A stretch of DNA of 64,000 nt from Hyphomonadaceae bacterium. Its GTDB lineage: Bacteria; Pseudomonadota; Alphaproteobacteria; Caulobacterales; Hyphomonadaceae. Below the pieces are notes generated by a model, which saw nothing but the letters and a program-made list of their open reading frames with translations, had not been told where the DNA came from and did not search any database. A program made the position numbers and the translations under genes. This document shows positions 1 through 64,000 of the stretch, one piece after another. The number at the start of each line of letters is the position of its first letter. Within the stretch, counting starts at the first letter, position 1. Location: assembly GCA_022844475.1 (NCBI GenBank), contig JALHLR010000005.1:1-64000 (forward strand). Direction: 5' to 3'.

Positions 1-1
1 C

Positions 2-91
2 TGGCGGAGAGGGTGAGATTCGAACTCACGGTACCCGTGAAGGTACAACGGTTTTCGAGACCGTCCCGATCGACCACTCTGGCACCTCTCC
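2..91 (-). tRNA. tRNA-Ser (anticodon CGA)
   Basis: Read on the minus strand this is a 90-nt class II tRNA with a long variable arm. The acceptor stem GGAGAGG pairs with CCTCTCC, followed by discriminator G and an encoded CCA (plus-strand 2-4). The anticodon loop reads CTCGAAA, so the anticodon is CGA, decoding UCG. The T-arm GTTCGAATC and the D-arm with GGTCGATCGGG are typical. It lies downstream of the gsp operon on the same strand, separated from gspN by an apparently empty gap. Confidence 0.96.
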
Positions 92-93
92 GC

Positions 94-376
94 GGGACGC
101 GGGGGTATAGCATCGGAATCACCAAACGCAAGCTGGTCTGTCGTCCACCCGAAGAGCGGCGCGGAAAGCCTCAAGAATGCCGGCCGAAGGATATCTGCCG
201 CGGCATTGGGCAGCTGATCGCGTCTCCCCAGTTGCTTTCGGGGGCATGCGCCTAACTGAATCACGAGGGAGCGAGTTGGCGCGCGCCCCAGGATGCGTCC
301 ATCGCCATCGCTGACGCCCTTACCTATCCGCTCCTTGCAGCGAAAGTCCAAGGCTCGCCCCGGGGGGGCCTGCCTC
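94..376. other. intergenic gap, no gene seen
   Basis: About 280 bases between the tRNA-Ser gene and the gspN stop. The short open frames here have no plausible ribosome binding site and resemble no family I recognise. A run GGCCGGCTGAGCGGCC overlaps the end of gspN and could fold, but it has no U-tract. I see nothing else. Confidence 0.5.
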
Positions 377-1027
377 TCAACTGGCCGGCTGAGCGGCCGG
401 GATACTGAGCGCTGCCAGGGCTGGCAGAAGCTGGGTCGATGCGGTGCGATAAGTCAGGCGGTCCAGGCCGGAGCCGATCTCGAGAACGACGTCGCCTGCT
501 TCTGAGCTCAACCGGGCGAGGATAGTGCCTCTGTCGCATGCCAGTGCGCCTTCAAACGCGGGCAGGCCGAGCGCTTGCGCTGCCGGTGATTCAATCATGC
601 CCGCCGCGTGAGTGCAGCGTCCGCCCTGCAGGCTGACCGCGGCGTTGGCGATGGACGCCGACAGGTCCGCCGGCGCTCCGGCAACAACATCCGCAAGCGC
701 CAGGCTGATCGCAGCCTCCGATATTGTGAACCCGCCACCATCGCCGCGTACCATCGCGGACTTCAGCGGCCCAGAGCCGCCCGTCAGCCGCAGCGCAGGC
801 GTGGGAAGCACGTCCAGCAGCGATAGCGAGGTCTGGAAGTCACCCAACGCAAAGCCGCGCCACGCCACATCGAGAAGTTCCCCGTTCCAGATCGTGCCGG
901 AAGCTTCGCCGATGGTCAGGTCCCCGGGCGCACGTGCGTTGTCCCACGCCATGCGGAGCGGAAACATCGCCGCCATAGCAATCACAACAGCGAGGGCAAG
1001 CGCTCCGCCACGCAGCCACCAGCTCAT
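377..1027 (-). CDS. gspN: type II secretion system protein GspN
   Basis: 216-residue GspN, an inner-membrane accessory of the type II secretion (T2SS) assembly platform found in some but not all systems. It has one N-terminal membrane helix (about residues 6-26) and then a beta-rich periplasmic region that opens with the family-typical G-x-x-x-G-T-I-W-N-G segment near residue 40. It is the last gene of the gsp operon, and its ATG overlaps the gspM stop by four bases (ATGA), so it is probably translationally coupled. The family is weakly conserved, so operon position carries much of the assignment. Confidence 0.88.
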   Translation of the reverse strand: MSWWLRGGALALAVVIAMAAMFPLRMAWDNARAPGDLTIGEASGTIWNGELLDVAWRGFALGDFQTSLSLLDVLPTPALRLTGGSGPLKSAMVRGDGGGFTISEAAISLALADVVAGAPADLSASIANAAVSLQGGRCTHAAGMIESPAAQALGLPAFEGALACDRGTILARLSSEAGDVVLEIGSGLDRLTYRTASTQLLPALAALSIPAAQPAS

Positions 1028-1485
1028 GACGACCCACCGAAGGACGCATCTGCCGCAACCCCGCCTTCACGCGCAGCAGTGATGGAGAGCGAGGTGAGGG
1101 TGACGGCATCCGAGGCTTTGGCGGCCCAAGCAAGCACGTCGATTGACCTCGACGATGCGAGCCGCAACACAGCCGAGCCGTCGACTATGCGCGAGTCCAG
1201 CACTGTGAGGCCCTGTGCAGAGGCCGAGGCTGTGAGTTGGGCCAGCGCTTCCTCGGTAAGCCTGGGGTCAGCGTCGATGGTCGATGCAAGTTCGCGCGCC
1301 TCGGCGAGGTCTGCGGCCGCAAGGGCGTGTCTGTCGGCGGCGCTGCGTGCGGCCGATTGGCCGGGAAGCATCACGCCATAGACGGCGGAGATGATAAAGC
1401 AGATCACAAGCGCTGCCGTGATCAGCAGGCGTTCGCGCGGTGAAAGGCGCATGATCGCGTCGCGAAAAGTGTGGAGCAACTTCAT
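1024..1485 (-). CDS. gspM: type II secretion system protein GspM
   Basis: 153-residue bitopic inner-membrane protein. A short cytoplasmic N-terminus with the typical L-S-P-R-E-R motif is followed by one membrane helix (about residues 19-40) and a periplasmic ferredoxin-like region. GspM partners GspL in the platform that couples the GspE ATPase to pseudopilus growth. It overlaps gspL upstream and gspN downstream by four bases each (ATGA). Length and topology fit the family. Confidence 0.9.
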   Translation of the reverse strand: MKLLHTFRDAIMRLSPRERLLITAALVICFIISAVYGVMLPGQSAARSAADRHALAAADLAEARELASTIDADPRLTEEALAQLTASASAQGLTVLDSRIVDGSAVLRLASSRSIDVLAWAAKASDAVTLTSLSITAAREGGVAADASFGGSS

Positions 1486-2531
1486 GGCGCCGCCGTCACA
1501 GTCAGTTCAACCGGAATGTTGTTGGGCTCGCTCAGCCCTGGCGTCTCCACGAGCTGCAGTCCGCTTGCCGCGATATGATCGCGCATCGGTTGCAACAGCG
1601 AGGTGTTGGGAACGCCGACATGCGCGGTCACTGCCTCTCCGTCGAATGACAGCCGGGCGATCGCAACACCCGGCGCGCGCGCCAGCCCCTCGACAACCGT
1701 TACTGCATTCTCCAGCCCTGCCGTTGCGCGCGCACGCGGCAGGCCTGCCTCGCGCAGCTGGGCCAGCGGATTGATGATCCGCTGCGCATTGGGCAGCGCC
1801 TTGCGCGCAACCGTCTCTGCCTCAGCGCGCAGTTGCGCTGTTGCTGCATTGAGCTGGTTCGCCTCGATCCATGGAAGCGCCACGAGAATGGCCAGTGCGG
1901 CAAACGCAGTCATCGCCGCTGCCAGTGGCACTATCCGTGGCGCGGACGCTTTTGTCGTGCCACCCGCCACAATGAGGTCGGGAAGGACGAGATGCCGGCC
2001 CTGCCTGATGCAGGCCGCAGCGGCGCTGTCGAAATCGACCTGCTGCGCCTGCGCTTCGCGCAGAAGCAGAGGTAGCAGGTCCCGCTCGCATGCGAACGCG
2101 CCTGTCGCCGTCCGCACGAGACAATCGCCGCGCTCCGAAACCATGGCTTCTCCAGCTTTCGGCGCGGGTAACAGGGCGAAATCCGCGATCACGGCGTCAG
2201 GCGCATGAGCGTGGGCTTTGGCCTGCTCCATCAATGCGTCGAGTGCGCTGCGCGCAATCACGTGCGCCGTGCGCATGCCACCCGCCACGGGGGAGAGAGC
2301 GCAGACACACTCGCTGGCTGGGGTCGCCATATCAGGGGCAAGCTGCGAGAGCGTCGCTGCACGCGCCTGTGCGTCGGTGCGGCCCAGCGCATTCACGTTG
2401 CGCGCCATTACAAGGGCGCCGGGCGCCAGCAGGATGCGCGCCGGTCCCCGCGACGCGCTGGTCTGCAAGCTGCTCGTGCGCCACGTATCGCCCTCATGTA
2501 CGGGTGGGTGGATTAGCTGAACCGTCTTCAT
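1482..2531 (-). CDS. gspL: type II secretion system protein GspL
   Basis: About 349 residues. The N-terminal two-thirds correspond to the cytoplasmic actin-like domain that binds GspE. A single membrane helix follows at about residues 205-225, then a periplasmic ferredoxin-like tail that pairs with GspM. I take the ATG at 2531 rather than the in-frame ATG 15 bases upstream, because 2531 forms an ATGA overlap with the gspK stop, the junction style used through most of this operon. Confidence 0.92.
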   Translation of the reverse strand: MKTVQLIHPPVHEGDTWRTSSLQTSASRGPARILLAPGALVMARNVNALGRTDAQARAATLSQLAPDMATPASECVCALSPVAGGMRTAHVIARSALDALMEQAKAHAHAPDAVIADFALLPAPKAGEAMVSERGDCLVRTATGAFACERDLLPLLLREAQAQQVDFDSAAAACIRQGRHLVLPDLIVAGGTTKASAPRIVPLAAAMTAFAALAILVALPWIEANQLNAATAQLRAEAETVARKALPNAQRIINPLAQLREAGLPRARATAGLENAVTVVEGLARAPGVAIARLSFDGEAVTAHVGVPNTSLLQPMRDHIAASGLQLVETPGLSEPNNIPVELTVTAAP

Positions 2532-3508
2532 CTGTCTTCCGTCCATCGTCTGGCGGCGATCACGAAGCTGCCGCCGCCACGCACCATCAGGCCGGACATT
2601 GCCGCCTCTGCGTCCGAATGCGTGACGATGACGTCGATGCCCAGATACTGCGTATCGAGCGTGAGTGCCTGAAGCGCGCGCTGGTCGATACCGGCTGCAG
2701 CGATTGCCGGGTCCGACAACGCCTCGCCAAGGCTCTGCCAGCCAGTGGCCGGACGACGGCGTAGCAGGTCGCGCGCCTGCGTCTGCGTGATCTTGCCGCC
2801 GGACATCGCGACCAGTACCGGCGCCTGCTCAGAGGTAAGCGCATTGAGATTGATCCGCGAAGGACCAACCCCGGGCAGCACGCAAAGCCAGGGTCGCAGC
2901 TTGGCCAGAACATCCGAGGTGAAGCCGCGAATTGCGCGAAGCTCGCTGAACTCGGATAAAGGCTCGCTGCCTGAGAGATAGGGCGGGGAGAGTGCTGCGT
3001 AGGCAGCATCTTCGGCGCCGACCGCGCCTCCCGCCGTGTCGATCCAGCCGACCAGCGCATCGGCAAGTTCATTCGACTTGGCGGACGAAAGCCCCTGCAT
3101 CTCCATCAGCGCAATCACCTGCACGACACCTGCCTCGTCGCGCTGGTAGATGTCGCCGGCGCCGGACACGACGCTGTTGGCGTTGACGCAGGTCGAAGCG
3201 TCACGCACGGCCACCTGCATCATGCCCTGTTCGAGTGGAAATGCCCCCGTCCGCGGCGGGCCGGCAAGTGCCGTGCGCGGCAGTGCGCCTGACACCAGAT
3301 CCTCCGCCATCACGCGCGCATAACCCTCCGCGCCGATAGCGAACCATTGCGCCTGCGCAGTGCTCTGCGCATTGGCGCTCAGCCGCTGGTCGCGCCGCAT
3401 GTCAGCCAGCGCCGAGACTGCAATCGCCGAAAGCCCGGCCACCACGATCAGCACTGTCAGTAGCGCTGCGCCCGCATCTTGCGGTGATTTGGCCCGTCCC
3501 CACTTCAT
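2528..3508 (-). CDS. gspK: type II secretion minor pseudopilin GspK
   Basis: 326-residue large minor pseudopilin. The class III leader ends in A-G ahead of A-A-L-L-T-V-L-I-V, and lacks Glu at +5 as usual for GspK. It caps the pseudopilus tip with GspI and GspJ. The large helical insert expected for the family is present (for example the D-A-L-V-G-W-I-D-T segment near residue 148). It overlaps gspJ and gspL by four bases each. No prepilin peptidase gene (gspO) occurs in the window, so processing must depend on one encoded elsewhere. Confidence 0.93.
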   Translation of the reverse strand: MKWGRAKSPQDAGAALLTVLIVVAGLSAIAVSALADMRRDQRLSANAQSTAQAQWFAIGAEGYARVMAEDLVSGALPRTALAGPPRTGAFPLEQGMMQVAVRDASTCVNANSVVSGAGDIYQRDEAGVVQVIALMEMQGLSSAKSNELADALVGWIDTAGGAVGAEDAAYAALSPPYLSGSEPLSEFSELRAIRGFTSDVLAKLRPWLCVLPGVGPSRINLNALTSEQAPVLVAMSGGKITQTQARDLLRRRPATGWQSLGEALSDPAIAAAGIDQRALQALTLDTQYLGIDVIVTHSDAEAAMSGLMVRGGGSFVIAARRWTEDR

Positions 3509-4092
3509 CGGACCGTCGCCTCAGGCAAGAGAAAAACCTGCGACACGGGCCCGCCATCGGCCAGGTCCAGAGAAAGGCGTACGGCGCGCGGGAGAGGCCG
3601 GTTCGGCGCTCCCGCCCACCCCTCCATCCACTGATCGAAGTCGAGAAATTCCAGCCGAAGCGACTGTACGCCTTCGGCCAGAACTTGCGGCTGCTGCAGC
3701 GGTGACCCGTCGACATGCCTGCGCCACCGTCGCTCAAGTCGGGCCCCGCTCAACCGGTACTCGACATACTGCAGTGACGAGCGTTCCTGTTCGAGCGGAT
3801 TGTCCCACCCCCGACGCACAAGCGAGAGAAACACGCCATCGCCGAGCGCGCCGCCCGCCAGTGCCGCTTGCGCCTTCGCGCCATTCACGTCGCGAGCACG
3901 CCTGGCCGCAGCCTGGCTGAGGTCGGCCTTCATGGTGGCGCGCAACCGCATCAGGGTGTGCGTGGCCTCCTGGTGGGCGCGGATTGCGTCCTGGCTGGCG
4001 GTTGATGCGCTGGACACCGCCATGGCGCCTGTCGCCAGCATGGCGAGGGCGGCGAGAGCGACAAGGGTTTCGACGAGCGTGAACCCTTTCAT
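3505..4092 (-). CDS. gspJ: type II secretion minor pseudopilin GspJ
   Basis: 195 residues from the ATG at 4092. It begins M-K-G followed by F-T-L-V-E-T-L-V, a very short type IV prepilin leader with cleavage after Gly3 and the conserved Glu at +5. An open frame continues 41 codons upstream, but it would bury the leader and overlap gspI heavily. The chosen start gives an ATGA overlap with gspI. The protein is a tip-complex component with GspI and GspK. Confidence 0.92.
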   Translation of the reverse strand: MKGFTLVETLVALAALAMLATGAMAVSSASTASQDAIRAHQEATHTLMRLRATMKADLSQAAARRARDVNGAKAQAALAGGALGDGVFLSLVRRGWDNPLEQERSSLQYVEYRLSGARLERRWRRHVDGSPLQQPQVLAEGVQSLRLEFLDFDQWMEGWAGAPNRPLPRAVRLSLDLADGGPVSQVFLLPEATVR

Positions 4093-4457
4093 CGCGCCGC
4101 CCGGAAGCTCGAATACTCGGCCAGCACCTGGGCGCGTCCTGTCTCGCGCACGCTCACATCTATGCGCAGGATGCGGGGCTCGGGCGATGGCGCCACGCGC
4201 ATCTCCCAGTCCCATCTGCGCGAGAGTGCGATTTCGCTCCCGCGCGTGGCGCCGGTTGGGGGTGGGCGGCTCATGGCCATCACCTCCGCGATCCGGTTCT
4301 CGGCGACAATGCCCGCGATGAGGCGCGCTTCATCGGCCTCGGCATTTCGTCCACTCTGGCCAAGGACGTTCAGCGTCGCCATGGCGCCAAGGCCGAACAC
4401 AGCAATCGCAACAACAACCTCAAGCAGGGAAAATCCGGACTGTGAGCGAGCCGTCAT
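4089..4457 (-). CDS. gspI: type II secretion minor pseudopilin GspI
   Basis: 122 residues. The prepilin leader M-T-A-R-S-Q-S-G is cleaved before F-S-L-L-E-V-V-V-A, with Glu at +5 and a single hydrophobic helix. It matches the usual GspI length and nucleates the GspI/J/K tip of the pseudopilus. Four-base overlaps with gspH and gspJ show tight translational coupling. Confidence 0.93.
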   Translation of the reverse strand: MTARSQSGFSLLEVVVAIAVFGLGAMATLNVLGQSGRNAEADEARLIAGIVAENRIAEVMAMSRPPPTGATRGSEIALSRRWDWEMRVAPSPEPRILRIDVSVRETGRAQVLAEYSSFRAAR

Positions 4458-4897
4458 GGCGACGACTCGCTCAATCTGGCGATGCGGCCGGATGGCTCGA
4501 TGGCGACGCCATCCCTAGCGCCTCCGTTAAACAGCGTGAACGATGCCGGCTCGGCAAGTCCGACGGGGTCGAACACAACGATCGCCGGCAAGCGCCCGTC
4601 GCCGGCCGCGACTGTCGTCTGCTCATTCCAAGGCGTTATCTCGATCTCGCGCGCGGGCCCGAGCCGGCTGGTGGCGCGTGTCGCGTATCCGGTCTCGGAG
4701 ACTTCAACCAAGACGGTTCGATTCTCGATCAGCGCGAGATCGCGCGCGGCGACCAGGCTTCGGATCAGCCTGTCTGTCTCGCTGGCAAGCTGGCCGGATG
4801 CCCCCGGCGCGCTGACGACCACGAGGCCGGCCGCAAGCGAGACGATGGCGAGAACCACCATCATCTCGATCAGCGAAAAGCCGGCCTCGCGACCCAT
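4454..4897 (-). CDS. gspH: type II secretion minor pseudopilin GspH
   Basis: 147 residues with a short leader M-G-R-E-A-G cleaved before F-S-L-I-E-M-M-V-V, Glu at +5. The rest fits the GspH/FimT beta domain (hydrophobic helix, then V-A-A-R-D-L-A and a beta-rich tail). GspH links the major GspG filament to the tip complex. It starts 12 bases after the gspG stop and overlaps gspI by four bases. Confidence 0.92.
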   Translation of the reverse strand: MGREAGFSLIEMMVVLAIVSLAAGLVVVSAPGASGQLASETDRLIRSLVAARDLALIENRTVLVEVSETGYATRATSRLGPAREIEITPWNEQTTVAAGDGRLPAIVVFDPVGLAEPASFTLFNGGARDGVAIEPSGRIARLSESSP

Positions 4898-4909
4898 GCC
4901 CGTCCCCCG

Positions 4910-5392
4910 TCAGTTCCAGTTGCCGATGTCTGCGTCGAGACCTTCCCCGCCGAGCGAATTGTCCGCCCCCAGCGAGTAGACATCGAAGGCGCGGGTGCGA
5001 CCGGGGTAGGCATACTGGTAAGGATTGCCCCAGGGATCCTCAGGCAGCCGGCGAATGTAACCGCCCTCGCGATAGCGTTCCGGTTTTGCGTTAGAAGGCG
5101 CGCTGATCAGCGCAGTGAGGCCGTCTTCCGTGCGCGGGTAGCCGAAATTGTCCATCTTGTACGTATCGACCGCCAGCTCAAGCGTCGCGATATCGGCCTT
5201 GGCCTTGTCCACCATCGCCTTGTCGCGGCTCGGCAGCACGTTGATCAGCACGAGCGTCGACAGCAGGCCAATGATGACCATCGTTACCATCACCTCGATC
5301 AGGCTGAAACCGGCTTGGCTGCCGGCCCGCTTTAGAAGCTCAGCGTGTTGATCTGCAGGATCGGTAGAAGGATCGACAGGATGACCAGGCAT
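4910..5392 (-). CDS. gspG: type II secretion major pseudopilin GspG
   Basis: Major pseudopilin. The class III cleavage site G/F-S-L-I-E-V-M-V-T has Glu at +5. The mature part is about 132 residues and has the family signatures Y-K-M-D-N-F-G-Y-P and the calcium-site tail with L-G-A-D-N-S. The only ATG in frame gives a rather long leader (28 residues) that overlaps the end of gspF by about 60 bases. No better ATG, GTG or TTG is visible nearer the cleavage site. The start is therefore plausible but not certain. Confidence 0.92.
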   Translation of the reverse strand: MPGHPVDPSTDPADQHAELLKRAGSQAGFSLIEVMVTMVIIGLLSTLVLINVLPSRDKAMVDKAKADIATLELAVDTYKMDNFGYPRTEDGLTALISAPSNAKPERYREGGYIRRLPEDPWGNPYQYAYPGRTRAFDVYSLGADNSLGGEGLDADIGNWN

Positions 5393-6534
5393 ACAATGCC
5401 TCCCATGATGAGAATGATGGCAGGTTCGAGAAGGCTGAGGGCGACGGACGTTGCGGAGCGAACGTCGCGTTCGAGATAATCGGCGGCGCGGTCCAGCATG
5501 GGCTCAAGCTTGCCGCTGTTCTCTCCGCTGGCGGCGAGGTGGACGAGGAGGGGAGGAAACACTTTTGCGCGTCGCAGGGCGGAGGAGAGGCCAACGCCTT
5601 CGTGCACTTGCACGGCCATCTCCTGCGCCGCTGCGCGGATCATGGTGTTGCCCGCCGTCTTTCCTGCGAGGTTCAGCGCCTCCAGCACGGGCAGGCCGCT
5701 GCCGATCATTGTCGCCAGCGAGCGCGCCAGACTGGCCGACTCCACGTTCCGGATCACCCGGCCAGCGATAGGCAGCTTCAGGAGCATGCCGTCGAACGCC
5801 AGCCGCGGCCCGGGCCGCGTCATAGCCCACGCGAAGAGCGCGAGCGACACCGCGATCCCAAGCATGATCGCCCAGCCCCAGTGCAGCATTAGGTTCGAGA
5901 TGGCGATCATCACATTCGTGATATCGGGCAGCCGCTGTCCTGAGACGTCGAACTGCTCGACCACGCGCGGCACCACGAATGTCATCAGCGCCACGATCAC
6001 GCCAAGCGCCACGACGGCGAGCACGATCGGATAGACAAGTGCAGACGAGACCTTGGCCTGCATGTCCTGCTTTTTCTCTAGCAAGTCGGCCAGCCGATCC
6101 AGTACCTGGGGCAGTGATCCCGAAGCCTCGCCGGCTGCGACCATCGCGCGATACGTGGGAGGGAAGGCGGGGCCCAGCCGCGCCATGGCGTCGGACAAGC
6201 GCATGCCTTCCACCACGCCCGTATGCACGCGTGATAGTAGGTCGCGCTGCTTGCGACTTTCGGCCTGCTCAGCCAGCGAACGCAGCGCCTCCTCGACCGG
6301 CGCGACAGTCGCCAGCGTCGACAGCTGACGGGTGACGAGCGCCAGCGCTCCGGCGCCCAGATGCACGGGTCGCGCACTTCGGGTAGTCGCGGCGCTGGTT
6401 CCCGCCGTGATCTGCGTCGCGACCAGGCCTCGGCGTTCGAGTGTGCGCCGCGCGGTGTCTCCATCGGGGCTGGCCAATGCGCCCGTCCGCGTTCGCCCGG
6501 AACGATCGATGGCGCTGAACTCAAAGGTCGGCAT
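5332..6534 (-). CDS. gspF: type II secretion inner-membrane platform protein GspF
   Basis: 400 residues from the ATG at 6534, whose product begins M-P-T-F-E-F-S-A-I-D, the standard GspF opening. It has two homologous T2SSF domains (about residues 70-195 and 270-395), each followed by membrane helices; the last ones near the C-terminus are very hydrophobic. It is the polytopic core of the platform that contacts GspE. The upstream extension of the open frame is rejected because it would run deep into gspE; the chosen start overlaps gspE by 14 bases. Confidence 0.94.
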   Translation of the reverse strand: MPTFEFSAIDRSGRTRTGALASPDGDTARRTLERRGLVATQITAGTSAATTRSARPVHLGAGALALVTRQLSTLATVAPVEEALRSLAEQAESRKQRDLLSRVHTGVVEGMRLSDAMARLGPAFPPTYRAMVAAGEASGSLPQVLDRLADLLEKKQDMQAKVSSALVYPIVLAVVALGVIVALMTFVVPRVVEQFDVSGQRLPDITNVMIAISNLMLHWGWAIMLGIAVSLALFAWAMTRPGPRLAFDGMLLKLPIAGRVIRNVESASLARSLATMIGSGLPVLEALNLAGKTAGNTMIRAAAQEMAVQVHEGVGLSSALRRAKVFPPLLVHLAASGENSGKLEPMLDRAADYLERDVRSATSVALSLLEPAIILIMGGIVCLVILSILLPILQINTLSF

Positions 6535-8008
6535 GCCTGCCTCCTTCGGGCCTGATGACGCGCAGCGCTTCCTCGATCGTCGTATCGCCGCGTAGCACAG
6601 CCTCGCGCGCCGATTGCGCCAGCTGCGCGTTGTCGGCGAAGGCATGTGCCACAAGTTCGCCCTCGGGCGCATTCGCCGAGATCAGCTTTCGCAGCCCCTC
6701 ATCTGCACGCACAAGTTCGAACAGGCCGAGTCTTCCAGCATAGCCCGTCCCCCCGCATTGTGGGCATCCGAGAGCGCGGTGGATTATGGTGCCCGGCGTG
6801 ATGCCCGCAAGCGAGGCTCCCGTTGCATCGACAGCCTCAGCCCTGCGGCACACCAGGCACAGCCTCCGCACCAGCCTCTGTGCGATCACGCCGCGAAGGG
6901 TGGAAGCAATCAGAAATGGTTCAATCCCGATATCACGCAGGCGCGTCACCGCGCCGATGGCGTCATTGGTGTGCAGCGTCGTCAGCACCAGATGGCCGGT
7001 GAGACTTGCCTGCACAGCGATCTGCGCAGTCTCCGCGTCGCGAATCTCGCCGACCATGACCACGTTTGGGTTCTGGCGCAGGATCGCCCGCAGCCCTGCC
7101 GCGAACGTCATGCCGACCTTAGCATTCACCTGCGTTTGCCCGATGCCATCTATGGCGTACTCGATCGGGTCCTCGATGGTCAGGATCGTGCGACTCGTAT
7201 CATTCAGCAGACGAAGGCCAGCATAAAGCGTTGTCGTCTTGCCTGCGCCCGTCGGCCCGGTCACCAGCACGATGCCGTTCGGCTCTTTCAGCGCCGCACG
7301 GAATGCGCTGGCGACTTGCTCCGGCATGCCGAGATCGTCCAGCTGAAGACCCACACGCTCGCGATCCAGCAGGCGTAGCACCACCCGCTCGCCCGCTTTC
7401 GCGGGCAGGGTGGAAACGCGCACGTCCAGCGTCCGCCCGCCAATCGTCAACGAGATGCGTCCGTCCTGCGGAACACGTCGCTCGGCAATATCGAGCCGCG
7501 ACATCACCTTGATGCGAGACACCAGAACAGGCGCCAGTCGCGCCGGCAGACGCGCAGTTTCCGACATCACTCCGTCCACGCGCATGCGGATCACAAGTTC
7601 TGTGTCGTAAGGCTCCATGTGGATGTCGGACGCGCCGATGCGCGCTGCCTCCGCCATCAGCCCGTTGATAAGACGGATCACCGGTGCATCGTCGCGCGCG
7701 TCCAGAAGGTCCGCCACCGGCGGTAGGCCGTCGATCTCGCCCAGTGTATCGGAGCGGCCCAGCTCATCCGCCGCGCCTACATCGATGCCAGAGGCGCCGT
7801 ACACTTCCGCAAGCTTTCGTTCGAACTCGCTCGCGCTGATGGTCTCGACCAGAACCCGCGCGCCGCCGAGCGCCCGGCGCGCTTCCACTAACGCCATCGG
7901 ATCAGCGCCTTCGCGCAGCGCCAAGCGCGCCTCACCGTTGCCGCCAAGATCGAGCAGCCCGGCGCGACGCGCAAACGCGTAGGGCAGGCGGCTGCGCGAG
8001 GCGCTCAT
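6521..8008 (-). CDS. gspE: type II secretion ATPase GspE
   Basis: 495-residue hexameric secretion ATPase that powers pseudopilus assembly from the cytoplasmic face. Visible motifs are Walker A G-P-T-G-A-G-K-T-T near residues 250-258, the Asp box and Walker B region (T-I-E-D-P-I-E, then G-E-I-R-D-A-E-T-A), and the zinc-binding tetracysteine C-L-V-C near 382 with C-P-Q-C near 413. The N-terminal GspL-binding region precedes these. Length is normal. The ATG overlaps the gspD stop by four bases. Confidence 0.97.
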   Translation of the reverse strand: MSASRSRLPYAFARRAGLLDLGGNGEARLALREGADPMALVEARRALGGARVLVETISASEFERKLAEVYGASGIDVGAADELGRSDTLGEIDGLPPVADLLDARDDAPVIRLINGLMAEAARIGASDIHMEPYDTELVIRMRVDGVMSETARLPARLAPVLVSRIKVMSRLDIAERRVPQDGRISLTIGGRTLDVRVSTLPAKAGERVVLRLLDRERVGLQLDDLGMPEQVASAFRAALKEPNGIVLVTGPTGAGKTTTLYAGLRLLNDTSRTILTIEDPIEYAIDGIGQTQVNAKVGMTFAAGLRAILRQNPNVVMVGEIRDAETAQIAVQASLTGHLVLTTLHTNDAIGAVTRLRDIGIEPFLIASTLRGVIAQRLVRRLCLVCRRAEAVDATGASLAGITPGTIIHRALGCPQCGGTGYAGRLGLFELVRADEGLRKLISANAPEGELVAHAFADNAQLAQSAREAVLRGDTTIEEALRVIRPEGGRHADL

Positions 8009-9996
8009 CTGCCGCCATCCGTGAGAGTCGCCGCGGGCGGCGGAGGCAGGGCAGGCGCGGCCGGCATACGTTCCAGCACTCCGTCGAGCATGCTCGGCGC
8101 GCCGCCATTGCTCAGCCGTTGCTGCTGGATCATGCGGTCGAGTTCGGGCTGCGTGATCGAGCGCGCCGCATCAGCCGAACCGACAATCACTGGGCGGATG
8201 AAGATCATCAGGTTGGTGCTATCCTTCTGGGTCTGTTCGGAGGAAAACAGCGCACCGATGAATGGAATGTCGCCCAGGATCGGGACCTTCTCGTTTGTCA
8301 CCTGCTCGTTCTGGTCGAGCAGCCCGCCCAGTACGACGATCTCGCCATTGTCGACCAGCACGGAGGTTTCGATCTCGCGCTTGTTAAAAACAAGTTCGCC
8401 GAACGAGGCGCTGAACGGATCGACGCTAGACACCTCCTGGCGCAGCACCAGCGTGATCGAACCATCTGCGTTGATCTGTGGTTTGACGCGAAGCTTCACA
8501 CCGACATCCTGCCGCTCGATGGTACGAAACGGATTGTTGTTGTTGGAGCTCAACACCTCGCCCGTCGTCACCGGCACATTCTGGCCGACCAGGAACTCCG
8601 CCTCGCGATTGTTCAGAGTCAGGATCGAGGGCGTCGAGATCAGGTTGGAATCGCCATCGCGCTTGATCGCATTGATGATCAGGCCGAACAGGCCGTCGCT
8701 GCCAAGGTCAGACGCAAAACCGCCAATTCCGCCGAAGGCGCCGAGCAGGCTGTCCGCGGCCGCTTCCTGCAACTGGTCATGAAGGTCAGGGCTCACCGAC
8801 AGCCCGCCCGCACCCAGCGCCGCCGACAAGGTCAGCAGGCTCGGTGACGCGCTCGAGAAGTTCGTCGCAAAGAAGGGAATGTCGGAATCACCGTTGCCGC
8901 CGAGCAGCAACTGCACGCCAAGATTCTTCGCGGCGCCTTCGCTGATCTCAACGACGATCGCCTGCACCAGAACTTGTTCGGCCCGACGATCGAGCTGGCG
9001 GATGATCGACTCGACCTCTTGCTGAACTGCAGGATCAGCGCGTACGACGATTGCATTCGCTCCCTCGAACCGCGTGATGACCGCGCGCTGACTTGCCGAA
9101 GGCGCAGCCGCTGGGGCGGCGTTCGGCTGACCACCCCCCGCGCTGGCCGTACGCGGCTGGTCCACCACGCTCTGCAACATCTCAACCATCTGACCGGCGT
9201 CGGCGTGCTGCAGAAAGATCACGCGTGTGTCGCCCGTCGGCTTCGCCTGCTCGTCCAGCAGGATTGCGACTTCCTTTAGCCGCGAGACCGTCTCGGTCGG
9301 TCCGCGGAGGACCAGCGAGTTGGACGAATCGACCGCCGTGAATGTCGCCGCCGAGAATCCCTTCTCGCCAGCGCCGCCTGACGCGGTGATGTCACGCAAT
9401 GCCGCCGCCAGCACAGACGCGCGCGAATTCTTCAGGGGAAGGATCTCGATGCGATCCGTATCCCGGTCCAGTTCCGCCACCAGGCCCGAAAGGCGCCGGA
9501 CATTGTCCGCGTAGTCGGTGATGACGATCGTGTTCGACGATGGTGCCGCGCCCACGCGGCCGCCACGCCCAACCAAGGGCTGCAGAACACCAACCAGGGA
9601 CGCCGCGTCCCGCGTCTTGAGCCGGATCACCTGTGTGACGAACCTCTCGCCCGTCGTGCCAGAAGGCTGCTGCGCCGCCTGCTCGTCAGGTGCGATCCGC
9701 CATGCCCCTGATGACGTCGGAATCGCAACATAGCCATGTGCGCGCAGGGTCGCGAGGAACACTTCCATCATGTCGTCGCGATCCATCGGCGCGCCGCCGG
9801 CGATGGTCACATTGCCCTGCACGGCGGGGTCAATGACGAATGTGTTGCCGGTCGCCTTCGAGACATCCTGGATGAAGGCGCGGATGTCCGCGTTCTGCAC
9901 GTTGAGCGACTGCGTCGCTCCTTGCGCCAGACTTTCAGGCCCCACCCCGGCAATGCCGAGGGCGAGGCACGCCGCCACGATACGCGAAAACGCCAT
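8005..9996 (-). CDS. gspD: type II secretion outer-membrane secretin GspD
   Basis: 663-residue secretin with a Sec signal peptide (about 1-25). The N0 domain follows (V-Q-N-A-D-I-R-A-F-I-Q-D-V), then repeated N1-N2 domains and the C-terminal secretin core with V-P-I-L-G-D-I-P-F-I-G-A-L-F near residue 585. It forms the outer-membrane exit channel and docks on GspC through N0. No pilotin gene (gspS) is seen next to it, so the assembly route is unknown. The start codon overlaps the gspC stop (TAATG). Confidence 0.97.
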   Translation of the reverse strand: MAFSRIVAACLALGIAGVGPESLAQGATQSLNVQNADIRAFIQDVSKATGNTFVIDPAVQGNVTIAGGAPMDRDDMMEVFLATLRAHGYVAIPTSSGAWRIAPDEQAAQQPSGTTGERFVTQVIRLKTRDAASLVGVLQPLVGRGGRVGAAPSSNTIVITDYADNVRRLSGLVAELDRDTDRIEILPLKNSRASVLAAALRDITASGGAGEKGFSAATFTAVDSSNSLVLRGPTETVSRLKEVAILLDEQAKPTGDTRVIFLQHADAGQMVEMLQSVVDQPRTASAGGGQPNAAPAAAPSASQRAVITRFEGANAIVVRADPAVQQEVESIIRQLDRRAEQVLVQAIVVEISEGAAKNLGVQLLLGGNGDSDIPFFATNFSSASPSLLTLSAALGAGGLSVSPDLHDQLQEAAADSLLGAFGGIGGFASDLGSDGLFGLIINAIKRDGDSNLISTPSILTLNNREAEFLVGQNVPVTTGEVLSSNNNNPFRTIERQDVGVKLRVKPQINADGSITLVLRQEVSSVDPFSASFGELVFNKREIETSVLVDNGEIVVLGGLLDQNEQVTNEKVPILGDIPFIGALFSSEQTQKDSTNLMIFIRPVIVGSADAARSITQPELDRMIQQQRLSNGGAPSMLDGVLERMPAAPALPPPPAATLTDGGR

Positions 9997-10802
9997 TACT
10001 GAATTCCAAGCCGTGCCGTATGAATCTGCCCATCACGCTCGAAGCGGACGTCGACAGGTTGTCCCGATGCAATCTGCGCACGATAGGCCGACAGGTCGGC
10101 GGACGCTGCATCTGTACCATTGATGCTGATGACGAGGTCGCCCGGCCGCAGTCCAGCCGCAGCAAGCCCGCCGCCTGCCGCCTGTGGCATCACTTCAAAA
10201 CCAGTCCTGCCATTGCGGTTAACCGGCTGCAGCGGCAGCGCGGCTAGCGCCGTCGCGGGGAGGGGAGAGGCCGCGCGCGCCGCAGCCTGATAGTCCGCCG
10301 GCAGGCTGGTGGACATCTGCGTCACAGCGCCGGTGACCCCTCCGGGGAACGACACGCGCATGCGCTGGCCGCCGACGTCGATCTCGACATGCTCGGCTGA
10401 GACCAGCGCAAGCATCACGCCGGGGCTGATTTCTTCGCCGACCGCAAAAGCGCCTTGCGCGCCACCGGAGGGTGAAAGTATCGCCGTCCCCTCGCCGCCG
10501 CCCATCGCTCGCGTCGCGTGCAGAGTGAATCCCGACGCGTCGCCCACGGTTGAAGCGGTCATCACCGGCCCGCTCGCGAACGGGTCAGGAACGCGCGACA
10601 GCCGGGTCAGGATTTCAGATTCGAAACGATCAGCGCTTGCACCTTTAGCACCGCCCACAGCCATAGCACTGCGCGGTGTGGCCACGGTCCACGCCAGCGC
10701 CGCTAGAGAGATACCAAGCGTTGAAATTGCAGCGATTTCACACGTGGCGGCAACTCCGCCACGCAGTGCCTGCGCGAACCCCTTGCTTGCGGCCATAACC
10801 AT
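9996..10802 (-). CDS. gspC: type II secretion inner-membrane protein GspC
   Basis: 268 residues with one N-terminal membrane helix (about 20-45), a periplasmic HR domain (about 100-165, with A-I-L-S-P-S-G-G-A-Q-G and E-I-S-P-G-V-M-L) and a C-terminal PDZ domain (G-L-R-P-G-D-L-V-I-S-I-N-G-T near 220). GspC bridges the inner platform and GspD and contributes to substrate choice. First gsp gene, 94 bases after the TonB-receptor stop. The ATG at 10802 is used; a second ATG two codons in (10796) is equally possible. Confidence 0.93.
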   Translation of the reverse strand: MVMAASKGFAQALRGGVAATCEIAAISTLGISLAALAWTVATPRSAMAVGGAKGASADRFESEILTRLSRVPDPFASGPVMTASTVGDASGFTLHATRAMGGGEGTAILSPSGGAQGAFAVGEEISPGVMLALVSAEHVEIDVGGQRMRVSFPGGVTGAVTQMSTSLPADYQAAARAASPLPATALAALPLQPVNRNGRTGFEVMPQAAGGGLAAAGLRPGDLVISINGTDAASADLSAYRAQIASGQPVDVRFERDGQIHTARLGIQ

Positions 10803-10852
10803 CAGCCCCGCGCGCTCAACCGCGTCTTCAAGGTGTCACATGCGCCGCCAAG

Positions 10853-10870
10853 GATTCAGTTTTATGACGG
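10853..10870 (-). promoter_or_regulatory. degenerate PhoB-box-like site upstream of gspC
   Basis: On the minus strand this reads CCGTCATAAAACTGAATC, agreeing with the classic Pho-box layout (CTGTCA, A/T-rich spacer, CTGTCA) at 14 of 18 positions. The first half-site is good and the second is weak. It lies about 50 bases upstream of gspC. A far better three-repeat Pho box precedes the lipoprotein gene at the head of the same-strand gene set, which makes this more credible than it would be alone. Confidence 0.35.
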
Positions 10871-10896
10871 CTGGAAGGCCCTGTTGTCACACGCGC

Positions 10897-13566
10897 TCAG
10901 AACCGCGTCGACAGTCCAAATTCATAAGCGACGCCCAGATCGTACTGGTTGATGATGATTTCGCCGCCGCCGAATTCCTGATGCTCGAGATAGTCCTCGT
11001 CCAGCAGGTTATTCGCCTTGAAGGAGAACGTCATCGGCTGCCCGTAGGCGTCAAACTCGCGGCGATAGACGAAATCCACCATCACGCCCGGCTCCTGGAT
11101 GAAGTCAGGTTCCCCAGGGCGCCCACGTGCGGAGGAGCGCTCGCTGACATAGTTCACGATAAACGTGCCTTGTTCGGTGGCAATCGGATCTTCCCAGCCG
11201 AGCTGGAAGTTGACCACGTGCTCGGACTGGCCCTGCAGCCGTGATCCGTTGATGATGAAGTTCTCGGCCGGCTGCGCGGATCCGGCGCCGGATAGCGGGA
11301 ATACCGTATCACCCGCGCTGACCTGAACCTCGCTCTTGCTGTAGGTGTAGTTGGTCTGCAGGAAGATGTCCTTGCCGCCGATCCAGAACACGTCTGCGAA
11401 CGGATCAGTAAAGGTCGTGCGGAGCTCGACCTCCGCGCCATAGAGGATCGCCTTGGGGGCGTTGAGATAGGTCTGCTGGATCGTGGCGCCCTGTTCGGCG
11501 ACCACGGACTCGATCGGATTTTCGATGTCCTTGTAGAACGCGCCCAGCGTGAAGAACATGTTGCGGCCAAAGAAGTTCTCGAGGCGCGTATCGAAGTTTG
11601 TCAGCTCCGTGTCGACGAGGAACGGGTTGCCGATGAAGAGGCGGTCGCTGTCCGGATCAAGATACTGTTGCGGAGCAAGTTCGCGAAACTGCGGACGGCC
11701 GATGGTCTGCGAGGCGCCGACACGAAGTTGCCAGTCATCAAGGAAATTCCAGGTCACTGTGCCTGCCGGGAGGAAGTACTCCTCTTCGCGCACGGGCGGC
11801 TGCGTCGGCTGCGCCTCGCCGAGGAAAAGCGCGCGGGGGCTCACCGACTGGGTTGCTTCCTCAAATCGGCCGCCCACCGCCACACGGAAGAAGGGGAAGG
11901 GTTCGAAATCGGCCTTCACGAACGCCGCCGAAACCTCAAGCTGGGCGTCATAGGCCGCGGCGCCCGAAGAGCCGGTCGTCTCGCGAATGACAAGCCGGTC
12001 AGGGGAAATGTTGAAGTCGGCGAACAGGAAGTCCGGACGCGACTGCTGCACGGCAAGCGGCAGGTCTTCGGCGACGAAACGGAAGGCGCGAGAGGTCGCC
12101 GAGCGGGTATTGTCGAACCAGTCAATGCCAGCTGAAAGCTCCAGGTCACGCACGTCGGGGATCGGCAGCGGAACGCTGTACTTTGCCGTCAGTCCGGCGC
12201 TGTCGATCTCATCGACCAGTTCGCTGAACTCCAGCCGGTTGCTGGTGCGTGACGTGTCATGCAGGTAGCGGTCGATCGTGTCGTCGAAGATGTAGCGCAT
12301 CTGGCGCTCGTAGGGCGCGTCGCGCTCGGTGCGTGAATATGCCGTCCGCCAGCCAAGCTCCAGCTGCCCAAATTCATGCGTACCATCAAGCTGCGTCGAG
12401 CTCAGCGAGCGCTCGTACCACGCCGTGCGCTCGTCCAGGACCTGCTCACCGGCAAGTTCGTCGAAGCCAAACCGGACCTGGGTGCGCTTGTCAGTGCGGC
12501 GGATCCAGAGATTGGTCCAGTCGATCGTATGGTCCGACCCGAACTCCAGACCGACGCCAAACAGCCCGTCCCAACCAACCTTGTTGGCGGTCGTCGTATA
12601 GTCATAGCTCGTCTTTGGCGTCGAAACGCCGCCATCTACACGGCCCTCCTGCTGGATCCCGTCTTCGGTCTCCCAAGCGTTGGAATAGCCCAGCACGCCA
12701 ACATACCCGATGCTCCAGGTGTCGAAATCCTGACGCAGTCCCGTCGACAGATCGAAGCTACCGTTTGCGGGAATCTGCGTGTTCACCTGGACAAGGTTGA
12801 CCTTGGCGTTCTCGAAGCTCTGGCCGATCCGTTGCAGCTCCTGCGCGTTCGTCAGCTGCGGGTAGAGATTCAGTGTCGAATCGACCCTGCGGCTCGCGAG
12901 GATCGCTTCATTCAGTTGGTTCGGAATCTTCCGCGTGCCATCGTCGAAACCAAATATGTCCGCGTCACCGCCATCATGCGTGTAACCAGTCGCGGCCGTC
13001 GTCGCCGTGTTGATGCTGAAACTGGCGCCGACTTCCAGAAAACTCTCGTCTGGCAGGTTCAGCGTCGACAGCTGAACCACGCCGCCGCCGAATTCTCCTG
13101 GGAATTCCACCGAGTAGCTTTTCTGCACACTTACGCCAGAGAGGATGCTGGCCGGAAAAAGATCCAGCGGAACAACGCGCTGCAGTGGTTCCGGGCTGGG
13201 CAGCGGAGAGCCATTGAGGATCGCCGACGAATAGCGCTCACCAAGGCCGCGCACATAGACGAAGCGCCCTTCCGCGACAGACAGGCCGGGTAGTTTGGTC
13301 AGAGCATCGGCTGCGTTGGAGTCGCCCTGGCGGCTGAGGTCTTCTGCCGAAATGAAGGCAGCAACCTCGGCGGTCACCTGAAGCGGTTCAGGAATGAAGC
13401 GCCCGCGCACGATGATGACGTCGCCCTGGTCTTCAGCTTCATCCGGGTCCGATGATTCCGCCGCGGGCGGATCGGCCGGCTGGCTTTCCTGCGCGAATGC
13501 GCCCGGCGCAATCAGGGCCGATGTTGCCAGAAGCAGGGCGCTCAGGGACAGGCTGGACGTTTTCAT
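10897..13566 (-). CDS. TonB-dependent outer-membrane receptor
   Basis: 889 residues. Signal peptide to about residue 25 (ends G-A-F-A-Q), a TonB-box-like D-V-I-I-V-R-G near 50, and a plug domain with D-A-L-T-K-L-P-G-L and the V-Y-V-R-G-L-G-E-R-Y signature of the TIGR01782/Caulobacter-type receptors. A 22-strand barrel should follow, ending in aromatic G-L-S-T-R-F. It imports an unknown ligand using TonB energy. It sits between a beta-helix surface lipoprotein and gspC on one strand, so the three may act together, with the T2SS exporting the lipoprotein. A phosphate-related ligand is only inferred from the Pho box upstream. Confidence 0.93.
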   Translation of the reverse strand: MKTSSLSLSALLLATSALIAPGAFAQESQPADPPAAESSDPDEAEDQGDVIIVRGRFIPEPLQVTAEVAAFISAEDLSRQGDSNAADALTKLPGLSVAEGRFVYVRGLGERYSSAILNGSPLPSPEPLQRVVPLDLFPASILSGVSVQKSYSVEFPGEFGGGVVQLSTLNLPDESFLEVGASFSINTATTAATGYTHDGGDADIFGFDDGTRKIPNQLNEAILASRRVDSTLNLYPQLTNAQELQRIGQSFENAKVNLVQVNTQIPANGSFDLSTGLRQDFDTWSIGYVGVLGYSNAWETEDGIQQEGRVDGGVSTPKTSYDYTTTANKVGWDGLFGVGLEFGSDHTIDWTNLWIRRTDKRTQVRFGFDELAGEQVLDERTAWYERSLSSTQLDGTHEFGQLELGWRTAYSRTERDAPYERQMRYIFDDTIDRYLHDTSRTSNRLEFSELVDEIDSAGLTAKYSVPLPIPDVRDLELSAGIDWFDNTRSATSRAFRFVAEDLPLAVQQSRPDFLFADFNISPDRLVIRETTGSSGAAAYDAQLEVSAAFVKADFEPFPFFRVAVGGRFEEATQSVSPRALFLGEAQPTQPPVREEEYFLPAGTVTWNFLDDWQLRVGASQTIGRPQFRELAPQQYLDPDSDRLFIGNPFLVDTELTNFDTRLENFFGRNMFFTLGAFYKDIENPIESVVAEQGATIQQTYLNAPKAILYGAEVELRTTFTDPFADVFWIGGKDIFLQTNYTYSKSEVQVSAGDTVFPLSGAGSAQPAENFIINGSRLQGQSEHVVNFQLGWEDPIATEQGTFIVNYVSERSSARGRPGEPDFIQEPGVMVDFVYRREFDAYGQPMTFSFKANNLLDEDYLEHQEFGGGEIIINQYDLGVAYEFGLSTRF

Positions 13567-13630
13567 GGAGCGGTATCCCGCGAAGAGGAAAAGTTGCGTC
13601 GATCAAGCGAGCGAAAGGGGGAAAGTAGCA

Positions 13631-13657
13631 GGCCGGCGGCCGCAATGGCCGCCGGCC
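13631..13657 (-). terminator. strong intercistronic stem-loop after the lipoprotein gene
   Basis: Perfect 11-bp inverted repeat GGCCGGCGGCC / GGCCGCCGGCC with a 5-base loop, extended outward by GCA/TGC with one bulge. It lies 10 bases beyond the lipoprotein stop and 65 bases before the TonB-receptor ATG. On the transcribed (minus) strand it is followed by a modest pyrimidine tract (TACTTTCCCCC). It could be a leaky terminator or a 3'-end stabiliser that makes the first gene more abundant than the receptor and gsp genes. Confidence 0.6.
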
Positions 13658-13667
13658 CTGCTGCGGG

Positions 13668-15188
13668 CTAGCAGGCCTCTTCGCCGACAAGCGGGCTGCA
13701 GGTCCAACCCTGGTACCAGGTGTTGTTGCTCGCGCTGACTGCTCCGATGTTGGCCGGCGCCGTCAGGAAACTCGATCCTGGCAGGTTCGCGATCGGCTGG
13801 ACTGCAACGCCGTTCTCGTTTGCGCCGTTGACAAAGTTGGCCGTGCTCGTGCCACGCGCCGCCAGGGTGTTCGTGCCCGCTGCGGTGTTGCCGGTTCCGG
13901 CGTTGAAGCGCGTGGCCTCATCGTCGGCGTCGGCGTTGAAGGAAGTCGGGCAGGACATGAACACGCCGTTGAAGGTCGGCGCGGCTGTAAACGTGTCAGC
14001 ATCATCGATATCGAGGCAGACTTGCGGGTCGAACACCACCGAGTTGAACAGACGGAGGCCGTTGCCCGAGTTCAGGATGATCGCATCGCCGCCACCAGTC
14101 CGCGCCACGATGGTTGCGTTGGAGATGTACGGCGTCGTGTTGAGTGTGAAGGCAGCCGTCGGTTGTCCAGCAGGTGGGGTCTGAGCCGTACGGTTGCCGG
14201 CGGAAGAGAATTCGAAGCCACGGTCGCCGCCCGCTGGCCGCTGAACGATCAGAAGGTTCTGCACAGCGCCACGCCAGCCCGTATCGACATCGAAGCTATC
14301 GTCATCGTTGCCGGTCAGCACGATGTTCCGCAGATTGACCGTGCCGCCGAAGATCTCGATGCCGTCGTCCGACGAGTTGTGCACCTGCACGTTCTCGACG
14401 ACCGTGCCGTTGCCGACACCGGCAAGGGTGATGCCGTTCAGTTCGTTGTTCGGGAGGATTTCGAATCCCGAGTGCTGCACGCGCACGTGGCTCAGACGCC
14501 CGGAATTGTCGGCAGGCGTGTTGCCGCCGTACTGCGCGTTGGCGCCTTCGACCTGCCCACCGCAGCCGACATTTGGGGGAACCAGAACGCCTGTGCAGAC
14601 CGAAACTGGCGCGCGGCCAAGGACGACCAGACCACCCCACTGACCGATCGAGTTCTCGTTGTTGCCACCTTCCACGCCCTGGCGGCTTGTGAAAACGATA
14701 GGCTGTGCAGCGGAGCCGATCGCGCTGATGCGCGAGCCGCGGTTGACCAGCAGGTAGTCCAGCGTACCCGAACCGAACACGGTCACGCCCGGATCGATCG
14801 ACAGGATACCCTGCGCGCCACCAGGCAGCGGAGCGGCCGGATCGGCGCCGAGGTCGATGCCCACATCGGTGCGGCCGGAGAGCGAATAGATTGTGCCTGC
14901 GCGCAGAGGGATGTTCAGTGTGCCTGTGATCACGGCAGGAAGCTGGCAGTTGCGTTGCCCAGCAACGACGCCGGCATTGGTGAAGCCGGTCGGGCAGTCA
15001 GCGGCGGGGCCAGTCGGGCTGGCGGGCGGCGGCGGCGCTGCGGGTGGCGGCGGAGCTGCCGGCGGTGGCGAGGGAATAAACACGCCCTCTCCCGGGGAAG
15101 CGACCCCGTCGGAGCCGGAACAGGCAGCGACACCCGTCGCGGCAAGGGCGGCCAGCAGGGCGGCGCGCACAGCAATCTTGGATGACAT
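13668..15188 (-). CDS. parallel beta-helix lipoprotein, candidate T2SS substrate
   Basis: 506 residues. The N-terminus is a lipoprotein signal with lipobox G-V-A-A-C at Cys23. A Pro/Ala-rich linker (about 42-58) leads into a region rich in short beta repeats with N-G-I-T-L-A-G-V, S-S-D-D-G-I-E-I-F-G-G and G-N-D-D-D-S-F-D-V-D, typical of right-handed parallel beta-helices and possibly calcium-binding. The C-terminus has a closing cysteine pair (C-S-P-L-V-G-E-E-A-C). No catalytic signature recognised. It heads the receptor and gsp gene set and lies behind a Pho box. Caulobacter is known to release a lipoprotein (ElpS) by its T2SS during phosphate starvation; equivalence to this protein is inference. 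Confidence 0.75.
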   Translation of the reverse strand: MSSKIAVRAALLAALAATGVAACSGSDGVASPGEGVFIPSPPPAAPPPPAAPPPPASPTGPAADCPTGFTNAGVVAGQRNCQLPAVITGTLNIPLRAGTIYSLSGRTDVGIDLGADPAAPLPGGAQGILSIDPGVTVFGSGTLDYLLVNRGSRISAIGSAAQPIVFTSRQGVEGGNNENSIGQWGGLVVLGRAPVSVCTGVLVPPNVGCGGQVEGANAQYGGNTPADNSGRLSHVRVQHSGFEILPNNELNGITLAGVGNGTVVENVQVHNSSDDGIEIFGGTVNLRNIVLTGNDDDSFDVDTGWRGAVQNLLIVQRPAGGDRGFEFSSAGNRTAQTPPAGQPTAAFTLNTTPYISNATIVARTGGGDAIILNSGNGLRLFNSVVFDPQVCLDIDDADTFTAAPTFNGVFMSCPTSFNADADDEATRFNAGTGNTAAGTNTLAARGTSTANFVNGANENGVAVQPIANLPGSSFLTAPANIGAVSASNNTWYQGWTCSPLVGEEAC

Positions 15189-15291
15189 TCTGGATTCCCT
15201 TGAGCTCGACCGGGGCCGAATTGCGGGGAGCGCCGGAACTTCGTTCTCGACTGGCGCCCACCTTCCCCACGAGCCGGTTAACGGTCCAGCA

Positions 15292-15319
15292 TGACAGTCA
15301 CCTGACAGTTAAATGACAG
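15292..15319 (-). promoter_or_regulatory. three-repeat Pho box (PhoB binding site)
   Basis: On the minus strand three exact CTGTCA half-sites occur at a strict 11-bp period (plus-strand TGACAG at 15292, 15303 and 15314). The leading pair forms CTGTCATTTAACTGTCAG, essentially the textbook PhoB box. The array points towards the lipoprotein gene, whose ATG is about 105 bases downstream, and a TTAACC -10-like element lies about 10 bases beyond the last repeat. It probably activates the lipoprotein, TonB receptor and perhaps gsp genes under phosphate limitation. Confidence 0.85.
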
Positions 15320-15427
15320 TTTGGATTCGTGAGCCTGCAGCCAAGGGGCGTTGCCTGGGCGCCTCACATGCTTTCGGTTGTCACATGGCTGTTTCGTGAC
15401 GGTCATCAAACCGGATCGGGCGGCCTT

Positions 15428-16327
15428 CTAGGCTCCAACCTCGTCCTGTCCCATGATGGGGACGACATCGACTGCCTGCTTGCTCTTCTGGCCGCCTGCA
15501 GTGCGCACCACGCCGCGCACCGGCGCCACGTCGCCATAGTCGCGGCCGCATGCGACGACGATATGCTGGTCGCCCACGCGCACGCCGTTCGTGGGATCAT
15601 AGTCGACCCAGCCCATCTTCGGCCCGCACCAGGCGCGCACCCAGGCGTGCATCGCATCGGCGCCTTCGAGTCTCGGCTGACCCTTGGGCGGGATCGTGCG
15701 CAGGAACCCGCTGACATAGGCGGCCGGTACACCGATCGAGCGCAGGCAGGCGATCATGATGTGCGTGAAATCCTGGCACACGCCAAGGCGCCGAGCGAAC
15801 GCCTCCTCCGGCGGTGTGTCGACCTGCGTCGAACCGGGCTCGAACGCCATGTCGCGGTTGATCGCGCGCCCGATTGTCTCGACGGCCTGCAGGGTCGTCA
15901 TGGTCTCTGCATCGATCTGCGCCAGCGCATAGTCGCGAAACACCTTCTGGGCGCGCACCCGTGGGCTGTTGGCCAGGAAGTGATGCGGTGAGTCGCCCTC
16001 AAGCGAGCGCACCTCGCGTAGCGCATCGACCAATTGTGTAGGCGATCCCGAGTGATCCTGACCTGTCTCGGCCACATTGCGCTCGACGCGCGCACGCAGC
16101 CGGAACTCGACTTCGGCATGTGGGGTGTGGAAGGCGACTTCCACCACCGTATTGCCGTAGAAGTCCGTCCGCGCCGAACGCTCATCCGGCGCTGGCGTGA
16201 TATCGAGAAGCGATGTGATGGCGCGTTGCCCGTCGAGGTTGGCGGGCGTCATGTAGAGCACATGTCGTCCGCCTGCCGCCCGGGTGGCGTAGGAATAGTG
16301 TATGCGCAGGCCGATATCGTACAGCAT
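15428..16327 (-). CDS. transglutaminase-like cysteine protease-fold protein
   Basis: 299 residues: a bacterial transglutaminase N-terminal beta domain (about 1-90, opening Y-D-I-G-L-R-I-H-Y-S-Y), then a transglutaminase core. The triad is visible as Cys in G-V-C-Q-D-F-T-H (about 185), His in A-M-H-A-W-V-R-A (about 229) and Asp in V-D-Y-D-P-T-N-G (about 246). No signal peptide, so cytoplasmic. Its ATG lies two bases after the stop of the ATP-grasp/alpha-E gene. Such transglutaminases are predicted peptidases or amide-transfer enzymes acting with the ATP-grasp ligase; the substrate is unknown. Confidence 0.9.
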   Translation of the reverse strand: MLYDIGLRIHYSYATRAAGGRHVLYMTPANLDGQRAITSLLDITPAPDERSARTDFYGNTVVEVAFHTPHAEVEFRLRARVERNVAETGQDHSGSPTQLVDALREVRSLEGDSPHHFLANSPRVRAQKVFRDYALAQIDAETMTTLQAVETIGRAINRDMAFEPGSTQVDTPPEEAFARRLGVCQDFTHIMIACLRSIGVPAAYVSGFLRTIPPKGQPRLEGADAMHAWVRAWCGPKMGWVDYDPTNGVRVGDQHIVVACGRDYGDVAPVRGVVRTAGGQKSKQAVDVVPIMGQDEVGA

Positions 16328-16329
16328 GC

Positions 16330-18717
16330 CTATCTCAGATACGCCTTCGTGAGCAGGTCGGACACCACGCTCAGCTCCGCGCGAATGGCAAGGAGCGCAT
16401 CTGTATCCAGCGATTCAGGCGTCATGACCGCGACATCGGCGTGCAGCTTCATGATCGACCGCGACAGCTGGGACATCTGCCCTTGCTCACGTGCGCCTGG
16501 AAGCACGGCGACGTGCTCCCGCAACTCCGTCAGCTGGTAGTGGATGGAGCGCGGATTCTCGCCATCGCACCCCAGCAGGTCCACCACGGTCGCGCGGCTG
16601 CTGGCCACCGCGAAAAGCCTCCGGTGCGTCAGCACGCTGTCGCCAACCTCCACGGCGAAGTCGAATGCGCCTTCCGGCGCGGCGTCGTCGGCAAACCATG
16701 CGAGCATCCCCGAAAGCATGCCCGCGCGCTCCAGCGACCGCCCAAGCGACAGGAACCGCCAGCCTTCGGACCGGTACATGTTGTCGTGAACGAGGCCCGA
16801 GAAGCCGGTTATCTGTCGCAGGAGAAGGCCCAGCGCGCGCGCCGTCGCATAGCCGGGCCCGATGTTCGAGAGTTCCAGACGAGCGCTTTCGGAGAGCTCG
16901 TTCAGCGCCGTCCATCCATCGATCGAGAAACGGTCTCGCACGTGGCTCGCGCTTGAGGTCGCGGCGGCGATCGCGGTGCGAAGATCCCTCGTGACCTTCC
17001 GCGCCGGATCTGCGCCGAAGAAGCCAGGATACTCCGTCGCGTACTTCAACAGTGGTGTATCGGGATGGCCACTCTCCGCCAGACGCACATGCCAGGCGCG
17101 CAGCAGGCGGATCAGGCCCTCAGCGCGCTCCACATAGCGGCCCATCCAGAAAAGGTTGTCCGCCGCCCGGCTTGGCAGCGCGCTCTGCCGCAGCCGCCGA
17201 TAGGGCGCGGCCGTGGAGGGCAGCATCGTCTCGTTGCGCACGGGCTTGTCCGACACCACCCACACATCTGCGACCGACCCGCCGCGCTGCATCGCGATCG
17301 CCGTCGCATCCTGCGTGCGCCCGATCCGCGCATAGCCGCCCGGCATCACGCGCCATCCGCGCGGCGTCCGGGCCAGGAACACGCGCAGGCTCATCGGTCG
17401 CGGTGCAAGCAGGCCGTCGCAAAGCACCGGTGCTGTCGACAATGTCACCGCTTCCTGCCCCACAAGCATAGGCCCGCGCGCATCCAGCATATCCGACACG
17501 CCGCCCTTCAGACTCGCTCCGAGCGACGTCTTGTCCTCGCTGTCGAAGAGCATGCGCGTCGACAGCGCTTCGCCGATCATCATGCGATCAGCATGCGCGC
17601 GAACATGAGCGCGCTCGGACTCCTGCCCGCACCACCACGTCGCGATGTTCGGCAGTTTCAGCGGCTCATCCAGCAGGCCACGCGCCAGCTTCGGCATGAA
17701 GGCCAGCAGTGCACGCATCTCCAGTATTCCTGATCCGAGCGCATTCACCATCGCCAGATGCCCGCGCCGGATCGAATCCACCATCCCCGGCACGCCCAGC
17801 CTTGACTGCTCGTTCAGTTCGAGCGGATCGGAATATGACGCATCGATCCGCCGCCACAGAACGCTCACCGGCTCCAGGCCCGCAATCGTGCGCACCATCA
17901 GCTGCCCGTTCTGCACGGTCAGGTCCTCGCCCTCGAGCAGCATGAAGCCGAGATAGCGGGCGATATAGGCGTGTTCGAAATAGGTGTCGTTCAACAGTCC
18001 TGGCGTCAGGATGCCGACACGACTTTCTGTGTCGCCGCGCAGGTCGTTCATCGTGTCGCGGAAGGCGCGAAAGAACCCTGCCAGCCTCTGCACATTGTTT
18101 TCGGCATAGTAGTCGGCAAACACACGTGTCGTGGCCACGCGGTTCTCCAGCGCAAAGCCCGCACCTGACGGCGCCTGCACCCTGTCACCGAGCACCCACC
18201 ATTGCCCGTCCGGCCCACGACCGATCTCGAATGCGATGAACTGCAGGTATTGTCCCGACCGCGGCCGCACGCCCACCAGCGGCCGCAGCCATTCCGGCGA
18301 CATGCCCACCAACGATGCCGGCAGATGTCCTTCGCTGACCAGCCGCTGGTCGCCATAAAGGTCTGCCGCGATCAGCTCCAGCAGTTCGGCGCGCTGGAGA
18401 AGCCCTTCGGAAATCGTGTCCCACTCGTTCTCGTGGATCAGAACGGGAAGATGGCTCAGTGGCCATGCGCGCTCGGTGGACTCGTCACCATACTGTCGGA
18501 AGAACACGCCGGCATCCCGCAGGTACTGGTCGCCCTGGTCGACGCGGCGCGCCAGTTCTTCCGGCGTCATTTTCGCCAGGTATTCGATGAACGGCTGCCA
18601 CACCGGGCGCACACTACCTGCGCCATCGACAAGCTCATCTGCAACGCCGGGCAGGGGCCTGTAACCCGCCAGGAGTCGCGATGCGGAATTAGCAGTGGGA
18701 TGTGTTGCCGCCGACAC
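16330..18717 (-). CDS. circularly permuted ATP-grasp (type 2) fused to alpha-E domain
   Basis: 795 residues joining two families often encoded separately. Residues about 60-480 are a circularly permuted type 2 ATP-grasp domain (former DUF404/DUF407; markers include the F-F-R-Q-Y-G-D-E segment and A-M-V-N-A-L-G-S-G-I-L-E). Residues about 495-795 are the alpha-E helical domain (former DUF403), opening R-A-A-D-N-L-F-W-M-G-R-Y-V-E-R. The start is GTG with AGGGA seven bases upstream. Comparative work on amidoligases predicts that these make or modify a peptide with the transglutaminases that flank them, as here. The product is unknown. Confidence 0.92.
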   Translation of the reverse strand: MSAATHPTANSASRLLAGYRPLPGVADELVDGAGSVRPVWQPFIEYLAKMTPEELARRVDQGDQYLRDAGVFFRQYGDESTERAWPLSHLPVLIHENEWDTISEGLLQRAELLELIAADLYGDQRLVSEGHLPASLVGMSPEWLRPLVGVRPRSGQYLQFIAFEIGRGPDGQWWVLGDRVQAPSGAGFALENRVATTRVFADYYAENNVQRLAGFFRAFRDTMNDLRGDTESRVGILTPGLLNDTYFEHAYIARYLGFMLLEGEDLTVQNGQLMVRTIAGLEPVSVLWRRIDASYSDPLELNEQSRLGVPGMVDSIRRGHLAMVNALGSGILEMRALLAFMPKLARGLLDEPLKLPNIATWWCGQESERAHVRAHADRMMIGEALSTRMLFDSEDKTSLGASLKGGVSDMLDARGPMLVGQEAVTLSTAPVLCDGLLAPRPMSLRVFLARTPRGWRVMPGGYARIGRTQDATAIAMQRGGSVADVWVVSDKPVRNETMLPSTAAPYRRLRQSALPSRAADNLFWMGRYVERAEGLIRLLRAWHVRLAESGHPDTPLLKYATEYPGFFGADPARKVTRDLRTAIAAATSSASHVRDRFSIDGWTALNELSESARLELSNIGPGYATARALGLLLRQITGFSGLVHDNMYRSEGWRFLSLGRSLERAGMLSGMLAWFADDAAPEGAFDFAVEVGDSVLTHRRLFAVASSRATVVDLLGCDGENPRSIHYQLTELREHVAVLPGAREQGQMSQLSRSIMKLHADVAVMTPESLDTDALLAIRAELSVVSDLLTKAYLR

Positions 18718-18801
18718 TTTTGTCCCTGGAGCCTCCCCGCTTTACTGATCCCTTGTGGGGAGGAGCGGCGTGGAAGGCAACGCCTTGTTTGCGATCAGCC
18801 G

Positions 18802-21800
18802 TCACACCCCCGGCGCCCGCCTCAGATCCAGCGTGTGCGGAAACTCCGGATGCGGCGTCTCGACGCCCAGCTGATAGCCGCCCGGCGTGTGCCCATGCCC
18901 CTCGAACCGCGCCAGGCGCCGCGCCTCCGCCTCGTTGCCGTTGACCGGAAAGGTGTCGTAGCTGCGCCCGCCCGGATGCGCGACATGATAGACGCATCCG
19001 CCAATTGCCCTACCCGTCCAGTCGTCGAAGATGTCGAACACCAGCGGCACGTTGGTCGGCAGCACGGGATGCAACGACAGCGGCGGCTTCCAGGCCTTGT
19101 AACGCACGCCCGCCACCGCCTCGCCATTGCCGGTGTGCACCAGCGGCGCCGGCCTGCGATTGACCGCCACACGATAGCGCTCCGTGTTCGCCGCCGTCAG
19201 CTTGACCTGCACACGCTCGGCGGATGAGTCCGCATAGCGTACCGTGCCGCCGATCGCGCCGGTCTCGCCCAGCACATGCCACGGCTCCAGCGCCTGACGC
19301 ACTTCCAGCCTCGCACCCTCGACCTCGATCTCGCCGCAGAAGGGAAAGCGGAATTCCAGCTGCGCCTCGAACCATTCAGGTCGCAGCTCGAAGCCGTGCG
19401 CCGAAAGATCGCGCAGCAGGTCGAGGAAATCCTGCCAGACGAAATGCGGCAGCATGAACCTGTCATGCAGCGCCGTTCCCCACCGAACGAGATTGCCCGT
19501 GATCGGCGACTGCCATAGCCGTGCGATGATCGCCCGGACCAGCACCTGCTGGGCAAGCGACATGCGCGCATCCGGCGGCATCTCGAAGCCGCGGAACTCC
19601 ACCAGCCCCAGCCGCCCCGTCGGCCCGTCCGGCGAGAACAGCTTGTCGATGCAGATTTCCGTGCGGTGCGTATTGCCCGAGACATCGACCAGCAGGTTTC
19701 GCAACAGCCGGTCCACCAGCCATGGAGGCGTGTACTGCCCGCCGTGACCGCCGCCTGGCGAATGGATCTGCGATAGCGCGATCTCGAGTTCATAGAGCGA
19801 GTCATGCCGTGCCTCGTCGATGCGCGGCGCCTGGCTCGTCGGCCCTATGAACATGCCGGAGAACAGATAGGATAGTGAAGGCCGCTTCTGCCACAGCAGC
19901 AGCAGGCTCTTCAGCACGTCCGGCCTTCTCAGAAAGGGCGAGTCCATCGGTGACGCGCCGCCGACCACCACATGGTTGCCGCCGCCCGTGCCGGTGTGCC
20001 GGCCATCGATCATGAACTTGTCGCAGCCGAGCCGGCACTGCCGCGCCTCGTCATACAGTGTCTGCGTGTTCTCCACGCATTCCCGCCAACTCGTCGCCGG
20101 ATGCACATTGACCTCGATCACGCCCGGATCAGGCGTCACACGCATCACATTCATTCGCGGGTCATGCGGCGGTGCATAGCCCTCGATATGCACCGGAATA
20201 CCCAGTGCCCTGGCTGCCGCTTCCGCCGCCGCGACGAGCTCCAGATAATCCTCGATCCGTTCGACCGGCGGCATGAACACACATAAACGCCCGTCGCGCG
20301 CCTCCACTGTCATCGCCGTGCGTACCGACCCCGCGACCTCAGAGAACGACTGCTCCTGAACCTGCTGTCGTCCGCCCTCGCTAGCCGTGAACTGCGCCCG
20401 CGCCTGTTCCGGCGCAGCGTAGTCAGGCAACGAACCGCGCTCTTCGCTTGGATCAGCGGGGATGACATGCGGATACTGCGCCGGCGGAATCCAAGGCAGC
20501 GATTCGAGCGGCAGGCGATACCCCACCGGGCTGTCCCCCGGCGCCAGGAACATATGCCCCCGCCGCAGCTTCCACTTCTCCGACTTCCACCGACCGCGCG
20601 TCGCCACACGCCCCCTTGTCAGCTCTCCCTTCTTCGGAGATCCCTTGCCAACGCCAGCCGCTGGCGCCTTCGCCTGCCAGCGCTGGATCGGCAGCACATA
20701 TCCGCTCGGTTCTGTCAGGCCGCGACCGAACACGCGCGCGATCCGCGTCCGCTCTTCCACATCCTTCAGCTTAGAATTCTCCGGCGTCACATTCTCCGGA
20801 AGATTGCCCTCCTTGAGAATCCAGTTCGCGGGGTCCTCATAGGCTGGGATCACCATCTCCGCGCCGACGCCCAGTTCCTGCGCCATCACCTTCAGCAGCT
20901 GTTCCGCCTCGACCTTCGTCGCCCTGCTGTCTCCATTCTCGCCCGCCACCAATTCGGGATCATGCCAGATCGGCTTCCCGTCGCGCCGCCAGTAGAGCGA
21001 GAACGTCCACCGCGGCAGCGTCTCGCCCGGATACCACTTGCCCTGGCCATAGTGCAGGAACCCGCCCGGTGCGAAGCGATCGCGTAGCCGCTGGATCAGC
21101 TGGTCTGCCAGCTTGCGCTTGGTCGGGCCATCGGCGCCGGTATTCCACTCGTCGCCCTCGAAATCGTCAATCGAGACAAACGTAGGCTCCCCGCCCATCG
21201 TCAGCCGCACATCGCCCGACTTCAGTGCCGCATCCACCTTCTCGCCCAGCGCGTCGAGCGCTGCCCATGACTCATCCGAGAACGGCTTGGTTATGCGCGG
21301 ATGCTCCGCCACGCGCTTCACCGTCATCGCAAAGTCGAACGCGACGTTCGCCTGACCAGTATAGCCGCCCGAGATCGGCGCAGCGTTGGAATAGTGCGGG
21401 GTCGCTGACAGCGGAATATGGCTTTCGCCAGTCAGGAGGCCCGATGTCGGGTCGAGCCCGATCCAGCCCGCGCCCGGCAGGTAGACCTCACACCAGGCAT
21501 GCAAGTCGGTGAAATCCACGCTCGTTCCCGGCGGCCCGTCGAGTGCGACAAGATCTGGTTTCAACTGGATCAGGTACCCAGAGACGAACCGCGCTGCGAA
21601 GCCTAGGTGCCGCAATGCGTTCACCAGCAGCCAGCTCGAATCCCGGCACGAGCCGGACGCCTTCTCGAATGTCTCCTCCGGCGCCTGCACGCCCGGCTCC
21701 ATGCGGATCAGGTAGTTGATCTCGCGCGCCACCCGCGCATTCAGGTTCACGATGAAGTCCACCGTGCGGATTTTCTCGCGCGATTCCGTCGACAGGAATT

Positions 21801-22185
21801 TCTTGAGGTGCGGCCCGAGCGGCTCGAGCTTCCGATAGATCGCAAGATCGTCGACCAGCTCGGGCGGATACTCGAACGGATAGGTCTCCGCGCTTGGCTC
21901 CACGAAGAAGTCGAAAGGATTGTAGACTGTCATGTCCGCGACGAGGTCGACCTCGATCTTCAGCTCGCGCACCGGCTCGGGAAACACATACCGCGCCAGC
22001 CAGTTGCCATAGGGGTCCTGCTGGTAGTTCACGAAATGCTTGTCGGGGCTGACCTTCAGCGAATGCGAGATCACCCGCGTCCGCGAATGTGGGGCAGGGC
22101 GCAGCCTGATGATCTGCGGGCCCATCACGACGGGTTGGTCGTATTTGTAGTGGGTCAGGTGGTAGATTGCGGCCTTGATCGACAT
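18802..22185 (-). CDS. large transglutaminase-family protein with DUF2126
   Basis: 1127 residues from the ATG at 22185 ([12 protein letters not shown]); an extra 23 codons upstream read like non-coding sequence. The N-terminal transglutaminase region holds Cys in G-S-C-R-D-S-S-W, His in D-L-H-A-W-C-E-V and Asp in G-L-D-P-T-S-G. The remaining ~800 residues are DUF2126, which in related work is treated as a glutamine-synthetase-like or amidoligase-type domain. It leads the three-gene cluster, 84 bases ahead of the ATP-grasp gene. Cytoplasmic, substrate unknown. Confidence 0.9.
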
Positions 22186-22328
22186 GGGCCGCAACGTTCC
22201 ACAAACCGCGCGCCGGGGCCAGCAATAGTCGGCCCCGTACGAGGTTCTGCACAAAGTACAGGCGCCGCCATAGCCCGCCGCCTTGGCCTCCGCCCGCTAC
22301 ATGCTACCCTCCGTCTAGGGAGAGACAC

Positions 22329-24017
22329 ATGAGCCAGTTCAGCCTCGTGCGCGGCGTCACGGAACCCGCGCTGCTCGAACACACCATCGGCGAGGCCCTC
22401 CTGCGCGCCGCGAGGACGTGGCCCATGCAGGAAGCGCTCGTTTCCGTCCATCAGGGCATCCGCTGGACCTACGAGCAATTCTCCGATGCGGTTGACCGCC
22501 TCGCCGCCGGCTTCCTCGCCCTCGACCTCCAGCCGGGAGATCGCGTCGGCGTCTGGGCGCCCAATTGCGCTGAGTGGACGCTGGTCCAGTTCGCCACCGC
22601 CCGCGTCGGCCTCATCCAGGTCAATATCAATCCCGCCTACCGCCTGTCCGAGGTCGAATACACGCTCAACAAGGTCGGTGTGAAGGCTCTGGTCTGCGCC
22701 GAAAATTTCAAGACCTCGCACTATGTCGCGATGATCAACGAACTCGCCCCAGAGATCGCGGCCTCGCACCCGGGGCAGCTTCGCGCGAAGCGCCTGCCGG
22801 CGCTTCGCCACGTCATCCAGATCGGCGGCGGACCACCGCCAGGCTGGCGCGCGTTCGCCGACGTTGCGACTCTCGCGACCGACGTGCATGTAAAGCAGAT
22901 AGAGGCCGTCGCCGCGAACCTTGACCGCAACGACGCGATCAACATCCAGTTCACCTCCGGCACGACCGGCCTGCCGAAGGGCGCGACGCTCTCCCACCGC
23001 AACATCCTCAACAACGCTTTCTTCGTGGGCGAGGGGATGGGGCTGAAACCCGGAGACCGCCTCCTGATCCCGGTGCCGCTCTATCACTGCTTCGGCATGG
23101 TGATGGGCAATCTCGCCTGCGTCGTGCATGGTGCCTCGATGGTCTACGCCTCCGAAGGTTACGAACCGCTCGCGGTTCTCAAGACGGTCGAGGCCGAACG
23201 CTGCACCGGCCTCCACGGCGTGCCCACCATGTTCATCGCCGAACTCGAACACCCCGACTTCGACAAGTTCGACCTCTCCTCGCTCCGGACAGGCGTGATG
23301 GCCGGCTCGCCGTGCCCGATCGAGGTGATGAAGAAGGTGATCGACCGCATGAACATGCATCAGGTCGGCATCGGCTATGGCATGACGGAGACCTCGCCAG
23401 TCTCATTCCAGACCTCGATCGACGACCCGCTCGAACGCCGCGTCTCCACCGTAGGCCGTGTCCAGCCGCATCTTGAAGTCAAGATCGTCGACGAGCAGGG
23501 CGCCACCGTCCCGCGCGGCCAGCCGGGCGAACTCTGCACGCGGGGTTATTCCGTCATGATCGGCTACTGGGACGATCCCGAAAAGACCGCCGAAGCCATC
23601 GACGCCGAAGGCTGGATGCATACGGGCGACCTCGCCACCATCGACGACGAGGGCTATTGCAACATCGTCGGCCGCATCAAGGACATGGTCATCCGCGGCG
23701 GCGAGAACGTCTTCCCGCGCGAGATCGAGGAATACCTCTTCCGCCATCCAAAGATCGAGGACGTCCAGGTCATCGGGGTGCCCGACCCGAGATATGGCGA
23801 GGAGATCTGCGCCTGGATAAAGCTCCGCGCAGGTGAGACTTCATCTCGCGAAGAGATCACTGCCTTCTGCAAGGGCCAGATCGCCCACTACAAGATCCCC
23901 CGCTATGTGAAGTTCGTGGACGCCTTCCCCATGACCGTCACCGGCAAGATCCAGAAATTCGAAATGCGCAAGGCGATGATCGCTGAGCTGGGTCTGGCGG
24001 AAGCGAAGACGGCCTAG
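22329..24017 (+). CDS. AMP-binding acyl-CoA synthetase
   Basis: 562-residue member of the adenylate-forming superfamily that activates a carboxylic (probably medium-chain fatty) acid to its acyl-CoA through an acyl-AMP. Motifs: P-loop-like [11 protein letters not shown] (about 214-224), Y-G-M-T-E-T-S-P (about 355), G-W-M-H-T-G-D-L (about 430), hinge [13 protein letters not shown] (about 449) and C-terminal catalytic Lys in T-G-K-I-Q-K. SD GGGAGA precedes the ATG. It is divergent from the transglutaminase cluster. Chain-length specificity cannot be read from sequence. Confidence 0.93.
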
Positions 24018-24052
24018 CCGGGACTGTCGGCCTCACCGGCGTCGCCACGCCC

Positions 24053-25183
24053 TCAAGGCCCATCCAGCGAGTTATGTTGCCGGCGTCCATTCTCCTCCGC
24101 CGCAACCAGCGCCGCATCCGCCTTCACTGGACAACCCGCCGGCGGCCGCGAGAATCGCGCGTCCCTCACAAACCCCTCATCCGTCAGCGACTCCAGAAAA
24201 GCGACAAGCTGCGCCACCTCGCCATCGCCCGCCGTCCGCTGCAGCCGCGGATCATCCCCGCCGCCCGCAAAGTGGTGCCGCACGGCATCAGACAGCGTCG
24301 CCACCTCGCCATCGTGCATGTAGGGCGCAGACAGGGCGACATTCCTCAGCCCCGGCGTACGAAACCTCCCGGCATCCTCAGTTTTCTGCGTGATGCGCAT
24401 CAGGCCCGAGTCCTTACCGTCCTTCGGTACGGACAGCCGGTGAAACGACATCTCCGCCTTGCGCCCGCCCAGCGCCGCATCGGTGAAATGCGGCCCGGCA
24501 TGGCAGCTCGAACACTGCTTCTCTTCGAACAGCGCCGCGCCTCGCTTCGCCTCTTCCGAAATCGCCGCCACATCCCCACGCCGCCAACGATCATACGGCG
24601 CATCCAGTGACACCAGTGTTCGCTGGAACGCCGCCAGCGCCATTGTGATCGTGTCCATGTCGATCTTGCCGCCGCGCTCGGGAAAGGCCGCGCGGAACAT
24701 CTGCGGATAGCAAGCCTGATCCGAGAGCCGTTGCGCCAGCGCGCCCTCGGGCTTGCCGCCAAACCCCATCTCCACCGGCACGAACCCCTCGATCGGAATC
24801 AGTGCCTGATGCTCCAGCGTGCCGACGTGTGGCCCGCCCCAGGTCAGCGACTGCATCCAGGCCACGTTCGCCAGCGTCTGGATGTTCCGCTCGCCCGCGG
24901 TCCCGTCGAATCCCGCGCGCGTCTTGTTGGGATCGGCAAAGCCCCGCGCCTGCTCATGACATGTCGCGCAGCTCATCGTCCCGTCCCACGACAGGTCGCC
25001 ATCATAGAACAGCCGCCGCCCCAGCTCGATCTTGATCGGCGTCGACGGATTATCGGTCGGGTAGGGCGCCGCCATGTCCGCCGCCGGCCACGGCTCCATC
25101 GCGGGCGCAACCGGTTGCGCACACGCGCCCACGAGAAGCACCACACACAGCGCCGTCAAGCCAGTCAAAAGGACCGAGCGCAC
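24053..25183 (-). CDS. di-haem cytochrome c peroxidase family lipoprotein (MauG/CcpA-like)
   Basis: 376 residues using a GTG start at 25183 with GGAGAGG six bases upstream. A much longer open frame exists but its first 85 codons look non-coding. The signal ends in lipobox L-V-G-A-C, so the protein is membrane-anchored in the periplasm. Two haem c motifs are seen, C-A-T-C-H and C-S-S-C-H, typical of bacterial di-haem peroxidases that reduce hydrogen peroxide, or MauG-like oxidases. Convergent with the acyl-CoA synthetase gene (35-base gap). Which of the two activities applies is undecided. Confidence 0.9.
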   Translation of the reverse strand: MRSVLLTGLTALCVVLLVGACAQPVAPAMEPWPAADMAAPYPTDNPSTPIKIELGRRLFYDGDLSWDGTMSCATCHEQARGFADPNKTRAGFDGTAGERNIQTLANVAWMQSLTWGGPHVGTLEHQALIPIEGFVPVEMGFGGKPEGALAQRLSDQACYPQMFRAAFPERGGKIDMDTITMALAAFQRTLVSLDAPYDRWRRGDVAAISEEAKRGAALFEEKQCSSCHAGPHFTDAALGGRKAEMSFHRLSVPKDGKDSGLMRITQKTEDAGRFRTPGLRNVALSAPYMHDGEVATLSDAVRHHFAGGGDDPRLQRTAGDGEVAQLVAFLESLTDEGFVRDARFSRPPAGCPVKADAALVAAEENGRRQHNSLDGP

Positions 25184-25448
25184 GCGCGCCTCTCCGGAGT
25201 TGTCGAGCCCGTATACCCGGCCATCCCTGGAACGAAAGGCCAGCAAGCGTGATTTCCGTGGGGACGCAGATTTATTCGAACGCCATGAAACCACTTTCCG
25301 GTTCCGGTGTTCTTCTCCTGTCACGGCGGTCGCCCATCCGTCCCCCTCCCGCCCCTCCCAGGAAGCGGCCGTGGCAAAAAAAGTCCAGCGGGCGGCGCCA
25401 GACCAGCGCCGCCCGCCCACTTTTCTGTCTCCCAGCAATCTGACCTGT

Positions 25449-25745
25449 TCAAGCCTTGGCCATCAAGCCGCCACGCACGCGATCGCGATAACGGATGCAT
25501 TCGGCGATGTAGCGCCGGTACATCGCGACATCCACTTCCTCGCTCTCGGTGCAGGGCAACAGCATGTCGCCGTCCGATTTGAAGTTCCCGTCCCAGCGCA
25601 TGAGCTCCTCATCGCTCATACCCGGGTCAAAGGCCGTCAGCTTCGCATCCGGCATCGCGTCGAAATAGGCGCACAGATTGATCCCCGCCTCCGTCCGCGG
25701 CTCGAACGGCGGCTCGCCTTCGAAATTCCAGCTGCGTTCAGTCAT
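25449..25745 (-). CDS. small hypothetical protein coupled to the amidohydrolase gene
   Basis: 98 residues, acidic, no signal or membrane helix, rich in aromatic and charged residues (R-S-W-N-F-E-G-E-P-P-F-E, then M-Y-R-R-Y-I-A-E-C-I-R-Y-R-D). The ATG at 25745 shares one base with the amidohydrolase stop (TGATG), so translation is very likely coupled and the product may be a partner or subunit. I do not recognise the family. A GTG one codon upstream is an alternative start. Confidence 0.75.
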   Translation of the reverse strand: MTERSWNFEGEPPFEPRTEAGINLCAYFDAMPDAKLTAFDPGMSDEELMRWDGNFKSDGDMLLPCTESEEVDVAMYRRYIAECIRYRDRVRGGLMAKA

Positions 25746-27268
25746 CACGCGTGCTGCACCCAGCCATGATAATCATTGTCGCGCAGGCCGCCGCGATCAA
25801 GGTACGCCTCTTTCACCCGCGACAGCGCATCCGCGGGCAGAGCGTTTCGCGCCGCCTTCACGTCGATGCCATAGAGCTTCGCTGCATTGAGCCCGAAGAT
25901 CTTCGCGCGATCCTCATCTGTGATCTTGGCATAGCCGTGCTTCTCGCACAGCTCGTCGGAGATCTGGAACCGCTTGAACGCGTCGATCCCCCACTGCGGC
26001 GAGCCCCACCAGAGACAATCCGTCCCCCACACGACATGGTCCGCGCCATATGTCTTGATGTTCAGCCCCATGCCATGCATCGCCATCACCGGGTCCTGGA
26101 TTGCGAGCGTGTTGAAGAACGAGCCGACCTCCGGATAGACGTTGTTGATCTGCGGGTTCTTCCGTTTGATATCCATCAGCACCTTGTGCCACAGGAAATC
26201 GCCCGTCTCCGGATTGTATTCGTTCATCTCCTTCCAGTTCTCACCATCGCTCGCGCCATGCTTCAGCGCCGAATGGTAGACCACGAAATTGAAGTCCGGA
26301 TTGCGCAGCGCCGCCTTCTCGATGTCCTTCGGATTGGCGAGGTGGCCCAGCGTGCGCGACTGGTAGGAATAACCCTTGTGCACCGAGAGCAGCTTCATCC
26401 CGCGCTTGCGTGATTCCTCGATGAACCACTGCGCATTGTCATCATCGAGCTGGAAGCCATTCCCCGTGCGCGCCGGGTCAGTGTGGCAATACCACTTCCA
26501 CGAATTAATCTTGTAGACGTTCAGCTCGCGCTCCATCTGCTCAAGCGTCGCGGCCTTGTCGATCGAGTTGGTCGCCGTGTTCCAGTAGTGGTTCGGCGCA
26601 AGATTGCCCTGGCATAGCGCCCGCTGCGAGCCCGCCATCGCGTTCAGCTCGTTGCGCGACTTGGCCATCAGCCAACTTGGCAGGATCGCCCCGCGCGGCG
26701 TCCGCTCCGCATCCACCAGCACGCGCCCATCCGGCCCTCGCTGCTCTTCCTTGCCCGGAACGCCCGAAATCACGACCATCGCCGTTTCGGAATCGAGGAA
26801 CATCTCCTTCGTGAAGGTGCGGAAGGAGTACGACTCCACATCGTCCTTCAGGTTGAAGCCCATATTCCGCGCTGTCTCAGAGTTGCGGAAGCTCAACGCG
26901 ATGCCATTCGAATAGTGCGCCTGCACGTCGATGACAAAGAACTTGCCCTTCTGGCCATTGGCCTTGACCGTCTCGGTCTCGCGCGGCTCGAACTGTTCGT
27001 CTTCGCCCACCTCGAATGCATCCTGCCCATAGACGCAGTTGGATGCGAGAAACGCCGTCGCCAGACCCATGGACGACGCCATGTATCCGCGCCGGCTCAT
27101 GCCGATCCTCTTCGCGTTCCGTTCGCCCCATTCCATGATGAGGCTCTCGACCTGCTTCTGCTTCTGCGTCTGGGGCCGCGGGATGAACTCCTCGTTCGAC
27201 ACCACCTGCGTCGGAATGGGCGAGTCCACGCCCATGATCCGGTCGCGTTCACCCTTGCGAATCCACAT
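25745..27268 (-). CDS. amidohydrolase family protein with internal twin-arginine motif
   Basis: 507-residue amidohydrolase-2 (metal-dependent TIM-barrel) protein. A twin-arginine-type stretch [10 protein letters not shown] followed by a hydrophobic segment lies unusually far in, at about residues 58-80, behind a polar 57-residue lead with T-Q-V-V-S-N. The usual D-x-H-x-H metal motif at the start of the barrel reads D-V-Q-A-H, so the first His is replaced by Gln. Later barrel features remain ([10 protein letters not shown] near 415, and the terminal [10 protein letters not shown]). Probably exported as a folded enzyme if the Tat motif is used. Substrate unknown. Confidence 0.87.
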
Positions 27269-27483
27269 GCCATTCTCCCGTGCTGGCGTATCTTGCTGCG
27301 CGCCAGTCTGCCTTTGTTTTGCTCATAATCTGCACACTTTCCCACGCAAGGGAATTGCCGCGAAGCCGCTGTTGCCGATGAAGTGAATCGGCGTGTTTGC
27401 GCGGTCAGTCCCACTCCCCTATGGGAGCAGCGATACATCATTGCACTCTGCGCGCAGGTCGCTCTATTCATCTTGGTCAGAAA

Positions 27484-27501
27484 GCGAGCGATCGCGCTCG
27501 C
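27484..27501 (+). promoter_or_regulatory. perfect stem-loop just upstream of the 27521 gene
   Basis: GCGAGCG-ATCG-CGCTCGC is a perfect 7-bp inverted repeat with a 4-base loop. It ends 20 bases before the chosen ATG of the exported hypothetical protein, so it would sit beside the ribosome binding region in the mRNA or could be a protein-binding palindrome. The rest of the 252-base divergent gap (27269-27520) shows a second weaker hairpin (CTCCC/GGGAG near 27415) and no gene. Confidence 0.35.
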
Positions 27502-27520
27502 GAAGCGGAAAAGCAACGCA

Positions 27521-28177
27521 ATGTTCCGTGCAATCCTGGGGCTTCTTTTTCTGGCGGTATCCGCCATGCCTGCCGTCGCGCAGGGCTATTCGGAGGAGGA
27601 GGCCGGCCGTATCCGCGCTGCGACGGAGCGGTTCGTGATCATCGCCCCGGTCGACGGAAGGACGGGTGCCAATCTCACGCACGAGAACCTCATCGGCAGC
27701 AAGACGCTGCCTGCAGTCTATCTCGATCCAGACTTCTGCGCAGCCGACATCCGCTCCGCCGGTGGATCGGACGTTACGGTCGGGGTGCCCAACAGCGGTG
27801 CGGACGCAATTCTTGCCACGCATGGCGAAGTGGCGTGGCTCGCTGAAGAGTCGGATGTGTTCGGCGCAAAGGTTTTCTTTCTCGCGAATAATGGCGGCCA
27901 GCAGGTCACCGTCGATGTTGGCGGTCGCGCCGTCGTTCCATTCTACGTCAGCCGGAGTGAAGCCGAGGAGACTCAGGAGCTTGCCCAGAAGGCGCTGGGC
28001 GGATCTGCCTCGGTAGCACTGGAGACCTATCCGCTTGAGGGACTGATCCAGCAAATCGCCTCGGGCGGCATGCCGAACGCTTACCTCGTATCTCCCGCCG
28101 CAATGTTCGCCTGGCTCGACGCCTATGGGCGCGGCGCGCGTCTGATCGGTAAGGACTGGCAGGGCGACGGGAATTGA
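27521..28177 (+). CDS. exported protein of unknown function
   Basis: 218 residues from ATG 27521, chosen because it begins a normal Sec signal peptide ([13 protein letters not shown], ending A-V-A-Q-G); the frame extends 46 codons further upstream. The mature part is about 195 residues, rather acidic, with one cysteine (D-F-C-A-A-D) and no motif I recognise. Likely periplasmic. It is followed 16 bases later by upp, which need not be functionally linked. Confidence 0.75.
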
Positions 28178-28193
28178 GATCGCGGGGGCCGAC

Positions 28194-28823
28194 ATGCAGA
28201 GCGTAACGGTCATCGATCACCCGCTTGTCCAGCACAAGCTTACGCTCATGCGAGACCGCACCACATCCACCGCCGGCTTCCGTATGCTGTTGCGCGAGAT
28301 TGCACATCTGCTCTGCTACGAAGTCACACGCGACATCGAGCTCGAAACGACTGACATCGAAACCCCGATGGGTCCGATGACCGCGCCCATCATCAAGGGC
28401 AAGAAGCTCGTTTTCGCCTCGATCCTGCGCGCCGGAAACGGCCTGCTCGACGGCATGCTCGATCTCGTCCCCGCCGCTCGCGTCGCCCATATCGGCATGT
28501 ACCGCGACCACGACACGCTCGAACCCATCGAATACTATTTCAAGGCGCCGGGCGAACTCGAGAACCGCCTTGTCATCGCCGTCGATCCCATGCTCGCCAC
28601 CGGCAATTCCGCTATTGCCGCGATGGAGCGCCTGAAACAGCGTGGCGCCAACCGCATCCGCTTCCTCTGCCTGCTTGCTGCCCCGGAAGGCATCGCGAAA
28701 TTCACGGCCGCCCACCCCGACATCCCGATCTTCACCGCCGCCATCGACAGCCACCTCAACGACAAGGGCTACATTGTGCCGGGACTTGGCGACGCAGGCG
28801 ACAGGATGTTCGGAACGAAGTAG
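28194..28823 (+). CDS. upp: uracil phosphoribosyltransferase
   Basis: 209 residues, the standard length. It salvages uracil to UMP using PRPP in the cytoplasm. The N-terminus [16 protein letters not shown] is characteristic, as are the R-A-G-N-G-L-L-D-G region and the PRPP-binding [10 protein letters not shown] loop (about 130-139). The C-terminal uracil-binding segment [12 protein letters not shown] is intact. A purine-rich run (GGGGG) precedes the ATG. Confidence 0.97.
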
Positions 28824-28833
28824 TGATTGCCGG

Positions 28834-29310
28834 ATGACCACCGAGCCCTTCTGGAAAAACAAGAAACTGGACGAGATGTCGGACCCGGAGTGGGAATCGC
28901 TCTGCGACGGTTGTGGCAAGTGCTGCCTGGTGAAGCTCGAGGACGAGGCCACCGGCGATCTCTACATCACCAAGCTCCACTGCAAGCTGTTCGACAACAA
29001 GACCTGCCAGTGCAAGGACTATCCCAACCGCAAGCAGTTCGTTCCGGTCTGCGTGAAGCTCACGCCCGAAGTCGTCGCGACCGTCGACTGGCTGCCGCAG
29101 ACTTGCGCCTACCGCCTCGTCCATGAAGGCAAGGATCTCTACGACTGGCACCACCTCATCAGCGGTGACCGCGAAACCATTCATCGCGAGAATTACTCCT
29201 GCCGCAACAAGACGCGCACGGAGGAGGGCGTCGATGACGAAGACGCGTTCGACTACGTCATCGACTGGTTCCATGGCCCGCCGAGGCGGCGGAAGCTGCG
29301 GCGAAGCTAG
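28834..29310 (+). CDS. YcgN/UPF0260 family cysteine-cluster protein
   Basis: 158 residues from the ATG at 28834, ten bases after upp. The conserved cysteine pattern of the UPF0260/YkgJ-type family is complete: C-D-G-C-G-K-C-C near residue 25, C-K-L-F-D-N-K-T-C-Q-C-K-D-Y near 50, and later single cysteines at P-V-C and Q-T-C. These are thought to bind a metal or iron-sulphur centre. The cellular role is not established. No signal peptide. Confidence 0.92.
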   Translation: MTTEPFWKNKKLDEMSDPEWESLCDGCGKCCLVKLEDEATGDLYITKLHCKLFDNKTCQCKDYPNRKQFVPVCVKLTPEVVATVDWLPQTCAYRLVHEGKDLYDWHHLISGDRETIHRENYSCRNKTRTEEGVDDEDAFDYVIDWFHGPPRRRKLRRS

Positions 29311-29313
29311 CCG

Positions 29314-31500
29314 CTATTGCTGCCCGCCTGGCGCTGTGGGAACCGGAAAACCCCGATCCCGCAGCAACGCATCCGGCGTCGCATCGCGGCCGCGGAAAGC
29401 GCGATAGGCCTCGCCCGGGTCAACCGCATTGCGCACCGTGAAAAGGTTTGCGACCATCTTCTGCGCCAGCTCCTTGTCATAGAGCCCGCCCGGCGCCGCG
29501 ACGAACGCTTCCGCCGCATCCGCCGTCAACACCTCGGCCCAGAGATAGCCGTAGTATCCGGCCGCATATCCCTCACTCGAGAAGACATGTCCGAACTGCG
29601 GCGAGCGATGCCGCATCGGAATCTCTTTCGGCATGCCGAGCTTGGCGAGCTCTTCCTTCTCGAACGTGCGCGGATCGAGATTGGCCGGATCGACCGTGTG
29701 GTACCTCATGTCCATGATCGCCGAGCCCAGAAACTCCACCGTCTGGAATCCCTGGTTGAACGTCGCCGCCTTGTTGATCTTGTCGATCAGTTCCTTCGGC
29801 ATCGGCTCGCCTGTCTGGTAGTGGCGAAAGTACTTGTCGACCACCTGGTCGGTCAGCAGCCAGCGCTCCAGAAGCTGCGAATGGAATTCGGTGTAGTCAC
29901 GCACGCCTCCGTTCAGTCCGGTATATTCGACGGTCGACGACAGCCCGTGCAGCGCATGTCCGAATTCGTGGAAGAATGTTTCTGCATCATCGAACGAGAT
30001 CAGCAGTGGCTCTCCCGGCGCCGGCTTCACGAAGTTCGAATTGTTGGACGACAGCGTCGTCACCGGTCCGTCAAACGTCGAATGCGACCGATAGCTCGAG
30101 GCCCAGGCGCCTGATCGCTTCCCCTGACGGGCATACGGATCAAGGTACCAGTAGCCAACATGCTTGCCAGAAGCCTTGTCGGTCACTTCCCAGACGCCGA
30201 CATCCGGATGGAAGACCGGAATGGCGCCCACCGGCACAGCCGCAAAGTTGAACCCGAACAGTTCGCCTGCAACGAAGAACATCGCCTCACGAAGCTTGTC
30301 GAGCTGCAGGTATGGCTTCAGCTGCTCGCCGTCGAGATCATATTTCGCCTTGCGTACTTTCTCTGCGTAAAAGCGGTAGTCCCAAGGCTCGATGGTGATC
30401 TTCGCGCCCTCACTGGCGGCCAGCGCCTGCATGTCTGCGATCTCTTCCTTCGCGCGCACAACGGCCGGACGCCAAACCGCTTCCATCAGCGCAGTCGCCG
30501 CGGCCGGATCGGGCGCCATATTGTCCTGCAGCTGCCAGTCGGCATAAGTCTTGTAGCCCAGCAGGCCGACCCGTTCGTGCCGCAGCTTGAGGATCTGCGC
30601 GATCACTGCGTTGTTGTCGTGTTCATCGCCATTGTCGCCGCGAGAGTAATAGTTGCGCCACACCTGTTCGCGCAGCTTGCGTTCGGTGGAGTAGGTGAGA
30701 AACGGGTCCATGGACGAGCGCGTGTTGGTCACGGCGTACATGCCCGGCTTGCCGAGATCAGCAGCTGTCGCCTTGGCAGATGCAACATAGCTCGCTGGCA
30801 GCCCGCCGATCTGCGCCGGTGTGAGATACGTCACCCAGCCTTCCTCGTCCGCCAGCAGATTGTTGGAAAACTTCGTGTGAAGCTCCGCCAGCTCCTTGTT
30901 GATCGCCGCGTACCGATCGCGCTTCTCGCCGGTCAGTTCGGCGCCGTTGAGCTGGAAGCGGTCATAGACCAGCTTCAGCAACCGCGCCTGGTGCGAGGTG
31001 AGCTTCAGGTTCGCCTGGTCGTCATGCAGCGCCTTGATGCGCGCAAACAACGCCCCGTTCTGCGTGATCTTGCTCTGGTACTCCGAAAGCTTCGGCGCCA
31101 TTTCCGCCTGAATGGACCGGAACTCAGGCGTCGAAAGGTTGGAGGACCAAATACCATAATAGGTCATCGCCCGATCAAGCGCCTCGCCTGCGCGCTCCAT
31201 CGCGACGATGGTGTTCTCGAAAGATGCCTTCGCGGGGTTGTTCGCGATTGCATCGATCTCGGCAAGGTGCGCAGCCATCCCTGCTTCCATCGCCGGCTTC
31301 AGTTGGGCAATGTCCATCTTGTCGAACGCCGGCTGACCGCCATGCTCGCCGGTCCATTCCGCCAGCAACGGGTTGCTCGTCAGCTGCGCCGTCGTCGCCT
31401 CGTCATAGGTCGCGGCAGGAACCGTGGTCAGGTCCTCCGCCGGTCCGCAGGCTGCAAGAAGCGCAATGGCGCTCAGCGACGAAAGCAACAGGCGGCGCAT
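29314..31500 (-). CDS. M3-family zinc metallopeptidase lipoprotein (peptidyl-dipeptidase Dcp type)
   Basis: 728 residues from ATG 31500, whose product starts M-R-R-L-L-L-S-S-L-S-A and has lipobox L-L-A-A-C at about Cys17; 20 further in-frame codons upstream are rejected. The thermolysin-like zinc motif F-H-E-F-G-H-A-L-H-G lies near residue 510, with the family's downstream Glu ligand region. Length fits Dcp (about 680-720). It removes dipeptides from peptides in the periplasm. Convergent with the YcgN gene (3-base gap). Confidence 0.93.
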   Translation of the reverse strand: MRRLLLSSLSAIALLAACGPAEDLTTVPAATYDEATTAQLTSNPLLAEWTGEHGGQPAFDKMDIAQLKPAMEAGMAAHLAEIDAIANNPAKASFENTIVAMERAGEALDRAMTYYGIWSSNLSTPEFRSIQAEMAPKLSEYQSKITQNGALFARIKALHDDQANLKLTSHQARLLKLVYDRFQLNGAELTGEKRDRYAAINKELAELHTKFSNNLLADEEGWVTYLTPAQIGGLPASYVASAKATAADLGKPGMYAVTNTRSSMDPFLTYSTERKLREQVWRNYYSRGDNGDEHDNNAVIAQILKLRHERVGLLGYKTYADWQLQDNMAPDPAAATALMEAVWRPAVVRAKEEIADMQALAASEGAKITIEPWDYRFYAEKVRKAKYDLDGEQLKPYLQLDKLREAMFFVAGELFGFNFAAVPVGAIPVFHPDVGVWEVTDKASGKHVGYWYLDPYARQGKRSGAWASSYRSHSTFDGPVTTLSSNNSNFVKPAPGEPLLISFDDAETFFHEFGHALHGLSSTVEYTGLNGGVRDYTEFHSQLLERWLLTDQVVDKYFRHYQTGEPMPKELIDKINKAATFNQGFQTVEFLGSAIMDMRYHTVDPANLDPRTFEKEELAKLGMPKEIPMRHRSPQFGHVFSSEGYAAGYYGYLWAEVLTADAAEAFVAAPGGLYDKELAQKMVANLFTVRNAVDPGEAYRAFRGRDATPDALLRDRGFPVPTAPGGQQ

Positions 31501-31588
31501 GGAAACCCTCCGAAATCCGAAGGCAGACTTTACCCGCACAGGTCTGGTTGGCCAGTCCAACTCACCCGATTGTGCGGGGTTGGCGCCA

Positions 31589-32251
31589 TCAGTCCGCGAT
31601 GGATCGCTGACTTTCGTAAGCCAGCCGGGCCATGTCGCTGAAACGAAGCTCCATCGCGCGGATCAGGTTGTCCAGGGCCTCTCGCTCTGGATTGCGGCCA
31701 CCGTCGAACAGGTTGAGCGGATCGCGCGGCCTGGCGTCCGTATGCGCCGAGGCCAGCGGCATCCCGCCACCTACATCGAGCAGGTGGGCTTCTCCGCTGG
31801 CGCGACCATCCTTGTCGAACTCTCCCTGCAGCCAGGCGAACGTCTCGCCGAACCAGCCTTGCGGCGGCGCATAGACCTGCTGCCCGTCATGGGTGGCGTA
31901 CAGGATCACCTGATTGTATCCCGACTTCATTGCGACCTGCCGCGCCACCATCGCACAGCTCGCGCCGCCCTCGATCTTCGGAAGTCCGCCGCCCAGCATG
32001 TCGTCCGGCTGCATCGGCGCCAGGCTATCCACAAGCCCGCCCATCCGCCGCGCCATGTGCATCCAGACGGCCTGCTCGTCAGACCGGATGTGCACGAATC
32101 CTTCGGGAGAAACGCGCGCATAAGCAATGCGCAGCGGGAAGCTCACACTCGGAGCTGCAAAGGCGCTGGGCGCTGCCAACGCGGCGCCAAGGCCGGCCAG
32201 GCCAAGGCGAAGCGCTCCGCGTCGCGACAGCGAAACATGACGGGTATCCAT
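31589..32251 (-). CDS. Tat-exported hypothetical protein
   Basis: 220 residues from ATG 32251, giving a clear twin-arginine signal: L-S-R-R-G-A-L-R-L-G-L-A-G followed by a hydrophobic stretch and A-F-A-A-P cleavage. The mature part has G-Y-N-Q-V-I-L-Y-A-T-H-D-G-Q-Q-V-Y and an acidic tail, with no family I can name. Export through Tat suggests a protein that folds or binds a cofactor in the cytoplasm. Its start is 85 bases from ruvC, which diverges from it. Confidence 0.78.
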   Translation of the reverse strand: MDTRHVSLSRRGALRLGLAGLGAALAAPSAFAAPSVSFPLRIAYARVSPEGFVHIRSDEQAVWMHMARRMGGLVDSLAPMQPDDMLGGGLPKIEGGASCAMVARQVAMKSGYNQVILYATHDGQQVYAPPQGWFGETFAWLQGEFDKDGRASGEAHLLDVGGGMPLASAHTDARPRDPLNLFDGGRNPEREALDNLIRAMELRFSDMARLAYESQRSIAD

Positions 32252-32336
32252 GTATGCCAAGGTCTGGCGCGTTGGTTTCCGCCTCATTAACTTCCGGCGT
32301 GTTCCTAATCCGTTCGATACTTGCGACACTGGCGGT

Positions 32337-32840
32337 ATGGTTCAGATGATTCGGATCCTCGGCATTGACCCCGGCCTCCGCCACACCGGCTGGGGCGTCA
32401 TCACGCTCGACGGTCCCCGCCTCGGCTGGATCGCCCATGGTGTGATCAATCCCGATCCGCACGCCGACATGGCTGACCGCCTCGCCATCCTGTGCGCTGG
32501 CCTGCGCGACGTGATCGCGGCGCACACGCCCGATGAAGCCGCGGTCGAAGAGACGTTCGTCAACATCAATCCGAAGTCGACACTCCTGCTGGGCCAGGCG
32601 CGCGGCGCCGCGATGGCGACGCTCGCCGGCGCGGGCCTCAAGGTCCACGAATTTGCGGCACGGAAAGTGAAGCAGTCGATCGTTGGAACGGGCGCAGCCG
32701 ACAAGGCGCAGGTCGCCTTCATGGTTCGCAGGCTGCTGCCCAAGGCGGGAGAAGTTGCCGCCGATGCAGCCGACGCGCTCGCCGTCGCCATCTGCGGCGC
32801 GCATCATCGCCCGCTTGCCGGCGAAAGACGGCACGCATGA
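32337..32840 (+). CDS. ruvC: crossover junction endodeoxyribonuclease RuvC
   Basis: 167 residues. Resolves Holliday junctions by paired nicking. Catalytic acidic residues are visible: Asp in I-L-G-I-D-P-G-L-R-H-T-G-W-G, Glu in A-V-E-E-T-F-V-N, and Asp near the end in A-A-D-A-A-D-A-L-A-V-A. I use the ATG at 32337; the ATG three codons later (M-I-R-I-L-G) is also plausible. It overlaps ruvA by four bases. ruvB is not adjacent but lies 3 kb away at 36485, separated by unrelated genes. Confidence 0.96.
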   Translation: MVQMIRILGIDPGLRHTGWGVITLDGPRLGWIAHGVINPDPHADMADRLAILCAGLRDVIAAHTPDEAAVEETFVNINPKSTLLLGQARGAAMATLAGAGLKVHEFAARKVKQSIVGTGAADKAQVAFMVRRLLPKAGEVAADAADALAVAICGAHHRPLAGERRHA

Positions 32841-33454
32841 TCGGCCGGTTGCGTGGGACAATCGCTGCCATCGGCGAAGGGCAGGCGCTGATCGACGTGC
32901 AGGGCGTGGGTTATCTCGTCCATGCCGGCTCGCGCTCGCTCGCGCGCCTGTCGGTCGGCGAGGTTGCAGAGCTCCATGTCGAAACCCAGATGTCGGAAAG
33001 CGCCGTCCGTCTCTTCGCCTTTGTCAGCGGAGAAGAGCGGGCCTGGTTTTCACGTCTTCAGTCCGCGCCCGGCGTCGGCGCCAAGACCGCGCTCGCAATT
33101 CTCGACACCTTGACCACGTCGCAATTGATGGACGCGATCGCGCTCAACGACACGGCCGCTATCTCGCGCGCCAACGGTGTGGGCAAGAAACTCGCCGAAC
33201 GCATCGTCACCGAATTCAAGGGCAAACCGCCGCCAATGGGGCTGTTCGCGCCCGGCCTCGCGCTCGCCGCCGCCACGACAGCCCAACACCTCTCGGGCGC
33301 CCGCGCCGCCGCCGTCTCCGCGCTCGTCAATCTCGGCTATTCACAAACTGACGCCGCCCGGGTCGTCGCGCAAGCCACGCGAGATGTGGGTGACGATGCA
33401 ACCGAGTCCACGCTGATCCGCGCAGCACTCAAGGCGCTGGCGCCGACCGCATAG
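32837..33454 (+). CDS. ruvA: Holliday junction branch migration protein RuvA
   Basis: 205 residues, normal length. Domain I OB-fold opens M-I-G-R-L-R-G-T-I. Two helix-hairpin-helix motifs follow (P-G-V-G-A-K-T-A near 79 and N-G-V-G-K-K-L-A near 114), then the C-terminal domain III that contacts RuvB. It binds the junction as a tetramer and loads RuvB. Translationally coupled to ruvC through an ATGA overlap. Convergent with the DUF445 gene. Confidence 0.97.
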   Translation: MIGRLRGTIAAIGEGQALIDVQGVGYLVHAGSRSLARLSVGEVAELHVETQMSESAVRLFAFVSGEERAWFSRLQSAPGVGAKTALAILDTLTTSQLMDAIALNDTAAISRANGVGKKLAERIVTEFKGKPPPMGLFAPGLALAAATTAQHLSGARAAAVSALVNLGYSQTDAARVVAQATRDVGDDATESTLIRAALKALAPTA

Positions 33455-33463
33455 CGAACGGCG

Positions 33464-34795
33464 CTAAAGCAACTCCGCCCCGGCATGCAGCACAAGGCCG
33501 ACCAGCCCACCGATGATCGTGCCATTGAGGCGGATGTATTGCAGGTCGCGCCCCACATTGATCTCCAGCTTGTCGACGATCGTCTGCGAGTCCCACTTGC
33601 GGATCGTCTCGGACACCAGCCGCGCAACATCCTCGCCATGCCGCGCCGCAAGCTGAACCAGAAGCCCACGCAGGCGAACGTTCAGGGCTTCGCGCACATG
33701 TGTCTCGCGCAGCAGTCCGGCGCCCAGATTTGTCAGCGCATTCTGCATCCACGCCCGAAGCCGTCCTTCGGGGCTCGCGCAGTCGCGCCGCAACGCCGCC
33801 TTGAACTCCACCCAGCCCGCCTCGACGGCGCCGGCGACCGATGGATGCTTGGCTGCATCCTGCAGCCACGACCCCACGCGCGCCTGTAGTTCCGGGTCGC
33901 TACGCAGGTCGTCAGCAAACTCCGCCACCATCTGGTTGAGTTGCTCACGCACAGGATGGCCGCGGTTGGACGCGACCTCGTACAGAAGATCGTTCACAGC
34001 ATCGATGACCGTATCCGCCACCTTCTTGTCGGCGCTGACAAATCGCATCAGCCAGCCTGAACGCCCGCGGATCCGATCGCGGATCATGTCCTGATTGCTC
34101 TCCAGCAGGCGATACCCCTGCTTGAGCAGCGCATCCAGAATCGCCTGATGTCGCCCCTGTTCCGCCAGTGCCTCCAGCACCGAGCCGAAGGCCGGCGCTA
34201 CGCTCGCGCCCTCCGCTGCTTCGGCTGCCTGCTCGCGCAGGAACGCCGCCACCGTCTCGTCATCCAGCGCATCGAGCAGGGCAGGCACGGCAGAGACAAG
34301 TCCGCCTGCCAGCGCGGTTGACTGCGTCGGCTCCGCCAGCCATTTGCCCAGCGCCTCCGACAGGTCCTTGTCCTTAACGCGCTCAGCGACCAGCTCAGGC
34401 TTCAGGAAGTTGTCGGCGATGAATCGGCCTACCGCCTCTGCAATCCGGTCCTGGTTCTTCGGGATGACAGCCGTGTGGGGAATCGGCAGGCCGAGCGGAT
34501 GCCGGAAGATGGCCGTCACAGCAAACCAGTCTGCCAGCCCGCCCACCATGGCAGCCTCGGCGAAGGCGCGTACAAAGCGCCAATGCATGTCCCATTCCTG
34601 TCCGTCCGGCTCCCACATGTGGGAGAAAACGAACAGGCCCATGATGGCCAGCAGCATGCCATTGGCCAGCCGCCGCATGCGGACGAGGCGCTTGTATCCG
34701 TCGGAAGACGCATCGCCGCTTTTGACGCCCCCGGATCTTGGATCCGGGGTCATCGTGTCACGGGGCAGGTCGAAGGTGCGCTCGTCATGGAGCAT
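33464..34795 (-). CDS. DUF445 family membrane protein
   Basis: 443 residues. A short N-terminal region carries the family signature A-E-A-A-M-V-G-G-L-A-D-W-F-A-V-T-A-I-F (about 80-98) next to a membrane segment (L-A-N-G-M-L-L-A-I-M-G-L-F-V-F). A long, mostly helical middle follows, and the C-terminus has a glycine-rich hydrophobic helix (G-T-I-I-G-G-L-V-G-L-V). The function of this family is not established. It lies between ruvA and the SemiSWEET gene without obvious functional linkage. Later in-frame ATGs leave the start slightly uncertain. Confidence 0.9.
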   Translation of the reverse strand: MLHDERTFDLPRDTMTPDPRSGGVKSGDASSDGYKRLVRMRRLANGMLLAIMGLFVFSHMWEPDGQEWDMHWRFVRAFAEAAMVGGLADWFAVTAIFRHPLGLPIPHTAVIPKNQDRIAEAVGRFIADNFLKPELVAERVKDKDLSEALGKWLAEPTQSTALAGGLVSAVPALLDALDDETVAAFLREQAAEAAEGASVAPAFGSVLEALAEQGRHQAILDALLKQGYRLLESNQDMIRDRIRGRSGWLMRFVSADKKVADTVIDAVNDLLYEVASNRGHPVREQLNQMVAEFADDLRSDPELQARVGSWLQDAAKHPSVAGAVEAGWVEFKAALRRDCASPEGRLRAWMQNALTNLGAGLLRETHVREALNVRLRGLLVQLAARHGEDVARLVSETIRKWDSQTIVDKLEINVGRDLQYIRLNGTIIGGLVGLVLHAGAELL

Positions 34796-34872
34796 GATAT
34801 AGCCCGATCCGGGTCATGGGCGCGATACCGGATCAACGCCGATTGGCCAGTGCATGAGGCAGGGCGAAATCT

Positions 34873-35157
34873 ATGGACGTCGTTGAAATCACCGGCATGG
34901 TCGCCGCCATACTCACGACCGCCGCCTTTGTTCCGCAGGCTGCCAAAGTTGTTCGCACGCGCGACACCGCCGCTATCTCGCTGACCATGTACGCACTGTT
35001 CACCGCTGGCATCGCTTTGTGGGGGGTCTATGGCGTGATGACATGGCAGTGGTCGATCATCATTGCGAACGCGATCACATTCATGCTGGCGGCGATCATC
35101 CTGTCCATCAAGGTCCGGGCCGTCCTCGCAACCCGAGCGACGGGCCGCCAGGCATGA
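34873..35157 (+). CDS. SemiSWEET sugar transporter
   Basis: 94 residues forming one triple-helix bundle (three membrane helices, about 8-28, 37-58 and 62-84). It carries the PQ-loop signature F-V-P-Q-A-A-K-V-V-R-T-R-D, with the conserved Pro-Gln in helix 1. Bacterial SemiSWEETs work as homodimers that carry sugars down a gradient across the inner membrane. The start fits a GGCAGGG-type SD. It is divergent from the DUF445 gene. Confidence 0.9.
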   Translation: MDVVEITGMVAAILTTAAFVPQAAKVVRTRDTAAISLTMYALFTAGIALWGVYGVMTWQWSIIIANAITFMLAAIILSIKVRAVLATRATGRQA

Positions 35158-35171
35158 GGGCGGCTCGCAGC

Positions 35172-35202
35172 TGTCCGGACAACTCCATCCCGTGTCCGGA
35201 CA
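35172..35202. promoter_or_regulatory. paired TGTCCGGACA palindromes, probable operator
   Basis: Two identical perfect 10-bp palindromes TGTCCGGACA lie at 35172-35181 and 35193-35202, exactly 21 bp (two helical turns) apart, in the 128-base gap before the serine-hydrolase gene. The spacing and symmetry suggest two dimers of a regulator binding one DNA face. The regulator is unknown and no regulator gene adjoins. Confidence 0.6.
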
Positions 35203-35285
35203 TCATGCGACTTGAGCTAAGAGTTTCGTTTGCCTGTGATGCCGACGCGAAGAATGTCATGCAAAAATAGAGCCCGGAGACCCGA

Positions 35286-36410
35286 ATGAAGATGCGACTT
35301 GCAGCTCTCGCTCTCGCAGCCCTCTTGCAGGCTGGGTGTGCGGTTGCTCAGCCCGGCCCCGGCCCCGGCCCCGGCCCTGGACTGCGCCAGGGTCCGAACG
35401 GCGGGCCACAGTTGCCTCCGCCACCGATAACGCCAGACATGCCCGGGGCCGCCCTAGCGGCTAGCCTCGATGGCTGGATGTCCGGCTTTGCAGAGCAGCA
35501 GCTGTTCAGCGGCGCAGTCCTTGTCCGTCATGATGGCCAGGATGTCTGGTCGAAAGCCTACGGCCTTGCCAATCGTTCAGCCAGCCTCGCCGCCACTGTC
35601 GATACGCCGTTCAACTTCGGCTCGATCGGCAAGATCCTCACGCACACCGCCATCATTCAACTTGCTGAAGCCGGCAAGCTGTCGCTTGACGACACAGTCG
35701 GCAAATGGCTGCCGGCCTATCCGCAGGCGGTGAGCCGGACGGCCACGATAGAGCAGTTGATCGGCCACCGTGGCGGGATCGCCGACTTCTTTGGACCGGC
35801 CTTCGCGCAGACGCCGAAGTCGCAGCTCACAGCTAACCGCGCCTACTACGATCTCATTTCGCACCAGCCGCCGCTGTTCGCGCCAGGAGCGCGCGAGCAA
35901 TACTGCAATGGCTGCTACGCCGTGCTGGGAGAGATCATCGCGGCGGCAACCGGCGTCAGCTACGAGACCTATGTGCGCGACAAGATCCTTCTCCCCGCCG
36001 GCATGACCCGCACTGTCTTCGCGCCGCCCGCGTCGGCGGCGCGGCCCTATGGGCGGCCGCGACCCGACATGGACCTGCAGGATGTGAGCAGCTTTCATGG
36101 CGCAGCCGCCAGTGCGGCCGGCGGGGCCTACGCCACGCTGCATGATCTCGCAGCCTTCAACGACGCCTTGCGTGACAACAAGCTGACCAGCGCCGCAGGA
36201 ACCGCCGCGATTCTCCGTGCAGACGCCCCCGCGAATGGCCGCGCAACGAAGCGTCACGGCATTGGAGGCGGAGCGCCGGGGGTCAACGCACTCCTCACCA
36301 GCAACGGCTCCTGGACCGTCATCACCCTCGCCAATCTCGATCCGCCGGCTGCCGAGGCGCCCGGGTCAGCGATCTTTCGGGCGCTGGCCGGTTCATCAGA
36401 TCGGCCCTGA
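35286..36410 (+). CDS. beta-lactamase-family serine hydrolase lipoprotein (class C / DD-peptidase fold)
   Basis: 374 residues. Lipoprotein signal with lipobox L-Q-A-G-C (Cys18), a low-complexity Pro-Gly linker (23-32), then the beta-lactamase/esterase fold. The active-site S-I-G-K is at 113-116 (S-x-x-K) and Y-C-N at 206-208 (Y-x-N). The third K-T-G-type motif appears as H-G-I-G-G-G near 325. Such proteins are esterases, peptidases or penicillin-binding enzymes, and resistance activity is not implied. SD GGAGA precedes the ATG. Likely outer-membrane or periplasmic anchoring. Confidence 0.88.
   Translation: MKMRLAALALAALLQAGCAVAQPGPGPGPGPGLRQGPNGGPQLPPPPITPDMPGAALAASLDGWMSGFAEQQLFSGAVLVRHDGQDVWSKAYGLANRSASLAATVDTPFNFGSIGKILTHTAIIQLAEAGKLSLDDTVGKWLPAYPQAVSRTATIEQLIGHRGGIADFFGPAFAQTPKSQLTANRAYYDLISHQPPLFAPGAREQYCNGCYAVLGEIIAAATGVSYETYVRDKILLPAGMTRTVFAPPASAARPYGRPRPDMDLQDVSSFHGAAASAAGGAYATLHDLAAFNDALRDNKLTSAAGTAAILRADAPANGRATKRHGIGGGAPGVNALLTSNGSWTVITLANLDPPAAEAPGSAIFRALAGSSDRP
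35355..35378 (+). repeat. in-frame GGCCCC hexanucleotide repeat
   Basis: Four tandem copies of GGCCCC (the last ends in T) inside the serine-hydrolase gene, encoding the Pro-Gly linker just after the lipid anchor. Gain or loss of a unit changes linker length by two residues without a frameshift. Confidence 0.75.
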
Positions 36411-36484
36411 GTCAGTCTGCGCCTTAACGCTGTCTTCGTTCCTCAAGTGTTCCCTTGGGGAGCGAACTGGTGCAGAAGGCAGCC

Positions 36485-37525
36485 ATGGCCAGAGACGCCG
36501 AAATCACTAACCCCGAGCGCCAGCCAGGCGAGACGGTCGACCGCGCCCTGCGGCCGACCGCCTTCGATGATTTTACCGGCCAGCAGGCCGCCAAGGCCAA
36601 CCTCAAGGTCTTCGTTTCCGCCGCCCGCAATCGCGGTGATGCGCTGGACCATGTTCTGCTCTCCGGGCCGCCCGGCCTCGGCAAGACGACGCTCGCTCAG
36701 ATTCTCTCGCGCGAGATGGGCGTTGGTTTCCGCGCCACCTCCGGCCCCGTCATCGCCAAGGCCGGAGACCTTGCGGCCCTTCTGACCAATCTCGAACCGC
36801 GCGATGTTCTTTTCATCGACGAAATTCACCGCCTGCCAGCGCATGTGGAGGAAATCCTTTATCCTGCGATGGAGGATCACACGCTCGATCTGATCATCGG
36901 CGAAGGTCCCTCGGCGCGCTCTGTGAAGATCGACCTGCCGCCTTTCACGCTGGTCGGCGCAACGACGCGCGCAGGCCTGCTCTCAACGCCGCTGCGGGAT
37001 CGCTTCGGTATTCCGATCCGGCTCGAATTCTACACGCGCGAGGAACTCGGCTCGATCATCCGCCGGGCGGGGCTGAAGGTCGGGGCAAACATCACGCAGG
37101 ACGGCGCCGAAGAAATCGCCGGCCGCTCGCGCGGCACGCCCCGAATCGCCATCCGTCTTCTCCGCCGCGTCCGCGATTTCTGCGAAGCAGACGGCGTCAA
37201 GATCGACCGCGCGGGCGCCGCCAAATCCCTGTCACGTCTCGAAGTCGATGAAGACGGCCTTGACGCGCTCGACCGCCGTTACCTGCAGGCGCTAGTGAAA
37301 ACCTACAGCGGTGGCCCCGTCGGTGCCGACACGCTGGCTGCGGCGTTGTCCGAAGCGCGCGACGCCATTGAGGAAGTGATCGAACCCTATCTCATGCAGC
37401 AGGGCTTCGTCGCCCGCACGCCACGTGGCCGGGTCGCTACGCCAAAAGCGTGGGACCGCGTCGGCCTCAAGGCCCCGGCCAGCTTCCAGCAACCGCTGTT
37501 CGAGAATGATAGCGAGGCGCTCTGA
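36485..37525 (+). CDS. ruvB: Holliday junction branch migration ATPase RuvB
   Basis: 346 residues from ATG 36485; GTG (36470) and TTG (36455) upstream are in frame, but the ATG gives the family length. Walker A is G-P-P-G-L-G-K-T-T, Walker B F-I-D-E-I-H, sensor 1 G-A-T-T-R-A-G and the arginine-finger region P-L-R-D-R-F-G. The C-terminal winged helix ends with T-P-R-G-R-V-A-T. It drives DNA through RuvA-bound junctions. In this genome ruvB is split from ruvCA. Confidence 0.97.
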
Positions 37526-37664
37526 CACCTGACGCAGGCGTCTCTCCCGCATGCTTTCTTGCAGACCGATCGCAAAATGGCGCCGCACGATTTGCGTACA
37601 ACGCCGTCTCCGACCGCACGTTCGAAGTCGGTATCCGCAAGACGTTCCAGAAAGCGTCGCGCTG

Positions 37665-37698
37665 CATGGCCCTGGAGGCGAAAGCATCCAGGGCCATG
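37665..37698. terminator. 12-bp perfect hairpin downstream of ruvB
   Basis: CATGGCCCTGGA and TCCAGGGCCATG form a perfect 12-bp stem around a 10-base loop, 140 bases after the ruvB stop and 112 bases before the SRPBCC lipoprotein ATG. There is no T-run, so it may be a processing or stabilising element, a weak terminator or an operator rather than a standard intrinsic terminator. Confidence 0.4.
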
Positions 37699-37729
37699 TC
37701 TTGCACAGCCGGGCGCTTAAGGCAGGCCT

Positions 37730-37749
37730 CGCGTCGCGTCGCGTCGCGT
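37730..37749. repeat. CGCGT pentanucleotide repeat
   Basis: Four tandem copies of CGCGT in the 285-base gap between ruvB and the SRPBCC lipoprotein gene. Purely a sequence observation; it could vary in copy number between strains. Confidence 0.6.
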
Positions 37750-37810
37750 TGCTTGACGCATCAGCTCCCGTGTCTATGGCTGTCGCCACAACAGGTCTCG
37801 GGAGGAATCA

Positions 37811-38446
37811 ATGACTCACGCGCGCGCAATCGCAGCTTTCATGCTGGCTGGCTTGCTGCCGGGCTGCATCATGGTCCACGCCCGAACGGTCGAAGAGCCG
37901 ATCGCCAGCGTCGCGCCGGTCGCCTCTGCGCCGCCTGCGCCAGCGCCAGTCGCTGCTCCTGCCGGTCCCGCGCCGCTGCAGGTCGCGAACCCGAACTACG
38001 TCACCATCCCGATGGAGATCACCGTCAACAAGCCGGTGAAGGATGTCTGGGCCCGCATCGGCAAGTATTGCGATATCGCCGAATGGTTCCAGATTGCTAC
38101 GGGCTGCGAGATCACGTCCGGCAAGGATGGCGAAGTCGGCGCCGTGCGCACGGTTGGCGCCGAAATCCTCGTCGCGAAGACGGAGTATTCCTATGCCTAC
38201 ACCCAGCCGGTCCGCGAAGGACGACCGTACAATCTCTACCATGGAAATCTCGAAGCCCGAGCGGTCGATGCAAGAACGACCAAGCTGCTCTATACGCTGG
38301 TCTACGATCTTTCACTGGTGGTAGGCGACGACGCCGCGAAGGCAGCCGACGTCGAACGCCGTCGCACCGCCTTCAACCGCGCGCTGGGCAATATGAAGAT
38401 CCTCGCCGAAGGCGGTACGCTCCCGCCCCCCGCTCCTCGCAACTAG
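37811..38446 (+). CDS. SRPBCC-fold lipoprotein
   Basis: 211 residues. Signal with lipobox L-L-P-G-C (Cys18), then an Ala/Pro-rich linker (about 34-55), then a START/Bet v 1-like (SRPBCC) domain from about residue 62 (I-T-V-N-K-P-V-K-D-V-W-A-R-I-G-K-Y-C, with G-A-V-R-T-V). These domains bind hydrophobic ligands such as lipids in a deep cavity. A lipid-anchored, exported copy could carry lipid or sense the envelope, but its ligand is unknown. Strong SD (GGGAGGA) before the ATG. Convergent with the metallo-beta-lactamase gene. Confidence 0.85.
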   Translation: MTHARAIAAFMLAGLLPGCIMVHARTVEEPIASVAPVASAPPAPAPVAAPAGPAPLQVANPNYVTIPMEITVNKPVKDVWARIGKYCDIAEWFQIATGCEITSGKDGEVGAVRTVGAEILVAKTEYSYAYTQPVREGRPYNLYHGNLEARAVDARTTKLLYTLVYDLSLVVGDDAAKAADVERRRTAFNRALGNMKILAEGGTLPPPAPRN

Positions 38447-38458
38447 GACAGCCGGGCG

Positions 38459-39322
38459 TTACTTCTTCGGCGCCGAACGCTCCTTGAGCGTCCGCTCGAA
38501 ATCGCCCTCGAGCTTGGTGATCAATGTCTGGAACGCGCCGGGCTCGATGAAGGGGTTCTGGCCCTTCGGGTTCGCTGCGGCCTTCGCCGCTTTCTCGCGA
38601 AGCTGGAAGAATTCCGGATGCGGGGCGAGCGGGATGTCGACCTTCATCGCCATCGTCTTCGTGAATGTCTTCCGGTAGTCCTCGACAATGCCCTCATACT
38701 GCAGTGGCGGCGTGATGCGGTTGGCCGCGATCGTCGCCGAACAGAACACCAGCGCCTCATGCCACTTGCCCTGATCGCCCAGCGTCGCGCCCCAGGATGT
38801 GCAACCACGTGAATGTCCAGGCGTCAGGTGCGCGGTCAGCGTGAAGTCGCCGAGCTTCACCGTATCGCCATCCTTTAGCACGCGGTCGACCTTGACCGGC
38901 GGCGCATTCATCGACTTCACGTCCTCGCTGCCCAGATAGAAGCCGCCCTCGAGCGCTGAGACGTCGCCCTCCATGGCGGCAAGCTGCGCGCCCGTATCCT
39001 GCTTGAGCTTCGCCAGCCCGCCCGAATGGTCGAAGTGCGCATGGCTATTCAGCAGGATCTTCACGTCCGACAGCTTGAAGCCAAGCTTGGCGATGTTCGC
39101 TTCGATAATCGGCGCGCCCTCCGGCGTCGCGCCGTCCAGCAGGATATGCCCCTCTGGTGTCGTGAACAGGAAGGCGGACAGTCCGTCAGTGCCGACGTAC
39201 CAGACATTGTCGATTACATGGAAAGGCTCAGCCGGCTTGTTCCAGTTGGCCTGCGCCGTGGCTGGCGTTGCCGTCAGCGCCATGGCCGTGGCGGCAAGCG
39301 CAGCTTTCATCCAGCGTCCCAT
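38459..39322 (-). CDS. subclass B3 metallo-beta-lactamase
   Basis: 287 residues with a Sec signal ending T-P-A-T-A-Q. The zinc-binding pattern of subclass B3 is complete: H-A-H-F-D-H near 93-98, the His in T-P-G-H-S-R-G-C-T-S-W, and the last His in A-P-H-P-E-F-F. Subclass B3 enzymes hydrolyse most beta-lactams including carbapenems in the periplasm; chromosomal copies occur in Caulobacter relatives. Ordinary neighbours and no mobile element suggest an intrinsic gene. Activity is inferred from motifs, and related B3-fold proteins with other substrates exist. Confidence 0.88.
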   Translation of the reverse strand: MGRWMKAALAATAMALTATPATAQANWNKPAEPFHVIDNVWYVGTDGLSAFLFTTPEGHILLDGATPEGAPIIEANIAKLGFKLSDVKILLNSHAHFDHSGGLAKLKQDTGAQLAAMEGDVSALEGGFYLGSEDVKSMNAPPVKVDRVLKDGDTVKLGDFTLTAHLTPGHSRGCTSWGATLGDQGKWHEALVFCSATIAANRITPPLQYEGIVEDYRKTFTKTMAMKVDIPLAPHPEFFQLREKAAKAAANPKGQNPFIEPGAFQTLITKLEGDFERTLKERSAPKK

Positions 39323-39426
39323 GCGATGCTCCCGCGAATCCTGTTGCGTCTGTTGTCGAAGCGCAGACTATCAGCCTCACGCGCTGGCTGGCGAGCCCGC
39401 GCAACAGACGCAAGAGGGAAGCTCCA

Positions 39427-40431
39427 ATGCCCGCCAACAGACAGTTCGTGATCGACCACCTGCCGACGTCCAGGCTGACGCCCGATGTCTTCAAGGCCGC
39501 CGAAAGCGCCATTCCGAGCCCGGGCGAGGGCGAAGTGCTGGTTCGCACGCGCTACATTTCGCTCGACGCCGCCAACCGCGCCTGGATGTGGGGCGCGACC
39601 TATCGTGCGGCCATCAAGGCCGGCGATGTAATGGCCGGCGGCGGCATGGCCGAAGTCGTCGAAAGCAGGGCTCCCGGCTTTGCTGCTGGCGACCTCGTCT
39701 GGGGCGACACGGGCTGGCAGGACTATGCGGTCCTGAATGGCAAGCACGTCACCAAGCTCGGCAAGGCGCCCGCGGGCGAACCGATCACCTACCTCATGAG
39801 CGTCTATGGTGTCGCCGGTCTCACCGCCTATTTCGGCCTGCTCGAATGCGGACAACCGAAGGCCGGCGAGACTGTCGTCGTCTCCGCCGCCGCGGGATCG
39901 GTCGGCTCGATCGTCGGCCAGATCGCGAAGATCAAAGGCTGCCGCACCGTCGGCATAGCAGGCGGGCAGGCCAAGTGCGACCTGCTCACGCGCGAACTCG
40001 GCTTCGACGCCGCCGTCGACTACAAGGCTGAAAGCTTCTCGAAGGCGATGCGCGCCGCCGTGCCCAAGGGCATCGATGTCTATTTCGACAATGTCGGCGG
40101 TAGCGTCCTTGAGGCATGCCTCTTCAACATGAACAACAACGGCCGCATCGCCTGCTGCGGCGCCGTCTCGCAATACGACAGTCCGCAGGCGCACGGCCCG
40201 CGCGGCGTGCCCGGCCTGATTGTCACCAAGCGCCTCACCATGCGCGGCTTCATCGTGATGGATTTCGAAGAGCAAAATGCGAAGGCGCTTGCCGAGCTCT
40301 CCGGCTGGGTCGCATCCGGCCAGCTGAAGGTGCGCGAAGACATCATCGACGGTTTCGACAATCTGCCCAACGCCCTCATCGGGCTGCTCGCCGGCGACAA
40401 TGTCGGCAAGCGGATGGTCAAGGTCAGCTAG
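39427..40431 (+). CDS. MDR-family NADP-dependent oxidoreductase (CurA/YncB-like)
   Basis: 334 residues from ATG 39427; the frame runs 53 codons further upstream through non-coding sequence. It is a zinc-less medium-chain dehydrogenase/reductase: GroES-like N-half, then a Rossmann half with A-A-A-G-S-V-G-S-I-V-G-Q-I-A-K (about 155-169), Y-F-D-N-V-G-G near 218, and the C-terminal N-V-G-K-R-M-V-K-V. It resembles the leukotriene B4 dehydrogenase / CurA group, which reduces enones with NADPH. Substrate not determined. Confidence 0.92.
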   Translation: MPANRQFVIDHLPTSRLTPDVFKAAESAIPSPGEGEVLVRTRYISLDAANRAWMWGATYRAAIKAGDVMAGGGMAEVVESRAPGFAAGDLVWGDTGWQDYAVLNGKHVTKLGKAPAGEPITYLMSVYGVAGLTAYFGLLECGQPKAGETVVVSAAAGSVGSIVGQIAKIKGCRTVGIAGGQAKCDLLTRELGFDAAVDYKAESFSKAMRAAVPKGIDVYFDNVGGSVLEACLFNMNNNGRIACCGAVSQYDSPQAHGPRGVPGLIVTKRLTMRGFIVMDFEEQNAKALAELSGWVASGQLKVREDIIDGFDNLPNALIGLLAGDNVGKRMVKVS

Positions 40432-40456
40432 GACCATGCGACCGAAGGATAGCGGC

Positions 40457-40470
40457 GGCCCCGCGGGGCC
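40457..40470. terminator. GC palindrome in the convergent gap
   Basis: GGCCCCGCGGGGCC is a perfect 14-bp palindrome 26 bases past the oxidoreductase stop and inside the 3' end of the truncated outer-membrane gene frame. It could terminate transcription from the plus side, although the following tract (GTCTTGG) is only mildly U-rich. Confidence 0.4.
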
Positions 40471-40990
40471 GTCTTGGAATCAGGTTGCGGTCGCCAGTCC
40501 AGGGTAATCCCAACCGTGCTGTAGGCGAACAGATCCATGGTGCGCTTCATGTCGGTTCCTGTCGGATCGACGATCAGGAACGGGTTGGTCGAGGGCGCCG
40601 TGCGGGCCCCCACTGCAACCGGGTCGTCACCATCGTCGAGTTCCGTACAGATGTATTCCAGCCCCATCGACCAGCCGGCTCCCACCAGCCAGACATCGCC
40701 CAGCTTCACCCCACACCCCAGCCCGACTTGATGCCCGTCGATCTCCCTGTCTTGCATCGGTGTGAATGCGTTCACGGTGTTGGTGGTCGTGAAGGACTGG
40801 TCCATCTCGCCCCACGCCAACCCTGCTGTTGCATAAAGCAGCCCGGCCCTGCTGGCCCATCCGCCCCGCGCGCGCAGCGAGGTCAGTGAATTCGGGTCGC
40901 ACGTGAACGTGTGGGAGGCAGGCGTCGAGGAGAACGCCGTCACGTCGTCGCCGAGATTGACTGCGCGATGGTCCGCCACGGCGCCAAACG

Positions 40991-41019
40991 AAAAGCGGCG
41001 ACGCCGAGGCGCCGCCGCT
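40991..41019 (-). terminator. rho-independent terminator of ftsH
   Basis: On the minus strand AGCGGCG pairs with CGCCGCT around a 12-base loop and is followed by TTTTCGTTT, 26 bases after the ftsH stop codon. This is a standard intrinsic terminator placement. Confidence 0.75.
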
Positions 41020-41044
41020 CCATCATTCAACAAAGCCTTGCCGA

Positions 41045-42949
<1,905 letters not shown>

Positions 42950-43080
42950 TCGCACAGCCTTTTCGTGCGGGGATACGGAAGCTGGAAGATAGGGGGGATA
43001 TTCGGCGAAAACGAGTGCAGAACGGTTAAGCGGACGTCACAAACCTGCGTCTTTTTGAAAGTTTTAGCTGGTGGCCGCGG

Positions 43081-44178
43081 TCACACGGCCAGAACCCGCA
43101 GATCCGGCACGGTCAAAAGGGTTCCAGCGCGGCTCCAGTCAGGCGCCCCGATCCTGTCGAGTCCGAGCACGGCGCGGCGGGGAGGCGCCCTCCCGAAGCA
43201 TAGGAAACCATCTTTGCGGACCCAAATCCGGGCGCCCGCCAACGTAACCCCACGCGCCAGCTGGGGATCGCCCGCCGCAATCCGGCCGAGCAACCTGTCC
43301 AGTCCATCGCGCCGCGGCGCGCGTTCCCCGCCGCCTGCCGCCATCACCACGGCCTCGACGAACCTGGCCCAGGCTTCCGCGCCCGCCATGTTCCGCGCCT
43401 CCAGCGACAGGCCCATGTCGCCGGCCGGGCCGGCTGCCTGCAAAAGCCCGAACAGCGCCAATGCATCTTTGGTGACCGCTGCCCGCAGTCGCATCAGCCC
43501 TCCCATCACGTTGAGGATTTGTCGGCGGGCCGGGGGGCTCATTCGCAACAGCAGCTTGCGCATGCGCACGCGCTCGAAGCGTGTTGCATCGTTCGAAGGG
43601 TCTTCCACCCAGGTTACGCTGCGTGATGTCAGCTCTGTCCGAAGCTCATCGCGGCCGAATGCGAGGAGCGGGCGGATGAGCGGCATGAGCTGCCCTCCCG
43701 GCCAGACTGGCGAGACGCTGTTTGGCATCGGCCCCGCCAGGCCATGCCAGCCCGATCCCTGCCGCGCACGCATCAGGAAGGTTTCCAGCCTGTCGTCCCG
43801 TGTGTGGCCCAGCGCGATCCGCTCAACACCATGCCGCATCGCCCAGCCAGCCAACATGGCATGCCGTGCGCGCCGCGCCTCGTCCTGACTCGCCCGCCCC
43901 GTAGCCGAGCGCTCCCACGCTACGACATCGTGCGCCACGCCGATCGCCTCGCACACGTTCCCGACGAAGCGCGCCTCGCCCTTCGCCTCAGGCCGCAATC
44001 CATGATCGATGGTGATCGCCTTGAGCGAGACGTCCGCCGCATCGCGATACTCCGCCGCGAGGGTCAGCAGCGCCATGGAGTCCGAGCCGCCAGACACCGC
44101 GACACCCAGGCTGGAGCCGGTGGGAACAAGAAAGCCGAACGCCTCGAACACCCGCTGCGCCAGCGGCGGAAGGACCAT
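43081..44178 (-). CDS. tilS: tRNA(Ile)-lysidine synthetase TilS
   Basis: About 365 residues from the ATG at 44178, five bases after the ybjN-like stop (an ATG nine codons upstream would overlap it). The PP-loop ATP-binding motif S-G-G-S-D-S-M near residue 30 is intact, followed by D-H-G-L-R and A-L-G-H-T-R-D-D. It converts C34 of tRNA-Ile(CAU) to lysidine and so fixes AUA decoding; normally essential. The tilS-ftsH order is common in alphaproteobacteria. Confidence 0.94.
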   Translation of the reverse strand: MVLPPLAQRVFEAFGFLVPTGSSLGVAVSGGSDSMALLTLAAEYRDAADVSLKAITIDHGLRPEAKGEARFVGNVCEAIGVAHDVVAWERSATGRASQDEARRARHAMLAGWAMRHGVERIALGHTRDDRLETFLMRARQGSGWHGLAGPMPNSVSPVWPGGQLMPLIRPLLAFGRDELRTELTSRSVTWVEDPSNDATRFERVRMRKLLLRMSPPARRQILNVMGGLMRLRAAVTKDALALFGLLQAAGPAGDMGLSLEARNMAGAEAWARFVEAVVMAAGGGERAPRRDGLDRLLGRIAAGDPQLARGVTLAGARIWVRKDGFLCFGRAPPRRAVLGLDRIGAPDWSRAGTLLTVPDLRVLAV

Positions 44179-44182
44179 CCCG

Positions 44183-44722
44183 CTACTTCTTGTTGAGGAT
44201 TTCACGCTCGTAGATTTCGACCAGCTGCCGCCAGATGTCGAGCGTGTCCTCGAGATTGTCGCCGGTGACGCCTGCGTCGAGGTTCACGTCCATCACCAGC
44301 TTCACCTGCGTCGAGTCATAGGTGACGCGCACATAGCGCCAGCGGATGTTGAAGGCGTTGACCGCCTCCGGCGTCAGGTTCGCCGGCCGCGCCGCTTGCG
44401 ACACGAACTGCACCGAATTGCAGTATTGCCCGCCCTCGCATTCGTAGAACTGGATGAGGTATTCCGATGTCGAGAACCGGCCAGCGATAACGGGATCGCC
44501 GCGCGTGTCGGCACGCAGCTCCACGCGATAGCCCGTGCGCTCCATGAAACGCGCCATGCCGGCCGGGTCGGACGCATCGAAGATTCCGCTCCGCACACGC
44601 TCGGCCGACGGCGGCTGCGCCATGGCGACGCCCGCGGCAAGCGCCAGGACGGTCAGTGCGACAGGCAGGCGTCGGATAAGGCGCACGCGGTGTTTCCTCG
44701 AATCAGGATTTCGCTTCGGCAT
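44183..44722 (-). CDS. exported YbjN-domain protein
   Basis: 179 residues. Hydrophobic signal after a basic N-terminus (ends A-A-G-V-A-M-A-Q). The mature part fits the YbjN fold (Y-R-V-E-L-R-A-D ... I-Q-F-Y-E-C-E-G-G-Q-Y-C-N-S-V-Q-F and W-R-Y-V-R-V-T-Y-D). YbjN-type domains resemble secretion-chaperone folds and have unclear roles. The two cysteines in the E-C-E-G-G-Q-Y-C stretch could pair in the periplasm. It lies between cpoB and tilS in the same direction. Confidence 0.85.
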   Translation of the reverse strand: MPKRNPDSRKHRVRLIRRLPVALTVLALAAGVAMAQPPSAERVRSGIFDASDPAGMARFMERTGYRVELRADTRGDPVIAGRFSTSEYLIQFYECEGGQYCNSVQFVSQAARPANLTPEAVNAFNIRWRYVRVTYDSTQVKLVMDVNLDAGVTGDNLEDTLDIWRQLVEIYEREILNKK

Positions 44723-44785
44723 AGCCCCGGACTGCCAAACGAAGAACTACCGTATTCGCCGCGCCGTCCGTATTGGCGTCACGCC

Positions 44786-45646
44786 TCAGGCGCACTTGGC
44801 GTACTGACGCTCCTGTGCGGCCATCTGCTTGGCGACAGCCGACGCCTTCGGGAACTGCTTGCCCATCAGGTCCAGCGTCCGGCACGCCTCGGGAGTCTTG
44901 TCCATAAGCCGCATCGCTCGCGCCAGCTTCACCAGCCCGGTCGGCGCATTGGCGGAGGTCGGATATTCCTTGATCAGCTTGCCATAGGCCGCAGCCGCCT
45001 CAGCGTAATTGTCCTGATACAGCAGTGCCTCACCCAGATAATACTGGGCGTCGGACGCCTTCTTGCCCTTTGGATACTTCGTCAGCAGCAGGCCAAACGC
45101 CTCTTGCGCTGCCGGAAAATTGCCGCCGATCAGCATGGCGTGGGATTCGGTGAACAGCGCCTCTTCGTCCTGAGGCAGGGCGGCCGTGTCGATCGCCGCC
45201 TGCGCCGGCGGCGGTGCTGCGGCAAGCTGGTTCGGCGAAGTGGCGGCCGGCGCCCGCATCAGGCTACCGGAAGTCATTCTGCCCGCCTGCGCTTCGCCGT
45301 TGACGATTTCCTCCAGCGTTTCGACGCGGTCCTTGAGGAGCTGCAGCTCGGCTTCGGCGCGCCGGCGTCCGGCGTCCGCCTGGTCGGCGACGCGGCGTGC
45401 GTCTCCCAGCTGCGCTCCCAGCGACTCGGCCTGGCTGACAGCCTTGCGCAGGTCGCCCTCAAGTGCTTCGAGTCGCAGGCGCAGCTGTTCGACGGCCGGA
45501 TCCGGCCCAGCCACATAGGGGGTTGAGCTGAACACCTGAGCATCAGCCCGCGGCGCGAGGCCGACCAGCGTCAGCGCGGCCGCGACGCACGCCAGCGTCC
45601 ACATCACCGGCCTGAGCCAGGATATTGGCGTTGCTTGGGATTTCAT
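44786..45646 (-). CDS. cpoB: Tol-Pal system coordinator CpoB (YbgF)
   Basis: 286 residues from ATG 45646, chosen because it places a signal peptide directly at the N-terminus (ends P-R-A-D-A-Q); ATGs up to 34 codons earlier are in frame, and no start has a convincing SD. A coiled coil spans about residues 40-110 (L-R-L-R-L-E-A-L-E-G-D-L-R-K). Three TPR-like repeats follow (G-K-K-A-S-D-A-Q-Y-Y-L-G-E-A-L). CpoB links the Tol-Pal complex to cell-wall synthesis at division. Two conserved Cys lie near the end. Confidence 0.92.
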   Translation of the reverse strand: MKSQATPISWLRPVMWTLACVAAALTLVGLAPRADAQVFSSTPYVAGPDPAVEQLRLRLEALEGDLRKAVSQAESLGAQLGDARRVADQADAGRRRAEAELQLLKDRVETLEEIVNGEAQAGRMTSGSLMRAPAATSPNQLAAAPPPAQAAIDTAALPQDEEALFTESHAMLIGGNFPAAQEAFGLLLTKYPKGKKASDAQYYLGEALLYQDNYAEAAAAYGKLIKEYPTSANAPTGLVKLARAMRLMDKTPEACRTLDLMGKQFPKASAVAKQMAAQERQYAKCA

Positions 45647-45816
45647 GGGTAGGGCGATTGAAAGCGGCCTGCGGGCCACGGACGCAAAGGCGCCTGAGCG
45701 GGGCTGTGAGGGCATGGCCAGCGAAGAACGGAAACGTGAGTGTCTCATGTCCGAAAGCTATCGGCCGCCCGGGCCGAAATTATGGCGGACCCGGGCGGCG
45801 GACTGTGCTTCAGGTC

Positions 45817-46368
45817 CTAGCTGATCGCTTCCACGATGACGTTCGTGTAGGCGTTCCGGTTACGCGACCAGGCAGCTTCGTCATGACCGGGGTCGAGCGG
45901 CTTGTCCTTGCCGAAGGAGATCGTCTGGATGCGGCCCTCAGCAATGCCCTGAGCGACCAGGAAGGACTTGACCGATTGCGCACGGCGCTCGCCGAGGGCG
46001 ATGTTGTAGTCGCGCGTGCCGCGCTCGTCGGCGTGGCCCTGCACTTCCACGCGCGTCGACGGGAACTGCTTGAGCCAGGCGATCTGCGAGGACAGCGAAC
46101 GCTGGTCGTCCGAGTCGAGATTGTATGCGTCGTAATCGAAATAGACGCGGTCCGTGGCCTTGACCGCAAAATCGGCCTTGGAGCCGGCCGAGGGGCCCGA
46201 CGGCGGCGGCGTGACGCGCGGCGGCTGCACTGGCGGCTGGACGGGGGGTGTTACCGTCGTGGTGTTCGAAGCTGATGGCGTCGGCGGCGGCTCCGGCGGA
46301 GGATTGGAGGCGCAGGCCGCGAGGGCGATCGTCGCTGTGGCGAGCAATGACAGGCTGAATGTCCGCAT
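45817..46368 (-). CDS. pal: peptidoglycan-associated lipoprotein Pal
   Basis: 183 residues from ATG 46368, with SD GGAG 11 bases ahead. Lipobox L-A-A-C (about Cys20), a Pro/Thr-rich linker (about 25-60), then an OmpA-like peptidoglycan-binding domain with Y-F-D-Y-D-A-Y-N-L, V-Q-G-H-A-D-E-R-G-T-R-D-Y-N and A-L-G-E-R-R-A. It anchors the outer membrane to peptidoglycan and partners TolB. The 253-base gap after tolB suggests its own promoter. Confidence 0.96.
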   Translation of the reverse strand: MRTFSLSLLATATIALAACASNPPPEPPPTPSASNTTTVTPPVQPPVQPPRVTPPPSGPSAGSKADFAVKATDRVYFDYDAYNLDSDDQRSLSSQIAWLKQFPSTRVEVQGHADERGTRDYNIALGERRAQSVKSFLVAQGIAEGRIQTISFGKDKPLDPGHDEAAWSRNRNAYTNVIVEAIS

Positions 46369-46441
46369 AGTCTTTAGTCTCCTTGTTCCCGGCGCGCCCC
46401 CCAAGAAGGCGCGTATCCAATCCCCCGGTATTACCTGCGAA

Positions 46442-46544
46442 TTGCAATACAATTGCAAGACCGGGAAGCGTTCAGAAGCTGCGAAGCTTCAATATACTTG
46501 AGCGTTTTTTGTGACAAAGGCGAGGCATCATTGCAATATTGTAA
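46442..46544. promoter_or_regulatory. two TTGCAAT inverted repeats upstream of pal
   Basis: TTGCAAT-ACA-ATTGCAA (46442-46458) is a perfect 7-bp inverted repeat; a close relative TTGCAATATTGTAA (46531-46544) lies 87 bp away. Both fall in the otherwise gene-free, unusually AT-rich 253-base gap between tolB and pal. On the pal strand the first site could supply a TTGCAA -35 with GTAATA about 18 bases downstream. Probably the pal promoter region with possible operators. Confidence 0.4.
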
Positions 46545-46621
46545 TACCTGATGTGCAACGATTTCGATGACTTCGGCGCTTCTGCGCCACACGATTTAGT
46601 TAGGTCCCCTTCAGACGGGGG

Positions 46622-48055
46622 CTACTGCATCTTTAGGACGGGTCCCCAGGTCGGATTTGTTGCGTCGCGCGGGGTGGGCAGGCGGCGCTCATTACGGCCC
46701 GTCAGGTCAATGCTGTGGATCTTCGGTCCCGCGCCACGCGACGCCGTCCGTTCGAACGCGATCACCCGGCCATTGGGCGACCAGGTCGGGCTTTCGTCCT
46801 GATAGCCATCGGTGAGAATTCTCATCCCGCTGCCGTCTTTCTGGATGACCCCAATCACGAACTGACCCCCGCCCTGTCGCGAGAAGGCGATCCAGTCTCC
46901 GCGCGGCGACCAGACCGGGTCGGTAAAGCTGTAACCGGCCTCCCCGAACGTGATCCTGCAGGCGTCTCCAGATCCGCCACGCGGGCAGCTCATGCGCGAG
47001 CCATCCGCGTTCATGATGTAGAGCTGCTTCGAGCCGCCACGGTCTGACTGGAAGACGATCTGCGTTCCATCCGGCGAGAAGGAAGGCGATACATCGATCG
47101 AGGAGTCCGTGGTCAGCCGCGTCAGCCGCCGCGAGGCGAGGTCGATCTTGTAGATGTCCGTATTGCCGCGCTCGGCGCGGTTGAAGACGATCGATTTCCC
47201 ATCTGGTGAGAAGCGTGCCGAGAAGTCGAGCTGGCCTGCGCCCTCGGCAAGGATTTCCTGCCGGCCCGTCGCGAGGTCGTAGAGATACGTTCTCAGCAGC
47301 GTTGCGCCCGGATAGCGCGGGTCAGGAATATAGGCACCGTAGAGCACAACCTGGTCGGTTGGCGAGAAGCGCGGGTTGATAACCGCGGCATAGTTCGACA
47401 ACAGGAACTCGGCGTTTGCGCCGTCCTGGTCCATGATCGCAAGACGGCCCTTGAAAGGTTCATCGCCCGGCGTTTTCGACACGAACACCACGCGGCTGTC
47501 GAAATAGCCGGGGTCGCCCGTCAGCTGGGTGAAGATGTCATCGGCGACCTTGTGCGCGAGACGGCGCCAGTTCAGCGGCGTGGGCACTTCATAGCCCATT
47601 TCATACTGCAGCTTCTGGCCGTAGACGTCCCACAGGCGGAACTGCACGGTCATCGCATTGTTGGCCGGGTTCACCACAACATTGCCGACCACCAGCGCCT
47701 GCGTCTCGAGACCCGCAACTGTCCAGTTGGCGAAGATCGGCTGCAGCGTGATGTCGAGGTCCTTCTCGATGAAGGCCGTCTTGTCGAGCACGCGGAAAGG
47801 CGCCGACGAGCCAAGATCTGCGCGCAGGACGTTCGAGATGTCCTGTGCGATCTGCGCGGCGTTCGGCCCTGTGCCGTCAAAGTCCGGCACCGCGATGCGC
47901 AGCGGGATGTACTGCTCGCCAACCACCTGCGCACGCAGCTGCGCGTGTGCAGGCGCATGAGCGGCGAAGGAGACAAGAGCGATAGCGCCCAGCACGCCAA
48001 TCGCGAGCCTGTTGAAGAATTGAACTATCCCCCCGGCAGTCTTGGTCGTCATCAT
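46622..48055 (-). CDS. tolB: Tol-Pal system beta-propeller protein TolB
   Basis: 477 residues from ATG 48055, which overlaps the tolA stop as ATGA; the frame extends upstream inside tolA. The signal peptide ends A-P-A-H-A-Q. The N-terminal alpha/beta domain contains P-L-R-I-A-V-P-D-F. A six-bladed WD40-like propeller follows with repeated F-S-P-D-G and W-S-P-x-G-D motifs. This periplasmic protein shuttles between TolA and Pal during division. Confidence 0.96.
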   Translation of the reverse strand: MMTTKTAGGIVQFFNRLAIGVLGAIALVSFAAHAPAHAQLRAQVVGEQYIPLRIAVPDFDGTGPNAAQIAQDISNVLRADLGSSAPFRVLDKTAFIEKDLDITLQPIFANWTVAGLETQALVVGNVVVNPANNAMTVQFRLWDVYGQKLQYEMGYEVPTPLNWRRLAHKVADDIFTQLTGDPGYFDSRVVFVSKTPGDEPFKGRLAIMDQDGANAEFLLSNYAAVINPRFSPTDQVVLYGAYIPDPRYPGATLLRTYLYDLATGRQEILAEGAGQLDFSARFSPDGKSIVFNRAERGNTDIYKIDLASRRLTRLTTDSSIDVSPSFSPDGTQIVFQSDRGGSKQLYIMNADGSRMSCPRGGSGDACRITFGEAGYSFTDPVWSPRGDWIAFSRQGGGQFVIGVIQKDGSGMRILTDGYQDESPTWSPNGRVIAFERTASRGAGPKIHSIDLTGRNERRLPTPRDATNPTWGPVLKMQ

Positions 48056-48885
48056 TGATCGGCTCCGATCTTGGGCAGGAATTCGAGGTCGATTGTCCTG
48101 GGTTCCGGCAGGCGGAAATAGGCTTCCGGGACGATCCATCCAATCTGATTGCACATGTTTAGTGCGCGCTCGGCGTGCACGATGAAAGTGTTGAGCGGCG
48201 GATCATTGGCGGGCTTGCGCGTCGGCGACACGAGCTCGGGCTGTATCGAGAACCTGCCATTGCGGCCAAAGGCGATGCGGAAGGTCGCGCGCAGCCGCTT
48301 GGCGTCCGCCATGTCGCTGTGGTCGGCCCAGCAGCGGTTGTCCTTCAGCTGCGAGACAAGGATATCTATGATCGTCGCCGTCATCCGCCGGCGATCGCCC
48401 ACGCTCATCCGCGGCGCCTCGTTCGCAGCGCTTGCAGGCGCGACATTGCTGTTGGATTTCGACGGCTTCGGCGTCTTCTCGATGCCGGCCAGAATATCAT
48501 CAAGCTCGCTGCTCAGTGATTTTGACGGCGCCGGCGCGGCCTTGGGAGGATCCTTCTTCGGTTCCTGCTTTGGCGTCTCCTTGGGCTCGTCGAACGAGAT
48601 TGCATCTTCCTCGACAGGCGGAGGGGCAGGGGTGGCCGCGGCCTTGGATTCTTCCTCCAGAGAGGCCTCTTCGTCGGCCTTATCCATCGCCGCTGCAATC
48701 TCGGTGAGATTGGTCTCGTCCGACATCTCGACCAGCTCGATCGGCACATAATGCTGCGTCATCACCGGCAGCGGCTCGGACTGAGGCATCGACAACAGAG
48801 TCGCGACCACCACGCCGCCATGCAGCAGGAACGAGAAGAACGCAGACGGGAGGGACGCGATCGAAGCGGGGGGCAGTCTTTGCAT
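48052..48885 (-). CDS. tolA: TolA-like energy transducer
   Basis: 277 residues. N-terminal membrane helix (about 10-32, with the S-F-L-L-H-G-G-type motif that contacts TolQR). A long Glu/Lys/Pro/Ala-rich periplasmic stretch (about 55-150) is shorter than in enterobacteria, and the C-terminal domain (about 165-275) has cysteines (N-R-C-W-A-D, N-M-C-N-Q-I-G-W). It transmits proton-motive force from TolQR to TolB/Pal. Placement between tolR and tolB supports the call despite weak sequence conservation. Confidence 0.9.
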   Translation of the reverse strand: MQRLPPASIASLPSAFFSFLLHGGVVVATLLSMPQSEPLPVMTQHYVPIELVEMSDETNLTEIAAAMDKADEEASLEEESKAAATPAPPPVEEDAISFDEPKETPKQEPKKDPPKAAPAPSKSLSSELDDILAGIEKTPKPSKSNSNVAPASAANEAPRMSVGDRRRMTATIIDILVSQLKDNRCWADHSDMADAKRLRATFRIAFGRNGRFSIQPELVSPTRKPANDPPLNTFIVHAERALNMCNQIGWIVPEAYFRLPEPRTIDLEFLPKIGADQ

Positions 48886-48893
48886 CAGCGGGA

Positions 48894-49352
48894 TCAGCCT
48901 CCCTGCATGATGCGCCGCGCCACGTTCGGGTCGACGGGCAGGCCAACGTTTCTGAAGCCGGCTGTCTGCAACAGCGCCAGAACCTTCACGACCACCCCGT
49001 TCGCCACCATTTCATCGGCGCGTACATACACGCGCTTCTCGATATTGTTCTCGGCCAGCGCCATCAGCTGTGGCGCCAGATCCTTCAGTTCAACCGGCGT
49101 ATCTTCCATCCCAAGATAGACGCCGCCATCCTTGTCGATGGTGATAACCAGCGGGCGCTGATTCTCGGTCGGCATCTGCTCCGCGGTCACCTTCGGCAGG
49201 GACACCGAAACGCCGGTCGCGAGCATCGGCGCCGTGACCATGAACACGACGAGCAGCACGAGCATCACGTCGACCATGGGGGTCACGTTGATGTCAGCCA
49301 TCGGCCGCCGGCGTCCGCGTCTGCCTCCCGAGCCCTTGATCAACATCGGCAT
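48894..49352 (-). CDS. tolR: biopolymer transport protein TolR (ExbD family)
   Basis: 152 residues. One N-terminal membrane helix (about 24-44) with the family D-I-N-V-T-P-M-V-D-V-M-L-V-L-L motif, whose Asp is the proton-motive-force-sensing residue. A periplasmic dimer domain follows (I-T-I-D-K-D-G-G-V-Y-L-G). It starts one base after the tolQ stop. Forms the inner-membrane motor with TolQ. Confidence 0.96.
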   Translation of the reverse strand: MPMLIKGSGGRRGRRRPMADINVTPMVDVMLVLLVVFMVTAPMLATGVSVSLPKVTAEQMPTENQRPLVITIDKDGGVYLGMEDTPVELKDLAPQLMALAENNIEKRVYVRADEMVANGVVVKVLALLQTAGFRNVGLPVDPNVARRIMQGG

Positions 49353-49353
49353 G

Positions 49354-50070
49354 TCAGACGTCCCGCCTTTCGTTGAGGCGCTTGGACAGCCGCGCAGAGA
49401 CTTCCTGCGCGAAATTCGTCAGCCGGTCAGAGAAGGCCGAAACATCGGCCGAGAACTTGTTGTAGAAGATCAGCGCCGGAATGGCCGCGAACAGGCCGAG
49501 TGCAGTGGCGAACAGCGCCTCGGCAATGCCCGGCGCCACGACGGTGAGGTTGGTCTCGCCCTGCGCCGCGATGTTGCGGAACGAGTTCATGATCCCGATC
49601 ACGGTGCCGAACAGGCCGATGAAGGGCGTGGACGATGCAATAATGGCAAGCGTCGACAGACCCGTCTCCATCCGCTGCGTCTCGCGGTTCACGGCCACAT
49701 CCATCATCTGTGTCGCACGCTCGACGATCGCGCGGTTGGTGTCGTCCCCCGCAGCCCCGCGGCGGCTCTCGCGCCATTCACGCGCTCCGGCGGAGAACAC
49801 ACGCGCCATTGCTTCGGCCGGCTTGTCAGTGACGCGATCGGTGAGGTCTTCCATAGGCTGGCCCGCCCAGAAGGCCTGTTCGAACTTCTTGGCGCGCGAC
49901 TTGGCGCCGGAGATCGAGAAGAACCTGTCGATCGCCACGGCCAGCGACCAGACTGACGCCAGCGCGAGAATCGCCATGACAGCCTGCACGATCAGGTCCG
50001 CCCGCAGGAAGAGCGCAACGAGAGAAAAATCCTCGGTTGTTACGAGCGCTTCGGGCAAGGCTTCGGGCAT
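49354..50070 (-). CDS. tolQ: Tol-Pal motor protein TolQ (ExbB/MotA family)
   Basis: 238 residues with three membrane helices (about 22-44, 140-165 and 175-200). The conserved cytoplasmic/membrane signature L-G-L-F-G-T-V-x-G-I-M-N-S-F near 150 and E-A-L-F-A-T-A-L-G-L-F-A-A-I-P-A near 185 are intact. It is the proton channel of the Tol motor. It lies 130 bases after ybgC, leaving room for a separate promoter. Confidence 0.96.
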   Translation of the reverse strand: MPEALPEALVTTEDFSLVALFLRADLIVQAVMAILALASVWSLAVAIDRFFSISGAKSRAKKFEQAFWAGQPMEDLTDRVTDKPAEAMARVFSAGAREWRESRRGAAGDDTNRAIVERATQMMDVAVNRETQRMETGLSTLAIIASSTPFIGLFGTVIGIMNSFRNIAAQGETNLTVVAPGIAEALFATALGLFAAIPALIFYNKFSADVSAFSDRLTNFAQEVSARLSKRLNERRDV

Positions 50071-50200
50071 TCAATCCTCTCAGGTTACGCCGGGGGCTCT
50101 AACGGGCTTATGCGAATGCCCCATAACACAAGCCATTTGTACCGCTTCTGGTTACGAAATTAGGCGAGATGAAGGTCAATACCGGCGATTCCCCGGGCCT

Positions 50201-50647
50201 TCAGGGGCCATTCAGCGAGGCTGGGGCGTAAGCGGCCCAGTGATGTAACTCCGCACCGGAAGGTTTACGCGCCCGTCCGTCGGGATGGATGGCGACCGCG
50301 ACAATCTCGGCTTCGACAAGCAGGAGGCCGTCCCGCTCGATCCGTTGTCGGAAATTCAGGCGGGGTCCTTTCATTCCGGCGAACGATGTACGGATCAGCA
50401 GTGAATCGTGGATCCGTGCCGGAGCCCGATAGTCCATCACGATGCGCGTTACCGCGAAAATCCCGTGGTCCGGCTGGCCCGGGGGCACCCCCATAACCCG
50501 CAACATTTCGGATCGGCCACGTTCGCAGTACCGCAGGTAGGTCGCGTGGTAGACCACGCCGGTGAAGTCGGTGTCTTCATAGTAAACCCGCACCGGCAGC
50601 AAGTGCTCGCGGTCAACGATACGGCCGATTGAAGGCAGGTCGCTCAT
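50201..50647 (-). CDS. ybgC: Tol-Pal associated acyl-CoA thioesterase YbgC
   Basis: 148-residue hot-dog thioesterase. The catalytic region Y-Y-E-D-T-D-F-T-G-V-V-Y-H (about 19-31) carries the active-site Asp and the Y-H-A-T-Y-L-R-Y-C-E-R-G-R continuation. It hydrolyses short acyl-CoA or acyl-ACP at the cytoplasmic membrane. As in many proteobacteria it leads the tol-pal cluster. Confidence 0.95.
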   Translation of the reverse strand: MSDLPSIGRIVDREHLLPVRVYYEDTDFTGVVYHATYLRYCERGRSEMLRVMGVPPGQPDHGIFAVTRIVMDYRAPARIHDSLLIRTSFAGMKGPRLNFRQRIERDGLLLVEAEIVAVAIHPDGRARKPSGAELHHWAAYAPASLNGP

Positions 50648-50839
50648 GAGTATTCCGATAGTGCACTCACGCGGCGGGCTCTACCCGCACCCGGCAAAAT
50701 TTACCGCTGATGCAGGCGTGCATCACCCTCGGGAAAAAATCCTGACGGCTGCGTGTCCGGGCGGTGCTTACCCGCCGCCAGCCAGAATCAGCTGTCTGAA
50801 ACCAGGTTGCCGACGCCAGCTCTGGCGACTGGCCGGGGC

Positions 50840-51505
50840 GTGCGTCTGAAAGGGCGTGTTGAGGGGAAGCGTGTGGGCCGGGGGCGCTGGCTGATCGCGC
50901 CGCTTTCGCTGCGCGACCTTTCCGGCTTCGCCGCGTGGGGCTTTGTGCTCCTATCCGTACTCGCGACCGGCCTTGGCTTTGCCGACCTGTGCGCTGCTGG
51001 CACGGACACGGGCAAACGCTCCATCCTCGCACTGGCGATCACGAGCGCCCTGACGCTCTTCGTGGTCAGCGCCGTGGTCGTGGCGCTCCACAACATGATC
51101 GAGCCCGGCCGCGCCTGGTGGGCGCGGATCACCGTCTTCGTGTTCTACCTCGTCTTCGCGATCTGGAGCGTCGGTTTCGGCTTTTTCTGGAAGGAGCTTT
51201 CGGGCCAGGTGTTCATGCGCCGCCGGTTCGTCGCGGTCACCTGCGACATGGCCTCCGCCGTCGGCCGCGCAACTGCCGCCGCCGCGGCCTGGACCGCCAC
51301 GCTGGAAGCGGCGCAGACGGCCTGCATGTGCGCCAGCTGTCCTGCATCGACACCCGGTGAAGGATCGCTCATGCGCGGCCGCTTTGCCTTCGCAGGCCGC
51401 ACGGAAAGCCTGCGGCCAGAACTCCGCCGCGGCTGGATTGATCCGATCGCCGCCGACCGCAACCAGCTCGAGAAGCTCGCGCGCCTCGCCAGCAGCTTTG
51501 AGTAA
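50840..51505 (+). CDS. membrane protein of unknown function, possibly C-terminally shortened
   Basis: About 221 residues from the GTG at 50840 (start uncertain; the frame opens at 50753). Three hydrophobic helices are visible (W-G-F-V-L-L-S-V-L-A-T, I-L-A-L-A-I-T-S-A-L-T-L-F and V-F-V-F-Y-L-V-F-A-I-W), then F-F-W-K-E-L-S-G-Q, a helical region with a C-M-C-A-S-C cluster, and a C-terminal R-R-G-W-I-D-P-I-A-A-D-R-N-Q-L coil. I recall longer alphaproteobacterial membrane proteins with a similar head, so truncation is possible. Function unknown. Confidence 0.65.
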   Translation: MRLKGRVEGKRVGRGRWLIAPLSLRDLSGFAAWGFVLLSVLATGLGFADLCAAGTDTGKRSILALAITSALTLFVVSAVVVALHNMIEPGRAWWARITVFVFYLVFAIWSVGFGFFWKELSGQVFMRRRFVAVTCDMASAVGRATAAAAAWTATLEAAQTACMCASCPASTPGEGSLMRGRFAFAGRTESLRPELRRGWIDPIAADRNQLEKLARLASSFE

Positions 51506-51514
51506 CGTTGAAAC

Positions 51515-52165
51515 TCACCCCTTCGGGAACATATCGAAGTAAGGCGCAGCCTCTTCCAGCACGCGCGCGAACGACGGCCGCGCGATCAGCCGGTCAAGAT
51601 AGCGCGCCGCGCCCGGATGGCTCTCCGCGAACGGCGCCACCTGGTTGGCATAGTAGAGCGCCGGCGCCGCAGCGCAGTCCGCCATGGTGAAGGTAAGGCC
51701 GGTCGCCCAGCCGCCAGCACCCATGTCGCGATCCACCAGCGCGAGCGCGATCTCCAGTTCCTGCCTCGCCCGATCGACGCCGGACGGATCCTTCTGGCCC
51801 TCCGGCCGGATCCGGTCCGCCACGATTTTCTGCATCTTCTCGTGCACGTAGAGATCATAGAACCGGTCCGACAGCCGCACGCGCAGCGCAAGGTCCTTGT
51901 CCGCAGGCAACAGCTTCGCCGCCGCCGGGTACTTCATCGCGAGGTACTCGATGATGATGCTCGATTCCGGAAACGCCTTGTTCGCCTCCTCATCAACAAG
52001 AACAGGGAATTTACCCAGCGGCGTCATCCGAACGAAGCGCTCGCGCGCGCCTGGATCCTGCAGGTCGACGACCTCCTGCTCGAACGGAACGCCGGTCTCG
52101 TAGAGCGCGATCAGCGTCTTCCAGCAATAGGATGCGAGCGGGTGCATGTAGAGGCGAAGTGGCAT
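51515..52165 (-). CDS. glutathione S-transferase family protein
   Basis: 216 residues. Thioredoxin-fold N-half (L-R-L-Y-M-H-P-L-A-S-Y-C-W-K, with G-K-F-P-V-L-V-D-E near 50 and P-E-S-S-I-I-I-E-Y-L near 66, the glutathione-binding S-S-I-I) and an all-helical C-half with F-T-M-A-D-C-A-A-A (N-capping box). Cytoplasmic; conjugates or isomerises electrophiles, substrate unknown. SD GGAGAA before the ATG. Confidence 0.92.
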   Translation of the reverse strand: MPLRLYMHPLASYCWKTLIALYETGVPFEQEVVDLQDPGARERFVRMTPLGKFPVLVDEEANKAFPESSIIIEYLAMKYPAAAKLLPADKDLALRVRLSDRFYDLYVHEKMQKIVADRIRPEGQKDPSGVDRARQELEIALALVDRDMGAGGWATGLTFTMADCAAAPALYYANQVAPFAESHPGAARYLDRLIARPSFARVLEEAAPYFDMFPKG

Positions 52166-52353
52166 GCCCTGATTCTCCTGCCGGTTCAGAGACCGGGCGC
52201 GTGCGGTCCAACCCGCAGTGAAATCTGGCGAATGTCTTCGCCTTCCGGTTCTTTCGCTTTCTTATGAGGCGATTGCAGCAGATCAGAAAGAGGGTGCTGG
52301 CGAGCGGAGCCTGTCTCATGCCATCCTGCGCGCTTCGAGAACGGGGATGATGG

Positions 52354-52815
52354 ATGTTTCGATCAATTCTTGCGGCGGCCGCCGTGGTGGTCGCCGGTGC
52401 GCCTGCCCATGCGCAGACGAGGGACGAACTCACGAGCGCTGCCTGGTCGTGCCGGATGACTTCACTGCTCGATGAGCCTGGGATGGATGCAAATCTCGCC
52501 TTCAATGCCGACGGTTCGCTGGAGGGATGGTTTTACGTCGAAGTACCCGATGGCGGCGATGTCATCAGCCTCGAGTTTTCGATCCTGGGCAGCTGGACGC
52601 TCGATGGAGCAGTCATCAGCAGCGCCGTTACGGAGTCTGAGGTCCTCGCGGGCTCGCACAATGAAGAGGCGTTCACCCCCGAAGAGCTGGCCGAGATGGC
52701 CGAAGGCATGGGTGATGCGCTTTCGTCCTTCTCCGGCGAAAGCACGATCGCCTACATCAGCCCGCGCGCCATGGTGCTTGATGAACTGGAGGCTTCGATC
52801 AGCTGCTGGCGCTAG
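52354..52815 (+). CDS. small exported protein of unknown function
   Basis: 153 residues with a Sec signal (M-F-R-S-I-L-A-A-A-A-V-V-V, ending A-H-A-Q). The mature part is acidic and looks like a single beta-sandwich of about 130 residues. Its two cysteines (W-S-C-R-M near the start, S-C-W-R at the very end) could form a disulphide joining the ends. Family not recognised. Confidence 0.75.
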   Translation: MFRSILAAAAVVVAGAPAHAQTRDELTSAAWSCRMTSLLDEPGMDANLAFNADGSLEGWFYVEVPDGGDVISLEFSILGSWTLDGAVISSAVTESEVLAGSHNEEAFTPEELAEMAEGMGDALSSFSGESTIAYISPRAMVLDELEASISCWR

Positions 52816-52940
52816 CTATTCCGCAGCAGGAGCGGGCAGGGATGATGCGACGGCATGATGCATCGTCGTGACGCGCATCGCATCGGGCGGCGACCGGTTC
52901 CAGCCTTGCTAAGCGATCGGCGCGCCTGAGGCGACGGCCT

Positions 52941-53323
52941 TCACGCATCCCTCGAAACGCCGTACATCCGATGGCTCGAGAATGCCAAAGCTGCAAGCCT
53001 CCCATAGGCAAACTCACCACGACAGGCTGCCGCAACAGATTGCGCGCGCGTGAGTATCGTCACGCTTTGGTCATGCGGCCGTCCAGTCCGAGTCTCGCCC
53101 GAATAAGGCGCGCCAGCCCAGCCGATCACGTCGGGCAAGGCCGCAGCGTCTTCGCCGCGCGCGCGGAAGCAGGCTGCGCTCGTCGAGCAAACTCCCGCTC
53201 CTCCCTCGATCACAATGTCGGGCCTCGCCGGCGGCAACCTCCGCCGTTCGCCGAGGCGGTCACCGCGACCACGTCGGGGCTCTCCGGGTCGATGGAAACA
53301 CAGAGCCGCTTCGGCCCGGACAT
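52941..53323 (-). pseudogene. possible frameshifted small gene downstream of the glycosyltransferase
   Basis: An ATG at 53323 with a strong SD (AGGGGGG, six bases ahead) lies ten bases after the wecG-like stop and opens M-S-G-P-K-R-L-C-V-S-I-D-P-E-S-P-D-V-V, but stops after 37 codons near 53210. A second frame directly overlaps and continues for 90-odd codons with GC-rich third positions (V-C-S-T-S-A-A-C-F-R-A-R-G-E-D). A single frameshift would join them into about 125 residues. The rest of the 518-base gap (52816-53333) shows no other gene. It could also be chance reading in GC-rich DNA. Confidence 0.35.
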
Positions 53324-53333
53324 CGCATCCCCC

Positions 53334-54113
53334 CTATCGAGGGGAAACTGCCACCCCACGAGCGCCCACGGAAGCGACATGCACGCGGCTGCGCCAGCGA
53401 TGCCAGACAAGAAAGATGCGAGGTCCGTCGACGAGGTACCGTTTCCACAGTCGTCCCGGTTCGGCCGCCAGCCGGTACAGCCACTCCAGCCTGTGGTCGC
53501 GAATCCATTGCGGTGCGCGCGCCGTCATGCCCGTCAGGAACTCCAGCGCCGCGCCGCAGCACACCGCAACGCCCGTGCAGTCGCCCGCGCGCCGCGCCTC
53601 ATGCGCGATAAGCTCCTGCTGCGGCGAGCCCACGGCGAGAAAAACGAACGGCGCCGGGTTTTCGCGGATGAACTGCACACAGGCCGCGCGGGCCGCTGGA
53701 TCATTGCGCAGTCTGGCCGGCGCGTCGAACCAGCGAATATCGAGGGTTGCGAACTGCCGCCGCAGGCGATCAACCAGTCTCTGCGTGCCCCCGATCACCA
53801 CTACGGGATCGGTCGCGCCAATGTGCTGACGGAACAGCTGCTCCACGATGTCGGCGCCAGGCGCCGCGGGCAGGTCGAGATAGGACGCATTGGCGAACGC
53901 TTCGAGAATGCGGCTGTCGCAGAGGTTCAGCCACGCATCGTCGTACAATCGCATCAATGCTGGCTCGCGATCGACACGAACCATGTGATCGACATTTGGC
54001 GTCGCGACATAGGCGAACGGGCCGAGCTTTCGCGCACGCATGGCGATCCTGCGCGCTGCCTCGTCCGCGTTCAGCGCGTCGAATTCCATGTCGAGGAAGA
54101 AGGTGCGACGCAT
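53334..54113 (-). CDS. WecG/TagA/CpsF family glycosyltransferase
   Basis: 259 residues, normal for the family. Signatures: P-N-V-D-H-M-V near 40 (T-P-N-x-x-x), L-N-L-C-D-S-R near 64, the G-G-T-Q-R-L-V-D-R nucleotide-sugar region near 110, and F-L-A-V-G-S-P-Q-Q-E near 160. These enzymes add ManNAc or related sugars to a lipid-linked acceptor during exopolysaccharide, enterobacterial common antigen or teichoic acid synthesis. No other glycan gene adjoins, so the polymer is unknown. SD GGAG precedes the ATG. Confidence 0.9.
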   Translation of the reverse strand: MRRTFFLDMEFDALNADEAARRIAMRARKLGPFAYVATPNVDHMVRVDREPALMRLYDDAWLNLCDSRILEAFANASYLDLPAAPGADIVEQLFRQHIGATDPVVVIGGTQRLVDRLRRQFATLDIRWFDAPARLRNDPAARAACVQFIRENPAPFVFLAVGSPQQELIAHEARRAGDCTGVAVCCGAALEFLTGMTARAPQWIRDHRLEWLYRLAAEPGRLWKRYLVDGPRIFLVWHRWRSRVHVASVGARGVAVSPR

Positions 54114-54182
54114 GCGGACGGCTCCACATGCAGGCTAGGGAAGCAGGGTTGAGGAACAGTTTCGTTGACCGAACAAAATTGC

Positions 54183-55283
54183 TCAAAATTCGTTTACATC
54201 TTGTTGGTTCGCCGCCTCGCGGCCGATGCCATATTTTCGCAAAAGCCCACGCATCTGGTGATAGCTGAGCCCCAGATGCTCGGCCGCCTTCTTCTGGTGG
54301 CCGTGGAATTTCTCCAGCGCCGCCTCGATCATCCGTTTCTCGAGCTCGGCGACGATTGCGTTGAAGTCCACCGGACCATCCGACTTCGCCGGCGCAACGA
54401 AGATCGACTCGACCATGACGGCTGCCTGCTGCGTCGGAGGCGCCGGGCCAGGGGGCGGGGTCGACAGGTCTTTCGCCGGACGCCAGGGCGAATTGAACGG
54501 ATCGAGCAGATCCACCGTCAGCGTCACCGGACCCAGCGGCGCGCCATTAGCCTGCGCCGCCATGGTGCGAAACGTCGCCCGCTCCGCCGCATTCCTCAGT
54601 TCACGGACATTCCCTGGCCAGGCATAACCGCACATCGCTTCCAGCGCCGTGCGCGACCAGCCCGGAAAATCGCCATCCAGCTCCCGCGCGATTCTCTGCC
54701 CGAAATGCTCTGCCAGCAGGATGATGTCCTCCGGCCGCGCCCGCAGCGGCGCAAGCGTGATGACGTCGAAGGCAAGTCGATCCAGCAGGTCAGGCCGAAA
54801 GCGCCCCTCGGCCGCCCGCGCGGGAAGGTCGACGTTCGTTGCCGCCACGATCCGCACATCAGTGGTGATCGTGTCCTCGCCGCCCAGCCGCTGGAACTGT
54901 CCGTACTCCACCACGCGCAGCAACTTCTCCTGAACCTGCATTGAGGCCGTCGCGATTTCGTCGAGGAACAGTGTGCCCCCGTCAGCCTGTTCGAACCGCC
55001 CCTGCCGCCGTTTTGTTGCGCCCGTGAACGCGCCGGCCTCATGCCCGAACAGTTCGGAATCCAGCAGGTCTTCCGACAGCGCCCCGCAATTCACCTTGAC
55101 GAACGGCTTGTCCCAGCGCGGGCTCAGATAGTGAAGGCGCTCGGCGATCAGCTCCTTGCCAGTCCCGCGCTCCCCGATCACCAGGATCGGCCGCTCGACA
55201 AAAGCCGCCAGCGAGACCCTTTCGAGGCTCTCTAGCCACGTCGCGGATTGTCCAATCAGCTCGGGAGGTGAGGGAGCAGCCAT
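54183..55283 (-). CDS. pspF: psp operon activator PspF (sigma-54 enhancer-binding protein)
   Basis: 366 residues with no N-terminal sensory domain, as in PspF. AAA+ core: Walker A G-E-R-G-T-G-K-E (37-44), the sigma-54-contacting G-A-F-T-G-A loop (84-89), Walker [10 protein letters not shown], and the [10 protein letters not shown] arginine-finger region. A Pro-rich linker (about 275-295) leads to a C-terminal Fis-type helix-turn-helix. In the known system PspA holds PspF inactive until the membrane is stressed. It is divergent from the psp operon. Confidence 0.93.
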
Positions 55284-55284
55284 G

Positions 55285-55343
55285 TGGCGAGAATTACCAC
55301 ATCTCAGCTTAAATCGCCAATCATTGAGTGGCGATTCTTACCA
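55285..55343. promoter_or_regulatory. two PspF-type enhancer repeats (UAS)
   Basis: TGGCGAGAATTACCA (55285-55299) and TGGCGATTCTTACCA (55329-55343) are near-identical 15-bp direct repeats 44 bp apart, about four helical turns. An inverted repeat AATCGCC/GGCGATT (55312-55336) overlaps the second. They lie 75-135 bp upstream of the sigma-54 promoter and abut the pspF start codon, so PspF binding could activate psp and repress pspF. Confidence 0.7.
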
Positions 55344-55417
55344 GAATACTTGCTTATCCACAGTGGGAAGCTTCAAAAACATCAATAATACAAGGGGAGG
55401 CATGGTTATCGAAAAAC

Positions 55418-55433
55418 TGGCATGGTGGTTGCA
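55418..55433 (+). promoter_or_regulatory. sigma-54 (-24/-12) promoter of the psp operon
   Basis: TGGCATG-GTGG-TTGCA matches the sigma-54 consensus TGGCAC/TG-N4-TTGCA/T. The invariant GG is at 55419-55420 and the GC at 55431-55432. Transcription should begin near 55444, about 37 bases before the first small ORF. The nearby PspF-type repeats fit activation by PspF. Confidence 0.88.
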
Positions 55434-55480
55434 ATCAACCATTCATGCCGGGGTCACACCGGCGACCACAGGAGCTAAAG

Positions 55481-55618
55481 ATGCGCTACTCCGACCACCG
55501 CGATCCCTACGAGAAGCCCAGCCCACTGGGACGTTTTGGAAGCTGGATGAGCCGGAGACCGTTCGAAAGCTGGGGTTTCTTTATCGCCGGCTTCCTGATC
55601 GCGCGCATCCTCTTCTGA
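55481..55618 (+). CDS. 45-residue membrane peptide, first gene of the psp operon
   Basis: Begins M-R-Y-S-D-H-R-D-P-Y-E-K and ends in one hydrophobic helix W-G-F-F-I-A-G-F-L-I-A-R-I-L-F; the first half is basic. SD AGGAG lies seven bases before the ATG, and the sigma-54 start is about 37 bases upstream, so translation is likely. It precedes pspA by 84 bases. Not the known PspD or PspE by sequence. Probably a Psp-associated bitopic peptide; exact role unknown. Confidence 0.7.
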   Translation: MRYSDHRDPYEKPSPLGRFGSWMSRRPFESWGFFIAGFLIARILF

Positions 55619-55702
55619 CCTCCCCAAACACCTCTTCATCGGCACAAGACCACCAACTCCAAGAAGACCATCCCCCGAGAAGGTTCTACGAAAGGTTCTG
55701 AT

Positions 55703-56416
55703 ATGGGCGTTTTCTCCCGTCTTTCCGACATCATCAACTCGAACATCAACGCGATGCTCGACAAGGCGGAGGATCCCGAGAAGATCGCCCGCCTGATCAT
55801 CCAGGAAATGGAAGACTGCCTCGTCGAGGTCCGCTCCGCCGCGGCCCGCTCGATGGCGGACAAGAAGGAATACGAGCGCGACATCTCGCAGCTCGAGCAG
55901 ACCCGCCTCGACTGGACAGCCAAGGCCGAGCTCGCCGTGGAAAAGGGGCGTGAAGATCTCGCCCGCGGCGCCCTCTCCGCCAAGCAGCGCGCCGAACGCG
56001 AGATCGACGGCCGCCGCCAGGCCCTGAAGGCGATCGAGGAAGTCTCGATCCGCCGCCAGGAAGACCTTGAGAAGCTGCAGGCGAAACTGGACGAGGCGAA
56101 GACGAAACATCGCGCGCTCGTCGTCCGTCGCGAAGCCGCCGAACAACGCATCGCGATGCGCTCGCGCATCGAGGTCAACAAGGTCGACGAGGCAATGCGC
56201 CGCTACGGCCAGATCGAGCGCAAGGTCGACGAGATGGAAGCCTATGCCGACCTGATAAACGTCGGCGATCGCTCGCTCGAAGCGCAGTTCCAGGAACTGG
56301 CCGCCGAAGAGTCGATCGAGAAGGAACTCGCCGAGATCAAGCGTCGCCGCAGCGGCGCCCCGTCTCCCGCTCCGGCGCCGGTGCGCCGCAAGACTGCCGA
56401 AGGTGAGGGCGCCTAA
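55703..56416 (+). CDS. pspA: phage shock protein A
   Basis: 237 residues, the standard PspA/Vipp1 length. The N-terminal amphipathic helix (G-V-F-S-R-L-S-D-I-I-N-S-N-I-N-A-M-L) binds stressed membranes. A long coiled coil follows (about 25-215, for example A-A-A-R-S-M-A-D-K-K-E-Y-E-R). PspA restrains PspF and forms ESCRT-III-like scaffolds that seal leaky inner membrane. Its stop overlaps the pspB ATG (TAATG). The tail is Pro/Ala-rich. Confidence 0.96.
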   Translation: MGVFSRLSDIINSNINAMLDKAEDPEKIARLIIQEMEDCLVEVRSAAARSMADKKEYERDISQLEQTRLDWTAKAELAVEKGREDLARGALSAKQRAEREIDGRRQALKAIEEVSIRRQEDLEKLQAKLDEAKTKHRALVVRREAAEQRIAMRSRIEVNKVDEAMRRYGQIERKVDEMEAYADLINVGDRSLEAQFQELAAEESIEKELAEIKRRRSGAPSPAPAPVRRKTAEGEGA

Positions 56417-56685
56417 TGGATGCGGAAGTGGCCATGGGCATGACAGTTGGCCTGGTGGCCATCGTCTCGCTCTTCGTGATCCTGCCGTGGATGATCCTCC
56501 ACTACATCTCGAAGAACCGTTCTTCGCGAAACCTCACCGAGGACGACGAAAGGATGCTCGAGGACCTCTGGCGCTCCGCCCGCACCATGGAGCGCCGCAT
56601 CGAGACCCTCGAGCGCCTGCTCGAACCTGACGCTGCTCCGCTCCGTCCGCGCCCGACACAATCCACCCGTGGGGACATCAACTGA
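56416..56685 (+). CDS. pspB: phage shock protein B
   Basis: 89 residues: one N-terminal membrane helix (about 8-32, L-V-A-I-V-S-L-F-V-I-L-P-W-M-I-L) and a cytoplasmic coil with D-E-R-M-L-E-D-L-W-R-S-A-R-T-M-E-R-R-I-E-T-L-E-R-L-L as two short runs, the PspB signature. With PspC it relays envelope stress by drawing PspA off PspF. It overlaps pspA and pspC by one base each. Its R-I-E-T-L-E-R-L coil resembles the start of the motif repeated in the downstream small genes. Confidence 0.94.
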   Translation: MDAEVAMGMTVGLVAIVSLFVILPWMILHYISKNRSSRNLTEDDERMLEDLWRSARTMERRIETLERLLEPDAAPLRPRPTQSTRGDIN

Positions 56686-57086
56686 TGCGCGATGATTTCA
56701 CTTCATCTCCGAACCCGAAGCGGCTCTACCGCTCGCGTGACAAGATAGTCGCCGGCGTCTGCGGCGGCATCGCCGAGCGCATGGGCTGGGACCCGACGAT
56801 CACCCGCATCGGCGCCGCCATTCTTCTTTTCACAGGCGTGGGTTTCATCATCCCGGTCTACTTCGTCGTCTGGGCCATCACGCCCTACCAGCCCTACCGT
56901 CCACGCAACCTGACGCCGGATGAAGAACGCTTCTGGACCTCGGTCTCTGACCGCCCCCGCGAAACGTTCTCGAACATCCGCTACAAGTTCAAGGACATGG
57001 ACGACCGCCTCGCCCGTATGGAGCGCGCCGTGACCTCCGAAGAGTGGAAACTCAAGCGCGAATTCCGCGACCTCGAAGGTCGCTAG
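56685..57086 (+). CDS. pspC: phage shock protein C
   Basis: 133 residues. The PspC domain spans about 13-75 (R-L-Y-R-S-R-D-K-I-V-A-G-V-C-G-G-I-A-E-R-M-G-W, then a hydrophobic hairpin with F-T-G-V-G-F-I-I-P-V-Y-F-V-V-W). The C-terminal cytoplasmic tail (about 107-133) reads R-L-A-R-M-E-R-A-V-T-S-E-E-W-K-L-K-R-E-F, which lines up closely with the repeat motif of the array that follows. Stress-sensing partner of PspB. Followed by a 96-base gap, then the array. Confidence 0.94.
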   Translation: MRDDFTSSPNPKRLYRSRDKIVAGVCGGIAERMGWDPTITRIGAAILLFTGVGFIIPVYFVVWAITPYQPYRPRNLTPDEERFWTSVSDRPRETFSNIRYKFKDMDDRLARMERAVTSEEWKLKREFRDLEGR

Positions 57087-57182
57087 ACTTCCCACGGCGC
57101 AGCGGCTGACAAATCCTCCCCAGGCAGTCGCCGCGCCGGACGACGAACCAAGACAGAGCCCCAGACACAACAGAGGGACAGC

Positions 57183-57440
57183 ATGGCTCGCGAATCTCGG
57201 ATCCGCCCACTTCAGACAAGACTGGCATGCGCCGCAGCGCTGCTCGTGACCGGACTTGCCGCCCTTGCAGTCGCTACCCGGTTTGGTGCTGTTCATCTCG
57301 ACGCTGGAGAGATGACGATCGTGTTCGGGGGCAGCGAGGATGGCCTTACCTTCGACGTCGCCTCGCGCGGCTGCCCGCCCGATTGCGACTTCGGCATCAA
57401 CTGGCGTCCTTCGCTGACGCTCACAGGAACGGGGTTGTAG
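57183..57440 (+). CDS. small membrane-anchored or exported protein, first gene after pspC
   Basis: 85 residues: basic N-terminus, one hydrophobic segment (about 14-32, L-A-C-A-A-A-L-L-V-T-G-L-A-A-L-A-V), then a short probably periplasmic region with a C-P-P-D-C motif. SD AGAGGGA lies six bases ahead of the ATG. It lacks the C-terminal coil of its neighbours. The stop abuts the next ATG with no gap, so it belongs to the same operon. Family not recognised; the cysteine pair suggests a redox-active or disulphide site. Confidence 0.7.
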   Translation: MARESRIRPLQTRLACAAALLVTGLAALAVATRFGAVHLDAGEMTIVFGGSEDGLTFDVASRGCPPDCDFGINWRPSLTLTGTGL

Positions 57441-57701
57441 ATGGAAGGCGTGATTGCAGTCGCCGCTCCCTTCGTGATGGTGGTCGCCATCGTCTGGCTT
57501 GTCCAGAACGGCAAGAACAAGCGCGCCGAAATGGCGTCCGGCGGCTCGCGCGAAGACCAGGCCATAATCGGCCAGATGCAGCATCAGATCGACAGGCTGA
57601 CCGATCGCGTCGCCGTCCTCGAACGTCTCGTCACCGACGACGACCGCCGCCTCTCGCGCGAGATCGATAGTCTCCGCGACCGCGGTCGTCCCCCGGTCTG
57701 A
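57441..57701 (+). CDS. Psp-array protein 1: membrane helix plus PspC-tail-like coil
   Basis: 86 residues. N-terminal membrane helix (about 4-22, I-A-V-A-A-P-F-V-M-V-V-A-I-V-W-L), then a coil ending in R-V-A-V-L-E-R-L-V-T-D-D-D-R-R-L-S-R-E-I. The same C-terminal signature recurs in eight other genes up to 60078 and in the PspC tail. Topology mirrors PspB (short N-terminus out, coil in the cytoplasm). Likely a Psp membrane-stress adaptor; function inferred only. Confidence 0.82.
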   Translation: MEGVIAVAAPFVMVVAIVWLVQNGKNKRAEMASGGSREDQAIIGQMQHQIDRLTDRVAVLERLVTDDDRRLSREIDSLRDRGRPPV

Positions 57702-57726
57702 CATCATCAACGGCAGGGAAAGGAGT

Positions 57727-57894
57727 ATGCTTATGCAGAAAGACGCCACGCCGGCCCCGGTTCTGGACAAGTCCGCACCCGACGGGAAGCAGCCGCGCTT
57801 TCTCGACGCAGATCCGCCGCGGCCTCCGCCGCTCGGCCGTCTGCGTACCGACGACGAGGCGCGTCTCGCCGCCGAAATCGAAAAGCTGCGTTAG
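57727..57894 (+). CDS. Psp-array protein 2: minimal 55-residue form
   Basis: A short gene with SD AGGAG seven bases before the ATG at 57733 (the ATG at 57727 is in frame, giving 55 residues; 53 from 57733). The N-terminus is Pro- and Lys-rich with no membrane helix. The C-terminus G-R-L-R-T-D-D-E-A-R-L-A-A-E-I-E-K-L-R keeps only the second half of the array motif. It could be a degenerate remnant or a regulatory peptide that competes with the other coils. Confidence 0.6.
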   Translation: MLMQKDATPAPVLDKSAPDGKQPRFLDADPPRPPPLGRLRTDDEARLAAEIEKLR

Positions 57895-57913
57895 GGGGGG
57901 CAAGGAGCAAGCC

Positions 57914-58183
57914 ATGGAGAACATCCCGGACATCGCATTCATAATCGGCGGACTGGTCATCATCGTTGTGGTGATCGGCTTCGTCTCGATCAAGGAAGAA
58001 AAGATCAAGGCGCAGGCCAAGGGCGTTCTCGAGGGCCAGGACCGCATCAACGCCGAAGCCGCCGCCGAGATCGCCCGCCTGCGCGCGCGCCTCGAAGTGG
58101 TCGAACGCCTGGTAACCGACGACGATCGCAAGCTGGCGCGCGAGATCGCACAACTGCGCGGCGAACAGGCCAGCGCAAGCTAG
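57914..58183 (+). CDS. Psp-array protein 3: membrane helix plus coil
   Basis: 89 residues. N-terminal membrane helix (about 7-26, I-A-F-I-I-G-G-L-V-I-I-V-V-V-I-G-F-V) followed by K-E-E-K-I-K-A-Q-A-K and a C-terminal coil R-L-E-V-V-E-R-L-V-T-D-D-D-R-K-L-A-R-E-I. SD AAGGAG before the ATG. Same architecture as array proteins 1, 5, 7, 8 and 9. Confidence 0.82.
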   Translation: MENIPDIAFIIGGLVIIVVVIGFVSIKEEKIKAQAKGVLEGQDRINAEAAAEIARLRARLEVVERLVTDDDRKLAREIAQLRGEQASAS

Positions 58184-58206
58184 TTGGCATTAGAGGGGAT
58201 CTGCGC

Positions 58207-58614
58207 ATGCACGGACAGAATTGCGGCGGCCACGGAAAGAACCGAGATGCCTGGCGCATCGAACGCGAGGCCAAACGTGCTGCCTGGCGCGCCCGCTTCG
58301 CCGCCCGCCGCGCGGGGCAGGGCGACTGGAGCCATTTCAAGGACCCGAAATTCTGGGGCCTGGACGCCGAAAGCATGAAGCAATGGGGCCTGAATTCCGA
58401 CTGGGGCATGGACGGCCAACAGACTGGTCCCAACCAAAGCGAAACCGGGCAGCTCAAGGCGCAGGTTGCCGAGATGGAAACGACGATCGATTCCATGCAG
58501 GAACGCATTGCGGTGCTCGAGCGCCTGATTCTGGATCTCGACAAGGAAGCACGGGAGTCCCGTCTCGCTGCAGAGATCGAGAAGCTCCGCGACCGGCCAG
58601 AGGGGGGCACGTGA
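58207..58614 (+). CDS. Psp-array protein 4: soluble, aromatic-rich, extended coil
   Basis: 135 residues, the longest in the array, with no membrane helix. The N-half is Arg/Lys/His-rich and aromatic (R-D-A-W-R-I-E-R-E-A-K-R-A-A-W-R-A-R-F, then F-K-D-P-K-F-W-G-L-D), suggesting nucleic acid, lipid-headgroup or protein contact. The C-half has E-R-I-A-V-L-E-R-L-I-L-D-L-D-K followed by a seven-residue insert and R-L-A-A-E-I-E-K-L-R, so the usual motif is lengthened. The stop overlaps the next ATG by one base. Confidence 0.78.
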   Translation: MHGQNCGGHGKNRDAWRIEREAKRAAWRARFAARRAGQGDWSHFKDPKFWGLDAESMKQWGLNSDWGMDGQQTGPNQSETGQLKAQVAEMETTIDSMQERIAVLERLILDLDKEARESRLAAEIEKLRDRPEGGT

Positions 58615-58892
58615 TGGAAGCGATCATGATTTCGATCGTCGTTGGCATCGCCGTCATAATGGCGGCGTCCATACAGATCATCCGCATGGCGCTTGCCCAT
58701 GAGGAGAAACGGCTGGCGCTGAAGGCGGGCGTGGGCGAGGCGGCCCGCCTCGAACAGATCGTGGCCGCAAACACCACCGAGATGGCCAAGCTTCGCCAGC
58801 GCGTCGAGGTGCTTGAGCGGCTCGCGACGGATGACGAGCGGCGCCTTTCGCACGAGATTGCGGGCCTGCAGGGCGGACGGACGCTGGCATGA
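58614..58892 (+). CDS. Psp-array protein 5: membrane helix plus coil
   Basis: 92 residues. Membrane helix (about 4-25, I-M-I-S-I-V-V-G-I-A-V-I-M-A-A-S-I-Q-I-I), a short coil start (E-E-K-R-L-A-L-K), then E-M-A-K-L-R-Q-R-V-E-V-L-E-R-L-A-T-D-D-E and R-R-L-S-H-E-I. The ATG overlaps the previous stop by one base (TGATG); an in-frame GTG one codon earlier is possible. The next gene overlaps by four bases. Confidence 0.8.
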   Translation: MEAIMISIVVGIAVIMAASIQIIRMALAHEEKRLALKAGVGEAARLEQIVAANTTEMAKLRQRVEVLERLATDDERRLSHEIAGLQGGRTLA

Positions 58893-59242
58893 TGAGCGGA
58901 CCGTTTGTGTTTCAGGCAAGAGTAGGTGTTGGAAGAAAAATGGACGCCAGCGACAGCAAGAGGGCCTGGGACGAACTGCGCGAGCTTGCCGGTTCGTCGA
59001 AGCGCGCGCGCCAGAAATCCAGGGATTTCTGGGAGGAAATGTTCGGCTCGGAGGACGCTCTGTTCTACGACGCCGAAGGCAATGACCGCACAGATCTGTT
59101 CCGCGCGCTCGTTGAACGAATTGACCAGACGACACGCCTTGCCGAAGGTCTTGCCGAACGCGTCGCGGTCCTTGAGCGCCTGGCCGTGCAGGACGAGGCG
59201 CGAATCGCGCTGGAGATCGAGAAGCTGAGGAAGGAAGGCTAG
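58889..59242 (+). CDS. Psp-array protein 6: soluble with coil
   Basis: 117 residues from the ATG overlapping the previous stop (ATGA); an in-frame ATG at 58940 with a GGAAGAA SD would give 100 residues and is also likely. No membrane helix. The middle is helical and basic then acidic (S-S-K-R-A-R-Q-K-S-R-D-F-W-E-E-M-F-G). The C-terminus R-V-A-V-L-E-R-L-A-V-Q-D-E-A-R-I-A-L-E-I keeps the array motif with altered charge positions. Confidence 0.78.
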   Translation: MMSGPFVFQARVGVGRKMDASDSKRAWDELRELAGSSKRARQKSRDFWEEMFGSEDALFYDAEGNDRTDLFRALVERIDQTTRLAEGLAERVAVLERLAVQDEARIALEIEKLRKEG

Positions 59243-59512
59243 ATGTCGACCGAAGTCATGTTCGTCGCGATCGCAGGCATGGGGACCTTCCTCCTCATGA
59301 TTCACATCATCGGCAAGGCGGAGACCGACAAGGCCCGCGTCAACGCCGCCGGCTCGGAAGACACGGAAGGTATGAAGCGGCTGCTCGCAGACAACACTGC
59401 CGAGATCTCGCGCTTGCGCGCGCGTGTGGAAGTGCTTGAACGGCTCGCAACGGACGGAGACCGCCGGCTCGCCGGCGACATCGAGCGACTTCGCTCGGAA
59501 CAAAGGGTCTAG
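59243..59512 (+). CDS. Psp-array protein 7: membrane helix plus coil
   Basis: 89 residues. Membrane helix (about 5-23, V-M-F-V-A-I-A-G-M-G-T-F-L-L-M-I-H-I-I), a polar spacer, then E-I-S-R-L-R-A-R-V-E-V-L-E-R-L-A-T-D-G-D and R-R-L-A-G-D-I. It begins immediately after the previous stop with no gap and is followed by a three-base gap. Very close in its coil to array proteins 5 and 8, suggesting recent duplication. Confidence 0.82.
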   Translation: MSTEVMFVAIAGMGTFLLMIHIIGKAETDKARVNAAGSEDTEGMKRLLADNTAEISRLRARVEVLERLATDGDRRLAGDIERLRSEQRV

Positions 59513-59515
59513 AAG

Positions 59516-59779
59516 ATGGAAAATGCAGGCGTCCTGATCCCGCTTCTCGGCATCATGTGTGGCATCATCGCCATCATCAGCAGCGCATACCTGAAGTCGC
59601 AGAAGATGAAGCTCGACATGGCGCAGGCCAATCGCCTCTCTTCGGCCTCCGAGTCCGAAATGATGAGCGAAATACAGCGGTTGAAGGACCGCGTCGCCGT
59701 GCTCGAAAGGCTAGCCACCGACGGCGACAGGAAACTCGCTGGCGAGATCGATCGCCTGCGCGATGACCGGAGGGTCTAG
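59516..59779 (+). CDS. Psp-array protein 8: membrane helix plus coil
   Basis: 87 residues. Membrane helix (about 5-26, G-V-L-I-P-L-L-G-I-M-C-G-I-I-A-I-I-S-S-A-Y), Lys/Met-rich spacer, and coil K-D-R-V-A-V-L-E-R-L-A-T-D-G-D-R-K-L-A-G followed by E-I-D-R-L-R. Three-base gap before it and two-base gap after it. Confidence 0.82.
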   Translation: MENAGVLIPLLGIMCGIIAIISSAYLKSQKMKLDMAQANRLSSASESEMMSEIQRLKDRVAVLERLATDGDRKLAGEIDRLRDDRRV

Positions 59780-59781
59780 GG

Positions 59782-60078
59782 ATGTTCGATCTCGATCTCT
59801 TTGAATTCATCATCGCGATTGTGCTGATCGGCTCCGTCGCCGGGATTGTCCAGCAGGGCATCAAGCTGGAGCGCGACAAGATCCGCGCCGGCCGCCGCGA
59901 GTCCGAAGGCGAGGCTGCCCAGCTTGGCGGCATCGTCTCCGACCTTCACAAGGATGTCGCCCGTCTCAAGGACCGCGTTCGCGTTCTCGAAAAGCTCGTC
60001 ACCGATGACGATCGCCGCCTGGCGGACGAGATCAACCGCCTGCGTCGCGAGGAGGCCGGTCCACGCCCGGGCGCTTGA
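59782..60078 (+). CDS. Psp-array protein 9: membrane helix plus coil, last of the array
   Basis: 98 residues. Acidic start M-F-D-L-D-L-F-E-F, membrane helix (about 8-24, F-I-I-A-I-V-L-I-G-S-V-A-G-I-V), then the coil D-R-V-R-V-L-E-K-L-V-T-D-D-D-R-R-L-A-D-E followed by I-N-R-L-R-R-E. It ends one base before the mnmC stop on the other strand, so array transcripts must read into mnmC until a terminator is met (see the hairpin at 60258). Confidence 0.82.
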   Translation: MFDLDLFEFIIAIVLIGSVAGIVQQGIKLERDKIRAGRRESEGEAAQLGGIVSDLHKDVARLKDRVRVLEKLVTDDDRRLADEINRLRREEAGPRPGA

Positions 60079-60079
60079 A

Positions 60080-61894
60080 CTACAGTCTCCCGCGCCGCAT
60101 CGCGCGGGCTCGGAATCGCCCGGGTTCAAGGCATTCGGCGACGTACGCCTCCACCGGCGAGGGCTCACCGAACGTCTCAGATGCAACTTTCTCGGCAAGC
60201 AGTGGCCCCCAAAGAAAGCCACGTGAGCCGAGGCCGCCGATCAGGCGGTGACGCTCTAAAGGCGCCGGAGTGCCGTCCGGCGCCTTTTCCTTGCCCGGCG
60301 CCGCCCCCGCAAACGGCAACCGATCCTGCGTCGTCGCACGCACCGCGGCGCGCGCTCCAGTTGCTGGAGCAGCCCTCATCCTGAAGGATCGCGAAGCGAT
60401 CGTATTGAAGGACGAGGGCGGGCTCACCATCGCCTCCACATCCGGCCGCAACCGCGCCAGGACATCAAGATTGTGCGCGCTCGCCGCCTCACTCACCCGC
60501 GGCGCGCCATCGGCCGCCTCGAACGTCGCGCCGAACACGATCTGCCCGAACGCCTCCACGGCGTACCCGCCATCCGCAACAGCCCGCGCCACGCCATCCG
60601 CCGCAACCCAATCCACCTGACCCAACCGCCCCTCAATCGCCGGCGAGTCCGAGCCAACAATTTCCGCGGCGCCCATCCCCGCACACACCACGACCAGGTC
60701 CGCATCGAGCTCATCGACTGACGTCACACGTGCGCCAAACCTCACCGCCGCACCCGCTACCAGTTGCGGTAGCGCAGCCTCGGGCCGCACCGCCACAGCG
60801 CCCAGGTGGCGAAGCCCGGCGCCCTCTGCACGCAGCAGCGTCTCGTCCAGCGGCGGATCGGCCATCAGTTTCGCAAACCGCGCCACCTCCCTCTCGCCAC
60901 GGGGCAAATGCACCGCGTCCAGCACCTGCACGGCATCGGCGCCCAGCTCGGAATAGAACCGCCGCGCATAAAGCCACGCCTCCAGCAGCGCCCGCGCCGC
61001 CGGCCCATCGGCTGCATCCAGCCGCGGCATCACCAGCGCAGTCGGATTGCCGCTCGCGCCCGCGCCGAGCTGGTCCGCCTGTTCGTAAACTGTCACCGCA
61101 CATCCGCGCCGGACAAACGCCCGTGCCGCGCACGCCCCCGCAATCCCGCCGCCGATGATCGCCACACGCTTCGGCCCCGCCGCACGCGGAGCACCCGCCG
61201 CAACCAGCCGCGCCTCCAGCCGCTCCTTCTTGCGCCCATGGCCCGGCACCTTGGCCACCTCAAAGCCCACGGCTTGGAGGTTGCGCCGCACATGACCCGC
61301 CACCGTATACGTCGCCGCCCGCGCGCCCGGGGCGCACATGCGCGCGACATGGCCCAGCACCTCCGCCGACCACATCTCGGGGTTCTTCGCCGGTGCAAAG
61401 CCATCGAGAAACCATGCATCGCATTGCGCCTGAGCCTCCGCGACAGCCGCTCCAATGTCATCGATATGCAGCGTCAGCGTCACGCCATCGCCCAGCACGA
61501 TGCGTTGCACACCGCGCGCCCGCTGTGGCCACTTGTCCCGCAGCTGCGCCGACAACGCCGCCAGCTCCGGCCAGCCCGCATGCACGCGCGCCGCCGCCCT
61601 GCACGGCATCAGCAAGCCTTCGAACGAGAGAACATCCAGCCGCGCCGTCACGCTCGGTCGATGCGCCCGCCACAGCTCCCACAGCGCCAGCAGGTTCAGC
61701 CCCGTCCCGAACCCAAGCTCGCCGACAAGGAACTGTTCGCGTCCCGCCCACGCTTCGGGAAGCCCGCATCCACCGAGAAAAACGGCGCGCTTCTCATCGA
61801 GTCCTTCACCGGAGAAATACACATCGCCATGCCCGCGCGCGAATGGCAGCGTGTCGGTGAATTCCAGGTCCGGCAGGGGTGGCAGGCGCGGCAT
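60080..61894 (-). CDS. mnmC: bifunctional tRNA modification enzyme MnmC
   Basis: 604 residues from ATG 61894, which overlaps the ubiG stop (TGATG); a 21-codon upstream extension is rejected. The N-terminal methyltransferase domain holds E-L-G-F-G-T-G-L-N-L-L and F-L-D-G-F-A-P-A-K-N-P-E-M-W. The C-terminal FAD-dependent oxidoreductase domain holds V-A-I-I-G-G-G-I-A-G-A near residue 245. Together they finish the mnm5 group of U34 in tRNAs. The C-terminal part carries two extra peptide stretches (near 60258-60288 and 60354-60418) that correspond to palindromic DNA. Confidence 0.94.
   Translation of the reverse strand: MPRLPPLPDLEFTDTLPFARGHGDVYFSGEGLDEKRAVFLGGCGLPEAWAGREQFLVGELGFGTGLNLLALWELWRAHRPSVTARLDVLSFEGLLMPCRAAARVHAGWPELAALSAQLRDKWPQRARGVQRIVLGDGVTLTLHIDDIGAAVAEAQAQCDAWFLDGFAPAKNPEMWSAEVLGHVARMCAPGARAATYTVAGHVRRNLQAVGFEVAKVPGHGRKKERLEARLVAAGAPRAAGPKRVAIIGGGIAGACAARAFVRRGCAVTVYEQADQLGAGASGNPTALVMPRLDAADGPAARALLEAWLYARRFYSELGADAVQVLDAVHLPRGEREVARFAKLMADPPLDETLLRAEGAGLRHLGAVAVRPEAALPQLVAGAAVRFGARVTSVDELDADLVVVCAGMGAAEIVGSDSPAIEGRLGQVDWVAADGVARAVADGGYAVEAFGQIVFGATFEAADGAPRVSEAASAHNLDVLARLRPDVEAMVSPPSSFNTIASRSFRMRAAPATGARAAVRATTQDRLPFAGAAPGKEKAPDGTPAPLERHRLIGGLGSRGFLWGPLLAEKVASETFGEPSPVEAYVAECLEPGRFRARAMRRGRL
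60258..60288. terminator. perfect 12-bp hairpin with flanking A and T runs inside mnmC
   Basis: AAAGGCGCCGGA pairs with TCCGGCGCCTTT around a 6-base loop, and the plus strand continues TT. It has the form of a bidirectional intrinsic terminator. It lies 180 bases past the end of the Psp array on the plus strand and codes for a Lys/Pro-rich stretch of MnmC on the minus strand. It could end array transcripts while being read through, or act as an mnmC attenuator. Confidence 0.6.
60354..60418. repeat. palindromic repeat element within the mnmC reading frame
   Basis: The core 60373-60418 starts CCCTCATCCTGAAGGATCGC and ends AAGGACGAGGG. Its outer 10-bp arms CCCTCATCCT/AGGACGAGGG pair with one mismatch, and the inner arms GATCGC/GCGATC pair perfectly. 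A second perfect hairpin GCTCCAG-TTG-CTGGAGC (60354-60370) adjoins. Elements of this CCCTCATCCT type are frequent REP-like palindromes in alphaproteobacterial intergenic DNA. Here it is in frame and adds about 20 residues to MnmC. Only one copy was seen in this window. Confidence 0.7.
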
Positions 61895-62670
61895 CAGACC
61901 TTCGGGCGCGTCGCCGTCAGCATGTAGTTGACGGCCGTGTCGCGCGTCAGGCTCCACCTGCCCGTCAGCGGCGAGAACGACACGCCCACCGTCTCCAGCA
62001 TATCCAGCCCCGCCCCGGTCATCGCCGCGCGCGCCTCTTCTGGCGTCACGAACTTGTTCCAGTCATGCGTCCCCACCGGCAGCCAGCGCAGCACATGCTC
62101 CGCTCCCACTACAGCGAACGCAAACGCCTTCGCCGTCCGGTTCAGCGTCGCCATCACCATCATCCCGCCCGGCGCCAGCAGCGCCGCACAGTCCGCCAGG
62201 AACCGCGCCGGGTCCTGCACGTGCTCGACGACCTCGAGAGACAGTACGATGTCGAACTTGGGCTCACCTGCGGCGACCAGCCCTTCGACCGTGCCGACGC
62301 GATAGTCGACAACTACATTCATGGCATCGGCATGCACCATCGCCGCCTTGATATTCTTGTCGCCCGCATCGATCCCAACCGCATGCGCGCCCAGCCGCGC
62401 CATCGGCTCTGTCACCAGCCCGCCACCGCATCCCGCATCCAGAAGGCGCAAGCCCTCCAGCGGCCGCTTGGCATCGGCATCGAGCCCGAAATGCTTCACT
62501 GCGGATTCCCGAATGTATGTAAGCCTTACCGGATTGAACTTGTGCAGCGGCGCGAACTTGCCCGTCGGCGACCACCAGTCCGCCGCCATCGCGCGGAACT
62601 TCTCGATCTCGGCCGGATCGACGCTGGGAGATTCCGGAATGCTTTCGTCACGTGTCAGGATCTTGGTCAT
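61894..62670 (-). CDS. ubiG: ubiquinone biosynthesis O-methyltransferase UbiG
   Basis: 258 residues from ATG 62670 (M-T-K-I-L-T-R-D-E-S); the frame extends 35 codons upstream without a good start. SAM-binding motif I reads L-L-D-A-G-C-G-G-G near 75; D-I-V-L-S-L-E-V-V-E-H and G-G-M-M-V-M-A-T-L-N-R-T follow. It performs both O-methylations of ubiquinone synthesis. Divergent from lysC, an arrangement common in alphaproteobacteria. Confidence 0.95.
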   Translation of the reverse strand: MTKILTRDESIPESPSVDPAEIEKFRAMAADWWSPTGKFAPLHKFNPVRLTYIRESAVKHFGLDADAKRPLEGLRLLDAGCGGGLVTEPMARLGAHAVGIDAGDKNIKAAMVHADAMNVVVDYRVGTVEGLVAAGEPKFDIVLSLEVVEHVQDPARFLADCAALLAPGGMMVMATLNRTAKAFAFAVVGAEHVLRWLPVGTHDWNKFVTPEEARAAMTGAGLDMLETVGVSFSPLTGRWSLTRDTAVNYMLTATRPKV

Positions 62671-62906
62671 GACATCTATCTGGACCCGTCGAGCCGCTCT
62701 CGCAACGCCTGCCGGCGGCCGGGCCGGGCCAAATTCCGCGTGAGGCAAGGCAGCGCGCGGGGCAGGGTCAACCATCCCGGACAGGGGGAATTTCTTCCGC
62801 CAGGAAGCCTATGGCAATCTGCGCATTGCCCTCCGCCGCGTGTGCCCTTAGACACCCTGCCGTCATCCGCCCCCGCCCGGGGGAAGGGCAAGGGACGTAG
62901 CCGGTC

Positions 62907-64000
62907 ATGAATCGCCTGGTGCTGAAATTCGGCGGAACGTCGGTCGCCAATCTCGAGCGCATCGCGCACGTGGCCGATATTGTCGCTGCGCGCCGAGCCG
63001 AAACCCGCGCCATCGCCGTGGTCGTCTCCGCCATGTCGGGGGCCACCAACCAGCTGGTCGAGTGGTCCCGCGGCGCCGCAGGCCCCGACCTTCACGGCCC
63101 GGACTTCGACGATGAATACGATGTCGTCGTAGCCTCCGGCGAACAGGTCACCGCCGGCCTCCTCGCCCTGGCCCTCCGCAAGAAGGGCCTCAAGGCCCGC
63201 TCATGGCTTGGCTGGCAGCTCAAGCTGAAAACCGACGAGGCCCACGGCAAGGCCCGCATAACCGGCTGCGACAACCCCGAATTCATCCGCTCGGTCGATA
63301 GCGGCGAGATCGCCGTCGTCGCCGGCTTCCAGGGCGTCGACGATCATGGCCGCGTTTCGACGCTCGGCCGCGGCGGGTCGGACACGTCCGCCGTCGCCGT
63401 CGCCGCCGCCCTCAAGGCCTCGCTCTGCGACATCTATACCGACGTCGATGGCGTCTACACCACCGACCCGCGCATCACGCCAAAGGCCCGGCGCATCGAG
63501 AAGATCTCCTACGAGGAAATGCTGGAGCTCGCTTCGCTCGGCGCCAAGGTGCTGCAGACGCGCTCGGTCGAGCTTGCAATGAACCATCGCGTTCCCGTGC
63601 GCGTGCTGTCCTCCTTCGAGGGCGCCGTGCCGAAACCAAACACCGGAACGCTCGTGTGCGATGAGGAACAGATCGTGGAAAAGCAGGTTGTCAGCGGCGT
63701 CGCCTATTCGCGTGACGAGGCCAAGTTCAGCATCATCGGCGTGGAAGACCATCCCGGCGTCGCCGCCAACATCTTCGGCGCCCTCGCCGACGCGGGCGTT
63801 AACGTCGACATGATCGTTCAAGCCTCGGCGAAAACCGAAGGCCGCCAGAACATCGTGTTCACATGTCCGGACCGCGACGCCGCCCACGCCAAATCCGTCC
63901 TGGAAAGCCTCAACGGCAATGTCGGCTTCGAGAATCTCTCGGTCGACCGCAACGTCGCGAAGGTCTCGGTCATCGGCGTCGGCATGCGCTCCCACGCCGG
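62907..64000 (+). CDS. lysC: aspartate kinase, 3' end beyond the window
   Basis: The 5' 364 codons are present and the gene runs off the window, so the end is open. It begins M-N-R-L-V-L-K-F-G-G-T-S-V-A (kinase signature), with S-A-M-S-G-A-T-N near 45, A-S-G-E-Q-V near 75 and T-D-V-D-G-V-Y-T-T-D-P-R near 182. The first ACT domain (I-I-G-V-E-D-H-P-G-V-A-A) starts near 275. It catalyses the first step from aspartate to lysine, threonine and methionine and is normally feedback-inhibited through its ACT domains. Confidence 0.95.
   Translation, partial: MNRLVLKFGGTSVANLERIAHVADIVAARRAETRAIAVVVSAMSGATNQLVEWSRGAAGPDLHGPDFDDEYDVVVASGEQVTAGLLALALRKKGLKARSWLGWQLKLKTDEAHGKARITGCDNPEFIRSVDSGEIAVVAGFQGVDDHGRVSTLGRGGSDTSAVAVAAALKASLCDIYTDVDGVYTTDPRITPKARRIEKISYEEMLELASLGAKVLQTRSVELAMNHRVPVRVLSSFEGAVPKPNTGTLVCDEEQIVEKQVVSGVAYSRDEAKFSIIGVEDHPGVAANIFGALADAGVNVDMIVQASAKTEGRQNIVFTCPDRDAAHAKSVLESLNGNVGFENLSVDRNVAKVSVIGVGMRSHA

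Follow-up and report, generated by a model that had tools for sequence, protein, structure and literature searches.

The psp Locus and the Array Genes

In the window, i.e., the whole analysed stretch of 64,000 nucleotides, a psp operon was identified together with a row of nine small forward-strand ORFs (Table 1). The nine ORFs had been listed in an earlier note, and all were found at the starts given there, each with an ATG. The junctions were described there as mostly tight; five of eight are overlaps or gaps of 0-3 bases, and the distances along the array are +25, +19, +23, -1, -4, 0, +3, and +2 bases. The array is attached to the psp operon as proposed, but it does not directly follow pspC, as a conserved 85-aa gene intervenes. 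Among the family's 16 other array loci, 15 have a homolog of this gene, and the sixteenth (L055) is cut by a contig end. The 85-aa gene matched no Pfam family, and no NCBIfam model reached its cut-off with it; Pfam and NCBIfam searches with the 45-aa ORF ahead of pspA gave no match.

Table 1. Features of the psp locus and the array (positions in the window).
Feature	Position	Strand	Description
pspF, sigma-54 activator	54183..55283	-	TIGR02974 471.9 bits, cut-off 443.55
Sigma-54 promoter site TGGCATGGTGGTTGCA	55418..55433	+	0 mismatches, sole match in window (allowing up to 1 mismatch, about one chance match expected)
45-aa membrane ORF ahead of pspA	55481..55618	+	conserved, unnamed; homologs in 14 other psp loci
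pspA	55703..56416	+	TIGR02977 264.5 bits, cut-off 242.95
pspB	56416..56685	+	TIGR02976 71.6 bits, cut-off 51.7
pspC	56685..57086	+	TIGR02978 108.3 bits, cut-off 104; C-terminal tail RLARMERAVTSEEWKLKREFRDL, counterpart of array tail
85-aa gene	57183..57440	+	between pspC and array; N-terminal hydrophobic stretch, CPPxCxFxINWRP motif
Array gene 1	57441..57701	+	membrane helix and PspC-type tail; PF06667 29.7 bits, cut-off 25.6
Array gene 2	57727..57894	+	minimal, 55 aa; second half of tail only, possibly a remnant
Array gene 3	57914..58183	+	membrane helix and tail
Array gene 4	58207..58614	+	soluble type S1: basic helix, linker, tail
Array gene 5	58614..58892	+	membrane helix and tail
Array gene 6	58889..59242	+	soluble type S2: conserved N-terminal part and tail
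Array gene 7	59243..59512	+	membrane helix and tail
Array gene 8	59516..59779	+	membrane helix and tail
Array gene 9	59782..60078	+	membrane helix and tail; FEF type
Terminator-like hairpin	60270..60283	+	pattern scan; sole one on + strand in 54000-61000

The array had been placed behind a sigma-54 promoter, and such a site is indeed conserved upstream of pspA. Sites with 11-12 of the 12 consensus bases were found in this place in all 15 psp loci that have both pspF and pspA. The genes pspABC and the array lie downstream of a single pspF-type site, and no terminator-like site was detected on the forward strand before 60270 by a pattern scan whose total number of matches was close to that in shuffled sequence. 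Judging from this sequence layout, the array is probably co-transcribed with pspABC under PspF. Transcript support was sought in the literature; in the psp passages of Zymomonas papers, pspABC respond to ethanol or xylose and no array gene is named, and the corresponding parts of Novosphingobium and Qipengyuania papers mention psp genes only in passing.

The hydropathy calculation gave the same split as the earlier note, i.e., six membrane-helix members, two soluble members (genes 4 and 6) and a minimal one (gene 2). In the six, the N-terminal stretch is strongly hydrophobic (best 17-residue mean hydropathy, 2.2-3.2) and precedes the coil, which is the layout of PspB; the other three are without the helix. 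The common C-terminal signature claimed for all nine holds for most genes, and three deviate from it. It is reduced to its second half in gene 2 and interrupted by a short insertion in gene 4, and in gene 6 VQDEARIALEI replaces TDDDRRLxxEI. The nearest species (G005) has gene 2 as well, and at the place of gene 3 it has a 29-aa ORF only. Eight of the genus's 12 loci have the FEF type as the final array gene, two of the 12 being cut by contig ends. AlphaFold predicted helices of low confidence for gene 1 (43-sequence alignment, pTM 0.34) and for the S1 type (11-sequence alignment, pTM 0.28).

The Shared C-Terminal Tail

Seventeen proteins from three other genera went into a profile HMM, with which the nine array proteins scored 13-74 bits. 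For each protein, the score was above those of 1000 full shuffles and of 1000 shuffles keeping the first 30 residues. When the genome of the window (78% complete) was searched with the profile, the matches with E <= 10 were the nine array genes, the PspC tail (E 0.7), and a single further weak one (E 0.8). The division of the family into a shared tail and a variable N-terminus, as suggested earlier, was borne out.

By profile comparison, the array tail is no generic coil and resembles the C-terminal tail of PspC. The comparison was built on the membrane-type members, gene 2 having half a tail, and it aligned 37 ungapped columns with a score of 31.3, against 11.3 for the best of 60 column-permuted controls. 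The score was 22.5 against the PspB coil, with permuted controls up to 6.2, and 5.8 against PspA, the control. In five lineages, the PspC tail matched the array tail with mean scores of 28-43, and the best of 300 column shuffles per lineage was 18.5. Lineage-wise matching of the two tails was also sought, and co-evolution by lineage was dropped because own-lineage similarity was the highest in only one of the five.

Membership of known families was tested with Pfam and NCBIfam. Only gene 1 of the nine exceeded the cut-off of PF06667 (PspB), none exceeded that of TIGR02976 (best 38.6 vs. 51.7), and none matched the PspC domain PF04024. Among 15 members searched, gene 1 alone passed any PspB or PspC cut-off, and array members gave several sub-threshold Pfam matches to unrelated coils. 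In a named Sphingomonas record, three members carry the annotation "hypothetical protein".

Distribution and Age of the Array

Similar arrays were found in related genomes, and copies next to pspC are also common in a second family, probably Sphingomonadaceae, in which arrays of 3-8 genes follow pspC in all 24 loci read. A restriction of the array to the family of the window is therefore false.

The tail family is near-completely dependent on the presence of pspA. In a phylum sample of 398 genomes, pspA was present in 46/46 genomes with a tail-bearing match and in 30/352 of the others, absences being less sure because no more than 13 first-look candidates were scored in each genome. The match was read as unlinked to pspA in 27 of the 46, often as a single gene, and all 27 have pspA. 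In the window's own family, 97 of 105 genomes have both and four have neither; of the 99 with the tail family, 97 have pspA, and the exceptions are 85 and 87% complete. In a further genome set the count was 47/49, with exceptions 62 and 67% complete, and pspA was present in 12 of its 31 genomes without the tail family. In family f17, pspA was found in 13/13 chosen genomes with a tail match and was also missing in nine of 11 without one. These co-occurrence counts are phylogenetically non-independent, and for linked genes the loss of one operon accounts for part of them. Because pspA often occurs without the tail family, i.e., in the 30 phylum-sample genomes and the 12 of 31, the tail family is not needed for the Psp response.

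The origin of the nine genes as one family diversified by duplication was supported. All 50 N-terminal parts compared were closer to a gene of another genome than to a paralog of their own, so recent tandem duplication was set aside and the paralogs are older than the genus. dN/dS was 0.1-0.4 across 10 cross-species pairs. The array duplications predate the genus, and the diversity is old and maintained.

Possible Function of the Array

The textbook Psp system has one PspB and one PspC. The array genes are probably satellite PspA adaptors, through which several inputs from the membrane would reach a single PspA/PspF switch. In PMC5596341, the C-terminal cytoplasmic domain of PspC is described to bind PspA in the on state and to free PspF, and in PMC3068692, leucine-zipper mutants of PspC lose the PspA interaction. 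Because the array tail resembles the C-terminal tail of PspC, PspA is the likely docking partner, and the tail of each full member would take hold of PspA as the PspC tail is reported to.

The adaptors would be expressed together with pspABC, driven by the sigma-54/PspF promoter. Their tails would sit on different anchors. Six of these are single membrane helices, each of them different, and two are soluble modules; in one of the two, a basic amphipathic helix could rest on the surface of the membrane. The membrane members are predicted from their charges to have the N-terminus out and the tail in the cytoplasm; the cytoplasmic tail is uncertain because PMC3068692 leaves the C-terminal topology of PspC open, with a periplasmic prediction and a proposed switch. 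PspA would thus be offered several membrane addresses. A disturbance sensed by a single anchor could uncover the tail on that anchor, and the exposed tail could draw PspA off PspF and recruit it to that site. PspA binding, co-transcription, topology, and anchor sensing are what we infer for the array members. Several points count against the adaptor reading: PspB, whose coil is similar, was reported not to bind PspA directly, the PspC and array tails show no lineage-wise matching, pspA often occurs without the tail family, and the AlphaFold models are of low confidence.

It is possible, though unlikely, that the array proteins are PspB-type inputs, which pair with PspC and with each other via helices and coils and shift the on/off state of PspC without touching PspA. 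The full-length membrane members are nearest to PspB (43.3, vs. 30.7 for PspC), gene 1 is above the Pfam PspB cut-off, and the interaction passages of PMC3068692 report that PspB self-associates and binds PspC, with no direct binding of PspA; however, the stretch after the coil fits PspC better than PspB, and three of the nine have no membrane helix. Decoy tails at the operon end might instead act as brakes, competing with PspC for PspA or capping PspA polymers and so shutting the response down. The PspC-like tail and the downstream position in the presumed operon agree with this, but decoys have no obvious need of six distinct membrane helices, and each of the six is conserved between species; we regard brakes as improbable. 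A slightly poorer prospect is a mixed coiled-coil scaffold of the members at the membrane for envelope protection, with PspA only co-regulated. The coil is common to the members and the low-confidence AlphaFold models suggest long helices, yet the unlinked relatives, often single genes, would have no array to assemble with, and all 27 genomes of this kind in the sample have pspA. Accidental likeness of small, generic coiled-coil ORFs was set aside as having a negligible probability, despite the short sequences of coiled-coil composition and the sub-threshold matches to unrelated coils, since each of the nine beats 2000 shuffles with a profile from other genera, the N-termini are conserved between species, and the PspA control scored low.

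There is also a wider reading, for which we see about an even chance. PspC-tail adaptors would be an unnamed protein family that turns the single PspB/PspC sensor into a many-input Psp system. Its diversified members would form arrays of up to nine genes in the psp operons of two alphaproteobacterial families and occur unlinked in at least two classes, and each would bring PspA, a bacterial ESCRT-III protein, to a membrane site of its own. The array bears on the question of how PspA detects damage to membranes and is guided there. Its proteins are a naturally occurring minimal set in which an anchor is joined to a tail presumed to dock PspA, and they have stayed distinct from species to species. 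Swapping or deleting single members would open stimulus specificity and the recruitment of PspA to direct tests. Similar arrays in the same position in a second family suggest that a familiar alarm system exists in a form with many inputs.

Related observations have been published. One clause of Ravi et al. 2024 (PMC11237479) mentions "PspB duplicates" in the psp operon and another a PspB-like, divergent C-terminus of PspC, whereas large arrays, soluble members, positional types, and unlinked relatives do not appear in its section 17 and related passages. According to PMC9239133, a genome may have several PspC or PspA copies, and several PspC inputs may integrate different stimuli; the copies described in that text are PspC-domain proteins, unlike the array members, and the integration idea is alike. 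The array members share with PspC (PF04024, TIGR02978) the C-terminal tail and differ from it by the missing PF04024 domain. With PspB (PF06667, TIGR02976) they share the operon and the order of N-terminal membrane helix and coil, but they end in a PspC-type tail, occur in up to nine copies, and in three cases have no membrane helix.

Psp gene cluster and its accessory genes

The source genome is a draft with 78% completeness, made up of 50 contigs totalling 3.17 Mb. On the forward strand, a sigma-54 site is followed by a 45-aa membrane ORF and pspABC; next come an 85-aa gene and the array of nine small genes. The divergent pspF lies upstream.

Features of the psp locus
Feature	Position	Strand	Remark
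Sigma-54 site	55418-55433	+	
45-aa membrane ORF	55481-55618	+	Between sigma-54 site and pspA; motif RPxESWGFFxAGFxIARIxF
85-aa gene	57183-57440	+	Between pspC and array; N-terminal hydrophobic stretch and CPPxCxFxINWRP motif
Array of nine small genes	57441-60078	+	Genes 1-9
Array gene 3	57914-58183	+	Membrane type
Terminator-like site	60270	+	

A further 14 Hyphomonadaceae psp loci have a homolog of the 45-aa ORF. It matched no family in Pfam or NCBIfam and is possibly an unnamed Psp protein. The 85-aa gene recurs in 15 of the family's 16 other array loci and had no Pfam or NCBIfam assignment. The terminator-like site was the sole one on this strand in 54000-61000 by pattern scan, which is weak evidence because the number of such matches is close to chance.

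The array proteins

The nine proteins have 55-135 residues. The earlier note had described one signature shared by all of them; the tail, i.e., the common C-terminal part, is present throughout, but gene 2 has half of it. Its division into six membrane-type members with one N-terminal hydrophobic helix (genes 1, 3, 5, 7, 8, and 9) and two soluble members (genes 4 and 6) was borne out. Read by eye, the N-terminus of the membrane types is acidic or neutral and basic residues follow the helix, so the tail is predicted to be cytoplasmic. The nine proteins also stood out against shuffled sequences. With a profile from 17 proteins of three other genera, they scored 13-74 bits, each above every one of its own shuffles, 1000 of the full sequence and 1000 with the first 30 residues fixed. 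The gene-4 soluble type (S1) has a predicted N-terminal helix that is basic; in the four sequences tested out of 11, its charge was +5 to +7 and its hydrophobic moment was high compared with shuffles (p 0.002-0.03). The gene-6 soluble type showed a mean column identity of 83% over four genomes, two of them close.

Similarity of the tail to PspC

In profile comparison, the array tail aligned with the PspC C-terminus over 37 ungapped columns with a score of 31.3, against 11.3 for the best of 60 column-permuted profiles. The score with the PspB coil was lower (22.5), and no likeness to PspA was found (5.8). The whole membrane-type protein matched PspB best (43.3). The C-terminal end of E. coli PspC is RLREMERYVTSDTFTLRSRFRQL, and the corresponding stretch of array gene 1 is RVAVLERLVTDDDRRLSREIDSL. 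Within each of five lineages, the similarity between PspC tail and array tail averaged 28-43, and column shuffling, done 300 times per lineage, gave 18.5 at best. The own-lineage similarity was the highest in just one of the five, giving no sign of lineage-specific matching among them. The Pfam PspB cut-off was passed by one of the nine array proteins and that of TIGR02976 (PspB) by none; eight had sub-threshold TIGR02976 matches. Three had sub-threshold matches to TIGR02978 (PspC), which reached the last model position.

In E. coli, interaction with PspA reportedly requires the PspC zipper, in a study that leaves the membrane side open (PMC3068692). In the on state, PspA is reported to be bound by the PspC C-terminal domain, which releases PspF (PMC5596341). 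Every array protein would give PspA the same type of hold at a differing membrane address, and the basic, amphipathic-type helix of S1 would suit a surface anchor. That the different helices act as sensors is a guess.

PMC11237479 mentions, in one clause each, PspB duplicates within psp operons and a divergent PspB at the C-terminus of some PspC proteins, and PMC9239133 reports genomes with more than one copy of PspC or PspA. In the open literature covered, mostly titles and the beginnings of abstracts, no description of such arrays was found. We call the array a variant of a known Psp theme, itself apparently undescribed in the literature covered.

Distribution and conservation of the arrays

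Within the genus, the profile matched 12 of 15 genomes, and the three unmatched genomes were also without pspA. Matches were found in 36 of 61 genomes (60 relatives and the own genome), and the other families of the order together gave two weak matches in 24 genomes. Over 17 array loci of the family, some cut by contig ends and two on contigs without pspABC, the members per locus were 9 (window), 8, 6, 5, 2, 5, 4, 5, 6, 2, 6, and 1 in the genus and 6, 3, 2, 3, and 3 in three other genera. At L064:8121-8973, a locus from another genome, three consecutive ORFs between pspA and pspC match PspB, beside a six-gene array.

Positional types recur across loci. The gene-1 type leads the array, S1 takes second place in 9 of the 11 loci having it, and 8 of the genus's 12 loci end with the gene-9 (FEF) type. 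Fifty members from ten genomes of the genus were compared, leaving out the nearest species G005 (near-identical to the own genome) and G002 (one gene). All 50 N-terminal parts were closer to another genome's gene than to any own paralog, as were 44 of the tails, the other six being ties. In ten cross-species pairs, dN/dS was 0.1-0.4, with dS above 1 in several. Against G005, dN/dS was at most 0.43 in seven of eight genes and 1.29 in gene 5, on seven changes; the totals were 25.5 nonsynonymous and 27.5 synonymous changes (binomial p 0.0006-0.00005, assumed neutral share 0.72-0.74). At the place of gene 3, G005 (L055) has just a 29-aa ORF, so members were lost as well as gained.

In a class sample, 14 of 385 genomes matched at E 0.001 (at most 13 candidates scored per genome), and at least three matches occurred just in the own genome and four genomes of a second alphaproteobacterial family. 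We infer this family to be Sphingomonadaceae from its breadth (96 genera in the sample) and one named Sphingomonas record. At E 0.01, 138 of its 149 genomes matched, with up to 7 matches each. All 24 loci read, i.e., four from the class sample and 20 from among the matches listed for this family, had 3-8 members behind pspC on the same strand. In Sphingomonas parapaucimobilis, an 880-kb plasmid record (NZ_CP155749.1) carries pspF, pspA, pspB, and pspC, then three array-type genes annotated as hypothetical proteins. At L169:5818-6486 of this species, a fourth hypothetical gene behind pspC has no tail and by eye is unrelated to the array. Matches were also found in 53 of 398 genomes of a phylum sample and 97 of 118 of a sample of the second family's order.

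Co-occurrence with pspA

In the phylum sample, pspA (TIGR02977) was detected in 76 of 398 genomes and in 51 of the 53 positives, the remaining two being weak, partial matches. Seven genomes, these two among them, have PspB-like or partial matches that end at model position 65-66; with these seven excluded, pspA was found in 46/46 positives versus 30/352 others. The best match was read as unlinked to pspA (other contig or at least 79 kb off) in 27 of the 46, all 27 with pspA. Among 105 genomes of the own family, 97 had both, four neither, two the array family only and two pspA only; completeness is 83-90% in the four discordant ones, and the distinction from PspB was checked for part of the matches. 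Among 80 chosen genomes of the second family's order, pspA was found in 47 of 49 positives (one call a partial match under the cut-off; the two pspA-less genomes 62 and 67% complete) and 12 of 31 negatives. Within the second family, it was found in 13/13 positives (three weak matches) versus 2/11 negatives, and the nine genomes without both spread over seven genera. Thus, the array family is hardly found without pspA, while pspA does exist without it. The counts are phylogenetically non-independent, and where the genes are linked, the disappearance of a single operon accounts for part of them.

Relatives away from psp genes

One or two relatives outside psp were found in each of six loci from six genera including the own (L066-L070 and L076). 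In five of the six, they adjoin a gene that we take by eye to be dut, and in five a presumed Pif1-like helicase gene, also recognized by eye. Of 20 stretches from the phylum sample and that of the second family's order, 17 had a relative and no psp gene inside the 6-7 kb taken, two (L162 and L164) had the relative behind pspC, and in L151 the match was PspC itself. Some of these stretches belong to a second class, taken to be Gammaproteobacteria. Among members outside psp arrays, six were compared with Pfam and NCBIfam (L069, L149, L150, L152, L153, and L163), and all fell short of the cut-offs. Paired adjacent members away from psp were found at L152:2468-3017, L158:2969-3489, and L159:2898-3398, and such pairs may possibly be the first step of an array.
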